Translations under genes and position numbers: made by a program | Shown: piece by piece, positions 1 to 63,718 of the stretch | How positions within the stretch are numbered: position 1 is the first letter of the stretch | How the letters are laid out: the number at the start of each line of letters is the position of its first letter | Source of the DNA: Cytophagaceae bacterium | GTDB taxonomy: Bacteria > Bacteroidota > Bacteroidia > Cytophagales > Flexibacteraceae | Direction of reading: 5' to 3' | Assembly (NCBI GenBank): GCA_027485575.1 | Contig: JAIXQU010000068.1 | Span: 1-63,718, forward strand | DNA: 63,718 nt | The notes under the pieces: model-generated | Seen by the model: only the letters and a program-made list of their open reading frames with translations | Told to the model about the DNA's origin: nothing | Database searches by the model: none

Positions 1-22
1 AAAACAGGTAATTCTGTTTTTT
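1..22. terminator. Hairpin terminator at left edge, downstream of udk
   Basis: AAAACAG (1-7), a six-base loop and CTGTTTT (14-20) form a 7-bp stem that is flanked by T on either strand. It lies just beyond the stop of the minus-strand uridine kinase gene (24), so it could end that transcript and also one coming from a plus-strand gene left of the window. The left side is cut by the window edge. Confidence 0.5.
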
Positions 23-23
23 A

Positions 24-653
24 TCAGGTTCCGATGGCTATTTTTTGTTTCAAAAAAGTAACAATTACTTCCATTGCTTTATCAAAACTATGGTTGTTTG
101 GAATGATTATGTCAGCCTCTGTCTTGAAGGGTCGGATATACCGATCATAGGTTGGTGCGACATGATTTTCGTATCGGTACAAAACATCATCCATATCATA
201 TCCCCGCTCCTGACCATCTCTTTTTATTCTTCTTTTTAATTTGATGTGCTCTTCGGCATCAATAAATAGCTTGAGATCCAGTTGTTCACGAATTTCCGGG
301 AAGTAAAAAACAAAAATGCCTTCTACAACGATAACCGGAGCCGGGTCAAATTGAAGCATTTTAGGGACAATGTTTGGATTATTGAAGGTATACTCTTTTT
401 TATGAACAGATTCACCTCTATGCAGGGCCTGAACATCCTTAATAAAATTAATGTGGTCAATGCTTTCCGGCAGGTCAAAATTTTCTACTCCTTTTCCGTC
501 TTTTGGCTGTAAGTGCCTGTCATGGTAGTAATTATCCTGCGACAATAAGCAAACTTCCTTTGTCGAAAATGAATCTACCAGTCTTTTGATAAAAAGAGTT
601 TTTCCAGAAGCACTTCCACCTGTTATTCCAACCATCAAGGGTTTTCCGGCCAT
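24..653 (-). CDS. udk: Uridine kinase
   Basis: The 209-residue protein phosphorylates uridine/cytidine to UMP/CMP in pyrimidine salvage, in the cytosol. Near the N-terminus it has the P-loop GGSASGKT (about residues 12-19) in the context typical of uridine kinases, followed by SQDNYY, the family's base/sugar-binding segment, and later FDLPESID and VVEGIF. Length matches bacterial Udk (about 205-215 residues). The ATG start lies at 651-653 and no Shine-Dalgarno motif precedes it. The gene sits 70 bp downstream of an ABC exporter on the same strand. The closest alternative is the related phosphoribulokinase family, but size and motifs favour Udk. Confidence 0.93.
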   Translation of the reverse strand: MAGKPLMVGITGGSASGKTLFIKRLVDSFSTKEVCLLSQDNYYHDRHLQPKDGKGVENFDLPESIDHINFIKDVQALHRGESVHKKEYTFNNPNIVPKMLQFDPAPVIVVEGIFVFYFPEIREQLDLKLFIDAEEHIKLKRRIKRDGQERGYDMDDVLYRYENHVAPTYDRYIRPFKTEADIIIPNNHSFDKAMEVIVTFLKQKIAIGT

Positions 654-723
654 TTGAAATTTTAATTTGAGTTGTAAAAAAAGACTGTTTTCTCAGGAAT
701 ATGAAATTGTATTAACATTTAGT

Positions 724-2490
724 TTAGGTTAGTGCAGATTTATATTGAATCTCATACAGTTGGCTATAGGCTTCTCCTTTTGATAAAAGGCTTTCATGGG
801 TGCCTCTTTCAAGAATTTCACCTTTTTCCATGACCAAAATCTGGTTTGCTTTTTGGATAGTTGATAACCTGTGGGCAATGACAATTGAAGTTCTTCCGGT
901 CATTATTTTTTCAACGGCTTGCTGGATCAATTCTTCGGTTTCTGAATCAACTGAGCTTGTTGCCTCATCCAAAATAAGGATTTGAGGATTGTAAACCATT
1001 GCCCGAACAAATGAAATTAGCTGTCTCTGTCCAACAGAAAGTGTATTTCCCCGCTCCATGACCTCATATTCAAAGCCACCGGGCAGATTTTCAATAAATT
1101 TTGTTGCACCAACCAAATCCGCTGCATTTTTGATTTGAGCATCCGTAATATCTTTGCTGCCCAGGCTGATGTTGTCCCGTATGCTACCATTAAACAGGAA
1201 AACATCTTGCAATACAAGCCCAATGTGTTTTCTTAAAAAGCCAAGTGTGTAGTTTTCAAGCTTTTGGCCATCCAACCATATTTGACCCTTCTGATACTCA
1301 TAAAATCTTGTGAGCAAATTGATTGTCGAAGATTTTCCAGAACCTGTAGCTCCAACCAAAGCGATGGTTTCTCCAGCTTTGGCCTCAAAGGAAATATTTT
1401 TAAGGACAAATTGTTCTTCTTTATAAGCAAACCAGATGTTTTCAAATTTTACATCTCCTTTCAGCACTGCGTCTCCAATTTGACCTTCATCTTTGACCTG
1501 GTCCTTGTTATCGAGTAGTTTTAAGATTCTTTCGGTACTAACAAGGCCCAATTGAAGGGTATTAAACCTATCGGCTATGGTCCGGATGGGTCGGAAAAAC
1601 ATGGCGATGTACATAATGAAAGCAGTAAGCATTCCCAGTGTAACCTCATCTTTAATAGCGCCTTGCGTGCCATACCAAACCAAAAGTCCCGTTCCGATGG
1701 CAGATATCACCTCTGCTACAGGAAAATAAATGGAATAATACAGTACAGATCGAATATTGGCCTGCCGATGCTCCGCATTGATCTCTTTAAATTTTTTCAT
1801 TTCCTGATCTTCGGCTCCGAAAATCTGAACAATGCTCATGCCTGTGATATGTTCCTGAACAAAGGAATTTAGATTGGCAACGGCCGACCTTACTTCATTA
1901 AAAGTAACTTTAATTCTTTCCTTAAAAATATAAGTACTAAACAAAAGAAATGGCAACATGGACAAACTAACCAGAGTAAGCTTCCAATCAATGTAAAGCA
2001 TGTATGCAAGAATGAAAACCAATTGCAATACATCTCCTGCCATGGCGGCAAGGCCTTCACTAAAAACATCGGCAATGGTTTCAATGTCTGAGATGTTACG
2101 GGTTACCAGCCTTCCAATTTGGGTGTTGTCAAAAAAGCGGACCTTCAGGCTAAGAATATGTTCATATAGTTTTATCCGGATATCTTTTATAATGGTTTGC
2201 CCTATCCATGTACTTAAATAAGTTTGATAATAGGTGCCAATTGCCTGGGTTATTAAAAGAAAAAACATCCAGATTATCATGCTTTGAAGGCCTTTCCAAT
2301 TTCCATTGGCTACATGATTGTCTAGTGTGAACTGAATCAGGATTGGACGAAGCGGTGCCAGAAATCCTAAAACCAGCGTTAAAAAAACAAGAAAGAAAAA
2401 GGAGCCCTTGTAGGGTTTAATAAATGGGAAAAGCCTTTTAAGCGTTTTGCTATCGTATAATTTGCCGCTGGCCTCGGCTTGATTTTCCAT
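724..2490 (-). CDS. ABC exporter, fused transmembrane and ATPase domains (MsbA/LmrA type)
   Basis: The 588-residue half-transporter should work as a homodimer in the inner membrane, exporting a lipid or hydrophobic compound. Six membrane spans lie in about residues 30-310, and the nucleotide-binding domain begins near 345. Walker A is GATGSGKSS (380-388), the signature is LSVGQ (484-488), Walker B is ILILDE (504-509) and the H-loop is AHRLST (about 535). Every ATPase motif is intact. Substrate cannot be read from sequence; MsbA-like lipid A flipping is possible, but many Bacteroidota carry several paralogues of this class. The start is ATG, with a TAnnTTTG box a few bases upstream. Confidence 0.88.
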   Translation of the reverse strand: MENQAEASGKLYDSKTLKRLFPFIKPYKGSFFFLVFLTLVLGFLAPLRPILIQFTLDNHVANGNWKGLQSMIIWMFFLLITQAIGTYYQTYLSTWIGQTIIKDIRIKLYEHILSLKVRFFDNTQIGRLVTRNISDIETIADVFSEGLAAMAGDVLQLVFILAYMLYIDWKLTLVSLSMLPFLLFSTYIFKERIKVTFNEVRSAVANLNSFVQEHITGMSIVQIFGAEDQEMKKFKEINAEHRQANIRSVLYYSIYFPVAEVISAIGTGLLVWYGTQGAIKDEVTLGMLTAFIMYIAMFFRPIRTIADRFNTLQLGLVSTERILKLLDNKDQVKDEGQIGDAVLKGDVKFENIWFAYKEEQFVLKNISFEAKAGETIALVGATGSGKSSTINLLTRFYEYQKGQIWLDGQKLENYTLGFLRKHIGLVLQDVFLFNGSIRDNISLGSKDITDAQIKNAADLVGATKFIENLPGGFEYEVMERGNTLSVGQRQLISFVRAMVYNPQILILDEATSSVDSETEELIQQAVEKIMTGRTSIVIAHRLSTIQKANQILVMEKGEILERGTHESLLSKGEAYSQLYEIQYKSALT

Positions 2491-2500
2491 ATTCTGGTTG

Positions 2501-2508
2501 CAAAACTA
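2501..2508 (-). promoter_or_regulatory. Putative -7 box (TAGTTTTG) for the ABC exporter
   Basis: On the minus strand the sequence reads TAGTTTTG, an exact match to the Bacteroidota -7 consensus TAnnTTTG, 11 bases before the ATG at 2490. It would give a very short leader. No well-placed TTG (-33) element was found, so support is partial. Confidence 0.35.
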
Positions 2509-2593
2509 CAACTATCCTTTTGACGAACCTAAACCAAAGGGTCATTTCAATTTCCGGGTGGCAAGTTGGTTTTCCCCTAATATTGATTTTGGT

Positions 2594-3514
2594 TTAAAAT
2601 TCGAGATAGGGTTTCAATTTTTCAAGCCAATCCGGAGTAAGAATTTTTATTTCCAGGAGGTCTTCCGGTTTTTTAAAAGGACCATGTTGATTCCTGTATT
2701 TTACAATAATCCGTGCAAAACCTTTCCTTATATATGGATTCTTTGCAAGTTCCTCTTCGGACAAAGTGTTGATTTTGGTCTTTGTTATATCCGGATTCTC
2801 AGAGATATAGGCTTTTAAAAACAACTCCTCAACAACGGAAGAGTCAAGGCCAAAAACATCGTAAACATATTTTTTGGAAATAAAACCTCCAAGTGAATTC
2901 CTGTGCCGAATCATTCTATTGGCAATCCCTCTTCCAATTCCATAAACTGACATTAATTGGGTGGTATCCGCCTGATTGAGGTCAAAAGGTTTGTATTTTG
3001 GCTTTTCCGGAAATGCCTTAAATTTTTTTAACTCGATTTTTGGTTTTGAGTATAAGGATGAATCCAATTTAATGAAGGGAATTAATTGCTTTCCTATGGT
3101 TTCATCCAGGTTGTACAACTTTAAAATGGCCTCTGGTTTTTTAATTCTTCCACCTTTTGACCGGTATCTTTCCAGGCCATTAAATACCTTTTCCGGAAGG
3201 TTCATTGCCAGCCACTCTGGTCGGCTTATGGTGTTGGGATCGAAAGGATGAAGATTTAGGATTAATTCTTCAGGAGACTTCGTTTCAAATGAGTTCTCTT
3301 TTTGGGTTGTATTTCTGAAATTTTCTTTTTCTAATTCCTGCCTTAGTTTTATTTCAACCAACAAAGAATCCAATAGCAAAGAATCTGAAACCTCAGACCT
3401 TTGGATGTTCTTTGATAAAAAATGATGATTAAGTAGTTGAATAGCAGCGGCTACAGCCATAATCAAAATCCCTAAATACCAAACTCCTCTGAATTGCTTT
3501 TTTGTAATCCACAT
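2594..3514 (-). CDS. Membrane-anchored helix-hairpin-helix (ComEA-like) protein
   Basis: The 306-residue protein has one N-terminal membrane segment (about residues 9-30), a charged linker, then three helix-hairpin-helix regions: about 84-140, 175-225 (with YGIGRGIANRMI, a classic HhH GIG motif) and 245-306. HhH pairs bind duplex DNA without sequence preference, and in ComEA they sit in the periplasm and take part in DNA uptake. The topology (anchor followed by exported HhH domains) matches ComEA, but the protein is longer and carries more HhH units than a standard ComEA. No comEC or comF lies nearby. Role in DNA uptake is inference. The start is ATG at 3512-3514. Confidence 0.72.
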   Translation of the reverse strand: MWITKKQFRGVWYLGILIMAVAAAIQLLNHHFLSKNIQRSEVSDSLLLDSLLVEIKLRQELEKENFRNTTQKENSFETKSPEELILNLHPFDPNTISRPEWLAMNLPEKVFNGLERYRSKGGRIKKPEAILKLYNLDETIGKQLIPFIKLDSSLYSKPKIELKKFKAFPEKPKYKPFDLNQADTTQLMSVYGIGRGIANRMIRHRNSLGGFISKKYVYDVFGLDSSVVEELFLKAYISENPDITKTKINTLSEEELAKNPYIRKGFARIIVKYRNQHGPFKKPEDLLEIKILTPDWLEKLKPYLEF

Positions 3515-3545
3515 AGACCAAATACCTGGGAATTTAAAATTAAAG

Positions 3546-3593
3546 AAAATGGAAAGTCAAAACCAGATGTTAATACGAATACCTGGTTTTGAC
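3546..3593 (-). terminator. Stem-loop after cphA
   Basis: GTCAAAACCAG (3556-3566) and CTGGTTTTGAC (3583-3593) form a perfect 11-bp inverted repeat around a 16-base loop, 14 bp beyond the cphA stop. Read on the minus strand it is followed by a T-rich run. It probably ends the cphA transcript ahead of the HhH gene. The loop is long for a rho-independent terminator and the T-run is interrupted. Confidence 0.5.
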
Positions 3594-3606
3594 GGAATTC
3601 TGTTAA

Positions 3607-6255
3607 TTATCGGATGTTTGGAATGTCTTCAGGACGAATTTCTACTTTGGCCTCTTCTTCTCTTAGCCTCATTACTGCATCAACAGCCTGTGCAACAACA
3701 TCAGAACAAACCACAATATAGCTGCCTGGTTTGGCATTTTTTATCGCGAATTCGATTGCTTCTACTTCCTTGAAAATCACTTTTACCGGAATGGTTTGGT
3801 TTATTTCCCTGATTCCTTGTTCAAGTAATTCTACTATATCAGTATCCTGCCGACCACGCAAATGTTTGTCCTGCCGGATAATAATTTCATCAAAAATTCC
3901 TGCAGAAATCGAACCCAAAGCTTTAATATCTTCATCTCTTCTGTCTCCAACACCCGTGATAATCCCTACTTTTGGAGAATCGTCTACCTTTTCAAGAAAT
4001 TTACCAAGTGCTTGTAAGCCAGCAGGATTATGCGCATAATCGATGATTACAGTAAACTTCTGAAAATTAAATACATTCATCCTTCCGGGAGTTTGGGCAT
4101 GTGAAGGGATGAAAGTTTCAAGTGCTGCTTTTATATCTTCAATGCTAAAGCCTCTGAGATAACTTGCCATCACAACGGGCAAGATATTCTGAATCATAAA
4201 AATTGCCTTTCCAGCAAAAGTCAATGGGATGTTAACGATTTTTCCCACCCTTATTTTCCAGGTGCCTTTAGAAATTGTAATAAACCCATTTTCAGCAATC
4301 GCTGCCAGTCCGCCAGCTTCGCAGTGTTCTTTAATTCTTGGATTATTTTCATCCATACTGAACAACGCCAATTTACAATCCAGACCTTTTCGCATGGCAT
4401 ACACCTGGTCATCATCCGCATTTAAGATTGCATAACCGCCAGGCCTCACACTTTCTGGAACCACGGCTTTAACTCTGGCCAGATCTTCCAGAGTCATAAT
4501 GTCCTTTAAACCCAGATGGTCAGCTGCAATATTGGTTACAATACCGATGTCACATTTGCTGAAGCCAAGGCCGGATCTAAGTATCCCTCCTCTTGCAGTT
4601 TCCAAAACTGCGAATTCAACTGTAGGGTCTTTCAATACAAATTCTGCACTTTTCGGTCCGGTGCAATCTCCTTTTTCAACCATGATGTTTTGAATATAAA
4701 TTCCATCGGTGGTTGTGAATCCAACCCTATATCCCATACTTTTTACAACATGAGCCATCAATCGGGTTGTAGTGGTTTTTCCATTTGTTCCGGTGATGGA
4801 AATAATAGGAATTCGGGCCGATTTTCCAGGAGGAAAGAGCATATCTATCACTGGTTCAGCAACATTGCGAGGTAAGCCTCCTGTCGGTGCAATATGCATT
4901 CTGAATCCAGGAGCTGCATTGACTTCCAGTATTGCGCCTCCCGCTTCTGCCACAGGAATGGAAATATCAGGTGTCATTATATCGATTCCGCAAATATCCA
5001 AACCAATTATTCTGGAAATTCGCTCAGCCATAAATACGTTTTCGGGGTGAACCAAATCGGTAACATCATCTGCTGTTCCTCCGGTACTTAAATTGGCTGT
5101 TGACTTTAACCAAACTTCTTTTCCAGCGGGTAAAACAGATTCCAGTGTCAGCTCCTTTTCTGCGAGAATATTCATGGTCATGTCATCAACTTTTATTGAA
5201 GTCAATACTTTTTCATGGCCATATCCTCTTCTTGGGTCGGTGTTTACAAGGTCAATAAGTTCTTGTATAGTTGATTTTCCATCTCCGATAACCGCAGCCG
5301 GTGTTCTCTTTGCAGCTGCAATAAATTTATGATTGATGACCAATAGTCGGTAGTCATAGCCTGTGATAAACCGTTCTACGATAACTGCCCTTGAATATTT
5401 TTTTGCAGCCTGTAAGGCAACTACGGCTTCTTCCCAATTTTTTATCCCTATGGTTGCACCTTTTCCGTGGTTTCCATTTACTGGTTTTGCTACCAATGGA
5501 TATCCTACTTTTCGAATAACCGCCTCAAGGTCCTCCTCATCATAAACCGTCATTCCTTTGGCCACCGGGATATTGGCCGCATCCAATAGATTTTTGGTTT
5601 CCTCTTTGTCGCAGGCAATTTCAACAGCGATGCTGCTGGTTTGGCTTGACATCGTGGCTTGAATTCTCTTCTGGTTGATTCCAAATCCCAATTGAACCAA
5701 ACTATGGCGATTCAATCTGATAAATGGAATATCTCTCCCGGCTGCTTCATCCACGATGCTTCCTGTAGATGGTCCAAGACGTTCATCTTCACGGATTTCA
5801 CGCATTTTCTGGATGTCCGAAGTTAAATCATAAGTGTTGCCATCAATCAATGCCTGAACCACATCTACAGCAACTTTTGCTACATACATGCCAACCTTTT
5901 CTTCCATATAAGCAAAGACAACATTGTACACTCCTTTTTCAGAGGTGCTCCTTGTCCTTCCAAATCCAACATTCATTCCGGCAAGGGTCTGAATTTCCAA
6001 AGCCACATGCTCAACAATGTGTCCCATCCAGGTACCTTCTCTCACACGAAGAAAAAATCCGCCAGGCACATTTTCGCTACATTCATGTACATACATGCTC
6101 GGAAACATGGCTTCAAGTCTTTCTGCAAAACCAGGGATTTCATTGCTTGGTTTTTCCTCCATTTCCTCAATATCCAAACGCATAACAATTAGCTTGTGTC
6201 GGCGGATAGACCAATAATTGGGTCCACGCATGGCCCTTAGTTCCAATATTTTCAT
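3607..6255 (-). CDS. cphA: Cyanophycin synthetase family protein
   Basis: The 882-residue protein has the full cyanophycin synthetase layout: an N-terminal domain (1-160), an ATP-grasp domain (about 215-475, with LEVNAAPG at 443-450) and a MurE-like ligase domain whose P-loop GTNGKTTTTR is at 489-498 and whose DYAHNP motif is at 739-744. The two ATP sites are known to add Asp and then Arg to the growing multi-L-arginyl-poly-L-aspartate polymer, a nitrogen store. Length is typical of CphA1. No cyanophycinase (cphB) or isoaspartyl dipeptidase gene lies beside it in this window, so the product could differ. The start is ATG at 6253-6255; a 148-bp AT-rich gap separates it from yifB. Confidence 0.9.
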   Translation of the reverse strand: MKILELRAMRGPNYWSIRRHKLIVMRLDIEEMEEKPSNEIPGFAERLEAMFPSMYVHECSENVPGGFFLRVREGTWMGHIVEHVALEIQTLAGMNVGFGRTRSTSEKGVYNVVFAYMEEKVGMYVAKVAVDVVQALIDGNTYDLTSDIQKMREIREDERLGPSTGSIVDEAAGRDIPFIRLNRHSLVQLGFGINQKRIQATMSSQTSSIAVEIACDKEETKNLLDAANIPVAKGMTVYDEEDLEAVIRKVGYPLVAKPVNGNHGKGATIGIKNWEEAVVALQAAKKYSRAVIVERFITGYDYRLLVINHKFIAAAKRTPAAVIGDGKSTIQELIDLVNTDPRRGYGHEKVLTSIKVDDMTMNILAEKELTLESVLPAGKEVWLKSTANLSTGGTADDVTDLVHPENVFMAERISRIIGLDICGIDIMTPDISIPVAEAGGAILEVNAAPGFRMHIAPTGGLPRNVAEPVIDMLFPPGKSARIPIISITGTNGKTTTTRLMAHVVKSMGYRVGFTTTDGIYIQNIMVEKGDCTGPKSAEFVLKDPTVEFAVLETARGGILRSGLGFSKCDIGIVTNIAADHLGLKDIMTLEDLARVKAVVPESVRPGGYAILNADDDQVYAMRKGLDCKLALFSMDENNPRIKEHCEAGGLAAIAENGFITISKGTWKIRVGKIVNIPLTFAGKAIFMIQNILPVVMASYLRGFSIEDIKAALETFIPSHAQTPGRMNVFNFQKFTVIIDYAHNPAGLQALGKFLEKVDDSPKVGIITGVGDRRDEDIKALGSISAGIFDEIIIRQDKHLRGRQDTDIVELLEQGIREINQTIPVKVIFKEVEAIEFAIKNAKPGSYIVVCSDVVAQAVDAVMRLREEEAKVEIRPEDIPNIR

Positions 6256-6403
6256 AAACCTTGTAGAATTATTTTGAGGGGATTCAAATTTTCGGGCAAA
6301 ATATACAGAAATGCTTATAAGGCAATTTTTTTAAAAGTTGCTTCACATTAAACAGTATAGATTGTGGATAAATTAACTTGTGAAATTCAACCGACAAAGA
6401 GGA

Positions 6404-7939
6404 TTATCCCGCCCAGTTTTCTCTATCCAAACTTCTATATTGGATGGCTTCAGCCAAATGTTCGGTTCTGATTTCTTGCGTTCCAGCCAGGTCGGCTATG
6501 GTCCTGCTCACCTTCAAAATCCGGTCATATGCTCTGGCCGAAAGACCCAACCTTTCCATTGCAGTTTTTAACAGATTTTTCCCGGCTTCATTTATCTGGC
6601 ATATTTCATTTACCATTGGGCTTGGCATCATGGCATTGGAAAAAATACTTTCTTTTCCTTCAAAGCGTTTGGTTTGAACTTCCCTTGCCTTGATTACCCG
6701 TTCACGGATGCTTTCAGAAGATTCGTTTCGCTGTTGATTGGCAATTTTTTCAAATGAAACCGGCGTAACTTCTACATGTAAATCTATTCTGTCCAAAAGA
6801 GGACCGGAGATTTTATTTAAATACCGTTGAACAGCACCCGGAGGGCAAACACATTCTTTGTCGGGATGGTTGTAATAGCCACAGGGACAAGGGTTCATGC
6901 TGGCGATGAGCATAAAACTGGCAGGAAAATCAACGGTAAACCTTGCCCTTGAAATCGCAATGTGCCTCTCCTCTAAAGGTTGGCGCAAAACTTCCAAAAC
7001 AGAACGTTGAAACTCCGGCAATTCATCCAAAAACAAAACACCATTGTGGGCCAGAGAAATTTCACCCGGCTGGGGAATATTGCCTCCACCCACCAGCGCC
7101 ACATCGGAAATGGTGTGATGCGGAGCCCGAAATGGGCGGGTTGTGATTAATCCTTCAAGCTTGCTTAGTTTTCCAGCTACGGAATGTATTTTGGTGGTTT
7201 CCAATGCTTCCCGCAAATCCAGTGGCGGTAAAATGGACGGCAATCGTTTGGCCAGCATGGTTTTTCCAGCTCCCGGAGGTCCAATCATGATGACATTATG
7301 CCCACCAGCTGCGGCAATTTCCAAAGCCCGTTTGATATTTTCCTGCCCTTGAACATGGGAAAAATCAGCATCGTAGTTGTTGATTTGCGAGAAGAATAAC
7401 TCTCTGGTATCTCTTTCCAATGGCTCTATCCAAACTCTATCTTCCAGAAAATCAATGGCTTCCATCAGGCTTTCTACGCCAATCACATCCAGACCAGCCA
7501 CAATCGCTGCTTCGTTTGCGTTTTCTTTGGGGAGAATAAATCCTTTGTATTTCCCCCGAGCCTCAATCGCTATGGGTAAAACACCTTTGATCGGACGCAA
7601 ACTTCCATCCAAAGAAAGTTCACCCATGATGATGTATTGTTCCAGATTTGGCGCAAGGATTTGGCCAGAAGCCGCTAAAACACCCAATGCAATAGGCAAA
7701 TCGTAAGAAGAACCTTCCTTTTTAATATCGGCAGGCGCAAGATTGACCACTACTTTTTGCCTTGGCATTTGAAATCTGGCTTCCTTGATTGCCGATTCTA
7801 CCCGATGGGAACTTTCTTTGACTGCAGCATCTGGCAAGCCAACAATGTACATATCTTTGCCTTGTCCAACGCTCACCTCAATGGTAACCGGAAAAGCCTT
7901 AACTCCTTGAACTGCCGAACCAAAAACCTTAGCTAACAT
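6404..7939 (-). CDS. yifB: YifB family Mg chelatase-like AAA ATPase
   Basis: This 511-residue protein (from the ATG at 7937-7939) has an N-terminal Lon-protease-like S5 fold (about 1-165), a central AAA+ module with Walker A GPPGAGKT (220-227) and Walker B FLDELPEF (303-310), and the family's Cys cluster NPCPCGY...CVCPP (349-367), ending in a Mg_chelatase C domain. It is often labelled ComM or competence protein; ComM is a helicase for branch migration during natural transformation. A longer reading from a TTG at 7960 adds seven residues, but the ATG start MLAKVFGSAV matches the family. Proximity to an HhH/ComEA-like gene is suggestive only. Confidence 0.93.
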   Translation of the reverse strand: MLAKVFGSAVQGVKAFPVTIEVSVGQGKDMYIVGLPDAAVKESSHRVESAIKEARFQMPRQKVVVNLAPADIKKEGSSYDLPIALGVLAASGQILAPNLEQYIIMGELSLDGSLRPIKGVLPIAIEARGKYKGFILPKENANEAAIVAGLDVIGVESLMEAIDFLEDRVWIEPLERDTRELFFSQINNYDADFSHVQGQENIKRALEIAAAGGHNVIMIGPPGAGKTMLAKRLPSILPPLDLREALETTKIHSVAGKLSKLEGLITTRPFRAPHHTISDVALVGGGNIPQPGEISLAHNGVLFLDELPEFQRSVLEVLRQPLEERHIAISRARFTVDFPASFMLIASMNPCPCGYYNHPDKECVCPPGAVQRYLNKISGPLLDRIDLHVEVTPVSFEKIANQQRNESSESIRERVIKAREVQTKRFEGKESIFSNAMMPSPMVNEICQINEAGKNLLKTAMERLGLSARAYDRILKVSRTIADLAGTQEIRTEHLAEAIQYRSLDRENWAG

Positions 7940-8020
7940 GAATTGAAAATTGAACAGCAATGTTAGTCAATTCAGACAAACGAATACATTTCAATTGTGA
8001 ATAAAACCAAAAATTTGTAG

Positions 8021-8599
8021 GTGGATATAACTGCCATTCAATTCATTGAACTCATATCAGCCATACTTGGTATTTTAGGCGTTTGGCTAAACGCAAAACC
8101 ACATATTCTTGGTTGGCCCATTGGAATAATATCTGTAATTCTGGCTGGACTCGTTTATTTCGATTCCAGATTGTTTGCAGAGTTTGGTCTTCAGATTTTT
8201 TATTCCGTTTCAGGGATTTATGGTTGGTGGAAATGGACTTTAAATAAGGAAAAGGAATCCTCTGTTAAAATATCCAGAATCAACAATAAAGAATTGGCAA
8301 TTAGTATTTTAAGTGGATTTTTCCTCAGTTTGGTTATTGGCTATTTTCTTAAAACAAAAACAACGGCAGATTTCCCATGGATTGATTCGGGATTGGCTTC
8401 TTTTAGCCTTGTGGCCCAAATTTGGCTGGCAAGAAAATATATTGAAAACTGGTTGCTTTGGGGACTAATCAACATCGTTTCCATTGGATTGTATCTCACA
8501 AAAGACCTTTGGTTTTTCTTTGGGTACTTTTCAGTTTTGTTAATTATGTCGGTTTGGGGCTATTACAATTGGGGTAGAAAAATGAAATCTGAAAACTAA
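8021..8599 (+). CDS. pnuC: PnuC-type nicotinamide riboside transporter
   Basis: The 192-residue integral membrane protein has about seven spans and the Trp-rich PnuC features: WPIGI near residue 31, GWWKW near 70, and NWLLWGLIN in the C-terminal half. PnuC carries out facilitated uptake of nicotinamide riboside, which is trapped inside by phosphorylation. The gene for a NadR-type kinase lies two genes downstream, which argues for nicotinamide riboside rather than thiamine (PnuT) or riboflavin (PnuX) as substrate. The start is GTG: an in-frame TAG immediately precedes it, so no upstream ATG is possible, and no internal Met lies near the N-terminus. No riboswitch was recognised in the 81-bp upstream gap. 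Confidence 0.9.
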   Translation: MDITAIQFIELISAILGILGVWLNAKPHILGWPIGIISVILAGLVYFDSRLFAEFGLQIFYSVSGIYGWWKWTLNKEKESSVKISRINNKELAISILSGFFLSLVIGYFLKTKTTADFPWIDSGLASFSLVAQIWLARKYIENWLLWGLINIVSIGLYLTKDLWFFFGYFSVLLIMSVWGYYNWGRKMKSEN

Positions 8600-8640
8600 A
8601 AATCCGCTAACTTTACCATTAGAATTTAAATCCAACGAAA

Positions 8641-8910
8641 ATGGAAGGAATAGACAGGCTTATTGAGATTATGGCAGAAATGCTGGATGAGCAAAAAGGA
8701 ATGCGTGGCGAAATGAATGCAATGCGAAAAGAACAAGAGCAAACCAATCAGAGGCTTGAAAATCTCGAAAAGCAAATGGTAAAAAACAATCTGGGCATTG
8801 GTGAACTTCGGGTTTCGGTAATGCGCCTGGCAGATGAGATTGAAAAAATTGTCCTTCTTGACCAGCGGGTGAGCAAGCTTGAAGATGCTGTATTTAGAAA
8901 ATCAGCATAA
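8641..8910 (+). CDS. Small coiled-coil protein between pnuC and the NR kinase
   Basis: This 89-residue protein has no recognisable family. It is highly charged, starts with MEGIDRLIEIMAEML, and shows heptad-like spacing of Leu/Met/Ile through most of its length, consistent with a continuous coiled coil. There is no signal peptide or membrane segment, so it should be cytosolic. It lies 41 bp after pnuC and its 3' end overlaps the start of the NadR-type kinase gene by 26 bp, implying translational coupling. A role in assembly or regulation of the transporter-kinase pair is inference from position. It could also simply be a passenger gene. Confidence 0.75.
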   Translation: MEGIDRLIEIMAEMLDEQKGMRGEMNAMRKEQEQTNQRLENLEKQMVKNNLGIGELRVSVMRLADEIEKIVLLDQRVSKLEDAVFRKSA

Positions 8911-9457
8911 TTCCAGTCCATCGTTGAATTTTAAAAAAATAGCCATAGTTGGCCCGGAGTCAACCGGAAAAAGTGACCTGGCTCAGGCCTTAGCCTATCA
9001 TTATAATACTGTTTGGGTTCCGGAAGTGGCAAGGTCCTATCTAGAAAACCTGAAGGCACCATATTCCCAGCGAGACGTAGAAGAAATCGCAAGGCTTCAA
9101 TTGGTTGAAGAAGACAAAATGGAAATGCGGGCAAACAATTTTCTTTTTTGCGACACCAACCTTCTGGTGATAAAAATCTGGATGCAAAATGCCTATGGAA
9201 ATTGCCCTGAGTGGATTTTAAATGAATTGAAAACCAGGCATTATGATTTGATTTTAATGCCTGACATAGATTTGCCCTGGGCGCCTGACCCGCTTCGGGA
9301 ACATCCGGAAAAGCGGGAGTTTTTTAAAGAATGGTATTTAGAAGAGCTTAAAACTTTGGACTCAGATTTTCATTTGGTTTCGGGTTTTGGAATAGAGAGG
9401 TTGAATAATGCAATTTCTGCAATAGAGGTGCATTTCCCCTGGAGTTCAAAAAACTAA
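8885..9457 (+). CDS. NadR-type ribosylnicotinamide kinase (AAA_28)
   Basis: The 190-residue protein has the P-loop GPESTGKS (about residues 23-30), the WVPEVARSYL segment and LFCDTNLLVIKIW, all characteristic of the ribosylnicotinamide kinase domain of NadR. It would phosphorylate nicotinamide riboside brought in by PnuC to NMN. Unlike E. coli NadR it has neither the DNA-binding domain nor the NMN adenylyltransferase domain, so it is a stand-alone kinase. ATG 8885 is chosen; a TTG at 8879 in frame is the alternative. Its stop codon overlaps the stop of the convergent DUF423 gene (shared CTAA at 9454-9457). Confidence 0.87.
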   Translation: MLYLENQHNSSPSLNFKKIAIVGPESTGKSDLAQALAYHYNTVWVPEVARSYLENLKAPYSQRDVEEIARLQLVEEDKMEMRANNFLFCDTNLLVIKIWMQNAYGNCPEWILNELKTRHYDLILMPDIDLPWAPDPLREHPEKREFFKEWYLEELKTLDSDFHLVSGFGIERLNNAISAIEVHFPWSSKN

Positions 9458-9834
9458 AACTCCTTCCAGATTTTGATGGCCAGCAATAGCCATCCTGCCA
9501 AAAATCCCAATCCTCCAATTGGCGTAATGGCACCCAGCCATTTTATTCCGGTAGCGCACAAAATATAAAGTGAACCTGAAAAAATAATGGTCCCAAATAG
9601 AAAACTAAACGCTACCCAGGAAAAATCTGTTTTGGGAAAATACAATGCCATAAAACCCGTAAACACCAAAGCAAGTGCATGATACATTTGATATTGAACA
9701 GCAGTTTCATACGTGCCCAATCGATTGGAAGCTATTAAAACTTCTTTAAAAGCATGGGCTCCAAATGCACCTAGTGCCACAGATAAAAACCCGAGGATAC
9801 ATCCGGAAACAAGTATAAATTTGGGAGCTATCAT
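9454..9834 (-). CDS. DUF423 (YgdD/TMEM256 type) membrane protein
   Basis: This 126-residue protein has four predicted membrane spans and the family hallmark GAFGAHAFK (about residues 22-30), followed by TAVQYQMYHALAL. DUF423 proteins are small inner-membrane proteins found across bacteria and, as TMEM256, in animals; their function is unknown. The gene follows the ABC-F gene by 29 bp on the same strand, so it is probably co-transcribed with it. The stop codon overlaps that of the convergent NR kinase gene. Confidence 0.9.
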   Translation of the reverse strand: MIAPKFILVSGCILGFLSVALGAFGAHAFKEVLIASNRLGTYETAVQYQMYHALALVFTGFMALYFPKTDFSWVAFSFLFGTIIFSGSLYILCATGIKWLGAITPIGGLGFLAGWLLLAIKIWKEF

Positions 9835-9863
9835 GTTAATTCAAAAAGTATTAAATTGGTTTA

Positions 9864-11765
9864 TCACCCTTGTTTTTCGCTTAGTTCCAGCCATCGCATC
9901 GTTTTTCCATCAAGGGCGTCATTGATTTTTCCCAAATCCAATCCCAATTGAAATAATTGCTGATGGTCAGTTACTTCACCTGTTGCAAGTTTGTCTTCGA
10001 TTTCTTTTTTACTGATTTCCAGATTTTCCAGGTCTTTTTCAAGGCCTTCCAATTCCTTTTGCTCCTTAAAGCTTAACTTAATTCCAGCGTTTTTCTTTGG
10101 TTCTTCTACAACGGGCTTTGCAATTTCCTTTTTATTCTTTGCCTGCTTTTCTTCCTGTAGTTTTTCAGCTTTCTCTTCCTGTGCCCATTTCCATTGGGAA
10201 TAATTACCTGGAAAATCGCTCACAACACCCTCACCTTCAAACACAAAAAGATGGGTTGCAAGTTTGTCCAATAAAAAACGGTCGTGGCTCACAATCAACA
10301 ATGTACCTGGAAAATCCTGCAAAAACTCTTCCATTACGTGAAGTGTGTTGATGTCAAAATCGTTGCTCGGTTCATCGAGAATGAGAAAATTTGGATTTTT
10401 AAGAAGGGTCATCATCAATTGAACCCTTCGCTTTTCACCTCCACTCAGGTTTCCGATTTTTTGTTGCTGGGCTGGCGGCGGAAAGTGAAACTGATTTAAA
10501 AACTGGCTGGCTGTTATTTTTGAACCGTTGGCCATTTCAATCACATCGGCTACTTCACTCACCATCTCGATGATTTTTTTCTCGGGCTTCAGCTCATCAA
10601 ATTCCTGACTGTAATACCCGATTTTGGTGTTTTCACCCCGGTCAATATCTCCGGTTGTTGGAATATTTTCCCCTGTAAGCAATCGGATAAAACTGGATTT
10701 TCCAACCCCGTTTGGTCCGATTATTCCTACTCTTTCTCCAGGCGAAAAAAGGTGGGTAAAATCTTTAAGCAAGTGTTTTCCACCCAAGTGAAAATTTACC
10801 TTTTTCAGATTTATGACCTTTCCTCCCTGCCGAACTTGCTTTACAGAAAGTTGGAGGTTGGTTTCTGCCACCTTTGAAAAAGCAGCCTCTTTGGTTTCTT
10901 CAAAAGCATCAATTCTATACTTAGCTTTGGTCCCCCTGGCCTTTGGCTGCTTTCTTATCCACTCCAATTCCCTGCGATATCTGTTTTGGGCTTTGTCTAT
11001 TTCTGAGTTTCTGATTTCCTGATTTTCGGTTCTTTTTTCCAGATAATATGAATAGCCACCTTTATATCGGGTTAGGTCACCTTGCTGCAATTCCACAATT
11101 TGGTTGCAAACTCTATCCATAAAATATCTATCATGGGTAACCATCAAAATTGTATGGAAACGCCTGGAAATCAAACCCTCCAGCCATTCAATAGCCTCCA
11201 TGTCCAAATGGTTGGTGGGCTCATCGAGTATCAGAATTTCAGGCTCCATCAGTAGGACCCTTGCCATGGCAACCCGTTTTTTCTGACCACCGGAAAGCGT
11301 TCCGGCAATCTGGTCTTCCATTCCCTGAAGGTGGAGTTTTCCTAAAATTTCATTGATTTTTGCTTCAAAATCCCAGGCATTTAATTGAGTTAACTCCTCA
11401 GTTAGCCTTTGAAGCTTGATTTCATCTTTTTCATTCAGATGTTTTTTCTCCAGCAGAAAATCGTACTCCAAAATTTTTCCAACCGTTGGGTGGCTGGCAT
11501 GAAAAAGGTTTTCAAATACCGACAAATGGTCTTCCAGTTGGCTTTGCTGGTCCTGAAATCCAACCCGGATGTCTCGCCTGGTGGAAACAATTCCTGAATC
11601 TAAAGTTTCTTTTCCAGCAAGAATTTTAAGAAGTGTAGATTTTCCTGTTCCATTTGGGCCAACTAAAGCTACTTTATCTCCATGGTTGAGTCCAAAAGTG
11701 ACATTATTTAGTAAAACTTTGTGGTTGAGCGATTTTTTAAGATTCTCTGCCGAGATGTAATTCAT
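9864..11765 (-). CDS. uup: ABC-F family ATPase (Uup-like)
   Basis: The 633-residue cytosolic protein has two ABC ATPase domains and no membrane segment. The first has Walker A GPNGTGKST (about 36-44), signature LSGGQ and Walker B ILILDEP; the second has GPNGVGKSS (about 349-357), LSGGEKRR and LILDEP. Between them is the interdomain linker, and after residue about 530 comes a Lys/Glu-rich linker and a C-terminal coiled coil, the arrangement of Uup. ABC-F proteins bind the ribosome E site or, for Uup, also branched DNA. Without a resistance-type linker there is no reason to call it an antibiotic resistance protein. The start is ATG at 11763-11765. Confidence 0.88.
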   Translation of the reverse strand: MNYISAENLKKSLNHKVLLNNVTFGLNHGDKVALVGPNGTGKSTLLKILAGKETLDSGIVSTRRDIRVGFQDQQSQLEDHLSVFENLFHASHPTVGKILEYDFLLEKKHLNEKDEIKLQRLTEELTQLNAWDFEAKINEILGKLHLQGMEDQIAGTLSGGQKKRVAMARVLLMEPEILILDEPTNHLDMEAIEWLEGLISRRFHTILMVTHDRYFMDRVCNQIVELQQGDLTRYKGGYSYYLEKRTENQEIRNSEIDKAQNRYRRELEWIRKQPKARGTKAKYRIDAFEETKEAAFSKVAETNLQLSVKQVRQGGKVINLKKVNFHLGGKHLLKDFTHLFSPGERVGIIGPNGVGKSSFIRLLTGENIPTTGDIDRGENTKIGYYSQEFDELKPEKKIIEMVSEVADVIEMANGSKITASQFLNQFHFPPPAQQQKIGNLSGGEKRRVQLMMTLLKNPNFLILDEPSNDFDINTLHVMEEFLQDFPGTLLIVSHDRFLLDKLATHLFVFEGEGVVSDFPGNYSQWKWAQEEKAEKLQEEKQAKNKKEIAKPVVEEPKKNAGIKLSFKEQKELEGLEKDLENLEISKKEIEDKLATGEVTDHQQLFQLGLDLGKINDALDGKTMRWLELSEKQG

Positions 11766-11769
11766 GGGG

Positions 11770-11777
11770 CAAAGATA
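11770..11777 (-). promoter_or_regulatory. Putative -7 box (TATCTTTG) next to the uup start codon
   Basis: Read on the minus strand the bases are TATCTTTG, an exact TAnnTTTG match, only five bases before the ATG. If it is used, the transcript would begin at or within a few bases of the start codon, giving a leaderless or nearly leaderless mRNA. No TTG element at the expected distance was found. Confidence 0.35.
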
Positions 11778-11818
11778 CGAGTAAGGACATGGATTGCTCT
11801 ACAGAATTCCAATTCTTG

Positions 11819-11843
11819 CCCACATCCATGTGGGTTTTCTTTT
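11819..11843 (+). terminator. Plus-strand terminator-like hairpin between two minus-strand genes
   Basis: CCCACA (11819-11824), loop TCCA and TGTGGG (11829-11834) are followed by TTTTCTTTT, the form of a rho-independent terminator on the plus strand. No plus-strand gene precedes it; both neighbours run leftwards. On the minus strand the hairpin lacks a T-run. Confidence 0.4.
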
Positions 11844-11888
11844 AGGATAGGGACAGAATGAAGTCAATTTTGTAAACCGTTTTTGCGA

Positions 11889-12353
11889 TCAGTTTTCGCA
11901 ACTAATCCCAATTTCCAACATTTCAGCAGGTTTTAAACCAGCAATGCTATCATCTGTTGGATACCTTCTGATGATTTCAGTTAAAACGCATTTGCAATAC
12001 ATATCAGGATTGTTTTTTTTCTGGCTTGCGGCCATGGTATTACAAGAATCTAAGAAAGCTTTTTGCGTTTTTTCTGGCCATATTATCCTGGTACCTATTT
12101 CTCTTCCCTGGCATTCTGATACGATTTCTCCAAACTCACCCATTTCCATATTCTCCATCTGGTTGGGATTGGGATATCGGTTAATGATGCTTCTTAAAAC
12201 ACAATCGCAATGTTTTTCAGGATCTGTAAACCCATACTTTTCTGCTGCCAGGCGACAATCGTTGAGTATTTTGTTTTTTTCACTTTCCTCCCAGTTTACC
12301 TTACAGGAGGAAAAAATGAAAATAATGGAAAGTAAAATCAGTAATGGCTTCAT
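11889..12353 (-). CDS. Lipoprotein with two tandem Cys-motif repeats
   Basis: The 154-residue protein starts with a lipoprotein signal peptide whose lipobox is FSSC (Cys17). The mature part consists of two similar units: the first has C-x(16-20)-CDCVLRSIINRYP and ends in SEC; the second has C-x(16-20)-CKCVLTEIIRRYP and ends in ISC. Each unit thus holds four Cys in register plus the RYP motif, which suggests disulfides or metal/haem binding in the periplasm. I do not recognise the family. The gene starts 6 bp after recR on the same strand and is very likely co-transcribed with recR and probably the PBP1A gene. Confidence 0.8.
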   Translation of the reverse strand: MKPLLILLSIIFIFSSCKVNWEESEKNKILNDCRLAAEKYGFTDPEKHCDCVLRSIINRYPNPNQMENMEMGEFGEIVSECQGREIGTRIIWPEKTQKAFLDSCNTMAASQKKNNPDMYCKCVLTEIIRRYPTDDSIAGLKPAEMLEIGISCEN

Positions 12354-12359
12354 TTTGTG

Positions 12360-12962
12360 TTATTGGTAAATTGTTCTTTTCATTATGCTCCTGCCAAGTG
12401 TTATAGAATCGGTATATTCCAATTCTCCACCCACAGGAATTCCACGGGCTATGGAAGAAATGCTAACTTGTTTGTCTACAAGTCTTTTGCTTAAATAAAA
12501 AGCTGTTGTGTCCCCTTCCATATTGGGACTCAAAGCCAAAATAATTTCTTTTACACTTTCGTGGGATGCTCTTTCCAGCAGTTTTGGGATGTTTAATTCC
12601 TCAGGTCCAATTCCAGACATGGGTGAAATGACGCCGCCCAGAACATGGTATAAACCATTGTATTGCAATGTGTCTTCGATAGCCAAAACATCCCTGCTGT
12701 CTTCCACAACACAAATCACACTGGAATCTCGTTTGGAGTTGGAGCAAATGCTGCAAAGTTCCGATTCAGAAATGTGGTGACAACTTTGACAAAACCGGGT
12801 TTTTGTTCTAAAATTCACAATCGCTGAGGCAAGGTCAATGCTCGTCATTTCGTCTGCCTTTAACAGATGCAATGCAAGCCTCATGGCAGTTTTTTTCCCT
12901 ATTCCAGGTAATTTGGAGATTTCTGTTACCACATCTTCAACAAGCTTGGTCGGAAAATTCAT
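12360..12962 (-). CDS. recR: Recombination mediator RecR
   Basis: The 200-residue protein acts with RecO (and RecF) to load RecA on SSB-coated single-stranded DNA. It shows the RecR order: N-terminal HhH (KLPGIGKKTAMRLA, about residues 17-30), a four-Cys zinc finger (CQSCHH...CSIC, about 58-73), and a Toprim domain (VVEDSRDVLAIE, then VLGGVISPMSGIGP and the C-terminal Walker-B-like ARGIPVGGELEYTD). Length is standard. The ATG at 12960-12962 has no Shine-Dalgarno motif. It lies 52 bp after the PBP1A gene and 6 bp before a Cys-repeat lipoprotein gene. Confidence 0.97.
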   Translation of the reverse strand: MNFPTKLVEDVVTEISKLPGIGKKTAMRLALHLLKADEMTSIDLASAIVNFRTKTRFCQSCHHISESELCSICSNSKRDSSVICVVEDSRDVLAIEDTLQYNGLYHVLGGVISPMSGIGPEELNIPKLLERASHESVKEIILALSPNMEGDTTAFYLSKRLVDKQVSISSIARGIPVGGELEYTDSITLGRSIMKRTIYQ

Positions 12963-13014
12963 GGTGTAAAATTGCTAGAAAACCCCACTCGAAATTCAAT
13001 TTGTTAAAAAATTT

Positions 13015-15423
13015 TTATTCCAATTCCAGTTCTTCAGGCTCTGGTGGTCCTGGTTCGACAGGGGCAGCGGAGCTTGTATCTTTTTTGGGAATCCGGGTAG
13101 GACAATAAGCCAATGGGTATTTCTTTTTAGGGAAAAAGCCAACCCTTATTCCAAGCGATTTATCCCGGTAAACTTTTTCCATGAACAAACCAAAAATGGG
13201 CAAAGCTGTTTTGGACCCTTCGCCTGCCCTCAAAGACCGGAAGTGGATGCATCGTTCTTCTGCTCCAACCCAAATGCCACCTACCAAATCCTTGGTCAAT
13301 CCCATAAACCACCCATCAGATTGGTTGGAAGAAGTGCCGGTTTTTCCACCCATCTCGTTGCCATAAAAAATATTAAAGCTGAAAAGGGCCTGAGCTGTTC
13401 CTCCCGGTTCCTGTAAAGTTCCTTTCAACATATGCACCATTTTGTATGCAGCTTCTTCACTCATAACTTTTTGCGTTTTGGGTGTAAAATTTCGGATGAG
13501 GTTCCTGTTGTGGTCTTCAATTCTGCCAACAATCATTGGTTCATTCCAAAAGCCATTGTTCAAAAATGAGCCATAAGCCCCTACCATTTCAAAAACAGAA
13601 ACATCGTTGCTTCCCAACCCAATAGATGGAGTGGCTTTTAGCGGACTTGATATACCACATTTGTGTGCAAAATCTGCCACTTTTTGGGCTCCAAGCAGAT
13701 TGGTTAGCTGGGCAGCCACAGAGTTTATTGATCTTCCCATCGCAAACCTCAGCGTCATGTTGGTTCCTGTAAAATAACCTGTTGCATTGGTTGGGGCCCA
13801 TGTTTTATGAACTTTTACCCCGGCAGAATCTTCATCATATTCATACTTGACATACCTGTCTTGTATCCTTGAACAAGGGTTATAACCGTTTTCCATTGCC
13901 GCCCCATAAACAAAGGGTTTAAAAGTACTACCAGGTTGACGCACAGATTGTTCTACATGGTCGTATTTAAAAAATTTATAGTCAATTCCTCCTATCCAGG
14001 CTTTAATCTGTCCCCGAAATGGATCCATGACCATGAATCCGGCATGAAGAATTTTTTTACAATACTTAAGCGAATCTATTGTACTCATCATTACCGTATC
14101 TGGCCCTCTCCATGAAAAAAGCACCATCTTTTTGGGTAGATTCAGGTATTTGTTGATAGAATCAGCATTTTCACCAAATCGTCTTTTCAAGCTTTTATAA
14201 GTTTCGGTCCTTTGGGCCATTTGCTCAATAAAACCAGGTATTTCATTATGCCTTTCGTCTCTCCATGGATTTTGACCCCGCCAGTGGTCATCAAACCTTT
14301 TTTGCAAAGACCGCATGTGTTGGTGCAAGGCATCTTCCGCATGTTTTTGAAACCGGGTGTCAATGGTCAGATATATTTTTAATCCATCTGTATAAATATC
14401 ATGGTCATTGCTGTCTGCCCATTCGGTAAGGACTTTGGTAAGATAGCTTCCATAATAATCTAAAACTCCATCAGGATGAGGCTCTTGTGTGTAATTTAAT
14501 TTAATTGGAAGACTAGACAAAGAATCAAATTCAAGGGAGGAAATGAAATTGTATTTGCGCATTTGGGCCAATACCGTATTTCTCCTTTTCAAAGACTTTT
14601 CATAGTTTTTCTTTGGGTTATAGGTTGTGGTGGCTTTAAGCATTCCAACCAAAACAGCCGCTTCTTCAATTTTTAATCTGCCCGGAGTGGTCTTAAAAAA
14701 TGTTTGAGCCGCGGTTCTGATTCCATACGAATTGGACCCAAAGTCAACCGTATTGAGATACATGGTTAATATTTCCTCCTTGGTATAGTTTCTTTCCAAT
14801 TTTGTGGCTGTTATCCATTCCTTGGTTTTTTCAACCAAAGTTTTCAGGCCGGGGATATAACTTAAAACGCCTTTAAGGTTTTCCTTTTTTCGGGTTTTGT
14901 ATAAATTTTTAGCCAGTTGCTGTGTGATTGTGCTTCCACCCCTCTTGTCGCCCTTTATCAGATAGTAAACAATCCCTATTGTAGCACCAAGGTCAACACC
15001 GGTATGTTCTGTGAAGGTAATGTCCTCGGTAGCGAGTAGGGCCTTCACCACAAAGGGCGAAATCGATTTGTATTCTGTCGGACTTCTGTTTTCCCGGTAA
15101 TATTTTCCCAGTAAAACTCCATCTGCTGAATAAACTTCTGAGGCAAGTGCCATTTTAGGCTTTTCCAAATCAGCAAGGCCAGGACTTTTCCCAAACAACC
15201 AAAACAGATTTACTTCAACGGCTTGAAAATAAAACCAGATGAAAAAAATAATCAAAGCAAAATTTCTCCAAAGGACTTTGGCGTAATAGGTTGGAGTAGC
15301 TGGCTTTGGCTTGGGAATGGAAAAAAAGGATAAAACCCACTTACAGAATTCTACCAGGACCAAAAAGGCCATTAATAGAATGCCATAAACTGTTAAAAGG
15401 AAATTAACCAAACGTTCTTTCAT
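13015..15423 (-). CDS. Class A penicillin-binding protein (PBP1A-like)
   Basis: The 802-residue bifunctional peptidoglycan synthase has two hydrophobic N-terminal segments (about 7-27 and 54-75), a GT51 glycosyltransferase domain (EDITFTEH at 133-140, GGSTITQQLAKN at 162-173) and a transpeptidase domain with all three penicillin-binding motifs: STFK (Ser499-Lys502), SIN (565-567) and KTGT (694-697). It polymerises and cross-links glycan strands in the periplasm. The C-terminus is a short Pro/Glu-rich tail. The gene lies upstream of recR with a 52-bp gap. Annotation as mrcA/ponA is reasonable, but the paralogue cannot be fixed. Confidence 0.95.
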   Translation of the reverse strand: MKERLVNFLLTVYGILLMAFLVLVEFCKWVLSFFSIPKPKPATPTYYAKVLWRNFALIIFFIWFYFQAVEVNLFWLFGKSPGLADLEKPKMALASEVYSADGVLLGKYYRENRSPTEYKSISPFVVKALLATEDITFTEHTGVDLGATIGIVYYLIKGDKRGGSTITQQLAKNLYKTRKKENLKGVLSYIPGLKTLVEKTKEWITATKLERNYTKEEILTMYLNTVDFGSNSYGIRTAAQTFFKTTPGRLKIEEAAVLVGMLKATTTYNPKKNYEKSLKRRNTVLAQMRKYNFISSLEFDSLSSLPIKLNYTQEPHPDGVLDYYGSYLTKVLTEWADSNDHDIYTDGLKIYLTIDTRFQKHAEDALHQHMRSLQKRFDDHWRGQNPWRDERHNEIPGFIEQMAQRTETYKSLKRRFGENADSINKYLNLPKKMVLFSWRGPDTVMMSTIDSLKYCKKILHAGFMVMDPFRGQIKAWIGGIDYKFFKYDHVEQSVRQPGSTFKPFVYGAAMENGYNPCSRIQDRYVKYEYDEDSAGVKVHKTWAPTNATGYFTGTNMTLRFAMGRSINSVAAQLTNLLGAQKVADFAHKCGISSPLKATPSIGLGSNDVSVFEMVGAYGSFLNNGFWNEPMIVGRIEDHNRNLIRNFTPKTQKVMSEEAAYKMVHMLKGTLQEPGGTAQALFSFNIFYGNEMGGKTGTSSNQSDGWFMGLTKDLVGGIWVGAEERCIHFRSLRAGEGSKTALPIFGLFMEKVYRDKSLGIRVGFFPKKKYPLAYCPTRIPKKDTSSAAPVEPGPPEPEELELE

Positions 15424-15577
15424 GTATAGGTTTAACCCTCGTGGTAATGATATTGATTATAAATAAGGATTTAAAAATTTCAGACAATTGAATTTTTTAC
15501 CACTAAAACCGGATGCAATTTTAATGAATCATTCCTTTATCAAACTTTTCATTTTTACTGAATGATAAAAAAGCAAC

Positions 15578-16423
15578 CTAATTTTCACTCAAAAGATTGT
15601 CAATCAGCCTGATTCCTTCCACCCAGGCGGCAATACAAATCGCAGGATTTTTTTGCTGGCTGGTTGAAGAAAGGATTTCCATGTTTTCCGGGTTTACCCA
15701 TTCCAGGTATTCAGTTTTTATTTCCGGGTACTTTTCCAAATGTTGACGGGCCAATTTTTTTGCTTCCTCAAATCCAAATTCCTCCAACCCAGCCATAGCC
15801 AATTGTAAACCTGCAAATATTTCGGCTGCAGTTTTTTTTCCGGATTCTGATAATCTTTTATTCCTCGAAGACAATGCCAACCCACTGGTTTCCCTTTTTG
15901 TGGGGCACCTGACCAATTCAATGTCAAAACCCAGGTCGTTTATCAGATTTCTTATTACGGCAACCTGCTGAAGGTCTTTGGCCCCAAAGAAGGCTTTGTG
16001 GGGTTCGACAATATGAAACAACCTTGCCACCACGATTCCAACCCCGGAAAAATGTCCAGGTCGCATCTCTCCTTCCAGCACGGAGGAGACTTTTCCAAAA
16101 TCCAGAGATACATTGGGCGGTGTAGGATAAAATTCCATTGGCAGAGGGGCATAGATCAAATCCACATTTTCTTTCACCAGCATTTCAACATCAGACTCCA
16201 GGTTTCTTGGATATTTTTCAAGATCGGTCGGGTTGTTAAATTGCAATGGATTTACAAAAATGCTGACCACAACTTTATCGCAGGTTTCTCTGGCTTTTCT
16301 CACCAAATCCAGATGCCCTTCATGCAGTGCACCCATGGTTGGGACAAAACCAATCGTCTTTTCCTCTTTTCTCCAAGATCTTACATAGTATTTTACAGTT
16401 TTATTTTCTCCTGTTGTATTCAT
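15578..16423 (-). CDS. panC: Pantothenate synthetase
   Basis: The 281-residue enzyme condenses pantoate and beta-alanine with ATP to make pantothenate, the coenzyme A precursor. The adenylate-forming motif TMGALHEGH is at residues 29-37, SIFVNPLQF follows, and FFGAKDLQQVAVIR and LALSSRN mark the second half. I use ATG 16421-16423; a longer TTG start at 16444 adds seven residues before the conserved region and is less likely. The gene is divergent from a glycogen-synthase-like gene (161-bp gap). panD is not in the window. Confidence 0.96.
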   Translation of the reverse strand: MNTTGENKTVKYYVRSWRKEEKTIGFVPTMGALHEGHLDLVRKARETCDKVVVSIFVNPLQFNNPTDLEKYPRNLESDVEMLVKENVDLIYAPLPMEFYPTPPNVSLDFGKVSSVLEGEMRPGHFSGVGIVVARLFHIVEPHKAFFGAKDLQQVAVIRNLINDLGFDIELVRCPTKRETSGLALSSRNKRLSESGKKTAAEIFAGLQLAMAGLEEFGFEEAKKLARQHLEKYPEIKTEYLEWVNPENMEILSSTSQQKNPAICIAAWVEGIRLIDNLLSEN

Positions 16424-16520
16424 GGTAATAGGTGTAAAATTCAAGTACTTAGTAGGGTGTCAGCTACCCATCAATTGGCCACTTGAATGTTTATTTCACG
16501 CAGCAATGCTAGGTTGTTTA

Positions 16521-16551
16521 TTGAATATTGCCTAAAATTTGTATAATTTTG
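16521..16551 (+). promoter_or_regulatory. Bacteroidota-type promoter for the 16585 operon
   Basis: TTG (16521-16523), 20 bases, then TAATTTTG (16544-16551) is a full match to the TTG / TAnnTTTG promoter used by the housekeeping sigma factor of this phylum. Transcription would begin near 16557, leaving a leader of under 30 bases. Confidence 0.62.
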
Positions 16552-16584
16552 CATTTCTGATTTTAGCACCTCATAAATCTAAAT

Positions 16585-17409
16585 ATGTCAAAACTTCGAA
16601 TCCTCTATGCAGCAAGTGAAATAAATCCTTTCCTACAAACCTCCGAGGTAGCCGATTTTATAAGGCGAATTCCACAGGTGATGCAGGAACGGGGAATGGA
16701 AATTAGAATTCTTGTTCCGAGATTTGGAACAATAAACGAAAGGAAAAACAGATTGCACGAGGTCGTCCGTTTGTCAGGCATAAATATCTCAGTTGGAGAT
16801 GAAGAAAAACCATTGGTTATCAAGGTTGCCTCTATTCCAAATGCCAAATTGCAAGTTTATTTTATCGATAACGAAGATTATTTTCATCGTAAATCGGTTT
16901 TTGTAGATGCGGACAACAAGTTCCATGCAGATAACGACGAGCGGGCAATATTCTTTTGTAAGGGTGTTCTTGAAACAGTCCGAAAGCTGGGATGGGCTCC
17001 AGACATCGTTCATTGCAATGATTGGATGACCAGTCTTATTCCAATGTACATGAAAACTACCTACAAGAACGATCCCATGTTCAAAAATGCGAAGGCAATT
17101 TTCTCTATCTACAACAATTCATTTGAGCACAAATTTGATCATGGCAGCATGATGGAAAAAGTTAAAATGCTTGACATTGAAGATAGCATGTTGAATAACC
17201 TGAAAACTGCTGATTTTGATGGCTTAATGAAAATTGCTGTTGAATACGCAGATGTAGTTTTAAAAAGAAGTGAGACTTACAGCGAAAAGTTAAACCAACT
17301 TTTGGCAACTATTCCAAATGAAGATAATAAGAGACTTGCTGAAATTGACCACGAAAGTGCAGATTGGGAAGAAAATTATATGTCTATTTATCAGGATCTG
17401 GCCGGTTAG
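16585..17409 (+). CDS. Truncated glycogen/starch synthase-like protein (GT5 N-domain only)
   Basis: This 274-residue protein resembles only the N-terminal Rossmann half of GT5 glycogen synthase: ILYAASEINPF at the start, IRILVPRFG, and PDIVHCNDWMTSLIP, the counterpart of the HxHDWHT region. The C-terminal GT-B domain is absent; the reading frame ends after a helical segment and the next gene follows at once. The ADP-glucose-binding KTGGL motif is replaced by QTSEV. Known GT5 enzymes need both halves, so catalysis as a glycogen synthase is unlikely (inference). It heads an operon with a DUF4270 and a FISUMP lipoprotein and is divergent from panC. Confidence 0.85.
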   Translation: MSKLRILYAASEINPFLQTSEVADFIRRIPQVMQERGMEIRILVPRFGTINERKNRLHEVVRLSGINISVGDEEKPLVIKVASIPNAKLQVYFIDNEDYFHRKSVFVDADNKFHADNDERAIFFCKGVLETVRKLGWAPDIVHCNDWMTSLIPMYMKTTYKNDPMFKNAKAIFSIYNNSFEHKFDHGSMMEKVKMLDIEDSMLNNLKTADFDGLMKIAVEYADVVLKRSETYSEKLNQLLATIPNEDNKRLAEIDHESADWEENYMSIYQDLAG

Positions 17410-17411
17410 CT

Positions 17412-18740
17412 TTGAAATTTATCAGACTTTTTTTGTGGCTGGTGCCCGTTTGGGTACCGGCCCTTTTTTTTACCGGTTGCATTAAACCGAATGGAGAAGC
17501 ATTTGAAGCACCTCCAGATTTAACACAAACAAAAACCGAGTATTTAGACACTTTTTCTGTTTCAAGAGAGACATACAGGTTCGACACCCTGAATACAACC
17601 AGCAGGCAGGTTATCATGGCTGGTAGGTACAACGATGGAATTTTGGGACCGATTGAAGCCGAGGGTTTTTTTCAGTTTCTTCCTGAATCATATCCGATTG
17701 GAGCCCCTTCTCAATTATTGGAGGAGTATACAACTGCTACATTAACTTTGAGGAATAACTATCAGTATGGAAAATTTGGGGCAATCAATAATTTTTCTCT
17801 TTATCCACTTACAGATGGAATCAGCGGAGATAAAAGCTATTTTATAAATAGTCCTTCAACAAGCCATAGTCAAATACCATACCTTACATCCAATCAATCT
17901 TCCAACAAGAATACCTTGTTGACATTTGATGCCAATGTTCTGGGCAAAGAAATTTTAGCAAAACTGAAAGGTACAGACTCTATCAGGAATGATGCTCAAT
18001 TCCTTTCTTTTTGGAAGGGTTTTGCCTTAAAACCTAATCCTGAAAATCAACAATTGGTTCGCTTTGGGCTTAAAGATAGCGTGATTCTGGAAGTATTTTA
18101 CAGGGTTTTGGAAGAAGGAGTAAGAGTACAGAAGTCATTTAAGTTTAAAGCCAATTCAAAATCAGCACATTATTTTATCGCAAAACCTGATTTTACAAAT
18201 CTTCCATGGATAAATATCCAGCCCAAAAAGGGTCTTCCAGCCGTGGAATCCAATGGCCGATCCGCCGTTCAAGGGTTATCTGGTCTTACGACCAAATTGA
18301 AAATTCCCGGCCTTAAATCCTGGAAAGAAAGTCAATCTCAAAAAATAAAGGTTTTTAAAGCGGAACTAGAAATCAAACCGGACGCTCCAGGATCTTTGGC
18401 GCCACCCACATTTATCCGTTTAAATAGCCAAAACGACTATTACATGCCAAAGGAAACGGGCTCGGATATCATTTACAATGATGCCAGAGTTATTTCTCTC
18501 CTTCAGGCAGGGTCAACAGAGGCGCAGGCCTTAGCTCAAATTTCTACCCAGGTTTTTGAATATTCTGAAACAGAGAATGTTTACAGGTGCAATATTTCAA
18601 GACACATCCAAAATTTTATGGAAGGCAAGGTCGCAAGCGATCATATTAATTTATATTCTGCTGAATGGGTTAGTACTGTAAACCGAATGTTGCTTTCAAA
18701 TGGCTCGGTAAAACTAAAATTATACTATTATCCAATTTAA
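17412..18740 (+). CDS. DUF4270 family lipoprotein
   Basis: The 442-residue protein begins with a lipoprotein signal peptide (MKFIRLFLWL then FTGC lipobox, Cys near residue 22) followed by the DUF4270 body: a Tyr/Phe-rich beta region with an early segment on DTLNTT and GRYNDGILG, and a C-terminal RCNISRHIQNF segment. DUF4270 proteins are found in Bacteroidota and have no known function; they are expected at the outer membrane or periplasm. The start chosen is TTG 17412, 2 bp after the previous stop, because it places the signal peptide at the N-terminus. An earlier TTG at 17364 would add 16 residues and overlap the upstream gene. Confidence 0.82.
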   Translation: MKFIRLFLWLVPVWVPALFFTGCIKPNGEAFEAPPDLTQTKTEYLDTFSVSRETYRFDTLNTTSRQVIMAGRYNDGILGPIEAEGFFQFLPESYPIGAPSQLLEEYTTATLTLRNNYQYGKFGAINNFSLYPLTDGISGDKSYFINSPSTSHSQIPYLTSNQSSNKNTLLTFDANVLGKEILAKLKGTDSIRNDAQFLSFWKGFALKPNPENQQLVRFGLKDSVILEVFYRVLEEGVRVQKSFKFKANSKSAHYFIAKPDFTNLPWINIQPKKGLPAVESNGRSAVQGLSGLTTKLKIPGLKSWKESQSQKIKVFKAELEIKPDAPGSLAPPTFIRLNSQNDYYMPKETGSDIIYNDARVISLLQAGSTEAQALAQISTQVFEYSETENVYRCNISRHIQNFMEGKVASDHINLYSAEWVSTVNRMLLSNGSVKLKLYYYPI

Positions 18741-18759
18741 GAGTCTGGACAATTCTTTT

Positions 18760-19968
18760 ATGAATTCAACCATTAAATACTATTCTTTTTATTTATTGAT
18801 TCTTCTTGGTTTTTCTTGCAAAAAAGATGAAAAAGAAGATGTGAACACCTCTTTGCCTTCCATAGAAACTTTAGGAGTTGTATCCAGATTTGGTACAACT
18901 GCCATTCTCAAAGGGTCACTTATCGCACAGGGAGGAAGTGATATTACCGAAAAGGGTATTGTTTATAGCACAAACTCTAAACCTGAAAATCAGGATCAAA
19001 AGATAATAATAAAATCAAAAAGCATTTCCCTGGGTGCCTATCAGGATACCATTACCATAGACAAAGGTTTAACCTACTATTTCAAAGCATATGCAATAAA
19101 TAAATATGGCACTGTTTATGGGAAGGAGGACACTTTAAAAATTGGTTTGCCTTCAGTTGTAATTTCAATTCCTTTTTCTGGAAATACCTCCTGGACTCTT
19201 TCCGGTAAGATTGTTTCGGATGGTGGAGGAAATATCTCAGAATCAGGAGTTTTCTTTAGCGATAAGAGAGAAGGACTTACAGAGGACAATAAAATTTCTG
19301 GTTCAGGGATTGACAGTAAAGGAGACTTTTCAATCCTTATTCCAAATCTACAGTTGGAGAAAAAATACTATTTCAGGCCATTTACCAGAAATGAAAAAGG
19401 AATTAATCTTGGCCCAATTGGATTTTTCAGCACCCCCGTTTTGGATAAAGATTCGCTATACCAAACCGCATGTTTAGAAAATCAAATGTGGATGAAATCT
19501 GATTTGAGGCGGTCTGTTTACAATGACGGAAGCACGATTTCAAAAATAGAGATTGATAGCAACTGGGTTAAAGCTAAGGAAGGTTCATACTTCACTACTA
19601 CTAAAAGAAATTTTTTATATAATTCATATGCCATTGTCAGTCCTAAGGGATTGTGTCCTCCGGGCTGGAAGCTACCCAATGATCAGGATTGGATTAACTT
19701 AATGGACCCTTTGGGTGGATGGGAAGTTAGCGGCACTGTTTTAAAACAAGCAGGTGTAAATTCTTTTTCCGCCAGTTTTGGTGGGGTTAAAGATCCAAAT
19801 GGTTCAGTTCGATTGTTAGATAGTTTCGGCTATTACTGGATAAGTACAACCGATACCAATAGCCTGAATGTGAGAAGCATTAATGATTTAGAAAAGGGAT
19901 TTTACTTGTATCCGGTTTCCAAAGGCACAGGTGCTTCAGTGCGTTGTTTTAAGGAAATCTTAAATTAA
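18760..19968 (+). CDS. FISUMP-domain lipoprotein
   Basis: The 402-residue protein has a lipoprotein signal peptide (lipobox GFSC, Cys near 20), two Ig/fibronectin-like beta repeats (about 30-120 and 125-225, each with a GIVYS/GVFFS segment and Y-F-x-A/P motif), and a C-terminal Fibrobacter succinogenes major paralogous (FISUMP) domain: ENQMWMKSDLR, CPPGWKLPNDQDW, GYYWIST and VRCFKE. Such lipoproteins are common surface proteins in this phylum with unknown ligands. The gene follows the DUF4270 gene by 19 bp, so the two and the GT5-like gene form one operon. It converges on the next gene with a 51-bp gap and no clear terminator. Confidence 0.85.
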   Translation: MNSTIKYYSFYLLILLGFSCKKDEKEDVNTSLPSIETLGVVSRFGTTAILKGSLIAQGGSDITEKGIVYSTNSKPENQDQKIIIKSKSISLGAYQDTITIDKGLTYYFKAYAINKYGTVYGKEDTLKIGLPSVVISIPFSGNTSWTLSGKIVSDGGGNISESGVFFSDKREGLTEDNKISGSGIDSKGDFSILIPNLQLEKKYYFRPFTRNEKGINLGPIGFFSTPVLDKDSLYQTACLENQMWMKSDLRRSVYNDGSTISKIEIDSNWVKAKEGSYFTTTKRNFLYNSYAIVSPKGLCPPGWKLPNDQDWINLMDPLGGWEVSGTVLKQAGVNSFSASFGGVKDPNGSVRLLDSFGYYWISTTDTNSLNVRSINDLEKGFYLYPVSKGTGASVRCFKEILN

Positions 19969-20019
19969 AGTAGGTTTTGGTGATTTCCTTATTTTTGAAA
20001 ACAAAAAATGAGATTGGTT

Positions 20020-21507
20020 TTATTGGTTTTGATTAACTAATTGAAATGAATATTTATCCACAAGGATTGCTGTTTGCAATTTGTTGTTTTTTAAGCATTC
20101 TTTGATTTTGGACTCGTCTTTAATGCCAAAGACTTTAATTTTATTTTCTTTTTTAAATTTCGGATGTGTCTTTAATATCCAGCTTGCATCATCATATTCT
20201 TTTTCAAAATGGGCTGAGGCAATACCGGGAAGTACAATCAAGGGCAATTTAATTTTATCTGATTGCTTTATTGCCCGTCCAACATTTTCATAAATTTGGA
20301 GATCGAATGTTTCTTTGTCCTTTTGAGATATTTTCCCAATAAGTGAGATACTAATATTGCCAACACTCGCAAAAATGATTACACCAAAGACTAAATTTTT
20401 TGGAATCATTTGGTATCTTTCCTGAATCAGGTTTGCCCCATGAACTATCAGGACACTAAAAGCAACAACAATAAAGCAATTGAGTCGGGATTCTCCCAGA
20501 GGTAATTTACCAAGAAAATATAAAATCAGGGCTGTAAATACGACTTGGATGCTGTAAATTTCAACAAGAAACTTTTCGTTTCTAAAGAATTCTAGCTTGT
20601 TTAGGGTAGTGGAAAATAATATGGATACGATAGACACTAATAATATCATTGCAAAAACTATCTTGAATAGATAGCCAGATCCCATTAACATCAGGAAATC
20701 CAGAAAATTAACTACAATATTATTTAAGTTATTAACATCGAATAGTCTTTTTTTCCAATAGAGTTGCATAGAGTTGTCTTCTATTACGTGTCTTATATCA
20801 ATTAGAAAAGATATAAATAAAGGTAGTATTATTATAAAACAGATAAATGTTGCGATGCTTAAGTTTTTGCTACTCGACTTATAGTTTCTAAAAATAAAAA
20901 GGATAAGTGAAGCAAATACTGGAAAAATAACGATGGGATAAGTGTAACTTAGGAAAGGTCCTAAAACGAGAATGATTGAAGTTAGAATCAAAATTTTAAT
21001 TTTTTTTTCTTTCTCGTTAAATAAGTTTTTAATATTTAAAATAACCTGTAAGCATAATGTAGCATAAAGAATTTCCATCGTGTATTGCTTAATTTGAATG
21101 CTATAGTTAATAGAGGTGTTATAAGAGAGAAATAACAATATAATTGTAATAATACCTATTATGTTATTTTTATATATTTTATAGGAATTGTATGTTAGAA
21201 TTATTATTGATATAAAAAAGATTAAATATGGTATAATTCTTAGTGAAGTGTAGGAAAAACTGAATAAAGATGTGAAATTTTGAATAATATATAAATATAG
21301 CCTTGGGAATTGTTGATTTAAGTCTAATTTACCCCATATTTCCGAAGAAGATTTAAATTTTAAGTTGTAAATTATAAACCATTCATCCAGCCAAAATGCT
21401 CTTTTTTCATAGAGGACTAAGAATAGATTACAAGATAGAAAACTCGTTATACATAATACCCCTACGAATACTAAAAGAGTTTCGAATAATTTTTTACCCC
21501 TTGGCAT
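20020..21507 (-). CDS. GT-C fold membrane glycosyltransferase-like protein
   Basis: The 495-residue protein has about ten to eleven membrane spans and, after the first, the motif FWLDEWF, matching the acidic DE motif of the first periplasmic loop in GT39/ArnT-type enzymes that use polyprenyl-phosphate sugars. The C-terminal about 100 residues are soluble. It likely transfers a sugar to an envelope glycan or protein, but acceptor and donor cannot be told. The coding sequence is markedly more AT-rich than its neighbours, with runs of Ile, Asn and Lys encoded by A/T codons, which suggests transfer or a variable locus. It ends 51 bp from the convergent FISUMP gene and its start lies 3 bp beyond the end of the SDR gene. 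Confidence 0.7.
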   Translation of the reverse strand: MPRGKKLFETLLVFVGVLCITSFLSCNLFLVLYEKRAFWLDEWFIIYNLKFKSSSEIWGKLDLNQQFPRLYLYIIQNFTSLFSFSYTSLRIIPYLIFFISIIILTYNSYKIYKNNIIGIITIILLFLSYNTSINYSIQIKQYTMEILYATLCLQVILNIKNLFNEKEKKIKILILTSIILVLGPFLSYTYPIVIFPVFASLILFIFRNYKSSSKNLSIATFICFIIILPLFISFLIDIRHVIEDNSMQLYWKKRLFDVNNLNNIVVNFLDFLMLMGSGYLFKIVFAMILLVSIVSILFSTTLNKLEFFRNEKFLVEIYSIQVVFTALILYFLGKLPLGESRLNCFIVVAFSVLIVHGANLIQERYQMIPKNLVFGVIIFASVGNISISLIGKISQKDKETFDLQIYENVGRAIKQSDKIKLPLIVLPGIASAHFEKEYDDASWILKTHPKFKKENKIKVFGIKDESKIKECLKNNKLQTAILVDKYSFQLVNQNQ

Positions 21508-21510
21508 ATT

Positions 21511-22389
21511 TTATTTTCCTTTTCTGGTAGCAGCCTCAATTGCATCCCATAATTGATTGGGAACTGCCTGAAGCCAATTGAACTCACCTGCCCCCTGAAG
21601 CCACTCGCCTCCATCAAAAGTGACAACTTCTCCATTCATAAAGCCTGAAAAGTCGGACAGCAGGTAGGAAACCAGATTAACCAACTCATGATGTTGCCCC
21701 ACTCTTCCCAAGGGGATTTTTTTTGCAGGGTCCATTTTTGAGGCCAGTTCGGCTGGCAAAGCATCTTTCGGGAAAAGCCTGGACCATGCACCTTCAGTGG
21801 GAAAAGGCCCCGGAGCAATGGCATTTGTCCGGATTCCATATTTGGCCCATTCCACAGCAAGCGACCGTGTCAGCGCCACTACGCCTGCCTTTGCGGTTGC
21901 AGACGGCACTACAAAGGCAGAGCCAGTCGAAGCGTATGTAGTTACAATATTGACAAAAACTCCAGGTTGCTTTTGAGACATCCAATATTTTCCGGCAGAC
22001 ATTGTGGTGTGAATTGTTCCCTTCAAAACAATATCAATGATAGAGGAAAAGGCATTGGCCGAAAGTCTTTCCGTAGGAGAAATAAAATTGCCTGCGGCAT
22101 TGTTAACAACACCGTGTAGCCCACCGGTTTCCTGGACAATTTGTGCTATCGAAGCATCAATTTTTTCAGCATCGCGGACATCTGCTGCTACCCAGTATAC
22201 TTTTGAACCGGTTTTTTCCTCTAAAGACTGGGCTGCTTTTTTGAGCTTTTCTTCGTTCCTGCTCAATATTGCAACAGTAGCCCCAAGTTCCAGCAATCCT
22301 TCTGCCATAGAGAGCCCTAGCCCTGAACCACCTCCGGTGATCAAGATTGTCTTGTTTTTAAATATATCCTTTGGGAGCATTAAGTTCAT
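21511..22389 (-). CDS. SDR family oxidoreductase, 2,4-dienoyl-CoA reductase (DECR1) type
   Basis: The 292-residue protein has the NADPH-binding GGGSGLG motif (about 19-25) and NNAAG (96-100). The catalytic region TTYASTGSAFVVPSATAKAG has Tyr152, Ser163 and Lys167 at the spacing of animal mitochondrial 2,4-dienoyl-CoA reductase (Tyr199, Ser210, Lys214) rather than the classic YxxxK. Downstream, NAIAPGPFPTEGAWSRL also matches that family. It would reduce trans-2,4-dienoyl-CoA intermediates in unsaturated fatty acid oxidation. The start is ATG at 22387-22389; an internal ATG three residues later is possible. The AT-rich GT-C gene begins 3 bp after its stop. Confidence 0.83.
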   Translation of the reverse strand: MNLMLPKDIFKNKTILITGGGSGLGLSMAEGLLELGATVAILSRNEEKLKKAAQSLEEKTGSKVYWVAADVRDAEKIDASIAQIVQETGGLHGVVNNAAGNFISPTERLSANAFSSIIDIVLKGTIHTTMSAGKYWMSQKQPGVFVNIVTTYASTGSAFVVPSATAKAGVVALTRSLAVEWAKYGIRTNAIAPGPFPTEGAWSRLFPKDALPAELASKMDPAKKIPLGRVGQHHELVNLVSYLLSDFSGFMNGEVVTFDGGEWLQGAGEFNWLQAVPNQLWDAIEAATRKGK

Positions 22390-22452
22390 GGCTTTTTTTT
22401 CGCAATATATAAGTTTTGATTTGGTTCATATTGCCTGATTCATTGCAAAAAA

Positions 22453-22533
22453 ATGGCTCGTTTACCCTGGCAGCTCCTAGACAAGTTCAAACAGATTACG
22501 CGAGACGGTCATGCGCAGGTATCTCGTCAATAA
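22453..22533 (+). other. Compositionally odd island with a 26-codon ORF
   Basis: Within the 266-bp gap between the SDR gene and the TVP38 gene, this stretch is clearly richer in G and C than its surroundings and contains CG-rich words (ACGCGAGACGG, CATGCGCAGG). It can be read as a 26-residue ORF beginning MARLPWQLL, but no family is recognised and codon use is unlike neighbouring genes. It may be a remnant of an inserted element or an unannotated small RNA region. Confidence 0.25.
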
Positions 22534-22655
22534 AATAGTAGTTATTCAGACTCATTGCCCAAAAGCTGAATCCAACCCAATGATTGACAAAACAGATGAT
22601 TGATAAAAAACGGATTTTGGTTAATCTGGAAATAATTGTCAAATATTGCCCTTCC

Positions 22656-23375
22656 ATGGAAAAAAGAAAATTTGAAACTCAAACCATTAAGGAAAAGTAT
22701 ATTTCTTTATTCAAAAAACCTGAATCCATCTGGCTCATTCTTTTTGCCACGCTTCCACTTTTGGTGGGCTCTGCACTTGCATTCTGGGCTTTGGAAGAAA
22801 AGGAGTTTTTAATGAAGTTAGATTTCCTGGGTTGGTTTTTAATCTTTTCCTTGTTATCCATCCCAATCGCTTTTTCGCTTATTCCCAACACTTTGGCCGG
22901 CTTACTGGCTGGTTATTTCATTGGAATGTGGGGCTTTCCAGGAATGGCATGGTGTATTTTTCTGGCTTGTATTATGGGTTGTTATTTTGCCAAAAGCCTG
23001 GACTCCGGCATCCAAAAAGAGATATTTAAAATATGGCCAGCAGCCGAAAAGGCTGCTGAAAAACTGAAAGCCAATTCTTTTTCAGTCGTTTTTTTATTCA
23101 GGTTGATGCCAGTTCCACCTTTTGCCATTGGCAATTTGCTCATGACCTGGTTCAAAATTCCATTTCAGCAATTTGTTTTAGGTAGTTTGGCTGGAATGAC
23201 CATCCGAATGATTTTAATGGTTTGGATTGGTGCTAAGGCAAAAGACATTATTCAATTGCTCAAACATCCGCAACAGGTTCCTGAATTACAGTGGTTCACT
23301 ATAATTGGGTCCATAGCAGGTGTTAGTCTTCTCTATTATATTTTCAGGAAATCTATCCTAAACTCTTCCAAATAA
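22656..23375 (+). CDS. TVP38/TMEM64 (DedA-superfamily/VTT) membrane protein
   Basis: The 239-residue protein has about five to six membrane segments and the VTT-domain features: an early re-entrant region with GLLAGYFIGMWGFPG and a central FLFRLMPVPPFAIGNLLM, the counterpart of the conserved R-x3-PxxP motif, followed by FVLGSLAGMTIRM. Proteins of this superfamily include lipid scramblases and flippases for undecaprenyl phosphate or phospholipids; the substrate here is not known. ATG 22656 (MEKRKFETQ) is chosen; a TTG at 22584 or ATG at 22596 would add 20-24 residues. The gene converges on the amylase gene with 13 bp between stops. Confidence 0.82.
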   Translation: MEKRKFETQTIKEKYISLFKKPESIWLILFATLPLLVGSALAFWALEEKEFLMKLDFLGWFLIFSLLSIPIAFSLIPNTLAGLLAGYFIGMWGFPGMAWCIFLACIMGCYFAKSLDSGIQKEIFKIWPAAEKAAEKLKANSFSVVFLFRLMPVPPFAIGNLLMTWFKIPFQQFVLGSLAGMTIRMILMVWIGAKAKDIIQLLKHPQQVPELQWFTIIGSIAGVSLLYYIFRKSILNSSK

Positions 23376-23388
23376 AAAGCGAAGGATT

Positions 23389-26322
23389 TTACTCAATCAC
23401 CAATTTTACGGTTCTAAACAAAGAACCATTTTGAATTTTCAATAGGTAAAGACCTGGTTTAATACCCTTTAAATCCAGAGAATGCGAGACTGCGGCACCA
23501 TCAGAAATAAAATCTTCTCTAATCAGGGAACCTTTCAGATCAAGTATCGAAGTTTTCAATTTTCCTTTTTCTCCCGAATATTCAATCTGAAGAATATCTT
23601 TTGCAGGATTAGGGAATAATTTAATACTTCCATCATCCACCAATAAATTGTTGACAGAAGTTAAGTTAGCAGTTACATTCTGGCATCCAAATAGATTTCT
23701 GGAAACAAGATTAATGGAAACTGCATTTGGAGGAATCACCAGATAGGCAAGCGAATCAGCAGGATTTGTTATGCCATTAATTCTCCAGATATATTTTACT
23801 CCGGCGGTGATATTTGAGACTTTTAAAGTATCTCCAGACCGTACTACAATTGGGATTGGAGGAGGATTTTCAAAAGAAATGATGGTAATATTGTCATTTG
23901 CACTACATCCATTTTCCGGATCAGTTAGCGTTACAAAATATTTTCCTGGTTGTGTAATTACCTGTGAGCCATTGGTTCCGATTTGATTTCCGGAATTATC
24001 TCTCCAAACATAGCTTAGACCGGTTCCAAAACTTGCGTTCAGAGTTAAGGTTGTTCCAATGCATCCATATCTATCCGGACCTAATTCAACAAAAGGGAGA
24101 ATTCTTGATTTTTCAGCCAATGCATTGATGGAATCTGGTGCTGTATAAGTTACGTTTATCCAGACTCTTTGAGAAGCATTTGTATCTGATGAGTTTTTTG
24201 CTCTGAACTGAAACCATGAGTTTTGGGCAGGCGTGAAGGTCTTGGTTAAGGGTCCAACTCCTTTTACCGAATCTATAACCAAACCACATTCATTTGTCAA
24301 TAGCAAAGTTATATTTCTGTCTGTAAATGAAGGAAATAACTTATAGGTGATGGTTTTACCTGAGGCAGCAAATATTTTACCGGCCCATCTTTCAGCAAGA
24401 GACCTATTTGGTAGAGCGCCACCTTGCCTTAAAGATTTTGGGTTACTATCTCCCAAATCATCTGCCAATTCCCATTCGTGGGTCGTTGTCCTGTTGGAGA
24501 TAGGAAAAGGTTGATTAAAAAATGCTTCCTGACTTTTAAGTGCATAAATGGCAACACCTTTGTTGATTGTGTTATTTACTGACCCATTGCATCTTGGAGC
24601 TTGCACCCGAACTCTTCCACCCGGGACTCCATTGGGTCTTGTCACAACAGTAACATCTGCAAAATTTCCGGTATAATCTTTCAAAACTGTTCCTACAGCA
24701 AAATCACAATCAATCCAGGCTGCCTGATTGGTAGTAAAATTGTCGGTGACCGCTATTATAGCTTTTGCTGATCTTTCAAATACGATTAAATCCTGGGCTG
24801 TACTTCCATCAAAAAACACAGTTTGCTCAGCACTCCTTACCCGGTAAGCACCTGACTTGAAATCGAACTTTTTGTGGCATTTAATGATGTTTGCAATTGA
24901 CTGTCTGACTGGTAGGTCCGTTTCGCTTTGTGGAAAATGGATATATCGCTTTCCCGTGGTGCCGACATCAAAAAGGTCTTCAAAAAAAATGTTTGGATGG
25001 CCATCCATACTCATCATGATGGCATAAGCTGCAGTTAGCCTTGGTTCCCTTGGGTCTATATTTGGCGACAATTCAGATCCGGAAGTCCATCTTCTTGGAT
25101 TTCCGGAACCATCCACCGGATAATTTCCATTTGCCTGAAGGGTCGGGGAGCCAGCTGAAGGCTGTGATGGCCGGAATGTATCATGGTTGTTAATAAAAGG
25201 TGCTGTCCGATATCTCCTGTCTTGTTGAATACCCGGAAGGTTGGATAAATCATAATTGCCTAATCCATAGACCATTCCATAAAAACCAGGTGAATTGTTG
25301 AATCCCCTTAAACCAAAATCAAAAGTTCCTGCCCGACCTTGAACGGCATCAACCCATGCATCTAATTCTGTTTTTCCTCCAACCCATTCACCCACGGTAA
25401 ACATTTGGTCTGTTCCACTGGCAAAACCTGCATTGTTCTGAAGATTCCAGATTATGTCTTCGCAGACTGAAGCTGGAAAATGTTTAATGGCATCCAGTCT
25501 GTAGCCGTCTATTCCTGTTTGCTTCCTTAACCAAATCATCCATTCTCTTGCTCTCTTTCGCATATAATCTGATTCCTGAACCGGATTAAAAGTAGAAATT
25601 GAACTTAACCCAATTGAGTTTGGATAGAAGGCAACATCTGGCCCAAAAGTTATTCTGGAAAGGTCGTCTCCTGAGAAACGGGTATCTCCCGGACCTGGAT
25701 TGAAATTTTGCCAGTTTTTTGGCCATCTGCCATTTCTTGCAAGATAATTTGATCGGGTTTCAGTGGTTGCAGGTGTAGTAAAACTTACATACCTGAAATT
25801 TTTGAAGCCCCCCGTAGGATCAACTGTAATATCCTGATAATTGGAACTGGGCCTGTTTGAAGAATAAAAAGTCAGACCGGCACTATCAACTCCACCGAAT
25901 CCGCTACCCGAACCAGCGCCATCGATGTGGTTTAAAACAATATCCTGAACTACATCAATTCCATTTCTGTGCATAACTCCGACCATCCTAAGATATTCAT
26001 CCTTATCCCCAAATGGAGTTTTTAGATTGGATTTTTGAAATTTATCACCTAAGTCATAATGGTCAAAAGGGCTATAGCCTACAGACGATGGATTCGCATT
26101 TTTTTGATTTACCGGAACCCAAACTGCGTCAATTCCCATTTTTCTCAATCTGGGGGATAGATCAGACAAATAGTTTGCCCAACCCTGGGGATAATTGTTG
26201 TTTTTAAAATCCCACCAGAAACCCTGTAGAACTATCTTTTTGGTGTCTTGTCCAAGCAATAAAATGTTTGAGGTCAGTAAGAAACAAAATAAAAGAAGTG
26301 AAATTTTTAAGAGAAATTTCAT
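23389..26322 (-). CDS. Secreted alpha-amylase (GH13) with PKD-like domain and T9SS sorting domain
   Basis: The 977-residue protein hydrolyses alpha-1,4-glucans outside the cell. A signal peptide (MKFLLKISLLLF, start ATG 26320-26322) precedes a GH13 barrel with QGFWWDF, VQDIVLNH and the catalytic residues Asp277 (GYRLDA), Glu312 (TVGEW) and Asp381 (NNHD). After an amylase C-domain-like region comes a beta-sandwich with GxYFVTLTD (PKD/Ig-like), and the last about 80 residues (LFPNPAKD ... GLYLLKI) are a type A T9SS sorting domain, so it is sent through the outer membrane. A 34-residue N-terminal extension upstream of this ATG is open but lacks sense as a leader. No Sus genes flank it. Confidence 0.92.
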   Translation of the reverse strand: MKFLLKISLLLFCFLLTSNILLLGQDTKKIVLQGFWWDFKNNNYPQGWANYLSDLSPRLRKMGIDAVWVPVNQKNANPSSVGYSPFDHYDLGDKFQKSNLKTPFGDKDEYLRMVGVMHRNGIDVVQDIVLNHIDGAGSGSGFGGVDSAGLTFYSSNRPSSNYQDITVDPTGGFKNFRYVSFTTPATTETRSNYLARNGRWPKNWQNFNPGPGDTRFSGDDLSRITFGPDVAFYPNSIGLSSISTFNPVQESDYMRKRAREWMIWLRKQTGIDGYRLDAIKHFPASVCEDIIWNLQNNAGFASGTDQMFTVGEWVGGKTELDAWVDAVQGRAGTFDFGLRGFNNSPGFYGMVYGLGNYDLSNLPGIQQDRRYRTAPFINNHDTFRPSQPSAGSPTLQANGNYPVDGSGNPRRWTSGSELSPNIDPREPRLTAAYAIMMSMDGHPNIFFEDLFDVGTTGKRYIHFPQSETDLPVRQSIANIIKCHKKFDFKSGAYRVRSAEQTVFFDGSTAQDLIVFERSAKAIIAVTDNFTTNQAAWIDCDFAVGTVLKDYTGNFADVTVVTRPNGVPGGRVRVQAPRCNGSVNNTINKGVAIYALKSQEAFFNQPFPISNRTTTHEWELADDLGDSNPKSLRQGGALPNRSLAERWAGKIFAASGKTITYKLFPSFTDRNITLLLTNECGLVIDSVKGVGPLTKTFTPAQNSWFQFRAKNSSDTNASQRVWINVTYTAPDSINALAEKSRILPFVELGPDRYGCIGTTLTLNASFGTGLSYVWRDNSGNQIGTNGSQVITQPGKYFVTLTDPENGCSANDNITIISFENPPPIPIVVRSGDTLKVSNITAGVKYIWRINGITNPADSLAYLVIPPNAVSINLVSRNLFGCQNVTANLTSVNNLLVDDGSIKLFPNPAKDILQIEYSGEKGKLKTSILDLKGSLIREDFISDGAAVSHSLDLKGIKPGLYLLKIQNGSLFRTVKLVIE

Positions 26323-26482
26323 TTGGTCGATTTCAATTTTTAGTAGTGATGTAAAAAATATAAAAAGTAAAATAACGAACTGGAGGTAACTTAAAAAAAT
26401 GTGAAGGCGTTTTAAAAAAAACAAAAAGCCAAAATCAAGGGATAAAACCAGCTAATAGTCAACCGTTTTTGTAGAATTTTAA

Positions 26483-26490
26483 TAAATTTG
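26483..26490 (+). promoter_or_regulatory. Putative -7 box (TAAATTTG) for the 26607 gene
   Basis: TAAATTTG matches the TAnnTTTG consensus and lies 116 bases before the ATG of the T9SS-exported protein, giving a rather long AT-rich leader. The 284-bp gap 26323-26606 must hold promoters for both divergent genes; no TTG element at the expected spacing was identified. Confidence 0.3.
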
Positions 26491-26606
26491 GTACATCAAA
26501 TTTTAATAAAATTTTCACTTTTATTTTGAGGAGCAGGTAAGAAAAGCACATATTCGCATTACAAAAAATAAATACCGTTACTTTTTTAATTAATCAAAGA
26601 AAAAAT

Positions 26607-27332
26607 ATGAAAAAATTAGTACTTTTTGCTTTTGCTGCTTTTGGTTTATCCATAGCAAAGGTAGACGCTCAATCCAACGTTACTTTTAAAGTTGATGCAG
26701 ATGACTTTATTAACAATGGAGGTGTTATGGTAAATGGAGTTGTAAGCATCGCTGGTGCCTTTACCGACAGGGGTGGAAACCTTTCAAACTGGACTCCTTC
26801 AGCCGGTGCAATGAACGATTTAGGAAATAATTTATGGGAAAAAACAATAGCGTTTTCCGGACCAAACATTGCTTCCGATTCTTTAGAATTCAAGTATGTT
26901 CAAGGTTCTGACTGGCCGGATGGTGACGAGGGAAATGATTGGGTAGATCCAAATCCTCCTTGCACAATTGGCGGTTTTAAAAATAGATGGTTGGTTGTCC
27001 CTACAACTGGAGATTGGATCTTTTCTTCAAAGTGGGCAGAATGTGGAACAATAGTAACAGCAACTTCTAAGCTTGAATTAGTTAGCGGCCTTGCGGTTGA
27101 AATGGGTCCAAACCCAACCAGTTCTTCTTTAAATGTTAGATTTGGAGGTTCTGCAAATTCTGTAATTAAAATGTCATCTGTTGATGGCAGAATAGTTAAA
27201 ACTGTAAAAGTTTCAACTTCCGGTGATTCTCAGAATACAATTGATGTTTCTGACCTAAATGCAGGTGTTTACTATGTTACAGTAGTAGATGGCAAAAAAG
27301 GTTTCCAGGCACCAGTTGTTATTGTAAAATAA
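26607..27332 (+). CDS. T9SS-exported protein with CBM/E-set-like domain
   Basis: The 241-residue protein has a signal peptide (MKKLVLFAFAAFG..., cleavage near VDAQ), a beta domain of about 130 residues beginning VTFKVDADDF with GVVSIAGAFTDRGGNLSNW and LEFKYVQGSDW, and a C-terminal T9SS type A sorting domain (MGPNPTSSSLNVRF to VVIVK). The VTFKVD... / G-x-F-x-x-W / F-K-Y pattern resembles the E-set and CBM48/CBM20-like starch-binding folds, as seen in many Bacteroidota secreted proteins. It is divergent from the T9SS amylase gene, so a glucan-binding partner is plausible but inferred. A strong terminator follows. Confidence 0.78.
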   Translation: MKKLVLFAFAAFGLSIAKVDAQSNVTFKVDADDFINNGGVMVNGVVSIAGAFTDRGGNLSNWTPSAGAMNDLGNNLWEKTIAFSGPNIASDSLEFKYVQGSDWPDGDEGNDWVDPNPPCTIGGFKNRWLVVPTTGDWIFSSKWAECGTIVTATSKLELVSGLAVEMGPNPTSSSLNVRFGGSANSVIKMSSVDGRIVKTVKVSTSGDSQNTIDVSDLNAGVYYVTVVDGKKGFQAPVVIVK

Positions 27333-27351
27333 TTTAGCTTAAGCCAAAATT

Positions 27352-27386
27352 AAAAAACACCAACAGAAATGTTGGTGTTTTTTTTT
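27352..27386 (+). terminator. Rho-independent terminator after the 26607 gene
   Basis: AAAACACCAAC (27354-27364), loop AGAAAT and GTTGGTGTTTT (27371-27381) form a perfect 11-bp stem, followed by further T residues to 27386. This is the clearest terminator in the window and explains why an ATG inside the hairpin (27369) should not be used as the start of the next gene. Confidence 0.88.
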
Positions 27387-27419
27387 GCGTATTTTGACAA
27401 GAATTTAAAAAACACACCA

Positions 27420-28052
27420 TTGGACAAACCATTAAAATATCTGGCTCTGGGAGACTCATATACGATAGGAGAATCGGTATTGCCAGCTCAGTCATTTCCT
27501 TTAATTCTGCAGGAGAAGCTTAAAAGTGAAACCGGCATAGACAAAATTGAAACCAAAATTATTGCCAAAACTGGTTGGACAACCGGGGAATTATTGAATG
27601 GAATTCAACGGGTTAAGCCTAAAAAAGAATTTGATCTGGTTACACTGCTGATTGGGGTTAACAACCAGTACAGAGGTCTGGATATCGAAGATTACAAAAC
27701 AGAATTTCAAAAGCTGTTAGACCTTTCAATCGGTTTTGCGAAGGGGCAAAAAGACCAGGTGATTGTCGTATCCATACCAGATTATGGATGTACCCCTTTT
27801 GGAAAAGATCAGGCTACTAAAATTCATAATGAACTTAGCCAATACAACGCCTTAAACCAAGACCTGGCCAGAATTTCAAAGGTACATTGGATTGATATTT
27901 TTGAAATTTCGAAGAGGGCATTAACCGAACCCTTGTTATTGGCTGAAGACAACCTTCATCCCTCCGGCCTGATGTATAAGGAATGGGTGGATAAAATCTT
28001 GCCCACTGCAAAAAGTATTCTATCAAATTCTAAAAAACAAATCGATTTTTAA
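27420..28052 (+). CDS. SGNH/GDSL hydrolase
   Basis: The 210-residue protein shows the SGNH blocks: ALGDSYTIGE with the catalytic Ser (block I), LIGVNNQYRG (block III, Gly-x-Asn) and EDNLHPSG with the Asp-x-x-His pair (block V). Members hydrolyse esters of lipids or acylated sugars. No signal peptide is seen, so it is probably cytosolic. I place the start at TTG 27420 (MDKPLKYLALGDSYT), because the upstream in-frame ATG at 27369 lies within a terminator and would translate its T-run. The substrate is not predictable. Confidence 0.84.
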   Translation: MDKPLKYLALGDSYTIGESVLPAQSFPLILQEKLKSETGIDKIETKIIAKTGWTTGELLNGIQRVKPKKEFDLVTLLIGVNNQYRGLDIEDYKTEFQKLLDLSIGFAKGQKDQVIVVSIPDYGCTPFGKDQATKIHNELSQYNALNQDLARISKVHWIDIFEISKRALTEPLLLAEDNLHPSGLMYKEWVDKILPTAKSILSNSKKQIDF

Positions 28053-28065
28053 GCTATTCATTTTG

Positions 28066-28073
28066 TATTTTTG
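28066..28073 (+). promoter_or_regulatory. Putative -7 box (TATTTTTG)
   Basis: TATTTTTG fits TAnnTTTG and lies 34 bases before the ATG of the NAD(P)-binding protein at 28108, the usual distance for short leaders. A TTG at the -33 position was not found. Confidence 0.35.
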
Positions 28074-28107
28074 AAAGGTAATTTTCAAACATTTAAATTG
28101 AGTTTTT

Positions 28108-28731
28108 ATGAAAGTTGTAATTTTTGGAAGTACAGGTAGAACTGGAAAATGCCTTATTCACAGCGCCCTTGAAGCTGGTTTTGAGGTAACGGCCTTTGCA
28201 AGAATTCCAGATTCAGTTACCATCAGACATCCCAGACTTTTGCTTTTTCAGGGTGATGCAACTGTATCCTCATCAGTAGAATCAGCCATCATAGGAAAAG
28301 ATGCAGTTCTTTCAGCTGTTGGAACCGATTTAGGCCAGACAAATTTAAGGCAAAAGGCCATGGAAAATATGATTGCAGCAATGCAAAAGCACCACATAAA
28401 AAGAATCATAGGAATTGGTGGTATGGGTGTACTGCAGGCCACTAATGAACTACAGATTTTTCAAACCCATGGTTTTCCTAAAGAATATGTTCCTGTAAGT
28501 CAAGATCATAATTCGGCTTATGAGGCTTTAAACCGTTCTGGACTGGACTTCACATTTGTTTGTCCACCCAACATAAATGATGGGCCAAAAACCGGTAATT
28601 ATGTGGTTGAGGCAGATTATCCACCCAAAGGAAATTTCCACATCAACACAGGCGATTTGGCTGATTTTATGGTAAGTGAACTTATGAAAAGGGAGTTCAT
28701 AGGGAAAAGAGTCGGAATTGCCTCGCTCTAA
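28108..28731 (+). CDS. NAD(P)-binding oxidoreductase (biliverdin reductase B/atypical SDR type)
   Basis: The 207-residue Rossmann protein starts MKVVIFGSTGRTG with the GxxGxxG dinucleotide motif (about residues 7-13), has AVLSAVGTD at the end of beta-4, and SGLDFTFVCPPN in the C-terminal half, as in flavin/biliverdin reductase B-like atypical short-chain dehydrogenases (NAD(P)H-binding family PF13460). Substrate is unknown; electron transfer to flavin or a small carbonyl compound are options. It lies in a plus-strand run and precedes a metallo-beta-lactamase-fold gene by 21 bp. Confidence 0.82.
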   Translation: MKVVIFGSTGRTGKCLIHSALEAGFEVTAFARIPDSVTIRHPRLLLFQGDATVSSSVESAIIGKDAVLSAVGTDLGQTNLRQKAMENMIAAMQKHHIKRIIGIGGMGVLQATNELQIFQTHGFPKEYVPVSQDHNSAYEALNRSGLDFTFVCPPNINDGPKTGNYVVEADYPPKGNFHINTGDLADFMVSELMKREFIGKRVGIASL

Positions 28732-28752
28732 ATCGGTAAGGCTTTTCATTTT

Positions 28753-29733
28753 ATGCTTTTTACATTAAACCCAGAACTTGAAACCTATGCTCCGGAAGGC
28801 TGGTTGGGAACACCTTTGGATTCAAACGGAAAATTTGTAAATCTAAATTATCCGTTTAAACCTGAGTTTTCGAAATTGATACAATGGCAAACTCAGAAAA
28901 ACCCCCAGAAAGCACAAAAGAAATCAGAAAAGTGGTTTCCTGAGGTATTCACGGACAACTCATTTTTGTTTTCAAAAGACGATTGCTTTGTTTGGTTAGG
29001 CCATAGTTCCTTTTTTATCCGAATGGATGGAATTGGACTTTTAATCGATCCGGTTTTTGGAAATGCCTCAATTGTTCCAAGAAAAACCGTTTTTCCATAT
29101 GCAGATGAAATAGGAAAGTATGCCCAGTTTTTGTTGATCAGCCATGACCATAGAGACCATTGTGATTTGCCTAGTTTAAAAAAAATTGCAATTCAAAATC
29201 CTAATATTCAGGTTGTAACAGGGTTGAATATGAAAAGTGTATTGACATCTGTTTTTGCCAAAGATAAGATTCAGGAGGCTGGCTGGTATCAAAAATATAA
29301 ACTTCCATTTGACCTTGAAATTTGGTTTTTACCCTCCAGACATTGGAGTAGAAGATCGTTGTCGGATACCAACAAAAGGCTTTGGGGAGGATTTCATATT
29401 TCGTCAATATCGGGGCATTCCTATTTTTTTATGGGTGATAGTGGGTATGATACACATTTTTCATCCATCAGTCATTTGTTCAAAAAACCCTCTTTTGCAT
29501 TTATGGGAATAGGCGCATACAGTCCGGAATGGTTTATGCATAGCAGCCACATGACCCCTGAAAGCAGTTGGAAAGCATTTAACGACCTTGGTGGAGAAAT
29601 TTTTATACCAATGCACTATGGTACATTTGATCTTGCTGATGAACCCATGTGCGAACCTATCGAAAGGCTGAAGGCCGTTGCCCAAACGCCAAATTTATTG
29701 ATTCCCACCATTGGTAAACCAATTTGGATTTGA
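28753..29733 (+). CDS. Metallo-beta-lactamase fold hydrolase (NAPE-PLD/UlaG type)
   Basis: The 326-residue protein has WLGHSSFFI near residue 82, typical of the NAPE-PLD/RomA-like branch, and the metal-binding motif HDHRDH (His131, His133, Asp135, His136), with GDSGYDTHF and a late MHYGTFDL contributing the remaining ligands. Relatives hydrolyse phosphodiester or lactone bonds (N-acyl-phosphatidylethanolamine phospholipase D in animals). No signal peptide is present. The actual substrate is unknown. Its stop codon TGA overlaps the probable TTG start of pabB (TTGA at 29730-29733), showing translational coupling. Confidence 0.86.
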   Translation: MLFTLNPELETYAPEGWLGTPLDSNGKFVNLNYPFKPEFSKLIQWQTQKNPQKAQKKSEKWFPEVFTDNSFLFSKDDCFVWLGHSSFFIRMDGIGLLIDPVFGNASIVPRKTVFPYADEIGKYAQFLLISHDHRDHCDLPSLKKIAIQNPNIQVVTGLNMKSVLTSVFAKDKIQEAGWYQKYKLPFDLEIWFLPSRHWSRRSLSDTNKRLWGGFHISSISGHSYFFMGDSGYDTHFSSISHLFKKPSFAFMGIGAYSPEWFMHSSHMTPESSWKAFNDLGGEIFIPMHYGTFDLADEPMCEPIERLKAVAQTPNLLIPTIGKPIWI

Positions 29734-31058
29734 ACAATCAGCAATTCCCGATTTCTCCTGGTTTTTGGTTAAAAGCCTATACGTGGACAAAGCAGTTTCC
29801 TTTTGCCTGTATATTAAATGGAAATGAATATAGCATTCCCTTCGGTGGTGCTTTTGGGAAAATCGTTGCCATTGGAAGTCATGAACTAGAATGGACAAAT
29901 GGCCGGTTTTTTGAGAAATTTTCTTCTTTGAAGCTGAATAGATCAGTTTTCGGATATTTAGGTTATGACCTTAAAAATGAAATAGAAGCATTAAAATCGG
30001 GTAATCCAAACCCCTTATTGTTCCCAAACGCAGTTTTATTTGAAGCCGAGACGCTGGTTGAAGAAAAGGATGGTTCCATTTACATCACCGCCCCTGATCC
30101 TGAGGCTATTTATGACCAAATCATCCATTGTAGCGACTTTAAACCCGAAAATCTATTGGGTGTTTCATTCTCCAAAACCATCGAAAAGGAGTGCTATTTA
30201 GAAAAGATAAATTCAATCAAAGACTTGATAGTTCAAGGCTTGGTTTATGAACTAAATTTTTGTCAGTTTTTTGAGTCAAACGATTCTTTCTGTGGGCTTT
30301 CTGCATATATAAATTTATTGGAGGCGTTTCCAATGCCATTTTCCGGTTGGTTTAAAGCCAATGAATTTGAAATTTCTTCTGCATCGCCCGAAAGATTTTT
30401 AAAAAAGGAGGGGCCCAGATTAATCTCTCAACCCATGAAGGGAACAGCCAAAAGGGGTAAAACCGAGTTGGAGGATCTGGAAAATGTTCGCTTTCTAAAA
30501 AATTCAGAAAAAGAAAAGGCAGAAAATTTAATGATTGTAGATCTAGTCAGAAATGACCTGGCAAGAGTTTCTGTTGCCGGAACTACAAACGTAGAGGAGC
30601 TTTTTGGAATTTATAAATTTCCAACTGTTTTTCAGATGATTAGTACAGTAACTTCTCAGTTAAAGCCGGAGTTGAACTGGGTAGATGTTTTGAAATCGAC
30701 CTTTCCAATGGGCAGTATGACAGGTGCTCCAAAGATTGAAGTGATGAATCAAATCGAAAATCTTGAGAATCGAAAAAGAGGGGCATTTTCTGGTGGACTG
30801 GGCTTTATTGACAATCAGGGAGATTTCGATTTTAATGTCTTGATAAGATCCTTTTTTATCAATCATAAAATCAGGAAAGCAGGTTTTTCGGTAGGCTCTG
30901 CCATTACCATTGATTCTGACCCGGAAATGGAATGGGATGAATGTAGCCATAAGGTAGGTGCCCTATTACAGATTTTTGGTACTTCCTGGGAAAAAGTAAT
31001 TTCAAAAACTTCTAATCCTCCGGTGGAAGAACACGCTCAGAAGGTCCACGAAGCGTAA
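29730..31058 (+). CDS. pabB: Aminodeoxychorismate synthase component I / anthranilate synthase-type enzyme
   Basis: The 442-residue protein is a chorismate-utilising enzyme: SASPERFL, QPMKGTAKRG (the P-[IM]-K-G-T motif), NLMIVDLVRNDLARV, GSMTGAPKIEVM and GGLGFID are all present. The MKGT in place of the anthranilate synthase form and the lack of a long inhibitor-binding N-domain favour PabB, which makes 4-amino-4-deoxychorismate for folate. A component II (glutaminase) gene is not nearby. I use the TTG at 29730, which overlaps the preceding stop as TTGA; TTG 29724 would add two residues. The last 47 bp overlap the convergent terC-like gene. Confidence 0.87.
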   Translation: MNNQQFPISPGFWLKAYTWTKQFPFACILNGNEYSIPFGGAFGKIVAIGSHELEWTNGRFFEKFSSLKLNRSVFGYLGYDLKNEIEALKSGNPNPLLFPNAVLFEAETLVEEKDGSIYITAPDPEAIYDQIIHCSDFKPENLLGVSFSKTIEKECYLEKINSIKDLIVQGLVYELNFCQFFESNDSFCGLSAYINLLEAFPMPFSGWFKANEFEISSASPERFLKKEGPRLISQPMKGTAKRGKTELEDLENVRFLKNSEKEKAENLMIVDLVRNDLARVSVAGTTNVEELFGIYKFPTVFQMISTVTSQLKPELNWVDVLKSTFPMGSMTGAPKIEVMNQIENLENRKRGAFSGGLGFIDNQGDFDFNVLIRSFFINHKIRKAGFSVGSAITIDSDPEMEWDECSHKVGALLQIFGTSWEKVISKTSNPPVEEHAQKVHEA

Positions 31059-31770
31059 CAGGTCTTGCCTTTTTTCTCATTTTTTGGTTTAAAACTTCAA
31101 CAATGAGAGCGAAAACCATTCCAAAATAAACGGTAGCCTTTGGCACATGGACATCAAATGCCTCAGCCACAAGAAGTACACCAATCATTATCAGAAAACA
31201 AAGGGCTAGCATTTTTAATGTTGGTCTTCTGTTGATAAAAATACTGATGTGCCTGGCGTAAAACATCATAATAGACATTGAAATAACCACTGCTACTATC
31301 ATGATTTCTACATGATTGGACAGGCCAACTGCTGTTAAAATAGAATCAAATGAGAAAACAATATCTATCAGTACAATTTGGACCAATGTACTGGAAAAGC
31401 TTACTTTTTTCTTTTCTGAACCCAGCGACTCATATTCACCTTCAAGCTTTCCATGAATTTCAGAAATGGTTTTTCCCATAAGGAAAAGTCCACCAAAAAA
31501 TAGAATTAAATCCCTTCCCGAAAATGAATATCCGCCGAATGCGAAAAGTTCTTCTTTTAGTCCTACAATCCAATTTATAACAAAAAGCAACCCAATGCGG
31601 ACGACCATAGCCAGTAGCAATCCTATTTTTCTGGCTTTAGATTGTTGACTTCCAGGAAGTTTAGCGGCAATAATTGAAATAAAAATAATATTATCTACGC
31701 CCAGAACAATTTCTAAAAGTGTTAACGAAAATAGACTGACAAGATTGTCAGTTGTAAAAAGTTGGTCCAT
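31012..31770 (-). CDS. TerC family integral membrane protein (YgdQ/YjbE type)
   Basis: The 252-residue protein has seven membrane segments and the two acidic TerC motifs in spans: EIVLGVDNIIF (about 20-30) and IDIVFSFDSILT (about 135-146). TerC proteins are implicated in Mn(II) export and in metalation of secreted enzymes, and in the tellurite-resistance systems from which the name comes. The C-terminus is basic and soluble. The stop lies 47 bp inside the 3' end of pabB on the opposite strand. The start is ATG at 31768-31770. Confidence 0.92.
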   Translation of the reverse strand: MDQLFTTDNLVSLFSLTLLEIVLGVDNIIFISIIAAKLPGSQQSKARKIGLLLAMVVRIGLLFVINWIVGLKEELFAFGGYSFSGRDLILFFGGLFLMGKTISEIHGKLEGEYESLGSEKKKVSFSSTLVQIVLIDIVFSFDSILTAVGLSNHVEIMIVAVVISMSIMMFYARHISIFINRRPTLKMLALCFLIMIGVLLVAEAFDVHVPKATVYFGMVFALIVEVLNQKMRKKARPVTLRGPSERVLPPED

Positions 31771-31875
31771 TATGAGTGCAAAACTGAATAGTATTTCTGA
31801 AAAATACGGTTGGTTGTTTTATTTTTTATTTTGAAACGGATTATTTATCAGCACTGCAGGCTTTTGATTTTCCAA

Positions 31876-33003
31876 TTACCAAAAATAGAACCTGCTGGAA
31901 ATAATGCCACCTGCCAGCTCTTCGGTTGAGTTTGATTTGATTTTAAAAATCCGACTTTTTTGCTGGTAATCCTTCGCGTCCGACAAATATATTTCTCTTC
32001 TTTTCGGGTCAAAACCCATGCCATACCAGTTTCCACTTAGGTTTTTTGCGAAATTTTGGGTAGGAAATTCACTTGAATTTTCCCTGACCATGAATACGCC
32101 GTTTTGTAGGAAAAAGAGAGAGTCTTTTGTTTGTGACGTTTGAAAATGAGACAGATAACGGCCTCTTTCATTTGAGTAAATCAATTTTTCAATCTTCCTT
32201 GTTTTTGAATTTATGTAGGCAATTCCAGGATTTTTTGAACCACTGGAATCGAATCCCACCCAGATGTTGTCATTTTTAGAAACAGCGATGGATGTCGAAT
32301 TTCCGGGTAAGGATATGGAATCCGTCAATTGGTCAAATTCTGAATTGATGATAAAGACCTTTGACTTGTTTCTGCATACTATCCAAACCTTATTTTCACT
32401 CAAAACCATTTCCTCTGACCACCCCTTAAATCCAATTGAGCCAATGGGAATTTTGGAGGTGCCATCTAATATCCAGATTTTTTGAGCATAAATATCTGAT
32501 ATATAGGCCTTAGAATTGGAAACTGGCAATAAAAACCGAGGTGAAGTCAGGCCCGTTATTGTTTTCAACGCGGTGAATTTTTGCCCATCTACCACTTCTA
32601 TTTTGGAAGAATTGTTAACCACCAACCACCAGTTTTCATTCCAATAAGTTGCAGATTGAAGAACATCGCCCAGTGAGCGGCCATTGACTTGCTTAAATCC
32701 ATCTTCCACCCATTTTTGGTTACTTAAGTTTAAGATTCCTGCCGATGCATTTCCCCAGCGAAAGTTACCTTCATTGCAAACCAGAACCATATTTCCGGGT
32801 GTAATTTCAAGGTTTTCTGGTTTTGGTTTTTCTTTAACTGAACAGGAATTGCTTATAACAACCAGACATATAAAACGTAAAATGCTTTTGAGTTTTTTTG
32901 GGTAAAACCAATTGCTGAATTTAGTTAGAAATAATTTTAAAATATTACAATACAGGCAACTACAGTTTATTCTGATTAAAATTAATGGAAAAGTGGGCAA
33001 CAT
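31876..33003 (-). CDS. Beta-propeller (YncE/DUF5074-like) lipoprotein
   Basis: The 375-residue protein begins with an uncertain N-terminus: the clearest export signal is the hydrophobic run SILRFICLVV followed by a lipobox ISNSC (Cys near residue 54), preceded by about 35 residues that look odd for a leader. The mature part carries repeated propeller-type strands such as VVNNSSKIEVVDG, KAYISDIYAQKIWILDG and KVWIVCRNKSKVFIIN, as in YncE/DUF5074 lipoproteins. One relative, BtuG of Bacteroides, binds vitamin B12 at the surface, but no BtuB gene or cobalamin riboswitch is present here. The ATG at 33001-33003 is the first Met; the real start may lie downstream at a non-ATG codon. Confidence 0.72.
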   Translation of the reverse strand: MLPTFPLILIRINCSCLYCNILKLFLTKFSNWFYPKKLKSILRFICLVVISNSCSVKEKPKPENLEITPGNMVLVCNEGNFRWGNASAGILNLSNQKWVEDGFKQVNGRSLGDVLQSATYWNENWWLVVNNSSKIEVVDGQKFTALKTITGLTSPRFLLPVSNSKAYISDIYAQKIWILDGTSKIPIGSIGFKGWSEEMVLSENKVWIVCRNKSKVFIINSEFDQLTDSISLPGNSTSIAVSKNDNIWVGFDSSGSKNPGIAYINSKTRKIEKLIYSNERGRYLSHFQTSQTKDSLFFLQNGVFMVRENSSEFPTQNFAKNLSGNWYGMGFDPKRREIYLSDAKDYQQKSRIFKIKSNSTEELAGGIISSRFYFW

Positions 33004-33087
33004 CTGCTTGTTTTGAACCTGCAATTTAGAACCAATGAGAGGATTGAATGTTATAAATTGAAATAGCGCTCAATTATTATAGTAGAA

Positions 33088-33795
33088 ATGGAAAAACCAA
33101 AAACGCCAACCTGGCTTATTCCTACAGGAGTAACCCTTATTGTACTTTCACTTTTGGGCATTGGTGCATATCAGGCATTTCAAAATCCCAAGCCGCCAAG
33201 AATCCTGGATACTTTTGGAAATCAACAAATTGATACCGTTGATGCCAGTGGAAAACCTGTTACCATTACTAACATTCATCGGGTTCCAAATTTTAGCTTT
33301 TTAGATCAGGATGGAAATATTGTCAATCAGGAAACAGTAGAAGGAAAGACATATGTGGCTGACTTCTTTTTTACCACTTGTGAAAGCATTTGTCCGGTAA
33401 TGAGCAAAGAAATAATGAAGCTTTGTAAGGTCCTGAAAGCTGATTCCAGTGTGGTTTTTATATCGCATACAGTTGACCCGGAGACGGATAGTGTTCCCAG
33501 ACTAAAATCTTATGCCATGGCCCACCAGGCAAATCCCAGGCAATGGCATTTTGTAACCGGTTCTAAGAAAGAACTTTATGAAATGGCCCGTACCGGATAT
33601 TTTGTTACAGCCACTGAAGGCGATGGAGGACCGGATGATTTTGTGCACACCCAGAACTTTGTTTTGGTTGACAAGTACAAACAAATTCGCGGCTATTATG
33701 ATGGGACGGATAGCCTCGAGATGGGTAAATTGTTAAAAGACATTGAATTGCTTAAAGCGGAATATGCCTGGAAAGACTCTCAGGCAAGCAATTAA
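33088..33795 (+). CDS. SCO1/SenC family protein
   Basis: The 235-residue protein has one N-terminal membrane anchor (about 9-30) and a thioredoxin-like domain with the copper-binding pair Cys98-x3-Cys102 (TTCESICP) and the distal His187 (FVHTQNF). SCO proteins bring copper to the CuA site of cytochrome c oxidase or act as thiol oxidoreductases in the periplasm. Cytochrome oxidase genes are not in this window. The gene is divergent from the propeller lipoprotein and its TAA stop overlaps the TAA of the convergent ABC gene (TTAA at 33792-33795). Confidence 0.93.
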   Translation: MEKPKTPTWLIPTGVTLIVLSLLGIGAYQAFQNPKPPRILDTFGNQQIDTVDASGKPVTITNIHRVPNFSFLDQDGNIVNQETVEGKTYVADFFFTTCESICPVMSKEIMKLCKVLKADSSVVFISHTVDPETDSVPRLKSYAMAHQANPRQWHFVTGSKKELYEMARTGYFVTATEGDGGPDDFVHTQNFVLVDKYKQIRGYYDGTDSLEMGKLLKDIELLKAEYAWKDSQASN

Positions 33796-36700
33796 GTTTC
33801 CTGGACTTTGAGAACCCACCTTAAAAATCTGAAACGAAGCATTAACCCAATTACAAGAGTAAAAAACCAAATAACAAAAATGTTAAATGTTTCTGTTGGG
33901 AAATACCTTCCGCAGAAGTGTTTTAGTGGTGCATAAAAATGAGCCCGAAAGTCAAGGAAGTGACTGGGCTCTGGTATTTGGAAAATGGGTGTAGATTTTC
34001 GGATGATTCCTTCTTTTGACAATTCCGACCCGGGAATCATTATGTTGTCATTTTTTACCAAATCGCTAACTCTCTCATTTTCTGAAAATTGCTTTAGATC
34101 TCCGATGGTTTTTACATGCGAGGGAAGTTTTGCGAACCTGGAAAGAACTTCGTTTTGTTTATTTTCTTCTTTTTGATAAGCTTGGTTGTAGTAATGTTTA
34201 AAACCTTTCAGTTTTAAGAGAATCTTAGAATGGTCTTCTTCTTTTAAAGGCAAATTTTGAACTGCTTTCCACTCAGAAGGGTTCACTCCAAATCCATTTC
34301 CTTCCTTGCATAATTCTTTAAAAAGTAATGTTTGCTTTAATTGGATGTCAGCGGGTTTTTCATTTGAATTTGCCCGAAAGTACAAATCATTCAAAAGCGT
34401 TTCTAACTGGGTTAGATAGTAGGTTCTTTTATATTGGAATTCGGCCATTTTTTGTTCTGTACCAAAAATGATTTTTTGGAATTCATTGTTTTTAAACTGA
34501 GCCACCATGAGTGCTTCATAAGCCCAACGGGATACCATTAGTTCACCCACTACAGGAACCTTTGAAATATTGCCAAAAGTTGGATTGAGTTTATCAAATC
34601 GGATAACAACCCCACCAAGAACAAGTTGTGGGATTAGAAGAAGTGGTATCAAGATATAAACCACCACGGCTTTCTTTAGGGTATCAGAAAGCAAAAGGCC
34701 CATCATATTTGCACAACAGGAGGTTGAAAACATAACCAACCAAAACTCCATGCCTATGTCATTTACTTCCAGGACAAAATCGCTTATGGCCACAAATGCC
34801 AAAGTGTGTAAGGCAGAAAGTGAAAAAAGCAATGTTATTTTGGCGATGAGGTAGCTGCTTCTGCTCAGGTGCAAAAACCGCTCTCTTTTTAAAGTTAACC
34901 GGTCTCTGATTATTTCTTCAGCGCTTACGGAAAGCCCCATGAAAAGTGCCACAATCACTGACATGAAAAAGTAAGCCGGAATGTTTTCATTCAGGAAAAA
35001 CAAATAAGGCTTGTCTTCAAATCCATTTGTTGGGGAATATCTTACAATAATTGCCAATAGAAGTGCCAAAAAAGGTGCCTCAAATAAGTTGATTATCAAA
35101 TATTGGCTGTCTCTGATTTTCGAAAGAAAATCCCTTTTAAGGTAAATGAAGATCTGCTGAACAAATCCGGGCTGGCATATCAGCTTGGGAACCAGTGTAC
35201 TCACATTTTCATCTACCGTGGGTTTGGGAGATTTTAGGTAAAGCTCGTTCCAATCTTGTGGCAGCTTTTTCCTCTGCTCAGTTTCTTCCCCAAATTCGTT
35301 GATTATTTTTAACTCAATCAAGTCGAAAATTTCAGCCACATCAGCAACCTCAGCTCCGTCATGAATGGGAGGAAGTTGCATCGCATCCCTGAAATAAGGC
35401 ACCGCTTCCAGGGTGTTTCCATAATAAATGGGAAAACCACCTTTGTCCAAAACCAGCAAGCGGTCGAACATCTTAAAGATTTCGGGTGAAGGTTGGTGGA
35501 TAATTACAAAAACAAGCTTTCCATTGAGCGCAAGGTCTTTGAGCAACTCCATGGTTTTCACACTATCTCTGCTACTTAATCCGGAGGTAGGCTCGTCAAC
35601 AAACATAATTGACGGTTGCCGAATCAATTCCATCCCAATGTTTAGCCTTTTTCGCTGCCCGCCTGAAACTGTTTTTCGGGATACCGAACCAACTTCAATG
35701 TCCCTGGCTTCATTTAATCCAAGAGAGGATAGCGTTTTGTCAACCAGTTCACAAATCTCAGGTTCTTCTAAATTTCCAAAACTGAATTTGGCAGAGAAAA
35801 ACAGATTTTGAAAAACCGTGAGATGCTCATTAAGCACATCATCCTGAGGCACATAACCAATTACGCCTTCTAGTTCCTCAGGGTATTCATGTACGTTTTT
35901 TCCATTGATGAATACTTTGCCTTTACTAGGTTTATCGTTTCCGTTGAGAACATTGAACAAAGTTGATTTTCCACAACCGCTTGCGCCCATTATGGCCACC
36001 ATTCTTCCCCCCTTTTCTGAAATACTTAGGTTATGCAAGCCCGTTTTCCCATTTGGAAATTGGAACTCAACATTTTTGGCCTCAAAGTGAATGGGGGACC
36101 TATCTATTGGTGTTGAAAACTTTTCTCTGATGTCAGTGAAAAATACCGGGTCCATTTCATCCTGCCTTATGGTCGCACCGGGTGCCCAAACCCTACTCAC
36201 GCCATTTTGCATGATTTGGCCATTTAAATAGGTATCTGAATTGCCAAAATACCTGACAAAATAAGTCTCAATGGATGGAAGTTTTAAAACGACAATTTCT
36301 CCCTCCATCTTTTCCTTTTTCTGAAAAAGCCCACTCTTTAACTCAAGATTTTCATTTTTTGCAAGAGTGAGTGAATACGGCAAATCCAATTCCAGGGCAG
36401 TCCGTGCCGAGCCGTATGCTTTAAGGAGATCAATATCCTTAATTTGAAGATTTAAGGCTTGTTCAATCTTTTCAAGAATTTTATTTTCTGCAAAAGATAC
36501 ATTCCCATCCAAAGCTGAAAGTTCTACCAATTCAAGGTAGAGGAAAAACTTTTGGGAAAGCTTTAACTCAGTATTTACAATACCTGCAATCGATTCAAGC
36601 TCTTTGTCAATCCAGCCCTCGGTGTCCTTTTTTTCTTCAAATTTCTGCAAGGTTTTTTCAAGCAGATTTAAAAAAATAGCCACCGACCTTCCAGTAAGGT

Positions 36701-36809
36701 GGTGGCTTAAAAATTGTTCTATTCTATTCTTTTCTACTTCTTGAATTCCATCAGAACCAGCAAGGATAACATAGAGTCTTAAAAAGGACCGAATTAGTTG
36801 CTCATTCAT
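33792..36809 (-). CDS. TerB-ABCG fusion transporter
   Basis: The 1005-residue protein joins three parts. Residues 1-150 form a helical TerB-like domain with two acidic motifs (LAGSDGIQEVE near 16-26 and LSALDGNVSFAE near 97-108). Residues 165-230 are beta-rich, possibly a degenerate FHA domain. From 235 comes an ABCG-type ATPase with Walker A GASGCGKST (275-283), signature VSGGQ (381-385) and Walker B MFVDEP (402-407), followed by an ABC-2 membrane domain (five spans about 570-735, one near 970-995) with a long soluble stretch between the fifth and sixth spans. Substrate is unknown. A lipoprotein gene lies 39 bp upstream in the same transcript. Confidence 0.84.
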   Translation of the reverse strand: MNEQLIRSFLRLYVILAGSDGIQEVEKNRIEQFLSHHLTGRSVAIFLNLLEKTLQKFEEKKDTEGWIDKELESIAGIVNTELKLSQKFFLYLELVELSALDGNVSFAENKILEKIEQALNLQIKDIDLLKAYGSARTALELDLPYSLTLAKNENLELKSGLFQKKEKMEGEIVVLKLPSIETYFVRYFGNSDTYLNGQIMQNGVSRVWAPGATIRQDEMDPVFFTDIREKFSTPIDRSPIHFEAKNVEFQFPNGKTGLHNLSISEKGGRMVAIMGASGCGKSTLFNVLNGNDKPSKGKVFINGKNVHEYPEELEGVIGYVPQDDVLNEHLTVFQNLFFSAKFSFGNLEEPEICELVDKTLSSLGLNEARDIEVGSVSRKTVSGGQRKRLNIGMELIRQPSIMFVDEPTSGLSSRDSVKTMELLKDLALNGKLVFVIIHQPSPEIFKMFDRLLVLDKGGFPIYYGNTLEAVPYFRDAMQLPPIHDGAEVADVAEIFDLIELKIINEFGEETEQRKKLPQDWNELYLKSPKPTVDENVSTLVPKLICQPGFVQQIFIYLKRDFLSKIRDSQYLIINLFEAPFLALLLAIIVRYSPTNGFEDKPYLFFLNENIPAYFFMSVIVALFMGLSVSAEEIIRDRLTLKRERFLHLSRSSYLIAKITLLFSLSALHTLAFVAISDFVLEVNDIGMEFWLVMFSTSCCANMMGLLLSDTLKKAVVVYILIPLLLIPQLVLGGVVIRFDKLNPTFGNISKVPVVGELMVSRWAYEALMVAQFKNNEFQKIIFGTEQKMAEFQYKRTYYLTQLETLLNDLYFRANSNEKPADIQLKQTLLFKELCKEGNGFGVNPSEWKAVQNLPLKEEDHSKILLKLKGFKHYYNQAYQKEENKQNEVLSRFAKLPSHVKTIGDLKQFSENERVSDLVKNDNIMIPGSELSKEGIIRKSTPIFQIPEPSHFLDFRAHFYAPLKHFCGRYFPTETFNIFVIWFFTLVIGLMLRFRFLRWVLKVQET

Positions 36810-36848
36810 CTGATAGGCAGATAGTTCAAATCCTAAATGGAATAAAAC

Positions 36849-37745
36849 CTATTTAATCCAGCTATTTCTGATTTCTGAAATAGAATTGGCCATATCATGA
36901 ATATCCTTTTCGGTAGGAATCATATCGCCCTTGTTTTCAGCTATTTTCTTTGGCCAATCAGCTTTCTTATAAATAGCCTGAGCGACCTCCAATTGACCAA
37001 TCAGCTTTGAAACCAATTCATCATTGTCATTCACTTTTTTCAGCAGTTCAATAAGACTATTCAGTGCCGCTTCTTGTTTTATTACAGTGTTTACAAGGGG
37101 AACAAGGATTTTGTCTTGTTCAATCTTTGGCAATCCGGTAGGCGGATAGTCGTGGATTAGCCCACAATTTAAATAAAGCCCTTCTATAAATGCTCCGGCC
37201 ATAAGCAAAGAAGCATTTTTCATTTGCTCATTGCTTTGTAAAATGGAGGCAGAATGAGCCAAAGAGGCATCTGTTATAGAAATTAAAGAGTCCCTTTTTC
37301 CCAGATTTTTTTCAATTCTTGACAAAATACTTGGATCAAAAGCATTGGATACCCCTATTTTTTCTCCAAGTTTTTTACTTACTGCAAACATTTTTATAGC
37401 CTCCTGTCCTTTTTCGTAAGCAGCCAGGTAACCAACATCAGACCCAAAAACGCCGATGTTAAATGCCGCTTTTGAAGAATTATCAAGAACTTTTTCTGCA
37501 TTTTCAAGCGGGTTTAACAATTTAGCTTCGTATTCTGCCCCTGTCATGGCAATCAAATTTGGAATATCAGAAGGCTTTGGGAGTTTAGAAATTAGCTCGT
37601 CAACCGCATCTAACATTTCAGCATTCTGAGATACAGCTACCGTATCAATAGTTTTTGTTTCTTTTTCCGGGTTTGAGCCACAGGAAGAAAGAAGGGCAAT
37701 TGCCAATGCTGAGGCTATAAATTGTGGAATATGAATTTTCATCAT
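36849..37745 (-). CDS. Helical lipoprotein, partner of TerB-ABCG
   Basis: The 298-residue protein has a lipoprotein signal peptide with lipobox LSSC (Cys near 22) and a mature part that is mostly alpha-helical, with GVFGSDVGYLAAYEKGQEA near residue 100 and acidic/Lys-rich helices elsewhere. I do not recognise a named family. It starts with two consecutive Met codons (37740-37745). The gene ends 39 bp before the TerB-ABCG gene on the same strand, so the pair is probably co-transcribed and may act together at the envelope (inference). Confidence 0.78.
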   Translation of the reverse strand: MMKIHIPQFIASALAIALLSSCGSNPEKETKTIDTVAVSQNAEMLDAVDELISKLPKPSDIPNLIAMTGAEYEAKLLNPLENAEKVLDNSSKAAFNIGVFGSDVGYLAAYEKGQEAIKMFAVSKKLGEKIGVSNAFDPSILSRIEKNLGKRDSLISITDASLAHSASILQSNEQMKNASLLMAGAFIEGLYLNCGLIHDYPPTGLPKIEQDKILVPLVNTVIKQEAALNSLIELLKKVNDNDELVSKLIGQLEVAQAIYKKADWPKKIAENKGDMIPTEKDIHDMANSISEIRNSWIK

Positions 37746-37895
37746 TTTCTTGTTTTGTTGAATTGAGGTCCAATATTGGCAGGTTTTGGCCTAAACTCCA
37801 ACTACAAGATTAAAACAATCCTGTTTTTTTCATTAAAATTATATTTCTACCAACCCACCGGGCATCCCGCTATTCTAAAAATCGATAAATTGGTA

Positions 37896-37903
37896 TACAT
37901 TTG
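37896..37903 (+). promoter_or_regulatory. Putative -7 box (TACATTTG) just before dedA
   Basis: TACATTTG matches TAnnTTTG exactly and ends 6 bases before the ATG at 37910. A transcript from it would start at or next to the start codon. It also shows why the earlier TTG at 37901, inside the box, is an unlikely start. Confidence 0.42.
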
Positions 37904-37909
37904 GCCCCA

Positions 37910-38539
37910 ATGGAGGATGTTGCAAAGTTTATTCAATTTCTGCTCAATTCTGAGGAAATCATTTCAAAGGGTGGACTAATTCTGGTGACTATCATTGTTT
38001 ATGCTGAAACCGGGTTGTTTTTTTGTTTCTTTCTTCCCGGCGATTACCTCTTATTTACAGCTGGAATGTTTTGTGGCTTAGGCATTATCAATGTTCCAAT
38101 TTACTTTCTGCTTTTCTCGCTTGCCGTTGCAGCCATTGCAGGTAATTATACCGGATACTTTTTTGGGAAATATCTTGGTCAGAACTTAATGAACAGGAAA
38201 GAAAATTTCTTTTTTAAAAAACAGTATATAGTTAATACAGAGAAGGTTTTTACCAAGTATGGAGGCAATGCATTAATCATCGGAAGATTCCTGCCTGTTA
38301 TTAGAACCTTCGCACCTATTCTGGCAGGAATAATAAAAATGAAACCAGGCCGATTTGCAATTTTCAATATTTCAGGGGCAATTCTTTGGGTTTTGACCCT
38401 TTGTCTTTTGGGTTATTTTTTAGGAAAACAATATCCAGGTATACTTGACTATGTGGAATACATTATACTTGCGTTTATTTTAGTTACTTCTTTTGCTGTA
38501 ATTAATTCTATTTTGAAAATCAGGAAGGAGAACATATAA
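37910..38539 (+). CDS. DedA family membrane protein
   Basis: The 209-residue protein has the DedA hallmarks: ETGLFFCFFLPGDYLLFTAG (the E-x-PxPGE-type motif, about 30-50), GNYTGYFFGKYLG, and the central FTKYGGNALIIGRFLPVIRTFAPILAG (GRF-x-P-x-R-T-x-x-P-x-x-AG). DedA/VTT proteins are proposed undecaprenyl-phosphate or phospholipid flippases. It is the second VTT-superfamily member in the window, after the TVP38 protein at 22656. The start is ATG 37910 (MEDVAKF). A CocE-type hydrolase gene follows after 17 bp. Confidence 0.93.
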   Translation: MEDVAKFIQFLLNSEEIISKGGLILVTIIVYAETGLFFCFFLPGDYLLFTAGMFCGLGIINVPIYFLLFSLAVAAIAGNYTGYFFGKYLGQNLMNRKENFFFKKQYIVNTEKVFTKYGGNALIIGRFLPVIRTFAPILAGIIKMKPGRFAIFNISGAILWVLTLCLLGYFLGKQYPGILDYVEYIILAFILVTSFAVINSILKIRKENI

Positions 38540-38556
38540 TTATTTGATGGAAAAAG

Positions 38557-40428
38557 ATGGGTAAGCAAAATCCGGGTTTATTTTCTTTTGTCATTTTTTG
38601 GTTGTCGCCATTTCTATTGGTAATGGCACAGGAGTTGCCTTTTGATGTGAAAGCGAACTATACAAAAACAGTGTATCCAATCCAGATGAGGGATGGGGTT
38701 AAGCTGTTCACTGTGGTTTATGAACCCAAAGACAAAAGCCGGAAATACCCCATTCTTTTTCAGAGGACACCCTATGGTGTAGGTCCTTACGGTCCGGATG
38801 ACTATAAGACGCAACTTGGGGGAAATGAATTATTGCAGAAAAGTGGTTATATCTATGTTTTTCAAGACGTAAGAGGGCGGTACATGTCTGAAGGTCAGTT
38901 TCTGGATGTAAGACCTTATAAGCCTTTTAAAAAAGGAAACAAGGACATTGATGAAAGCACAGATACCTATGATAGCATCAGCTGGCTTTTAAAAAAATTA
39001 AAAAATCATAATGGCAAAGTAGGAATGTGGGGAATTTCATATCCAGGGTTTTATGCAGCCATGGGTGCCCTATCCAACCATCCAAATTTAGTTGCTGTTT
39101 CTCCCCAGGCCCCGGTTATGGATTGGTTTTCGGGGGACGATTTTCACCATAACGGTGCTTTATTTCTTCCTCATGCATTTAACTTTTTCAGTTCTTTTGG
39201 AAAAGTAAGAAATGCATTAACAACTGAATCTAATCCGGCATTTAATCATGGCACTCAGGATGGATATTATTTTTTCAAACAAATGGGCCCTGTTGAGAAT
39301 GCCAATAAACTATACCTCAACTATGAAGTACCCTTTTGGAATGATTTGGTTTCACATCCGGACTATGATGAATTTTGGCGGGAAAGAAATGCTTTACAAC
39401 ATTTTAAAGGAGTGCGACCTGCGACTTTGGTTGTAGGCGGACTTTTTGATGCCGAAAATTTATATGGGGCGATTAATCTTTATAAAAGCATAGAGAATAA
39501 AAATCCAAAAGGGTCTAATATGCTTGTTATGGGGCCTTGGAGCCATGGAATGTGGGCAAGGGGTGATGGTCAAAGTTTAGGGCCCTTAAATTTTGACAGT
39601 AAGACAAGCAGTTTTTATAGAAAGAAAATCGAATACGAGTTTTTTAACCACTATTTAAAAGGAGATACCGAGCTTGAGCTTCCTGAAGCGTATATGTTTG
39701 AAACAGGTTCAAATGTTTGGAAAGCCTATAAAACCTGGCCTCCCGGTGAAGCGGAAGAAAAAGAACTTTATTTTTTCCCTTCCGGAAAATTATCGACTTC
39801 TATGGAAGGATTGATAGCCGGAAATAGTTTTGATGAGTATATCAGTGACCCAGCCAAACCTGTTCCATTTACAAATGAGATAACGACACAGATGACAAAG
39901 GAGTATATGGTAGAAGACCAAAGGTTTGCATCAAGAAGACCAGATGTTTTGGTTTATGAAACTCCTATTTTGAAAGATGATGTGACTATGACAGGCCCTT
40001 TAAATGCCAATTTGTTTGTTTCAACATCCACGGATGATGCTGATTTTGTGGTGAAACTGATAGATGTTTTTCCCGACCAACCATCAGAACAGGAAAACGG
40101 AAAAAAAATGGGCGGATACCAGATGCTGGTCAGAGGAGACGTTATGAGGGCCAGGTATCGGAATAGTCTTGAAAAGCCAGAACCATTAACCATAAATGAC
40201 ATGAATGAGGTCAAGTTCCAGCTTTGTGATGTGAACCATACCTTTAAGGCAGGTCATAAAATAATGGTTCAGGTCCAAAGTAGCTGGTTTCCTTTGGTTG
40301 ATCTAAACCCTCAGAAGTTTATTAATATTTATAGTGCTAAGCCTGAAGATTTTCAAAAATCAAAAATCAAAATTTTCCATTCCGCCCGGTACCCAAGTTC
40401 AATTAAATTCCTTGAACTGAAGAAATAG
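38557..40428 (+). CDS. Secreted CocE/NonD family hydrolase (S15, alpha-amino acid ester hydrolase type)
   Basis: The 623-residue alpha/beta-hydrolase has an N-terminal signal peptide (about 1-25, cleavage near AQE) and the catalytic triad Ser161 (GISYPG), Asp298 (GGLFDAE) and His330 (GPWSHG). A C-terminal X-Pro dipeptidyl-peptidase C-domain (jelly roll) covers about 400-620. Length and the secreted form match alpha-amino acid ester hydrolases and X-Pro peptidases of family S15; the exact substrate (amino acid esters, acyl peptides, beta-lactam side chains) cannot be told. It converges on the LD-carboxypeptidase gene with 2 bp between stops. Confidence 0.9.
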   Translation: MGKQNPGLFSFVIFWLSPFLLVMAQELPFDVKANYTKTVYPIQMRDGVKLFTVVYEPKDKSRKYPILFQRTPYGVGPYGPDDYKTQLGGNELLQKSGYIYVFQDVRGRYMSEGQFLDVRPYKPFKKGNKDIDESTDTYDSISWLLKKLKNHNGKVGMWGISYPGFYAAMGALSNHPNLVAVSPQAPVMDWFSGDDFHHNGALFLPHAFNFFSSFGKVRNALTTESNPAFNHGTQDGYYFFKQMGPVENANKLYLNYEVPFWNDLVSHPDYDEFWRERNALQHFKGVRPATLVVGGLFDAENLYGAINLYKSIENKNPKGSNMLVMGPWSHGMWARGDGQSLGPLNFDSKTSSFYRKKIEYEFFNHYLKGDTELELPEAYMFETGSNVWKAYKTWPPGEAEEKELYFFPSGKLSTSMEGLIAGNSFDEYISDPAKPVPFTNEITTQMTKEYMVEDQRFASRRPDVLVYETPILKDDVTMTGPLNANLFVSTSTDDADFVVKLIDVFPDQPSEQENGKKMGGYQMLVRGDVMRARYRNSLEKPEPLTINDMNEVKFQLCDVNHTFKAGHKIMVQVQSSWFPLVDLNPQKFINIYSAKPEDFQKSKIKIFHSARYPSSIKFLELKK

Positions 40429-40430
40429 AC

Positions 40431-41348
40431 TCAAAAATTCAGGCTTGTTCTTTCTGGATTTTGACTAAGGAGATACCCGTTTTTTGTCTTTTTGATTGTT
40501 GTTTCTATTCCTAAAAAGATAGGAAAATTTGGTATTCCGTGTCCACATTCTAATCCATAAAAAATGGGTATTTCAGGAAATGTATTTGTGAAAATTTCAA
40601 TTAACGACAGAGGAAAGTTGGCCAAAGGACAATCTGTAAACTGACCTAGAACAATTGCTTTAATAAAACGGCTGGTTTTTGAATGTTTAATTTGATGAAT
40701 CATCCTGTCTATCCGGTAAAAAGCCTCTCCAACATCTTCCAGAAAAAGAATACAATTTGAAAAATCTGGTTCTAAATCTGTCCCCATAGAATTGGATATA
40801 ATACTTAAATTTCCACCAGTTAAAAGCCCTTTTACGATTTCCGATTGAAATTCCATTGGCCCTAAAACATCATATTCCAGACGAGGAGCCGGGTTTAGCA
40901 AAAGTGAAAATAGCTTGTCGAAACTTTCCAAATGTGACCTATCTGCAAAGCGGGCCAACATAAGGCCATGAATCGATGGAAAGCCTAGTTTTTGAATTTT
41001 TAAATGAAGAAAAGTAACATCACTAAATCCAATTACCCATTTTGGGTTTTTTAGAAATTTAGTCCAATCCAGCCTTTGATAGATTCGGCTTAATCCATAC
41101 CCTCCTCTGATACAAAATATGACTTTGCACGATTCTGAATCAAGGGCGTTTTGAAGATCGGATAACCTTTCATCATCAGAACCTGCAAAACTTCCCCAGG
41201 AATAAAAGATTGAACTTCCAGATTCAACCTCAAGACCGGCTATTCTTAAAACATCAATTCCTTTTTCAATTTCAATTTTGGAGGCGCAATAGGAAGGAGA
41301 GACAATAAAGCAACTGTCGCCTTTTTGTAAAATTGGATTGTTTTGCAT
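40431..41348 (-). CDS. LD-carboxypeptidase (peptidase S66)
   Basis: The 305-residue enzyme removes the terminal D-alanine from muropeptide tetrapeptides in peptidoglycan recycling, usually in the cytosol. The catalytic triad fits Ser109 (GFSDVTFLH), Glu204 (FLEDVGE) and His270 (CGHGIPNFP); RGGYGLSRI around residue 81 is also conserved. Length is typical. No signal peptide is seen. The start is ATG at 41346-41348. Microcin C self-immunity proteins of the same family cannot be ruled out, but no microcin genes are present. Confidence 0.92.
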   Translation of the reverse strand: MQNNPILQKGDSCFIVSPSYCASKIEIEKGIDVLRIAGLEVESGSSIFYSWGSFAGSDDERLSDLQNALDSESCKVIFCIRGGYGLSRIYQRLDWTKFLKNPKWVIGFSDVTFLHLKIQKLGFPSIHGLMLARFADRSHLESFDKLFSLLLNPAPRLEYDVLGPMEFQSEIVKGLLTGGNLSIISNSMGTDLEPDFSNCILFLEDVGEAFYRIDRMIHQIKHSKTSRFIKAIVLGQFTDCPLANFPLSLIEIFTNTFPEIPIFYGLECGHGIPNFPIFLGIETTIKKTKNGYLLSQNPERTSLNF

Positions 41349-41477
41349 TTTGCAATATTAAGATTTACAGCCTTTTCTTAGAATTTTATCTATTCCTTAA
41401 CGGATAATAAATCATAAATTCTTTTTTTAATTCTCTTTTATTGAATTTGCGATGTTTTTGAAAATTAAGATAAATTC

Positions 41478-42212
41478 ATGTTGACAAAGCTCAAAACCCT
41501 GGCCTCCATTTATTTAAATATGGCTAAGGTGAATTTCCAAACCAGCAGAAAGTTAAAGGAATTGAAAATGATATATCAACCTTTAATTATTCGGAAAAAC
41601 ACCACAGATGAGCATGTTTTTCAACAAATTTTTTTGTATGATGATTATGAAATTGGCCAATTAAATTTTAGGCCAAAAACCATTATCGATGCAGGATCTT
41701 ATGTTGGATACGCCTCTATTTTTTTCAATTATAAGTATCCGGAGGCCAGAATAGCAGCCATTGAACCTTCTTCTGCCAATTTTGGAACACTTCAGCAAAA
41801 CACCCAGAATATCCCTTCGATAACCAGATACAAAGCTGGGCTCTGGCATAAGGAAGCTAAAATAAAGGTGGTTGATAGAAAAACCGGGAACTGGGGCTTT
41901 ATGATTGAAGAGGTGGGTCCGGATGAAAAGTTTGATTTGGAAACCATAACGGTTCAAAAAATTATGCTGGACAAAGGCTGGGATGAAATTGATATTTTTA
42001 AAATTGACATAGAAGGGTCGGAGTTAGAGTTATTTACATACAACTATGAAGAATGGATTTCGAAGGTCAAAATATTTATCATTGAATTTCATGATAGAAT
42101 TAAACCAGGAACCACAGATGCTTTTTACAATGCCATAAAAGGATTGAAATTTAATCAAATACAAAGAGGTGAAAACCTGATTTTTATAAAGGAAGGCGTT
42201 TTATTAGGGTAG
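41478..42212 (+). CDS. FkbM family methyltransferase
   Basis: The 244-residue protein has an SAM-binding Rossmann core: TIIDAGSYVGYASIFF (motif I, about 65-80), AAIEPSSANFGTL (motif II, with Glu for the ribose) and IDIFKIDIEGSELELF (about 175-190), the FkbM signature DIEG. FkbM-type enzymes O-methylate sugars or polyketide/lipid hydroxyls; here a surface glycan is plausible but not shown. No glycan gene cluster surrounds it. It converges on the M42 peptidase gene with 2 bp between stops. Confidence 0.88.
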   Translation: MLTKLKTLASIYLNMAKVNFQTSRKLKELKMIYQPLIIRKNTTDEHVFQQIFLYDDYEIGQLNFRPKTIIDAGSYVGYASIFFNYKYPEARIAAIEPSSANFGTLQQNTQNIPSITRYKAGLWHKEAKIKVVDRKTGNWGFMIEEVGPDEKFDLETITVQKIMLDKGWDEIDIFKIDIEGSELELFTYNYEEWISKVKIFIIEFHDRIKPGTTDAFYNAIKGLKFNQIQRGENLIFIKEGVLLG

Positions 42213-42214
42213 TT

Positions 42215-43138
42215 TTAGTTCTGTGAATAATGTTCGCCGATCTGTTTAAGCATTTGAATAAATCCAGCAACATCCTCTTTATGAACCGTTTCCAGAGAAG
42301 AGTGTGGGTTGTCAGATGGTGGACCAATAAAACACCAATCGATTGGATATGGTACATTCTGGATTTCTTTTCCATCACTTCCTCCGTAAAATTCAACTTC
42401 CAACTGAAATTGAATTCCCGCCATTTTGAAAATCTTTCTTAACTCATTCACAAAGGCTCTCCTGGGTATTCTACTATCTCTTAAAGATACGACAGACCCT
42501 CTTCCAAGTTGAACTCCTTTTGAGGTCCAGGTAACATCAGCAATGATTGCTTTGTAGGTTCCATATTTTTCAAAAAGTAATCTTGCCAGGTATCCGGCAG
42601 CTCCTCCGCCGTGTTCTTCATAAGTGGTAAAAACAAGGGCAATATTGTTGGCAGTAGGTGCCAATTGTAATAGCGCCCAAACTCCTAACCTGTCATCCAG
42701 ATATGGACTTTTTATTAAAACATCTTCCTGGATAAAATTAGCCTTGTAGCTTAGCGGTGTTCCCGGAATTACAGGCAGGTGGGCATCGATGAGGCTTAAT
42801 TCGCTTTCTTCTTCATTTATCAGTTTGGTTTCCAGCAATTTGCCTTCTTTCTCAAAAACAAGTGCATCACCCGTATTTCCATCTATTCCACCGATAGGTA
42901 TCACATAGTTGTCATAACGGATTGTATAGCCAACAGTATCCATATGGGCATAGAAAGCAATTTTTGGTTTACCAAATACCAAAACCAAATTGTCCTGAAA
43001 ACCATCTCCTTTCCATATCTCAGGTAAATGATTCCAGTTCCTCTGGTTTGAAACGACATAATCAAATACGAAATCCCGGATAGCCCCTTCATCCCCACTT
43101 GTTCCGGGAATACTGCACAAGGTTTTTAACAATTCCAT
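42215..43138 (-). CDS. M42/M20-like metallopeptidase
   Basis: The 307-residue protein shows the two-zinc aminopeptidase pattern: AHMDTVG (His-x-Asp, about residues 75-81), SPYLDDRLG (bridging Asp), TYEEHGGGA (Glu-Glu, catalytic base) and a late SSLETVH (His ligand). The N-terminal SIPGTSGDEGAIRDFV is typical of M42 (TET-type) and related M20/M28 peptidases. It would trim peptides in the cytosol. The closing ADVTW segment departs slightly from classic M42 (ADVT), so the family label is not exact. A 365-bp non-coding gap lies upstream. Confidence 0.85.
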   Translation of the reverse strand: MELLKTLCSIPGTSGDEGAIRDFVFDYVVSNQRNWNHLPEIWKGDGFQDNLVLVFGKPKIAFYAHMDTVGYTIRYDNYVIPIGGIDGNTGDALVFEKEGKLLETKLINEEESELSLIDAHLPVIPGTPLSYKANFIQEDVLIKSPYLDDRLGVWALLQLAPTANNIALVFTTYEEHGGGAAGYLARLLFEKYGTYKAIIADVTWTSKGVQLGRGSVVSLRDSRIPRRAFVNELRKIFKMAGIQFQLEVEFYGGSDGKEIQNVPYPIDWCFIGPPSDNPHSSLETVHKEDVAGFIQMLKQIGEHYSQN

Positions 43139-43503
43139 TTCATTTTTTTTGTAAAAATAGCCTTGACATTTAATATGGTTACAATTTATCCCGGATTTCT
43201 CGTTGGGACTTCATTATGAAAGGTTCATCCCGACAGCAAAGCTGTTCGGAGCAGATTTGCAAAAAATCAGCACCTATTATTCGAAACTCATAGCAGCACT
43301 GGAGATGCAGAAGAAAAGGTGGCAAAGCCTCTGATTTGAAGCCGTTTAGATGTGGAAAACCTGTATATTGGCAGATGGGTATTTCCTAATGCCAGTTACG
43401 GGTTCAATGTCGTTAAGTTAAGGCCTTGCACCCTTCTTCCTTTGGAGAAGGGAAGGGATGAGGTTCACATAAAAATCTTAACTTAACGGTATTGATTCCA
43501 GGT
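43139..43503. other. 365-bp intergenic region with stem-loops and a MITE-like element
   Basis: This is the only gap above 300 bp. It should contain the M42 peptidase promoter at its left end. CCGACAGC-AAA-GCTG-T-TCGG (43230-43249) is a stem-loop with one bulged base and no T-run. The right end is the MITE-like palindrome at 43404-43495. No coding pattern or family was recognised in between. Confidence 0.6.
43404..43495. repeat. MITE-like palindromic element with 19-bp terminal inverted repeats
   Basis: TCAATGTCGTTAAGTTAAG (43404-43422) pairs with CTTAACTTAACGGTATTGA (43477-43495), 17 Watson-Crick pairs and two G.T pairs out of 19. Nested inside is a second stem, CCCTTCTTC-CTTT-GGAGAAGGG (43431-43452), followed by AAGGGATGAGG. 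The inner core resembles the CCCTTCTCC...GGAGAAGGG...GGATGAGG class of dispersed intergenic repeats seen in Bacteroidota and other phyla. It abuts the stop of the DUF1684 gene and could end that transcript. No target duplication was found and no second copy was noticed in this window. Confidence 0.68.
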
Positions 43504-44124
43504 TTAAAAAGGATAGTTTTTTTCACCAGCTTTTATCTCTTTGCTCAGTTGATTGCAACCCGGGATTTTAGGACAAACAAAATCAGCCTGGTAAGCACAA
43601 TAAGGATTGTAGGCAAAATTAAAATCTATAATAACCTGACGGCCAGGCTTTATAGTTAAATCTAAATATCGACCTCCTCCATAAGATTCCCTTCCATTTC
43701 CTTTATCTGCAAAAGGAATAAAGTATAAGCTGTCACTTTGTTCCGTAAGATCTTTCAAGACAAAAAGGGTGTCTCGCCAGGTTTCTTTTTCGAGGATCAA
43801 ATAGGCGTGAATCTTGTGAGAAGGGTAACCAGGTCTATCCGGCATAAGATCAAGTTCGGCCCCATCTTTAACCAAAAAGACATCAGATTTATAAATCTCC
43901 ATTTCATTGGGCGTGTAGTAAATCAGAGAATCAAAGTTGGCATTATTGTAAAAAGGTGCGTCCACTTTCTGAACTAGAAATTGGTTTTTGGCCTTTCTAA
44001 AAGACAAAATATCATTTGAATTAAATACAGGGCTTTTAGGAGTAAGGCTGATAATGGAAAAGAAAGTGGCCGCGATAATTGCCAAAGAAACAATTCCAAA
44101 AAAATAAATAGGTTTTAGTTTCAT
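43504..44124 (-). CDS. DUF1684 domain protein
   Basis: The 206-residue protein has one N-terminal membrane anchor (about 8-28) and a C-terminal DUF1684 region with GGGRYLDLTIKPG, VIDFNFAYNPYCAYQ and CPKIPGCNQLSKEIKAGEK, the last two being the conserved family block. DUF1684 proteins are widespread and of unknown function. The gene overlaps the end of radC by 4 bp (ATGA type), so it is translationally coupled to radC. A MITE-like palindrome lies 8 bp beyond its stop. Confidence 0.9.
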   Translation of the reverse strand: MKLKPIYFFGIVSLAIIAATFFSIISLTPKSPVFNSNDILSFRKAKNQFLVQKVDAPFYNNANFDSLIYYTPNEMEIYKSDVFLVKDGAELDLMPDRPGYPSHKIHAYLILEKETWRDTLFVLKDLTEQSDSLYFIPFADKGNGRESYGGGRYLDLTIKPGRQVIIDFNFAYNPYCAYQADFVCPKIPGCNQLSKEIKAGEKNYPF

Positions 44125-44825
44125 AAATCTCCCTCGTCTGCAAAACTATAATACCCTGAATTGGTAAAAATAATATGGTCAATTATCCTGATTTGAAGCA
44201 TTTCTCCGGCTTGGACTATTTTTTTTGTAATGTTCTTATCCTCCTGACTAGGAGTTTTTTTACCCGATGGGTGGTTGTGAATTAAGGCGATGTTTGTAGC
44301 TAAATTTTCAAGAGCTTCCTTGAAAATTATTCTTAGGTCTACAGATACCTGCGTTATTCCACCTTCACCTATTTTCACCTTTTTAATTGGCCTCAAACTA
44401 TGGTTAAGTAAAACAATCCAAAACTGTTCAGTGGGTAAATCCATTAAATCAGCCTTAAAATAGTTGTAAATAGCAATAGAGCCGAGAAATTGCGTAATCA
44501 CCTCTGCTTCAACTTGTTTCCGTCTTCTTCCAAGCTCCATGGCAGAAATTATGGAAATGGCCTTTGCTTCTCCAATGCCTTTAATTTTACATAAGTCTTT
44601 TACCCCCATTCTGGCCAGGGCATTTAAATCATTACCAGCCAAAGACATAATGCGTTTTGCTACGTCCACTGCAGACTCATTTGCATTCCCGGAACCAATC
44701 AAAATGGCAATGAGTTCTGCGTCTGTAAGTACCGACTTACCTTTAAGGAGAAGTTTTTCTCTGGGCCTGTCATCTTCAGCCCATTGCAAAATACTAAGCC
44801 TCTTTTCGTTAGCGTTTTGCTCCAT
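44121..44825 (-). CDS. radC: RadC/JAB-domain protein
   Basis: The 234-residue protein has an N-terminal UPF0758/HhH region (CKIKGIGEAKAISI, about 79-92) and a JAMM metalloprotease-like domain with the metal motif HNHPSG...PSQED (His183, His185, Asp196). RadC was named for a DNA-repair mutant later assigned to another gene; its real activity is unsettled. I use ATG 44823-44825; a TTG at 44840 would add five residues. The gene lies between a small His-tailed membrane protein (35 bp upstream) and a DUF1684 gene (4-bp overlap). Confidence 0.93.
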   Translation of the reverse strand: MEQNANEKRLSILQWAEDDRPREKLLLKGKSVLTDAELIAILIGSGNANESAVDVAKRIMSLAGNDLNALARMGVKDLCKIKGIGEAKAISIISAMELGRRRKQVEAEVITQFLGSIAIYNYFKADLMDLPTEQFWIVLLNHSLRPIKKVKIGEGGITQVSVDLRIIFKEALENLATNIALIHNHPSGKKTPSQEDKNITKKIVQAGEMLQIRIIDHIIFTNSGYYSFADEGDL

Positions 44826-44860
44826 TTGGCTTGTAAACAACTGGTGTAAAAGTTTTGAGA

Positions 44861-45100
44861 CTAGTGATCGTGATGATGGTGGTGATCTGTCTCAATCCCA
44901 TTTTTGAAGTAATAATATTTGAGTAATGTTCCACCAATGAAAACCATTGCCCAAATCCAATAAAGATTTGTAAAGCTATCTACCTGCTTATCAGCAAAAT
45001 ATAGTCCGGCGTGAGACATTCCGGACACCACCATACCGGTGGCAGCGATATTTTGCCAGATGTTAAAATCCCAAAATTTAAATTCAGTTTCTGTAGTCAT
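44861..45100 (-). CDS. Small membrane protein with natural His-rich C-terminus
   Basis: This 79-residue protein has two hydrophobic segments (about 18-36 and 47-66) and ends in [14 protein letters not shown], a His/Asp tail able to bind metals such as Ni, Zn or Cu. I do not recognise a family. The ATG at 45098-45100 is chosen because a full promoter lies 34 bp upstream; a longer frame reaching 45169 would include that promoter. It heads an operon with radC and a DUF1684 gene. Whether the tail is a metal sensor, store or accidental is unknown. Confidence 0.75.
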
Positions 45101-45133
45101 TGCGAATGGTTTAAGATTGTTCTTACAACATTC

Positions 45134-45165
45134 AAATATATAGGCAAAAACAAAAAGAACGCAAT
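45134..45165 (-). promoter_or_regulatory. Bacteroidota-type promoter for the His-tail/radC/DUF1684 operon
   Basis: On the minus strand, TTG (45165-45163), 21 bases, then TATATTTG (45141-45134) matches the TTG / TAnnTTTG promoter. Transcription should start near 45128, leaving a leader of about 28 bases to the ATG at 45100. Confidence 0.62.
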
Positions 45166-45218
45166 TCATTTTTTTGATAGCCAGAATATTTTCAAATTAT
45201 TTTTTAAAAATAAAAGCA

Positions 45219-45244
45219 TTGAATCAAAAATAACACTACTTTTG
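45219..45244 (+). promoter_or_regulatory. Putative promoter for rpmG
   Basis: TACTTTTG (45237-45244) is an exact TAnnTTTG match 21 bases before the rpmG ATG. The nearest TTG (45219-45221) is 15 bases upstream of it, closer than the usual 19-21, so the -33 part is weak. Confidence 0.5.
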
Positions 45245-45265
45245 CGGTCCATTTTCGGAAAAGAC

Positions 45266-45448
45266 ATGGCTAAGAAAGGTAATCGCATACAAGTAATTAT
45301 GGAATGCACTGAACACAAGAACAGTGGCGTGCCAGGAACTTCTCGTTATATAACAACGAAAAACAGGAAAAATACAACCCAGCGAATGGAGTTGAAAAAA
45401 TATAATCCTATTCTCAAGAAAGTAACTGTCCACAAAGAAATTAAGTAA
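45266..45448 (+). CDS. rpmG: 50S ribosomal protein L33 (bL33)
   Basis: The 60-residue protein [17 protein letters not shown]... with [17 protein letters not shown] and [14 protein letters not shown] is a near-textbook Bacteroidota L33. It is a small basic protein of the large ribosomal subunit. It has a single Cys rather than the CxxC pairs of the zinc-binding form, so it is the zinc-independent type. The start is ATG 45266; an open frame runs upstream to 45011 but crosses a divergent gene. In many relatives rpmB (L28) precedes rpmG; here it does not. Confidence 0.97.
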
Positions 45449-45450
45449 CC

Positions 45451-45606
45451 ATGGCAAAGAAAGTAGTTGCAACACTCAAAACTGGTGAAGGCAAAGCCTT
45501 CACGAAAGTAATAAAGGCGGTTAAGTCACCTAAAACTGGCGCTTACACCTTTAAAGAAGAAATTGTGCCTAACGATCAGGTGCAGGAATGGTTGAAAAAC
45601 AGCTAA
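45451..45606 (+). CDS. DUF4295 family small protein (ribosome-associated candidate)
   Basis: The 51-residue basic protein MAKKVVATLKTGEGKAFTK... to VQEWLKNS follows rpmG by 2 bp. It belongs to DUF4295, a family restricted to Bacteroidota and kept next to rpmG and ftsY. A novel large-subunit protein (bL38) was reported from the Flavobacterium johnsoniae ribosome; I think this family may be that protein but cannot confirm it here. Short size, high Lys content and position beside L33 support a ribosomal role. A terminator lies 20 bp after the stop. Confidence 0.9.
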   Translation: MAKKVVATLKTGEGKAFTKVIKAVKSPKTGAYTFKEEIVPNDQVQEWLKNS

Positions 45607-45625
45607 TTTACTGAAATTTTCAATG

Positions 45626-45649
45626 TCCCCTGTTAAGGGGATTTTTTTT
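45626..45649 (+). terminator. Rho-independent terminator after DUF4295
   Basis: TCCCC (45626-45630), loop TGTTAA and GGGGA (45637-45641) are followed by eight T. It ends the rpmG-DUF4295 transcript and separates it from ftsY. Confidence 0.8.
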
Positions 45650-45665
45650 GTGCCCATCTTTACAG

Positions 45666-45688
45666 CCTCTCTTCTTTGAGAGGTTTTT
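45666..45688 (+). terminator. Second terminator-like hairpin upstream of ftsY
   Basis: CCTCTC (45666-45671), loop TTCTTT and GAGAGG (45678-45683) are followed by TTTTT. It lies 16 bp after the first terminator and 42 bp before the ftsY ATG, so the two form a tandem terminator, or the second is an attenuator in the ftsY leader. Confidence 0.6.
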
Positions 45689-45730
45689 GTTTTACATATT
45701 CCCTACACATTTTCAAATTGCAATTTAGCC

Positions 45731-46696
45731 ATGGGTTTTTTTGATTTTTTTACTGGTAAGAAAAAGGAAGAGCTAAAAGAATCGCTCGATAAAGGACTTG
45801 AAAAAACCAAGGATACTTTTTTTGATCGACTTACAAAGGCCATAGTAGGTAAATCAGAAATAGATGATGATGTCTTAGATGAGTTGGAAGAAATTCTCAT
45901 TGGAGCAGATGTTGGAACGCCAACTACCATTAAAATTATAAAGCAAATTCAGGATAGGGTTAAGCTTGAAAAATATTCATCCACCTCAGAGCTTGATAAA
46001 ATATTAAGAGAAGAGGTTGCTAAGTTGCTTGACACCCAAAATTCTAAAATTAGTCATCATTTCAGGGACCTTCCGTCCAAACCTTTTGTGATAATGGTTG
46101 TTGGGGTTAATGGAGTTGGCAAGACAACTACCATAGGTAAACTGGCATCCCAATATCATGCCTATGGACATAAAGTCGTTCTTGGAGCCGCAGATACTTT
46201 TCGTGCAGCAGCTGTGGAACAGCTTAAACTTTGGGGTTCTCGTTCAGGGGTTCCTGTTATTGAACACGGAATGAATACCGATCCTGCTTCTGTTGCTTTT
46301 GATGCAATTAAAACCGCGGTTGATCAAAATGCGGACGTGGTCATTATTGACACGGCGGGCCGGCTTCACAACAAAGTGAACCTTATGAATGAACTAAACA
46401 AAATTAAGAGGGTAATGCAAAAGGTAATACCAGATGCACCACAGGAGGTTTTGTTGGTTCTGGATGGTTCAACAGGGCAAAATGCATTGAAACAGGCGGA
46501 AGAATTTTCCAGGGTTACAGAAGTTACTGCTTTGGCAATTACCAAATTGGACGGTACCGCAAAGGGTGGGGTAGTAATCGGTATTTCAGACCAATTGAAT
46601 ATTCCGGTTAAATATATTGGAGTGGGTGAAAAGATAGATGACCTTCAGATTTTTGACCGGCATGAGTTTGTTGAATCTCTATTTAAGCGTTCTTAG
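45731..46696 (+). CDS. ftsY: Signal recognition particle receptor FtsY
   Basis: The 321-residue SRP-family GTPase docks ribosomes translating membrane proteins at the inner membrane together with Ffh. After a short acidic/basic N-terminus (MGFFDFFTGKKKEEL, lacking the long A-domain of E. coli) comes the four-helix N domain and the G domain with GVNGVGKTTTIGKLA (G1, about 120-134), DTFRAAAVEQL (G2), DTAGR (G3), TKLDGTAKGG (G4) and GVGEKIDDLQIF (G5 region). Length fits the short form. The gene's last 35 bp overlap the start of the next ORF in another frame. Confidence 0.97.
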   Translation: MGFFDFFTGKKKEELKESLDKGLEKTKDTFFDRLTKAIVGKSEIDDDVLDELEEILIGADVGTPTTIKIIKQIQDRVKLEKYSSTSELDKILREEVAKLLDTQNSKISHHFRDLPSKPFVIMVVGVNGVGKTTTIGKLASQYHAYGHKVVLGAADTFRAAAVEQLKLWGSRSGVPVIEHGMNTDPASVAFDAIKTAVDQNADVVIIDTAGRLHNKVNLMNELNKIKRVMQKVIPDAPQEVLLVLDGSTGQNALKQAEEFSRVTEVTALAITKLDGTAKGGVVIGISDQLNIPVKYIGVGEKIDDLQIFDRHEFVESLFKRS

Positions 46697-47216
46697 CTTA
46701 GTTCTTAATTTTTGTTTTTCGGGCGATTTAAGCATTAGCTTCAAATCCTCCATTTGTCCCAACCAATCCATTACAGATTTTCAGGGCAGAATAATAAATT
46801 CCAGAAAAAAGAAAGTCTCCATTTGTGATCGGGTCATTACCCAAGGCATAAAAGGAAATATTATTTTGGAAAAAGGAAATTTTATGCCTTCTCCTGACTC
46901 AAAGCCCGGAAAAGGGAAAGGAGTGAAAAGAGAAATAGCCTTTTTTGAACTAACCAAATCCGATCAGGCAGTTGAGGGAAAAGCCCCTGGTTTTTATAAA
47001 AAGATAAATACAAAATTGGTTTTCAGGACATTCTCAAATCTAAAGGGTTGCTTTGTGGCCAATCTAAATCCGGGAAAATATTCCATGTTTGTTAAGGAAG
47101 AAGGAGAATGGTATGCCAACGGGTTTGGAACAGAAAATGAAATTTATGAGGTTGAAGTAAAGGAAGGAGTGGTTACTCAGGTTGATTTTAAAATTAACCA
47201 TGGTGCATTTTTTTAG
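46662..47216 (+). CDS. Carboxypeptidase regulatory-like (Ig-fold) secreted protein
   Basis: This 184-residue protein starts, from ATG 46662, with a hydrophobic leader MSLLNLYLSVLSLVLNFCFSG that looks like a signal peptide and overlaps the last 35 bp of ftsY in a different frame. The body contains QGIKGNIILEKGNFMPSPDSKP, IAFFELTKSDQ, LNPGKYSMFVKEEGEWYANGF and VEVKEGVVTQVDFKI, a pattern found in a Bacteroidota family of small surface proteins with a carboxypeptidase-regulatory-like beta sandwich. Function is unknown. A start at a later codon would lose the leader. Confidence 0.72.
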   Translation: MSLLNLYLSVLSLVLNFCFSGDLSISFKSSICPNQSITDFQGRIINSRKKKVSICDRVITQGIKGNIILEKGNFMPSPDSKPGKGKGVKREIAFFELTKSDQAVEGKAPGFYKKINTKLVFRTFSNLKGCFVANLNPGKYSMFVKEEGEWYANGFGTENEIYEVEVKEGVVTQVDFKINHGAFF

Positions 47217-47292
47217 ACTTTCAGATTTTCCATTTTTTAATAAATAGGGCAGTTTTTAAGGAGAAAGGACCCTTCCAACAGGAGTTTTTCTT

Positions 47293-47300
47293 TACCTTTG
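47293..47300 (+). promoter_or_regulatory. Putative -7 box (TACCTTTG) for nuoIJ
   Basis: TACCTTTG matches TAnnTTTG, 26 bases before the TTG start of nuoI. The -33 TTG was not found at the usual spacing. Confidence 0.38.
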
Positions 47301-47325
47301 ATGGATAAAAAATGATTTTTTCAGT

Positions 47326-48135
47326 TTGGGAAAGGAAGGAAATTTTTCGATTTTTTTGAAAGGCTTAAAATCCACAGTTAAAGGTATGTCTCTCACAATG
47401 AGTCATATGCGAAAGGCTTTTTCAAAAAGGAAAATTCAGGACATTCGGGACAATCATTTTTTTGATAATGCCCCGGGTATTACCACACTTACTTATCCTT
47501 ATCAGGCCATTCCTGTTCCAGATCACGGTCGATATCAGTTGTTTAATGAAATAGAAGATTGCATTGTATGTGATAAATGCGCCAAAATTTGTCCGGTAGA
47601 TTGTATTGAAATAGAGCCCATAAAAAGCGTCGGAGAATTTGGAAAAACATCTGACGGAACTTCCAAAAGGATTTATGCTGCCAAGTTTGACATTGACATG
47701 GCCAAGTGTTGTTTCTGTGGACTTTGCACTACGGTATGTCCTACAGAGTGCCTTACAATGACAGATGAATACGATTTTTCGGTTTTTGATTTAGGAAAAA
47801 TGAACTTTGGATTTGGAAACTTATCGGAATCTGAAGCAGAGGAGAAGCGGAGAGAATGGGAAGAAAATCAGGCTAAGAAGGAAGCCCTGAAGGCCGAAGC
47901 AAGTGTCCGGAATTCACCTTCCCAATCGACCATTCCCTCGCCCAACAGACCAATGAGACCTTCCGGGATGCCGGTTCAGAAACCAGCGTCAGAAGAAGCG
48001 CCTAAGTTGGAAGAAAGTACAGATGCCCAGCTTCCACCTCCTGTAAATACGACTTATTCCCCCAAAGCGAGGCCGAGACCCACAATTCCGTCAAAGCCTG
48101 CTTCAAATCAAAATCCGGAAAAGGCTGATGGATAA
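47326..48135 (+). CDS. nuoI: NADH-quinone oxidoreductase subunit I with long C-terminal extension
   Basis: The protein carries the two [4Fe-4S] clusters N6a/N6b of complex I: Cys79-Cys82-Cys85-Cys89 and Cys128-Cys131-Cys134-Cys138. Residues 1-170 match NuoI. The total of 269 residues is about 80-100 longer than usual; the extra part (from about 195) is rich in Pro, Ser, Ala and Glu and looks disordered. A TTG start (47326) is used because it keeps the N-terminal helix FLKGLKSTVKGMSL; ATG 47386 would cut it. nuoJ overlaps the last 8 bp. The remaining nuo genes are not in the window. Confidence 0.92.
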   Translation: MGKEGNFSIFLKGLKSTVKGMSLTMSHMRKAFSKRKIQDIRDNHFFDNAPGITTLTYPYQAIPVPDHGRYQLFNEIEDCIVCDKCAKICPVDCIEIEPIKSVGEFGKTSDGTSKRIYAAKFDIDMAKCCFCGLCTTVCPTECLTMTDEYDFSVFDLGKMNFGFGNLSESEAEEKRREWEENQAKKEALKAEASVRNSPSQSTIPSPNRPMRPSGMPVQKPASEEAPKLEESTDAQLPPPVNTTYSPKARPRPTIPSKPASNQNPEKADG

Positions 48136-48652
48136 GCAACTGGTTTTGTTTTTTTTGCTGGGCATAACTTTTGCGTCATGTCTTAGCGTTTTGTTTTCCA
48201 GAAAAGTGATTTATGCGGCTTTTTCTTTGTTTGGAATGTTAATGGGTATGGCGGGAATTTATGCCGTCCTGTCTGCCCATACCGCGACTTTTGCCCAGGT
48301 GGTTTTGTATGTTGGGGGAATCATGGTTTTGGTCGTTTTTGCCCTTTTTATCAATCCTGAGTCTGATTCGATTAATGCTCCATTTTTTGGCTTTAAGCAA
48401 AATTTCGGCCCAATTGTCATTTTGCTGGCTTTTACCAGTTATCTGCTTTGGCAGATTCCGTTTCAGGAACTACAAACTTTATTTGAAAGTAAAGGCCAGA
48501 AAACCAACTCAATAAATTCTCCAGCCATTACCGGAAGAGACTTGATTCTCGAATATGGTTTGGTTTTTGAGACCCTCGGTATATTATTGCTGGCTACTAT
48601 TGTTTTGGCGGGCTGGTATTTAAAGAATCAAGATGAAACTTCTACAAAATGA
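48128..48652 (+). CDS. nuoJ: NADH-quinone oxidoreductase subunit J
   Basis: The 174-residue membrane protein has five spans and the NuoJ motif TFAQVVLYVGGIMVLVVFALF (about 54-74), followed by a polar loop and a last span ending near 165. It is a proton-channel-side subunit of complex I. Its ATG lies 8 bp inside nuoI and its TGA stop overlaps the next ATG (ATGA), so nuoI, nuoJ and the SUI1 gene are translationally coupled. No nuoK follows, which is unusual. Confidence 0.93.
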   Translation: MDKQLVLFFLLGITFASCLSVLFSRKVIYAAFSLFGMLMGMAGIYAVLSAHTATFAQVVLYVGGIMVLVVFALFINPESDSINAPFFGFKQNFGPIVILLAFTSYLLWQIPFQELQTLFESKGQKTNSINSPAITGRDLILEYGLVFETLGILLLATIVLAGWYLKNQDETSTK

Positions 48653-48987
48653 GCAAGCCAAAAGGTAGAGAAGGAATGGTCTATTCAACAAATCCTGATT
48701 TTCAGTTTGAAGATCAAAAACCTGTGGCACAAGTGGATTTGCCCATGTCTAGCCAAAAACTCAAAGTGAGTTTGGATAAAAGCGGAAGGGCAGGTAAAGT
48801 CGTAACCTTGGTCGAAAATTTTATCGGTTCTCTTTCTGCCCTTGAAAAATTAGGTAAGGATCTTAAAAACCACTGTGGTACTGGAGGAACAGCCAAAGAC
48901 TACGAAATACTAATTCAAGGGGATCAAAGAAAAAAAGTAGTTGAATACCTTCAAAAAAAAGGGGCCCAGGTAAAGTTGATTTCCTGA
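48649..48987 (+). CDS. SUI1/YciH family translation initiation factor
   Basis: The 112-residue protein has a disordered N-terminus (1-35) and a SUI1 (eIF1-like) domain: LDKSGRAGKVVTLVENFIG, LEKLGKDLKNHCGTGGTAKD (the G-T-G-G-[ST] block) and EILIQGDQRKKVVEYLQKKGA. E. coli YciH helps discriminate non-canonical initiation under stress. It overlaps nuoJ by 4 bp, so it is expressed with the complex I genes; a functional link is not obvious. In a phylum with little Shine-Dalgarno use and several TTG/GTG starts, a start-fidelity factor is worth noting. Confidence 0.93.
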   Translation: MSKPKGREGMVYSTNPDFQFEDQKPVAQVDLPMSSQKLKVSLDKSGRAGKVVTLVENFIGSLSALEKLGKDLKNHCGTGGTAKDYEILIQGDQRKKVVEYLQKKGAQVKLIS

Positions 48988-49055
48988 AAACCTGATATTG
49001 TTTCCTCTTTTCTCATTTTATTTGTCAAAAAAATACACCAGATCTTATACTCTAT

Positions 49056-50684
49056 ATGAATGCTATTTTTCAGCTTCCTAAGCCTGTCAATGAACCCATT
49101 TTGTCTTATGCACCAGGCTCAGCAGAACGTGCAGCCTTAAAAAAGGCCTTAGCCAATGCCAAATCATCTGTGAAAGATATCCCAATGATCATTGGCGGGC
49201 AGGAAGTAAGAACCGGAAATCTCAAAAATGTAAATCCTCCCCACGAACATAAGCATGTTTTAGCTCAGTTTCATCAGGGAGATGCAGGCCATGTGGAGCA
49301 GGCAATTAATGCAGCATTGCATGCCAAAAAGGATTGGGAAAGTCTATCATGGGACCAGAGAGCAGCAATTTTTTTGAAAGCAGCCGATTTGCTTGCAGGT
49401 CCTTACAGGCCGATAATTAATGCAGCAACAATGCTTGGCCAAAGTAAAAATGCCTACCAGGCTGAAATTGATTCTGCCTGTGAGCTGATAGATTTTTTGC
49501 GTTTTAATGCAAGCTTTGCTGAGCAGATTTATACCCAACAATCCATTTCAGCACCCGGTCAATGGAATAGAATGGAATACAGAGCCCTGGAGGGATTTGT
49601 TTTTGCCTTGACACCTTTCAATTTTACGGCAATTGCCGGAAATCTTCCTTCTGCCCCTGCTTTAATGGGAAATACCGTGGTTTGGAAACCAGCCAATACC
49701 CAGATTTTTGCCGCCCAGGTTATAATGGAGGTTTTGCAGAAATCCGGTTTACCAGACGGGGTTATAAATCTGGTTTTTGTGGATGGCCCTACGGCCGGTT
49801 CTGTTATTTTTAACCATCCTGATTTTGCAGGAATTCATTTTACGGGTAGCACAGGCGTCTTCCAGGATGTATGGACAAAAATTGGTGCCAATATTAAAAC
49901 CTATAAGTCTTACCCAAGAATTGTGGGAGAAACCGGAGGAAAAGACTTCATCATTGCCCATGAAAGTGCAGATGTTGAGGCACTTTCCGTTGCCATTATC
50001 AGAGGAGCGTTTGAATATCAAGGTCAAAAATGCTCTGCTGCCAGCCGTGGTTATATTCCTAAAGGGATGTGGCCGCAACTTTCTTTGCTTCTCAAAAAAC
50101 ATTTATCAGAGATTAAAATGGGTTCTGTGGAGGATTTCAGAAATCTTGTAAATGCAGTAATTGATAAAAAGTCATTTGAAAAATTGAAAACCTACATTGA
50201 CCAGGTTCAAGCCAGTCCTGTAGCAGAAATTTGGCATGGTGGAAAATGTGACGACTCAGTAGGATATTTTGTTGAGCCTACCATCATTCTCACCCAGGAT
50301 CCACTTTATGTTACCATGCAGGAGGAGCTTTTTGGGCCGGTCTTTACTTTGTTTTTATATGAGGATGCCGATTTTGAAAGAGCCCTGGAGTTGGTAAATG
50401 AAACTTCACCGTATGCACTTACTGGTGCTTTGTGGGCAAAGGATCGATATGCCCTTGATCTGGGAACCAAATTTTTATCCAATGCAGCGGGTAATTTTTA
50501 TATCAATGACAAACCTACAGGAGCTGTGGTAGGTCAACAACCATTTGGAGGTGGAAGAGCCTCGGGAACAAATGATAAAGCAGGTTCTGTTCTGAATTTA
50601 TACCGATGGGTATCTCCACGGGCAATCAAAGAAACATGGAATCCTCCTGTGGCGGTTGAATATCCGTTTATGGGTGGAGAGTAG
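49056..50684 (+). CDS. pruA: L-glutamate gamma-semialdehyde dehydrogenase
   Basis: The 542-residue aldehyde dehydrogenase oxidises glutamate semialdehyde (from proline) to glutamate with NAD+. Catalytic residues are Glu292 (GETGGKDF) and Cys326 (GQKCSAASR); the NAD-binding FTGSTGVF and FALTPFNF segments match the bacterial/mitochondrial P5C dehydrogenase group. Length fits the monofunctional enzyme. Proline dehydrogenase is not in the window. The last codons form a palindrome with the convergent gene: TAG and CTA abut at 50682-50687 inside GAGTAGCTACTC. Confidence 0.96.
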   Translation: MNAIFQLPKPVNEPILSYAPGSAERAALKKALANAKSSVKDIPMIIGGQEVRTGNLKNVNPPHEHKHVLAQFHQGDAGHVEQAINAALHAKKDWESLSWDQRAAIFLKAADLLAGPYRPIINAATMLGQSKNAYQAEIDSACELIDFLRFNASFAEQIYTQQSISAPGQWNRMEYRALEGFVFALTPFNFTAIAGNLPSAPALMGNTVVWKPANTQIFAAQVIMEVLQKSGLPDGVINLVFVDGPTAGSVIFNHPDFAGIHFTGSTGVFQDVWTKIGANIKTYKSYPRIVGETGGKDFIIAHESADVEALSVAIIRGAFEYQGQKCSAASRGYIPKGMWPQLSLLLKKHLSEIKMGSVEDFRNLVNAVIDKKSFEKLKTYIDQVQASPVAEIWHGGKCDDSVGYFVEPTIILTQDPLYVTMQEELFGPVFTLFLYEDADFERALELVNETSPYALTGALWAKDRYALDLGTKFLSNAAGNFYINDKPTGAVVGQQPFGGGRASGTNDKAGSVLNLYRWVSPRAIKETWNPPVAVEYPFMGGE

Positions 50685-53600
50685 CTACTCTTTTGGTTTT
50701 AAGGCATGTATCCAATCATGGCATCCAAATCCCTCAGGAAAGGTGATGTTATAAAAATAGGTGCCTTCATCTAGGTTTTGGGCATTCCAATCGTTTTTGT
50801 AATCTTTGGTTGAATAGACCGATTTACCCCAGCGGTTGTAAATATCTAACTTACATCCAGGTTGTAATCCTTTGATTTTAAGGGTAGAATTCAGGCTGTC
50901 ATTGTTCAGGGTTATTAAATTTGGAACAAAAAAGCGTTCAACTTTTATTTCTTTTTTTAATTCACTGATACAGTCCTCATTGATAGCCAGTAATTTTATT
51001 TGGTAAACACCGGAATCAGGAAAAATATGTTCTGTGGAGGGTTCCGTACTATTGGTTCCGTCTCCAAAATCCCATTGAAAGGCCTTGGCATTAATGGTTG
51101 AGTTATTAAATTGAACCACTGGCTGATTGCAGTTTTTAAACAAATTAATCGTTGAAAATGAAGGAATTATGATTGTTTTCTGGTCAAATAAGGAAATGGT
51201 ATCAATGGCATTTTCATTGCAGTTTCTCCTACCACCAAATAACCGGACGGGGTATCGGCCATTTGCGGAATACGTTCTTGTAACCGTGGGCCCTGTTGCG
51301 GTATCTCCATTCTCAAAATACCAGATATAAGAATCTGATGTATCCCGGTTTGAGAAGTATTTTATTTTGTAAATACCATCACATGGTGTAAACTCTTTTT
51401 CATATCCAAAACCCAGATTAATCTCCTTGTTTCTGGTTTGGAAAAAAGAAGTCTGCAAACAGCCTTGCTGGTCTTTTATCGTGACATTGTACTTTACGCT
51501 ACTCAATGGGAAAACCAAAGGATTGGCTATGCTTGGGTTGCTTAGGTATAGGTTGGGCGTCCAGTTTACATTATAGCCGGCAAACTCAGGAAAAGATGGA
51601 AATAAAGTATCACCAATGCAATATTTATCATCAATAGTCCTGCTTGGAAAGGGGAAAGGGTTTGGGATAAAAATAGAATCAGATGAAATGGCTACCTGCG
51701 TACAGGTCTTGGGATTGAATGCCTTTAGGGAGATTTGATATTTGCCTGGCTTGTTATACTTATAGGTTATGGTTGAGTTGTTGGAAGCAAGAGAGTCTCC
51801 ATTTCCAAAATACCAAACATAACTTTCCCCATTTTGGGAATTATTGAAAAGGGTAAGCGTTGCCGGGCACTGCAGTTGACCATTGAAGTTAAAATCCACT
51901 TTTAAATCAAACAGGTTTATTTTCAAAACCCCATTGTTACAATTGTTGCTACCAATATTGGGTCGGTATGAGCCAGGAGTTCCAACAAAAAAGTTATTTC
52001 CACCATCTCTGCAACCACAAACAGCCTGAGTAATGATTCCATTTTTATCAAATCGACTTGTTCCCCCATCTACATGTTCTCCCCTTCCATTTCTGGACCC
52101 AAAGTAAGTTGCATATACCAATGACATTGCATCTGCACCCAAAACCATAAAATAAAAATCAGAACTATCCGGGGATGTGGATTGTAAGGCATCAGATGTA
52201 ATGGGTAATCCTTCTGTGTAGCCACCTGCAAATCCTGTCCCAAAATAATTTACCCTTCCTCCCCATCCAGCCAAAAACAATCTGTTGCAGGTATCAATGG
52301 AAAAGGCGGTCGGGCTAATATTTGGCGTAAAGGGTTTACTTCCAAAGGTGGTTCCCCAAAGCAATTGGGTTAAAGAGGAATTAAACTTTTGTATAAACTG
52401 TCCACCATTGGTTCTTCCATAAGTATTAGCGCTTTTTGGCATACTGCCCTGTGTCTGGCCAAAAATATATATGTTTTGCTGGGCATCTGCCTGAACGATA
52501 TACGCCTGGTCGTATGATGCCGTGCTGGAATAGGTGGAATGGAGTCTTTGGCCATTTGATGCACTCAATACCACAACAGCAGCATCAATACCTGTTCCCA
52601 GTCGTGAATTCTGATAGGCATTTCCCGGTGTAGGAAAGTCACTACTTAAGGTGCCCCCGCAAACCGCAACTTTATCATTTCCAACCAATTGGATTGAGTA
52701 AAAGGCATCATCGGAAGACCCACCATAATAAGTTGACCATTCCAATTGAGAAAGAGTTGAATTCATTTTAAAAACAACCCCATCACTCAAACCTCTTAAA
52801 CTTGCCTGGAAACCCTGTACAACCGGAAAATTATTGGAATGTGTGTTGCTTGCTACATAAACAGAGTTGTCTGCCCCTACAATGACATCACCTCGGAACT
52901 GGTCTCCGTAGTTGGTAACGAGGCTCTCATAAACATTCATTAAACCGTCTGTTCCATTCCCTCCAATAAGGGTTGAAGCCAGCATGGTCTGGCCATTTGC
53001 TTTCAGTTTGAATAAAAAGATATCAGAGCCCAAAACATACGATGGATAAATTGAAGAGGGTTCTGTGCCGTATGGATATTCTCTGGGCCCTCCTTTAAAG
53101 GTCCTTTGATAAGCGGAGGTTGTTGTTGGAAAATTGCTTGAGGCAGTAGAACCAAGAATAATTAAGTTCTGGTCAATATCCAAGGCCAAAGAATGTGGTG
53201 TTTCTGCACCTGAGCCGCCAATAAAAGTAGAAGTAAGTAGTTGGGAGCCAGCAGCATTAAATTTTAATATCCCAATATCATATGCCAGATAAGGGTCTGT
53301 CGAACCGCCGTTATAAGTTCTGTCAAATGCACCGACTGTGGTGGGATAGGAGCTGCCATACACAGTGCCTGCGGTAAATGAGTTTCCGTCTCTATCGCTG
53401 ATTGCTGAGTTTGCCCAATTGTCAGATTGTGATCCGCTATAGGTAAAAAACAGCAGCAAGGGGTCTATTATGGTTTTATATCTGGGATTCAAAGGTTTCG
53501 GAAATGAAAAACCAACTGTATTTCCTTTAAGTGTAAAAGCACATTCAACTTCTGATGAAATGCCATCAACCAATTGATAGGCTTTGGGTATCCGCTCCTC

Positions 53601-54194
53601 TATATTTCCTAAGGACGTTTTAAGTCTTAAAATCCCATTTTTAAGTTCAATGTTTTCCAGTCCCTCATACTGAAATTTTATCTGGCTTCCATTTACCCCT
53701 GGTTCCAGTTCCAGGTCATATTTTAAGAAGGTTTTACTCCCATACACCTTCAGATCAATTCCTCTATACAGCTTTTTATAAACCACTGATGAAAATGCAT
53801 TCACGCCTGTGGCCCATTTCTTCTCATCTGATGTCAAATAATAGTTATACTTGGTTTGTTCAGGAGTGGAGGCTGGTTGGGCATATGTTGAAAGTGCATT
53901 TTCGAAATTTACACGGAAAACATGGGCCAATTTATCGGATTGGGATGGCTTTTCTCCGTGTCTGGAATCGTGCAGTTGTTGCAGGGGATGAAGTTTTTCA
54001 TTGACCAGTTGGTATGTAATCCTGGTGTTTTCAAGCCAAACGCTATGACATCCGATTTCACCCTTAAACCGCACGTTTTCTGGCCATTGGCCCTTGTTTT
54101 CTTTTAAGGAAAGACTAAGGTCCTGTCCCTGGGAGTCATGATTTATAATCCCCAATCCAAAAAGTAATAGTATAAAAAACTTTTTTCCTCTCAT
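50685..54194 (-). CDS. Giant secreted protein with DUF7948, SBBP repeats, PKD domains and T9SS type B (CHU_C/gliding) C-terminus
   Basis: The 1169-residue protein has a signal peptide (about 1-23), an N-terminal DUF7948-type region (ENKGQWPENV), a beta-propeller region with SBBP repeats (GGSGAETPHSLALD, GGSSDDAFYSI), several PKD domains (YVWYFGNGDS, FQWDFGDG) and a gliding-motility-associated C-terminal domain (LDIYNRWGKSVYST, about 1110-1150), the T9SS type B sorting signal. It is a cell-surface or released adhesin-type protein. No ligand can be named. It ends exactly against the pruA stop and follows a PorT-like gene by 85 bp. Confidence 0.93.
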   Translation of the reverse strand: MRGKKFFILLLFGLGIINHDSQGQDLSLSLKENKGQWPENVRFKGEIGCHSVWLENTRITYQLVNEKLHPLQQLHDSRHGEKPSQSDKLAHVFRVNFENALSTYAQPASTPEQTKYNYYLTSDEKKWATGVNAFSSVVYKKLYRGIDLKVYGSKTFLKYDLELEPGVNGSQIKFQYEGLENIELKNGILRLKTSLGNIEERIPKAYQLVDGISSEVECAFTLKGNTVGFSFPKPLNPRYKTIIDPLLLFFTYSGSQSDNWANSAISDRDGNSFTAGTVYGSSYPTTVGAFDRTYNGGSTDPYLAYDIGILKFNAAGSQLLTSTFIGGSGAETPHSLALDIDQNLIILGSTASSNFPTTTSAYQRTFKGGPREYPYGTEPSSIYPSYVLGSDIFLFKLKANGQTMLASTLIGGNGTDGLMNVYESLVTNYGDQFRGDVIVGADNSVYVASNTHSNNFPVVQGFQASLRGLSDGVVFKMNSTLSQLEWSTYYGGSSDDAFYSIQLVGNDKVAVCGGTLSSDFPTPGNAYQNSRLGTGIDAAVVVLSASNGQRLHSTYSSTASYDQAYIVQADAQQNIYIFGQTQGSMPKSANTYGRTNGGQFIQKFNSSLTQLLWGTTFGSKPFTPNISPTAFSIDTCNRLFLAGWGGRVNYFGTGFAGGYTEGLPITSDALQSTSPDSSDFYFMVLGADAMSLVYATYFGSRNGRGEHVDGGTSRFDKNGIITQAVCGCRDGGNNFFVGTPGSYRPNIGSNNCNNGVLKINLFDLKVDFNFNGQLQCPATLTLFNNSQNGESYVWYFGNGDSLASNNSTITYKYNKPGKYQISLKAFNPKTCTQVAISSDSIFIPNPFPFPSRTIDDKYCIGDTLFPSFPEFAGYNVNWTPNLYLSNPSIANPLVFPLSSVKYNVTIKDQQGCLQTSFFQTRNKEINLGFGYEKEFTPCDGIYKIKYFSNRDTSDSYIWYFENGDTATGPTVTRTYSANGRYPVRLFGGRRNCNENAIDTISLFDQKTIIIPSFSTINLFKNCNQPVVQFNNSTINAKAFQWDFGDGTNSTEPSTEHIFPDSGVYQIKLLAINEDCISELKKEIKVERFFVPNLITLNNDSLNSTLKIKGLQPGCKLDIYNRWGKSVYSTKDYKNDWNAQNLDEGTYFYNITFPEGFGCHDWIHALKPKE

Positions 54195-54279
54195 GGCCGA
54201 AAGGCGAAGATATGAAAAATACCTACATCCCCATGTAATCGGGACATTATAAAATCCTTAACAAAATATGGATGAAGAT

Positions 54280-55053
54280 TTAACGGAGGAAGAACGTTTC
54301 GCTCGTTTCCAATCCAACACCGATAGTGATTGTAACGGAACTGTTCCGGTACTTTGAAATAACCTCACTTGAACGAAGAGATTGAATACAGGAATAGCAT
54401 GGATATAGGTCGTTTTGGATGTATTGACTATTGTTAATGAATCCATGATATAGGCGGATATCAAGATGATACCATCTGTCCAATATGAAGTTTTGAATTC
54501 CCCAACCTACCATAAGGCCTAAATCATCCCTATTGAGATAGTCTATAACATCATCTCCTTTTTTATTTTTTAGAAGTGTTTGTCCGGTAAATTTTGCATT
54601 TAACAATCCTGAATAAACAGGACCAAACAGGAGGTAAGGCCTGATTACACCCCCTCTGTTCAACATATATCTGAAAAGTAAAGGAATCTCCAGATAACCA
54701 ATATTGTACGTGTATTTATCTTTTTCAACCGGATATGGGGCGTTGGGATCAAGAGTGATGGTATTATAAAAGTTGGCTTTATGGCCTCTTGTCGTGTATA
54801 AAACATCTGCCTCAAACTGCCAATTTTTGTTTTTCTTTCCTTTAACCAGCAGATATCCACCTGCGGAAAATCCGATTTTAGGTTGTCTCATTCCTTTCTC
54901 AGGAAAATCACCCCTGAAAACGGAGGCATTCACGCCCAATTTTGGCCCAAAGCCTAGTCTTTGGGAAAATCCTGAATTTGAAACGGTTATAAAAAGTGCA
55001 AACAGAACAATGCTGAAATAAGCCCGTAATGAGAAGGAAAAAATCTGATGCAC
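54280..55053 (-). CDS. Outer-membrane beta-barrel protein (PorT family)
   Basis: The 257-residue protein has a signal peptide (cleavage near GFSQR, about residue 30) and an eight-stranded barrel pattern beginning GFGPKLGVNASVF, with AGGYLLVKG and FEADVLYTTRG as successive strands, as in PorT/outer membrane beta-barrel family proteins of Bacteroidota. Several such proteins support T9SS, but this one cannot be assigned to PorT itself. The start is GTG 55051-55053 (no ATG precedes the signal peptide). It lies between the alpha-2-macroglobulin gene (73 bp) and the giant T9SS gene (85 bp) on the same strand. Confidence 0.86.
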   Translation of the reverse strand: MHQIFSFSLRAYFSIVLFALFITVSNSGFSQRLGFGPKLGVNASVFRGDFPEKGMRQPKIGFSAGGYLLVKGKKNKNWQFEADVLYTTRGHKANFYNTITLDPNAPYPVEKDKYTYNIGYLEIPLLFRYMLNRGGVIRPYLLFGPVYSGLLNAKFTGQTLLKNKKGDDVIDYLNRDDLGLMVGWGIQNFILDRWYHLDIRLYHGFINNSQYIQNDLYPCYSCIQSLRSSEVISKYRNSSVTITIGVGLETSETFFLR

Positions 55054-55126
55054 GCCTATTGGTTTTGTTATCTTCTAAGTGAATGCCAAAATGAGCATTT
55101 TTTTATGGATTGGCCAAATTTTTCAA

Positions 55127-58100
55127 CTACCTCTTTGCCAAATCTTTCAAAATTCTTTCAGAAATTCTTATTTTTTTCCCTCCGGACCGGCTGAAGATTT
55201 CTGGTTGATACATTGCCTGTGCTTCAGCATGGCCCCAATTATAGGTCCCTTTTGAAACAACTCTTGCCGCATAGTAAAATGATTTTTCTTTTACATCAGC
55301 CTCGCAAAAAATATTGATTCTGTCCCGCCGGATATCCAGATAATCTGGTTCGGCAGCAAAATCTACAGTTTTGAAATCGCTATTTTGGTTGATTCTTTTA
55401 TTTTCAATTCTAAAACAGGAAGGAACCACATCAACCAGGGCTATTTGTTTTAGTGAACTACCGCTTGTTGATTTTAGTTGAAGCCTTATCACCACCAAAT
55501 CATTGATAGCCAATTGGTCAAGGCTTTTTGGCTGGCCATTTACATCATAGGTTGTTTTTCTCACTTCCAAACCATTTTCTTCCTCAGGCACATTTCCATT
55601 TTCATTTTTACCCTGCGCCTGGACCCAATAAAACATACTGCCTTTTTTGTTTTGATTGGTTATTTTCAATGGTGAACTCCAATCAGAAAAACTGGCTTTA
55701 CCTGCTTTTCCACTAATTATTGAGCGGTTGCCCAGCGTTGCCATAAACTTAGTTTCGTTGGATGCATTTGATTTTATTAACTTGGTTAATCCCACAATTG
55801 CCATTCCCAATTCCTGGGTGCTCACCATTTCCGGGTTAAGCGTTATTTTGGTTTTTAGTCTGTTTGCAAGCATTCTTGTTACCGGATGCTCTGGCCACTC
55901 CCGGGCCAGACATGCAAGTACAAAGGCCTCTTCCTGGGTAGAAGTTTTGTATACTTCTTCATTTACATATCCGTTTTGGCCATTCAATTTGCCATCTGCA
56001 GGTTTCAACAATGCTGAGTTTTGCCAGGAATTTGGGATGAGACCACTAAAGCCTTCGGCATCACCAGATTGCATTAATGCACAAGCCACCATAAATTTTC
56101 CTTCCTGGTCCAATTTGCCGGGCTGAGATTTCCATTGCCGCAGTGCTTCCTGGTTTTGTTTTCCGGCAAGGGAGGTGACATACAGAGCATAAGCTATCCT
56201 TGGTGCCAATCTGGAGAAATATTCCTTTTTGCCATTTTTTCCTGGGTTAGAAAATTCCACCATAGTTTTTTCCCTACTTAGATTCAGGACAAAACCGATT
56301 GCTTTTTCAAGGACCTTTGGGTTAATTGAATAACCCGCCTGCCGGGCTTCCAATAAAAAATGGGTGGCGTAAACAGAATAATATTCCTGAACATTTCCAG
56401 AACCGGGCCAATATGAAAAGCCACCGCCGGACTGCTGCAGATTCGATATTTTTTGTATGGCATCGGTTAGGTAAGCATTCTTTTTCCAATGCTGATTGGG
56501 GTCTTCTTCAACATCTGAACCATGATTTTCAAGCCATTCAGAAGGAAGATAAAGCAATGGAAATGCGGCAGAAACAGTTTGCTCAAGACATCCATAGGGA
56601 TACCGTAAAAGACTTTTTATGGAGGGCAAAAGTATCGTAAATGGGTTTTGGCTTATTTCAACTTTCGCTGATATGCCTTGGTTTGATATGAAGTCTGGCT
56701 TTGAAATGGTTGCTGACTTTCCAGGCAAAATTTCACCCATAAAATTCTTTCTCACCAGCCAATTCGGATGATTTACCCTTAGCTTTCTTTCCAGTTCAAA
56801 ATTGCCATTCGGGCTCTTAGCGGTGATTTTTATCAATCCTTCTCCTTTTGTTTTTGCGGAAATGGAATATGAAAATCTTTTCATTTGCCCGGGTTTGAGC
56901 AAAAGGTTCTCTGGCCAGTCAATCGCCTGGATATCAACTCCTTTTTGGTTGATTTTGGGTGAAAAGGTTATAGGTGCCTGACTGGTGTTGAAATAGCTTA
57001 CGTTTCCTTCAAAATAGTCGCCGGGAAACAAATATTCGGGAATTGTGGCTTTTATTGTTATCGGGTCAGAAACAGTGATTGTTTTTTCGGCAAAGCCAAG
57101 TTTTTGTTTTGAAAAAGTCACTGCCATTACCCTAAGTTTTCCGGCAAATCCCGAAGGGACATCAAAATAGGCAATTATCGTTTTAAACTTCCCTTTTTGA
57201 ATCAATTGAAAATCGCTCTTTGGTTCTTTACCCGGTTTTTCTGAAACCAGAAATGTACTCACCATTGCTTTATTCTCAAGCCCATCTGCAGCCATTTTCA
57301 TGTACATGCCATCCCCCCCGGTTTTACTTTTAGAACCTGAAACAGACGAAAATATTTTCCCTGACATGCTAAAAGTTTCCACAGCCAAAGCCTTTTTCCG
57401 GTTCATAAACAGAAATGGGTCTGGAATCTTATAGTTTGTAATTTGAAGAATTCCTTCATCAGCAACAGCAAGTGCAATTCCGGCATCTTCATTCGATTCA
57501 AGCGTAATTTCCACCTTTTGTCTTGTGCCTGAGCGGATGTTTTCAGGTAGTTTTAATTTTGTTTTTAATTCCTTTTCAGAAAGCACAACGGGCAGTGACG
57601 AATATCCATATGCCACCGTTTGGGGGTTAAGGTTTTTCTGGCCATTGAATGGTCGGGTTAAGGAGCCGAAAATAAAAACATTGGGTGCCATTTCTGAAGT
57701 AATCGGTATTTCCAGCAAGGCAGTTTTTCCCTTTACCTCAATGGTATGCGATTGAAGAATTCTGTTTTGCTCCAGAGTGACTTCCATTTTTCCTTCGAAA
57801 GGACAGTTAAACCTGACTTTTGCAATGTCTCCTGGTTTCAGGTCTTTTTGGTCACAGGTGATTTCTATATTGCCTTCCGTGTTTGCCTCCTCTTCGGGAG
57901 GGGCGTCGTTTGAATTTTCATACACATAAAAATTGCCCAAAAGGTATCTTGAGGATTTTGGGTTTGTTTTGATTTGTATTTCATATTCCCCCTGAAACTT
58001 TGGGATAAAATTAAAAATTCCATTCCCTTTTGGGAGAGCCATACTTGTTTTGGAAATCAGTTTGGATTCAGTTTTTGAAACATATCTGTAGCCGTTGGGC

Positions 58101-60673
58101 TCATTTGGAGAAAGTTCCATAACAGATGAATAGGTTTTTTGGAAGATTTCGATGTGGGCCATTCCCGGGACCATTTTACCCTCTTCATTGACAGAAACCA
58201 GATTGAACTTATTGAGCTTTTTGAAGTAAAGTTGGTTTCCGGGTAGAAAATACCCAAGCAAAAATGGCTGGGTCAACATTTTGGTAGTCAGTGTTTTGTA
58301 AACCGGAATTTGAGACTCATCATAGACCTGAATTCTTGCTTTTAATTTGAGTAGTCCTTGCTCATCCGGAATTTGACTTGTAGGTAAGGTTAATTTGGCA
58401 AGACCCATTGTATTGGTTGCTCCTTCAACGGTAAATATTTTGGAATTTCCTTCCACATAGTTCATGTTGAAATTAAAGGTCTTATATTTTTCAGGTTGAA
58501 ATTCTGCAGTTTCCGTTGAAAGCTGGACCTGGATAGGCCTTTCACTGGCAGGCAGGCCAAACATGTTATCCACTTTTAAAGAAATATCCCAGTTCTTTTG
58601 CAGGGAAATTGAAGGAGGAATATTTCCCGATTGGATTTCAAGGGGTAAGGGATCGAAAGTTTCAATATTGATGTTGTGAGAACCCAGGATGTCTTTTTCT
58701 GGGCCCATTATCTCAATCTGGTAAGAACCGGTAGGTAAGTAACTTGGAATCTCAAAATCCAGTTTACAATTACCAAAAGCGCCGGTTTTTAACTTTTGAA
58801 TTAAAACACTTTTGCCCATTGGGTTTAAAATATTGGCAATCAAAGGCAAATCTCCGGCTGCAGTTAAGTTTTGATCTCTCACCAACACTTGTAAATTGAT
58901 TTTCTCTCCGGGCTTAAAAAGGTTTCTCGGACCAAAAATTTCTGCCTGAAGGCCAGAGGCTGTGTATGGGTTTCCATCCAGTGGAAATCTGCTGGTTTCC
59001 AGGCGGGTTTGACCAAAATGAAGATAAGTGAAATCATTGTTTTTTTCTGCCACAATCATTTTTGGCCTCGTCCCAAGGGAAAGCAGGTTGAAGTTTGGAA
59101 TAATTGCCTCCCCATTATGATTTGATTCTGCTGTAAAAAGTGCCTGGTTGTTCTCTCCAATCACGGTAACTTTCACTTTTTCAATGGCTTCATTTTCTGA
59201 AAGGGATTTTATTTTTACCCAGACTTCTTTTTGTGAGGTTTTGGCCAGAATTCCCAAATCTGTGACCGAGATAATCTTTTTTGCGCCTACAAACCGCTTT
59301 TCAGAATCAGAAATTTTCACAATAAAAATGCCTTTCTGACCCGGAAGCGCATTAAAATCCATTGGAACCAGATAAGAATTTCCATTCCTGGCCAGGGCAT
59401 TTACCTTAAAGTTTCTACTCCAAACTAGGGTGCCATTTTCTTCTTCGTATTCAGAAAAATAGCTATTGTTTACCTCATACCCATAGTCATCATTGTAGTA
59501 GTTGCCCTGATTTTGAATTACCTGAAGAATGTTGTTTGGAAAGACCTGATACACCGAAATTGAAATGTCAGAAACTCCTTCCAGTTGCATGGCTATTTCC
59601 CTGTTTCCGGATTTTGGGAGGTAAATGGCTTTAGAATTTGTAAACCGGACAAGGGCATTTTCATTTCCAAGCTGAAATCCTATGGTTTTATCTGCTTCAA
59701 GTATTCCACCTGCGGTTCCTTTCAATCCTTTTTTTACAATCAATTCTAAGCTTATATTACTGGAAAACAAACCTTTAATAACCAATCCATCCTTAGAAGG
59801 CAGCGTTTTATAACCTTCCATTCCCGGAATTTCTATCCAGTTTTGGCTGGAAGAATCTAAAATGCTTTGGTTCAACCTGAGATTTATGGCGCTTTCTTTT
59901 TCACCATATTCAACATTTAATCCATAGACTTCCAGTTTTTTAATCCCAGAAATGCTGCCGGAATATTCATTCTTTGTTTTGAGCCATTTTTTCAAAGAGG
60001 CACTTGCCTTCTCCGGGTCAAGACTTGCTTTTATTTCCAGTTTTTCTTTTTCAGAATTCAGTCCCGATGACTTTAGCTTTACACGAATGATATTGGATGG
60101 AGAGTGCTCTTCCAGCTCAAAAGCAACTGTTTTTCCATCTATGTTAATTTCAATTCCAGTTCCCATTTCGTCTGGCAGAATGGCTTGATTCACATAAATC
60201 CTTAATTTGAGCCAAAGCAAATCCTCATTTTCCTTGTGCCATTGACCTTCAATGTTTTCAATTTTTAATTGAGCTGTTTCAAAGCGAATAATTTCTGTTT
60301 CCTGTGCAGCTGGGTATATAGAAACCAATGCGTTTGACGGTGAAGCTGAGTAGTTTGTGGCAAATGCAAATGATTTGTCAGGTGAAAAAACAAGTTCATC
60401 TATGGCTGCCCATTTATATTGGCCTGAAACATGGGGTGTTATCCGGAAATAGGAAGTGGTATCCCAAATTCCCAGAGCCTCAGGCTTTACAATGGCCTTT
60501 GGAAACCTGAAAACCAGGTTCTGTCTGGTGTCAATGGTTTCTTCAAACAAAGGCTGAATGGAGGCCTCTCCAAATATTCCGGACTTCAGGCCTTTGTTCT
60601 GACAACCACAGAATAATAGAATGGCAATTGTGAACAGATTTAAAGCAAAACAGGTTCTTTTTAGTCTTGGCAT
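55127..60673 (-). CDS. Bacterial alpha-2-macroglobulin lipoprotein (YfhM-like)
   Basis: The 1848-residue lipoprotein (lipobox FCGC near residue 24) is a protease trap: repeated macroglobulin beta domains with an internal bait region and a thioester site CLEQ at 1362-1365 within PYGCLEQTVSAAFP. The C-terminus carries the TED and receptor-like domains. Bacterial A2Ms (E. coli YfhM) protect the cell envelope and are often encoded beside pbpC; here no PbpC gene is adjacent, and the class A PBP in this window is 40 kb away. A PorT-like and a giant T9SS gene follow. The start is ATG at 60671-60673. Confidence 0.93.
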   Translation of the reverse strand: MPRLKRTCFALNLFTIAILLFCGCQNKGLKSGIFGEASIQPLFEETIDTRQNLVFRFPKAIVKPEALGIWDTTSYFRITPHVSGQYKWAAIDELVFSPDKSFAFATNYSASPSNALVSIYPAAQETEIIRFETAQLKIENIEGQWHKENEDLLWLKLRIYVNQAILPDEMGTGIEINIDGKTVAFELEEHSPSNIIRVKLKSSGLNSEKEKLEIKASLDPEKASASLKKWLKTKNEYSGSISGIKKLEVYGLNVEYGEKESAINLRLNQSILDSSSQNWIEIPGMEGYKTLPSKDGLVIKGLFSSNISLELIVKKGLKGTAGGILEADKTIGFQLGNENALVRFTNSKAIYLPKSGNREIAMQLEGVSDISISVYQVFPNNILQVIQNQGNYYNDDYGYEVNNSYFSEYEEENGTLVWSRNFKVNALARNGNSYLVPMDFNALPGQKGIFIVKISDSEKRFVGAKKIISVTDLGILAKTSQKEVWVKIKSLSENEAIEKVKVTVIGENNQALFTAESNHNGEAIIPNFNLLSLGTRPKMIVAEKNNDFTYLHFGQTRLETSRFPLDGNPYTASGLQAEIFGPRNLFKPGEKINLQVLVRDQNLTAAGDLPLIANILNPMGKSVLIQKLKTGAFGNCKLDFEIPSYLPTGSYQIEIMGPEKDILGSHNINIETFDPLPLEIQSGNIPPSISLQKNWDISLKVDNMFGLPASERPIQVQLSTETAEFQPEKYKTFNFNMNYVEGNSKIFTVEGATNTMGLAKLTLPTSQIPDEQGLLKLKARIQVYDESQIPVYKTLTTKMLTQPFLLGYFLPGNQLYFKKLNKFNLVSVNEEGKMVPGMAHIEIFQKTYSSVMELSPNEPNGYRYVSKTESKLISKTSMALPKGNGIFNFIPKFQGEYEIQIKTNPKSSRYLLGNFYVYENSNDAPPEEEANTEGNIEITCDQKDLKPGDIAKVRFNCPFEGKMEVTLEQNRILQSHTIEVKGKTALLEIPITSEMAPNVFIFGSLTRPFNGQKNLNPQTVAYGYSSLPVVLSEKELKTKLKLPENIRSGTRQKVEITLESNEDAGIALAVADEGILQITNYKIPDPFLFMNRKKALAVETFSMSGKIFSSVSGSKSKTGGDGMYMKMAADGLENKAMVSTFLVSEKPGKEPKSDFQLIQKGKFKTIIAYFDVPSGFAGKLRVMAVTFSKQKLGFAEKTITVSDPITIKATIPEYLFPGDYFEGNVSYFNTSQAPITFSPKINQKGVDIQAIDWPENLLLKPGQMKRFSYSISAKTKGEGLIKITAKSPNGNFELERKLRVNHPNWLVRKNFMGEILPGKSATISKPDFISNQGISAKVEISQNPFTILLPSIKSLLRYPYGCLEQTVSAAFPLLYLPSEWLENHGSDVEEDPNQHWKKNAYLTDAIQKISNLQQSGGGFSYWPGSGNVQEYYSVYATHFLLEARQAGYSINPKVLEKAIGFVLNLSREKTMVEFSNPGKNGKKEYFSRLAPRIAYALYVTSLAGKQNQEALRQWKSQPGKLDQEGKFMVACALMQSGDAEGFSGLIPNSWQNSALLKPADGKLNGQNGYVNEEVYKTSTQEEAFVLACLAREWPEHPVTRMLANRLKTKITLNPEMVSTQELGMAIVGLTKLIKSNASNETKFMATLGNRSIISGKAGKASFSDWSSPLKITNQNKKGSMFYWVQAQGKNENGNVPEEENGLEVRKTTYDVNGQPKSLDQLAINDLVVIRLQLKSTSGSSLKQIALVDVVPSCFRIENKRINQNSDFKTVDFAAEPDYLDIRRDRINIFCEADVKEKSFYYAARVVSKGTYNWGHAEAQAMYQPEIFSRSGGKKIRISERILKDLAKR

Positions 60674-60849
60674 AGGGTGATTTTATCAACCTCAATATTG
60701 GCCAATTCTCCATTCTCACAGAAATTTTTTTTTAAATTTATCCGATCAAGTGAATTGGAAGAAATAGTCATTAACTTAGGGCATTAAAACTTGATTGCAT
60801 TTGGCATTTCCAGTTTAGTTAACCCAATTAAACCAATCATAAAAATACA

Positions 60850-62337
60850 ATGAATTTTCTAGGTATCGACATCGGATCTTCGTCCATAAAAGTGGCCCTT
60901 GTACAAGGTAACACACTGGAAGCCATAGGTTATGCCCAATCGCCAGGCACAGAAATGGAGATCATTGCACACCGTGCCGGTTGGGCAGAACAAGAGCCAA
61001 AGACCTGGTGGAACCATCTGGTCCTTGCCTGCATACAATTAAAAGCCAGCTATCCCACCGAATATAGCAAAATTGCCAGTGTTGGAATCACCTACCAGAT
61101 GCATGGTTTGGTTTTAACCGATGAAAATCTGGAACCAATCCGGCCTTCCATAATTTGGTGCGACAGCCGGGCGGTTTCCATAGGAGATCAGGCATTTAAA
61201 GAATTAGGAAAAGAGAATTGCCTGTCAAGGTTCCTGAATTCTCCCGGAAATTTTACCGCATCCAAATTAAAGTGGGTCAAGGACAATGAGCCTTCTGTCT
61301 ATGAAAGGGCCAAACATGCTTTTTTACCGGGAGACTACATCGCCGCCCGATTGACAGGAGAGATCGGTACTACCTTTTCTGGTTTGTCAGAAGGAATCTT
61401 ATGGGATTTTATCAACGACAAACCCGCCAATTCCCTGATGACCTATTTTGATTTTGACCACAACCTTTTTCCTAAACCCCATGAATCTTTTTGTTTCCAG
61501 GGAGCAATAAAAAACAATGTTTTGGCTGAATTGGGTCTTCCTCCTGGGGTTCAATTGGGCTACAGGGCTGGAGACCAGCCAAATAATGCTTTTGCACTTG
61601 GTGTCATGGATCCGGGACAAATTGGTGCCAATGCCGGAACATCCGGGGTTATTTATGGAATTTCCAATCAACTCACCGCCGATCCTTTGTCACGAATCAA
61701 CAGTTTTGCACATGTAAATCATACACCCGATCACATTCGGATTGGTGTTTTGGCATGCCTTAATGGTACTGGAAATTTTTACAGTTGGGTTAGAAAACTC
61801 ATTGCCTCGGGAGGAGCCCAATTGCCAGACTATCAATACATGAACGACATGGCAGCTACCATTCATCCCGGTTGTGACCACCTCAAGGCATATCCGTTTG
61901 GGAATGGCGCCGAAAGGTTGCTGAATAACCACAATCCGGGTGGCAGCTTTTCAGGTCTTAACTTCAATGTCCACACCCCAGCTCATTTGATTCGTGCCAC
62001 GCAGGAGGGCATTGTGTTTGCATTAAATTACGGTTTTGAAATTATGAAGGAAATCAAAATTGAAACCCAAACGGTGAGGGCTGGAAATGCCAATTTGTTT
62101 TTAAGCCCGTTATTCAGACAGATTTTTGTGGATGTCACCCAGTCAGAACTTCAATTGGTAGATTCCAATGGAAGTCTTGGTGCTGCCGTAGGTGGGGCGA
62201 TTGGCCTTGGAAAAATCAAACATAGCGATTGGCAGTCAAGCTTAAAACCTATGGCAAATATCAGTCCGGACACAAAGCGTTCTGCATGGTATGCCGATTT
62301 ATACAAAGGATGGAAATCCAAATTAGACCTTAATTAA
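60850..62337 (+). CDS. xylB: Xylulokinase-like FGGY carbohydrate kinase
   Basis: The 495-residue FGGY kinase begins MNFLGIDIGSSSIKVAL (phosphate-1 loop) and contains ITYQMHGLVLTDENLEPI and IIWCDSR, the sugar-binding face of xylulokinases, and GNAGTSGVI/GANAGTSG for the second phosphate motif, with AGNANLFLSPLFRQIF in the C-terminal half. It would phosphorylate D-xylulose or a related ketose. No xylA, transporter or regulator lies beside it, so the sugar is not certain; the YQMHG motif favours xylulokinase. It is divergent from the alpha-2-macroglobulin gene (176 bp apart). Confidence 0.84.
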   Translation: MNFLGIDIGSSSIKVALVQGNTLEAIGYAQSPGTEMEIIAHRAGWAEQEPKTWWNHLVLACIQLKASYPTEYSKIASVGITYQMHGLVLTDENLEPIRPSIIWCDSRAVSIGDQAFKELGKENCLSRFLNSPGNFTASKLKWVKDNEPSVYERAKHAFLPGDYIAARLTGEIGTTFSGLSEGILWDFINDKPANSLMTYFDFDHNLFPKPHESFCFQGAIKNNVLAELGLPPGVQLGYRAGDQPNNAFALGVMDPGQIGANAGTSGVIYGISNQLTADPLSRINSFAHVNHTPDHIRIGVLACLNGTGNFYSWVRKLIASGGAQLPDYQYMNDMAATIHPGCDHLKAYPFGNGAERLLNNHNPGGSFSGLNFNVHTPAHLIRATQEGIVFALNYGFEIMKEIKIETQTVRAGNANLFLSPLFRQIFVDVTQSELQLVDSNGSLGAAVGGAIGLGKIKHSDWQSSLKPMANISPDTKRSAWYADLYKGWKSKLDLN

Positions 62338-62406
62338 TGTAGTTTGAAAAATAATTTATTTCTTTGCCATATAATTGAGGTTTAAATCAGCCTTACCAAG
62401 AATATT

Positions 62407-63718
62407 ATGAAAACATTATTTACCGTCAGGAAGATGAGATTTCTCTGGAACTCTTTCTTCATTTTATTTCTTTTATCCCACAGTCTTCAGGCCCAGGTTC
62501 ATTTTTCTGAAAACTTTAATGGCAATTCTATACCATCAACATGGGCGGTTACAGATGGCGGAGAGGGAGCCTGTAAATGGATGATCCATGCCCCCGGCGA
62601 TATTTCATTTGAGCCGGTGACCATGCTGAATTCAAATTTTTTGTTTGTAAACAGTGATAGTGCCGGTTCCGGAACAGTAGGAGATGAAACAATAACATCA
62701 CCTGTCATTTCGGCTCCAACTGGTGTGGGTGTATTTTTGGAGTTTGCCCAGTATTACAGGGATTATACCAGCTCCACAACCGATTCCGCCATCGTTGAAG
62801 TATTCAATGGCAGCAATTGGATAAACATTCAAAAACGAAGTGGCGCAAATCTCGGAACAGGTGCGCAACCTGTCATTACAAAATTGAACATCACCCAGTA
62901 TGTGAATGCGGGATTAAAAATCAGATTCAGATATAAAGGAGAATATTGCTTTTTTTGGGCGGTTGACAATGTCCGGATCTTTTCACCTTCTGCCAATGAT
63001 GTTGGTGTAACAGCCATTCAAGGCTTTGGTGGTTGTGGTTTGCCTGCAAGTTTTCCTGTTACCATAAAAATCAGCAATTTTGGTGGAACCGCTCAAACTT
63101 CCGTTCCGGTCTCATATAAAGTCAATAACCTTCCCGCTGTTTCTGAAACATTCACCGGAAACCTTGGCTCAGGAGATTCTGCTACCTACACTTTTTCTAC
63201 TCCTTTTCAGGTAAATCCTGGAACCAATTACAGTTTTTCTGCATGGACTTCTCTTGTTGGTGATGCCATTTCTTCAAATGACTCAGTTAAAAACAGAGTT
63301 GGCAGGAGTGCGCCAGGTAGTTTTCCAATAGTTGAATTCACCAATTATACAGGAGACAATTTGTCAACCACGTATGCGGGTTGGTCAGAGAAAACCGGGC
63401 TGAATCCTACCGGAACTTTTTCATCATGGTTGGCATCCAATTTGGAACAAACCACTTTTTTTGGGAGCACGACTGCTAAAATCAACCTGTTTTCAACGGG
63501 AAAAAGAGAGTGGATTATTTCCCCCGCTGTGGTTCCTCCAGCCAATTCTGTTGTAAAATTCAAAATTGCAATTACCGATTATCTGGGAATCACCAGCGCA
63601 ACAATGGGTTCAGACGATTCTATTAAAGTAAAGGTAAGTACCAATTGTGGTGCGACATGGACAACTTTGAAGAGTTTTTCTTCAGTCGATGCACTATCCA
63701 ACCAGTTGGTAGATTTCC
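62407..63718 (+). CDS. Secreted choice-of-anchor J protein, truncated by the window edge
   Basis: An open frame runs from ATG 62407 to the right end (437 codons) with no stop. It has a signal peptide (ending near LQAQV, about residue 30), a choice-of-anchor J (jelly-roll) domain beginning FSENFNGNSIPSTWAV (about 33-195), a CARDB-like beta domain (about 198-300, DVGVTAIQGFGGCGLPASFPVTIKI split over strands), and a second anchor J domain starting near 315. This composition is typical of T9SS-exported surface proteins; the sorting domain is presumably beyond the window. An internal ATG at 62434 is an alternative start closer to the hydrophobic core. Confidence 0.82.
   Translation, partial: MKTLFTVRKMRFLWNSFFILFLLSHSLQAQVHFSENFNGNSIPSTWAVTDGGEGACKWMIHAPGDISFEPVTMLNSNFLFVNSDSAGSGTVGDETITSPVISAPTGVGVFLEFAQYYRDYTSSTTDSAIVEVFNGSNWINIQKRSGANLGTGAQPVITKLNITQYVNAGLKIRFRYKGEYCFFWAVDNVRIFSPSANDVGVTAIQGFGGCGLPASFPVTIKISNFGGTAQTSVPVSYKVNNLPAVSETFTGNLGSGDSATYTFSTPFQVNPGTNYSFSAWTSLVGDAISSNDSVKNRVGRSAPGSFPIVEFTNYTGDNLSTTYAGWSEKTGLNPTGTFSSWLASNLEQTTFFGSTTAKINLFSTGKREWIISPAVVPPANSVVKFKIAITDYLGITSATMGSDDSIKVKVSTNCGATWTTLKSFSSVDALSNQLVDF

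Follow-up and report, generated by a model that had tools for sequence, protein, structure and literature searches.

A TerB–FHA-like–ABCG half-transporter fusion and its co-inherited lipoprotein in Bacteroidota, with SiaB/SiaC-type genes beside sister copies

What kind of system is encoded by a gene that joins a TerB domain to an ABC transporter in a single polypeptide, and that is preceded by a lipoprotein gene without recognised relatives? We addressed this question for a locus in the window, by which we mean the whole 63,718 nt stretch of Cytophagaceae DNA that was analysed. Both open reading frames are intact, the fusion at 36809..33792 (-) and the lipoprotein gene, here called LP, at 37745..36849 (-), 39 bp upstream. 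No terminator-like site was found in the gap between them, and promoter-like sites occur there as expected from shuffled sequence, in a scan that does not cover Bacteroidota promoters. The features of the locus are:

33792..36809, (-) strand: TerB–FHA-like–ABCG half-transporter fusion, 1005 aa (intact ORF, Pfam, AlphaFold, fold match)
36387..36809, (-) strand: TerB domain, residues 1-141, all helical (PF05099 in 53 of 53 family N-termini; AlphaFold helices)
36105..36386, (-) strand: FHA-like beta domain, residues 142-235, in which no phosphothreonine-binding residues are recognisable (model strands, hhalign, column composition)
35400..36089, (-) strand: ABC ATPase, residues 241-470 (Pfam; motifs intact)
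34620..35165, (-) strand: ABC-2 membrane domain TM1-TM5, residues 549-730 (PF01061, hydropathy, model)
33897..34619, (-) strand: helical insert between TM5 and TM6, residues 731-971, predicted to be periplasmic (model, conserved length, divergence tracking LP)
33807..33896, (-) strand: TM6 and short cytosolic tail, residues 972-1001 (model, hydropathy)
36849..37745, (-) strand: LP, all-helical lipoprotein, 298 aa (lipobox LLSSC, mature N-terminus CGSNPEKE)

The AlphaFold model of the fusion (mean pLDDT 85) consists of a helical TerB domain (residues 3-141), a set of strands (146-223), the ATPase from residue 241, five TM helices, an insert of ~240 aa and TM6. Pfam identifies the ATPase (PF00005, E 3e-30, residues 258-409) and the membrane domain (PF01061, E 3e-21, residues 551-772). 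The Walker A (GASGCGKST), signature (SGGQRKR), Walker B (MFVDEPT) and H-loop (IIHQPS) motifs are intact, and their key residues are invariant in the family. The ATPase precedes an ABC-2 type membrane domain in one chain, which is the ABCG order, and the predicted fold superposes on ABCG16, ABCG2 and ABCG1 with Z 25-27 over 520-550 residues. This is in accordance with an earlier note on the locus, which had read an ABCG ATPase and an ABC-2 membrane domain from the sequence. Judged by these sequence features, the fusion is most likely an ATP-driven exporter. PADLOC matches to mad3 and mad8 were confined to the ATPase, and we therefore make no claim of a defence role.

Eukaryotic ABCG proteins (ABCG1, ABCG2, ABCG5/8 and plant ABCG16) share the order of ATPase and membrane domain as well as the fold, with about 20-26% identity over 520-550 residues. 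The fusion differs from them by its N-terminal TerB and FHA-like domains and by the ~240-aa insert that precedes TM6; the corresponding loop of eukaryotic ABCGs is much shorter. This insert (~731-971), described in the earlier note as a large soluble insertion, is 236-265 aa long in all 51 aligned members. By analogy with ABCG topology it would lie on the periplasmic side, and its model contains long helices at 778-812 and 857-893. A CxxC pair (C..CGNVNPEQIF; window 35337-35378, residues 478-491) is located between the ATPase and TM1. It is retained by 46 of the 51 relatives, the window clade and two others having lost it, and could be a zinc or redox site.

For the N-terminal domain, the window protein alone falls just below the Pfam TerB (PF05099) cut-off of 24.4 bits, scoring 17.6 bits with the whole protein and 20.7 bits with the N-terminus alone. 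PF05099 is nevertheless matched by the N-termini of all 53 family members (E up to 1, best 7e-13), and the fusion paralogues of the same genome exceed the cut-off. As the whole family matches, the assignment is safe, and the TerB-like domain proposed earlier stands. The two acidic motifs reported with it were both found, SDGIQEVE at 19-26 and DGNVSFAE near 100; the first is kept across the family as DGV...E and the second is looser. A profile search with the fusion N-terminus against PDB sequences returned nothing. TerB is thus common to all 53 members of the fusion family, where it is joined to a transporter in a conserved neighbourhood without ter operon genes.

The strands at 146-223 confirm the small beta-rich domain of the earlier note, which had also suggested a comparison with FHA. 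In a profile–profile alignment (hhalign) with 17 FHA domains from relatives, the domain scored 26.9; the highest score among 60 column shuffles was 17.1, and unrelated controls reached about 10. The alignment covers only the C-terminal half of the beta domain, with an hhalign probability of 38%. The score suggests a resemblance to FHA, but there is no Pfam FHA match in the domain. The domain lacks the Ser and the His that define the phosphothreonine-binding SxxH motif, the aligned columns being variable (E169) and I/L/V (I172). We consequently dropped a canonical FHA domain reading phospho-SiaC as a candidate and retain only an FHA-like fold, which probably does not bind phosphothreonine in the usual way.

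The AlphaFold model of LP is all-alpha and confident (mean pLDDT 87). No convincing match to LP was found in Pfam, NCBIfam or PDB sequences, and the best PDB fold match has E 0.08, helical bundles giving weak matches generally. The B. fragilis helical protein 3iee was rejected as a relative, since its Z of 6.4 is not above background. This agrees with the earlier note, which had called the lipoprotein gene unrecognised. Mature LPs start with CGG or CGS in most family members. In the minimal LES surface-export signal of Bacteroidota (PMC5080379), the cysteine is followed by Lys-(Asp/Glu)2 or Gln-Ala-(Asp/Glu)2. A scan at +2, with the +3 optimum form and the SDDDD/SDDFE variants outside its scope, detected it in 0 of 76 LPs with a lipobox, and CGSNPEKE of the window LP contains no LES motif at +2 or +3. 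Because the minimal signal is absent at +2, LP more likely faces the periplasm. In most neighbourhoods other than the window type, LP is followed by a gene for Z (L036 6433-6861, L005 3998-4423 and relatives), even at loci that lack a nearby fusion. The Z protein is secreted, about 143 aa long and predicted to be beta, with weak GOLD/galactose-binding similarity; it is not found beside window-type fusions.

In order to assess the co-inheritance of the two genes, presence was scored with a fusion N-terminus profile (A5) and an LP profile (A3). Both are present in the same 41 of 59 related genomes and both are missing from the other 18. Full-length fusion and LP also occur in the same 4 of 148 genomes sampled across the phylum, a sample that partly overlaps the 59 relatives; this count leaves out G099 and a second match in G103, both being freestanding TerB proteins shorter than 300 aa. 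The naive Fisher p for the relatives is 2e-15, and shared descent inflates this and all other co-occurrence p-values. No exception was seen in the genomes checked, which is a favourable outcome for the pairing that the earlier note proposed and that lack of co-occurrence was to refute. In G018 the two genes lie 2.5 Mb apart and both are still present. Families f15 and f19 contain genomes with the pair as well as genomes lacking both genes, which requires the two to have been lost or gained together more than once.

We also compared evolutionary distances over 42 paired loci. With the other fusion regions removed, LP distances correlate with those of the insert (0.43, jackknife s.e. 0.10). The correlation with TerB is weak (0.29, s.e. 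0.12), and none is seen with the TM domain (-0.02, s.e. 0.07) or the FHA-like region. The LP–insert correlation is indirect evidence in favour of a docking of LP on the insert; the LP–TerB correlation is left unexplained by a purely periplasmic contact.

LP is adjacent to the fusion in 56 of 80 GTDB fusion loci. The gene order is LP-fusion, as in the window, in 26 of them, LP-Z-fusion in 12 and fusion then LP in 17, with one mixed cluster; in the remaining 24 of the 80 there is no LP nearby, some of these lying at contig ends. On the fusion tree, loci with one type of neighbourhood tend to group together (12 changes vs 42 when shuffled); this is a quick tree on which three long branches, including the window genome's own two paralogues, have an uncertain position. 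Sia genes accompany 15 of the 17 fusion-then-LP loci. In Pseudomonas, the SiaABC phospho-switch controls biofilm formation. Here, missed by the earlier note, sister copies of the window pair form a one-strand operon of fixed order, PP2C-SiaB-SiaC-fusion-LP-Z, which makes up one clade and is found in Cytophagales and Bacteroidales. PP2C-SiaB-SiaC-fusion-LP was observed in 13 GTDB loci and partially in two more. The PP2C has a HAMP-GAF-PAS-SpoIIE architecture, the 184-aa SiaB-type protein has matches to DUF6272 and, with E 1e-14, to chain A of 6kko, a SiaC complex, and the 120-aa SiaC-type protein matches PF09345 (E 2e-39). The phosphosite of P. aeruginosa SiaC is T68 (PMC7647112), and the threonine aligned with it is kept, as YFNTASSK, in 14 of 14 loci with SiaB and SiaC beside the fusion.

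Of the 41 fusion-positive relatives, 40 carry SiaC, as do 3 of the 18 fusion-negative ones (Fisher p 3e-10, inflated as above); at least 25 of the 41 have it within about 2 kb of a fusion. The exception is G022, a reduced genome (93% complete) in which fusion and LP are present and SiaC was not found. No Sia genes lie beside the window fusion; the SiaC and SiaB genes of this genome, three of each type, are on other contigs. SiaB-SiaC pairs without such a transporter alongside are located at L154 6564-7517, L155 7072-8006 and L156 6018-6873. Sia control is thus not universal, given G022 and the window clade without local Sia genes, and for the window copy it would be possible in trans only.

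The operons have the same order of PP2C, SiaB kinase and SiaC, and the same phospho-threonine, as SiaABCD of Pseudomonas aeruginosa (PMC7647112, PMC8457831), where the output is the diguanylate cyclase SiaD; the sister operons instead carry the TerB–ABCG fusion, LP and Z, and the window copy lies outside any Sia operon. DUF1987 (SiaC) proteins have been proposed to modulate adjacent proteins (PMC8457831), and in the sister operons this adjacent protein is the transporter. SiaC is the probable switch in these operons, with the transporter replacing SiaD as its putative target.

Taken together, we consider it moderately probable that the two genes encode one inner-membrane export unit that is docked to LP, controlled from the cytosol and, in sister copies, switched by SiaC. 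The membrane-linked unit suggested by the earlier note is supported. In the model that we infer for transport, docking and SiaC control, the fusion would dimerise as an ABCG-type half-transporter and hydrolyse ATP. Its periplasmic helical domain would dock onto the membrane-anchored LP, which would receive, carry or gate the substrate on the periplasmic side, and the TerB and FHA-like domains would serve as the cytosolic control input. In sister copies, the SiaA-like PP2C phosphatase and the SiaB kinase would set the phosphorylation of SiaC, which would act on the transporter and not on a SiaD diguanylate cyclase as in Pseudomonas. The window copy would be a paralogue of the same system without local Sia genes. 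More tentatively, and as a possibility that we rate below this model, a family of ABC exporters found in large parts of Bacteroidota may be toggled by direct SiaC binding, such that the switch behind c-di-GMP in Pseudomonas would here control an envelope pump that has a lipoprotein of its own.

Export of a substrate is not the only way to read a fusion with an obligate helical partner, long periplasmic helices (778-812, 857-893) and heavy cytosolic signalling input. These same features would suit a transmitter in which, as in FtsEX, ATP cycles move the periplasmic domain to act mechanically on LP and the envelope machinery without any substrate. We find this unlikely, as the membrane domain has the full ABCG exporter fold over 520-550 residues and is not of the MacB/FtsX type. 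Alternatively, LP or Z could be the cargo, the fusion carrying the lipoprotein or secreted protein encoded with it across the envelope. Such a role would fit the co-inheritance of fusion and LP, the gene row that LP and Z share, and the extra LP copies in several genomes. However, LPs outnumber fusions in some genomes and the reverse is seen in others, Z is missing beside the window type, and the ABCG transporters whose structures are known carry small lipophilic molecules, all of which makes a protein cargo distinctly improbable.

The TerB domain, together with a TerC gene 2 kb away, could also point to a Ter-type metal or tellurite stress system, and the earlier note had drawn this connection. 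A TerC-family gene and a DUF5074 protein adjoin the fusion (window 31012-33024). Among the 80 loci, however, TerC, SCO1, DedA and DUF5074 lie beside the fusion only in the nearest relatives (fusions 60% and 54% identical). TerC is moreover almost ubiquitous in the relatives and is present in 14 of the 18 genomes without the fusion, giving a Fisher p of 0.06 for co-occurrence, inflated like the rest, compared to 3e-10 for SiaC. No other ter gene was found among the neighbours scanned. On the grounds of the restricted linkage and the presence of TerC in fusion-negative genomes we rejected the TerC/tellurite link, and a Ter stress system is the least probable of these explanations, at best a very remote one. 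We retain the LP-docked exporter as the preferred reading.

The closest described parallel is Rv1747-PknF of Mycobacterium tuberculosis, likewise an ABCG-like half-transporter with N-terminal FHA domains, which is in an operon with a Ser/Thr kinase and is thought to export an envelope component (PMC3908365, PMC5549992). Rv1747 has two FHA domains and no TerB, whereas the fusion has TerB and one degenerate FHA-like domain; the linked kinase is of the Hanks type for Rv1747 and of the SiaB type in the sister copies. To our knowledge, Rv1747 has no lipoprotein partner. The open-access literature searched yielded no paper that deals with the fusion or LP, or with SiaC in connection with an ABC transporter. 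The fusion–LP pair is a real, conserved Bacteroidota system that is apparently undescribed in that literature; its parts are already known, and the novelty is their combination and strict partnership. SiaB/SiaC-type genes are common in Bacteroidota, and none of the literature searched names their output there. The fixed gene order across distant lineages points to a concrete one, an ABCG-type pump, and the LP family, which is without a curated model, gains a strict partner.

SiaC is greatly expanded in G020, G023, G039 and G054, with 11 to 42 copies per genome, and other partner-switch outputs besides the ABCG fusion therefore probably exist. Beyond what the earlier note described, the window genome encodes two further fusions (contigs C9 and C87) and two further LPs, one beside the C87 fusion and one on C14 with Z only. 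The third fusion paralogue of this genome, L004 5524-8721 on C9, has neither LP nor Z alongside. Thirteen solo fusions of relatives form a separate clade on the fusion tree. Fusions from L132 and L141, labelled Chlorobiota and Candidatus Planktophila, are nested within Bacteroidota ones, and these records are probably mislabelled or misbinned contigs.
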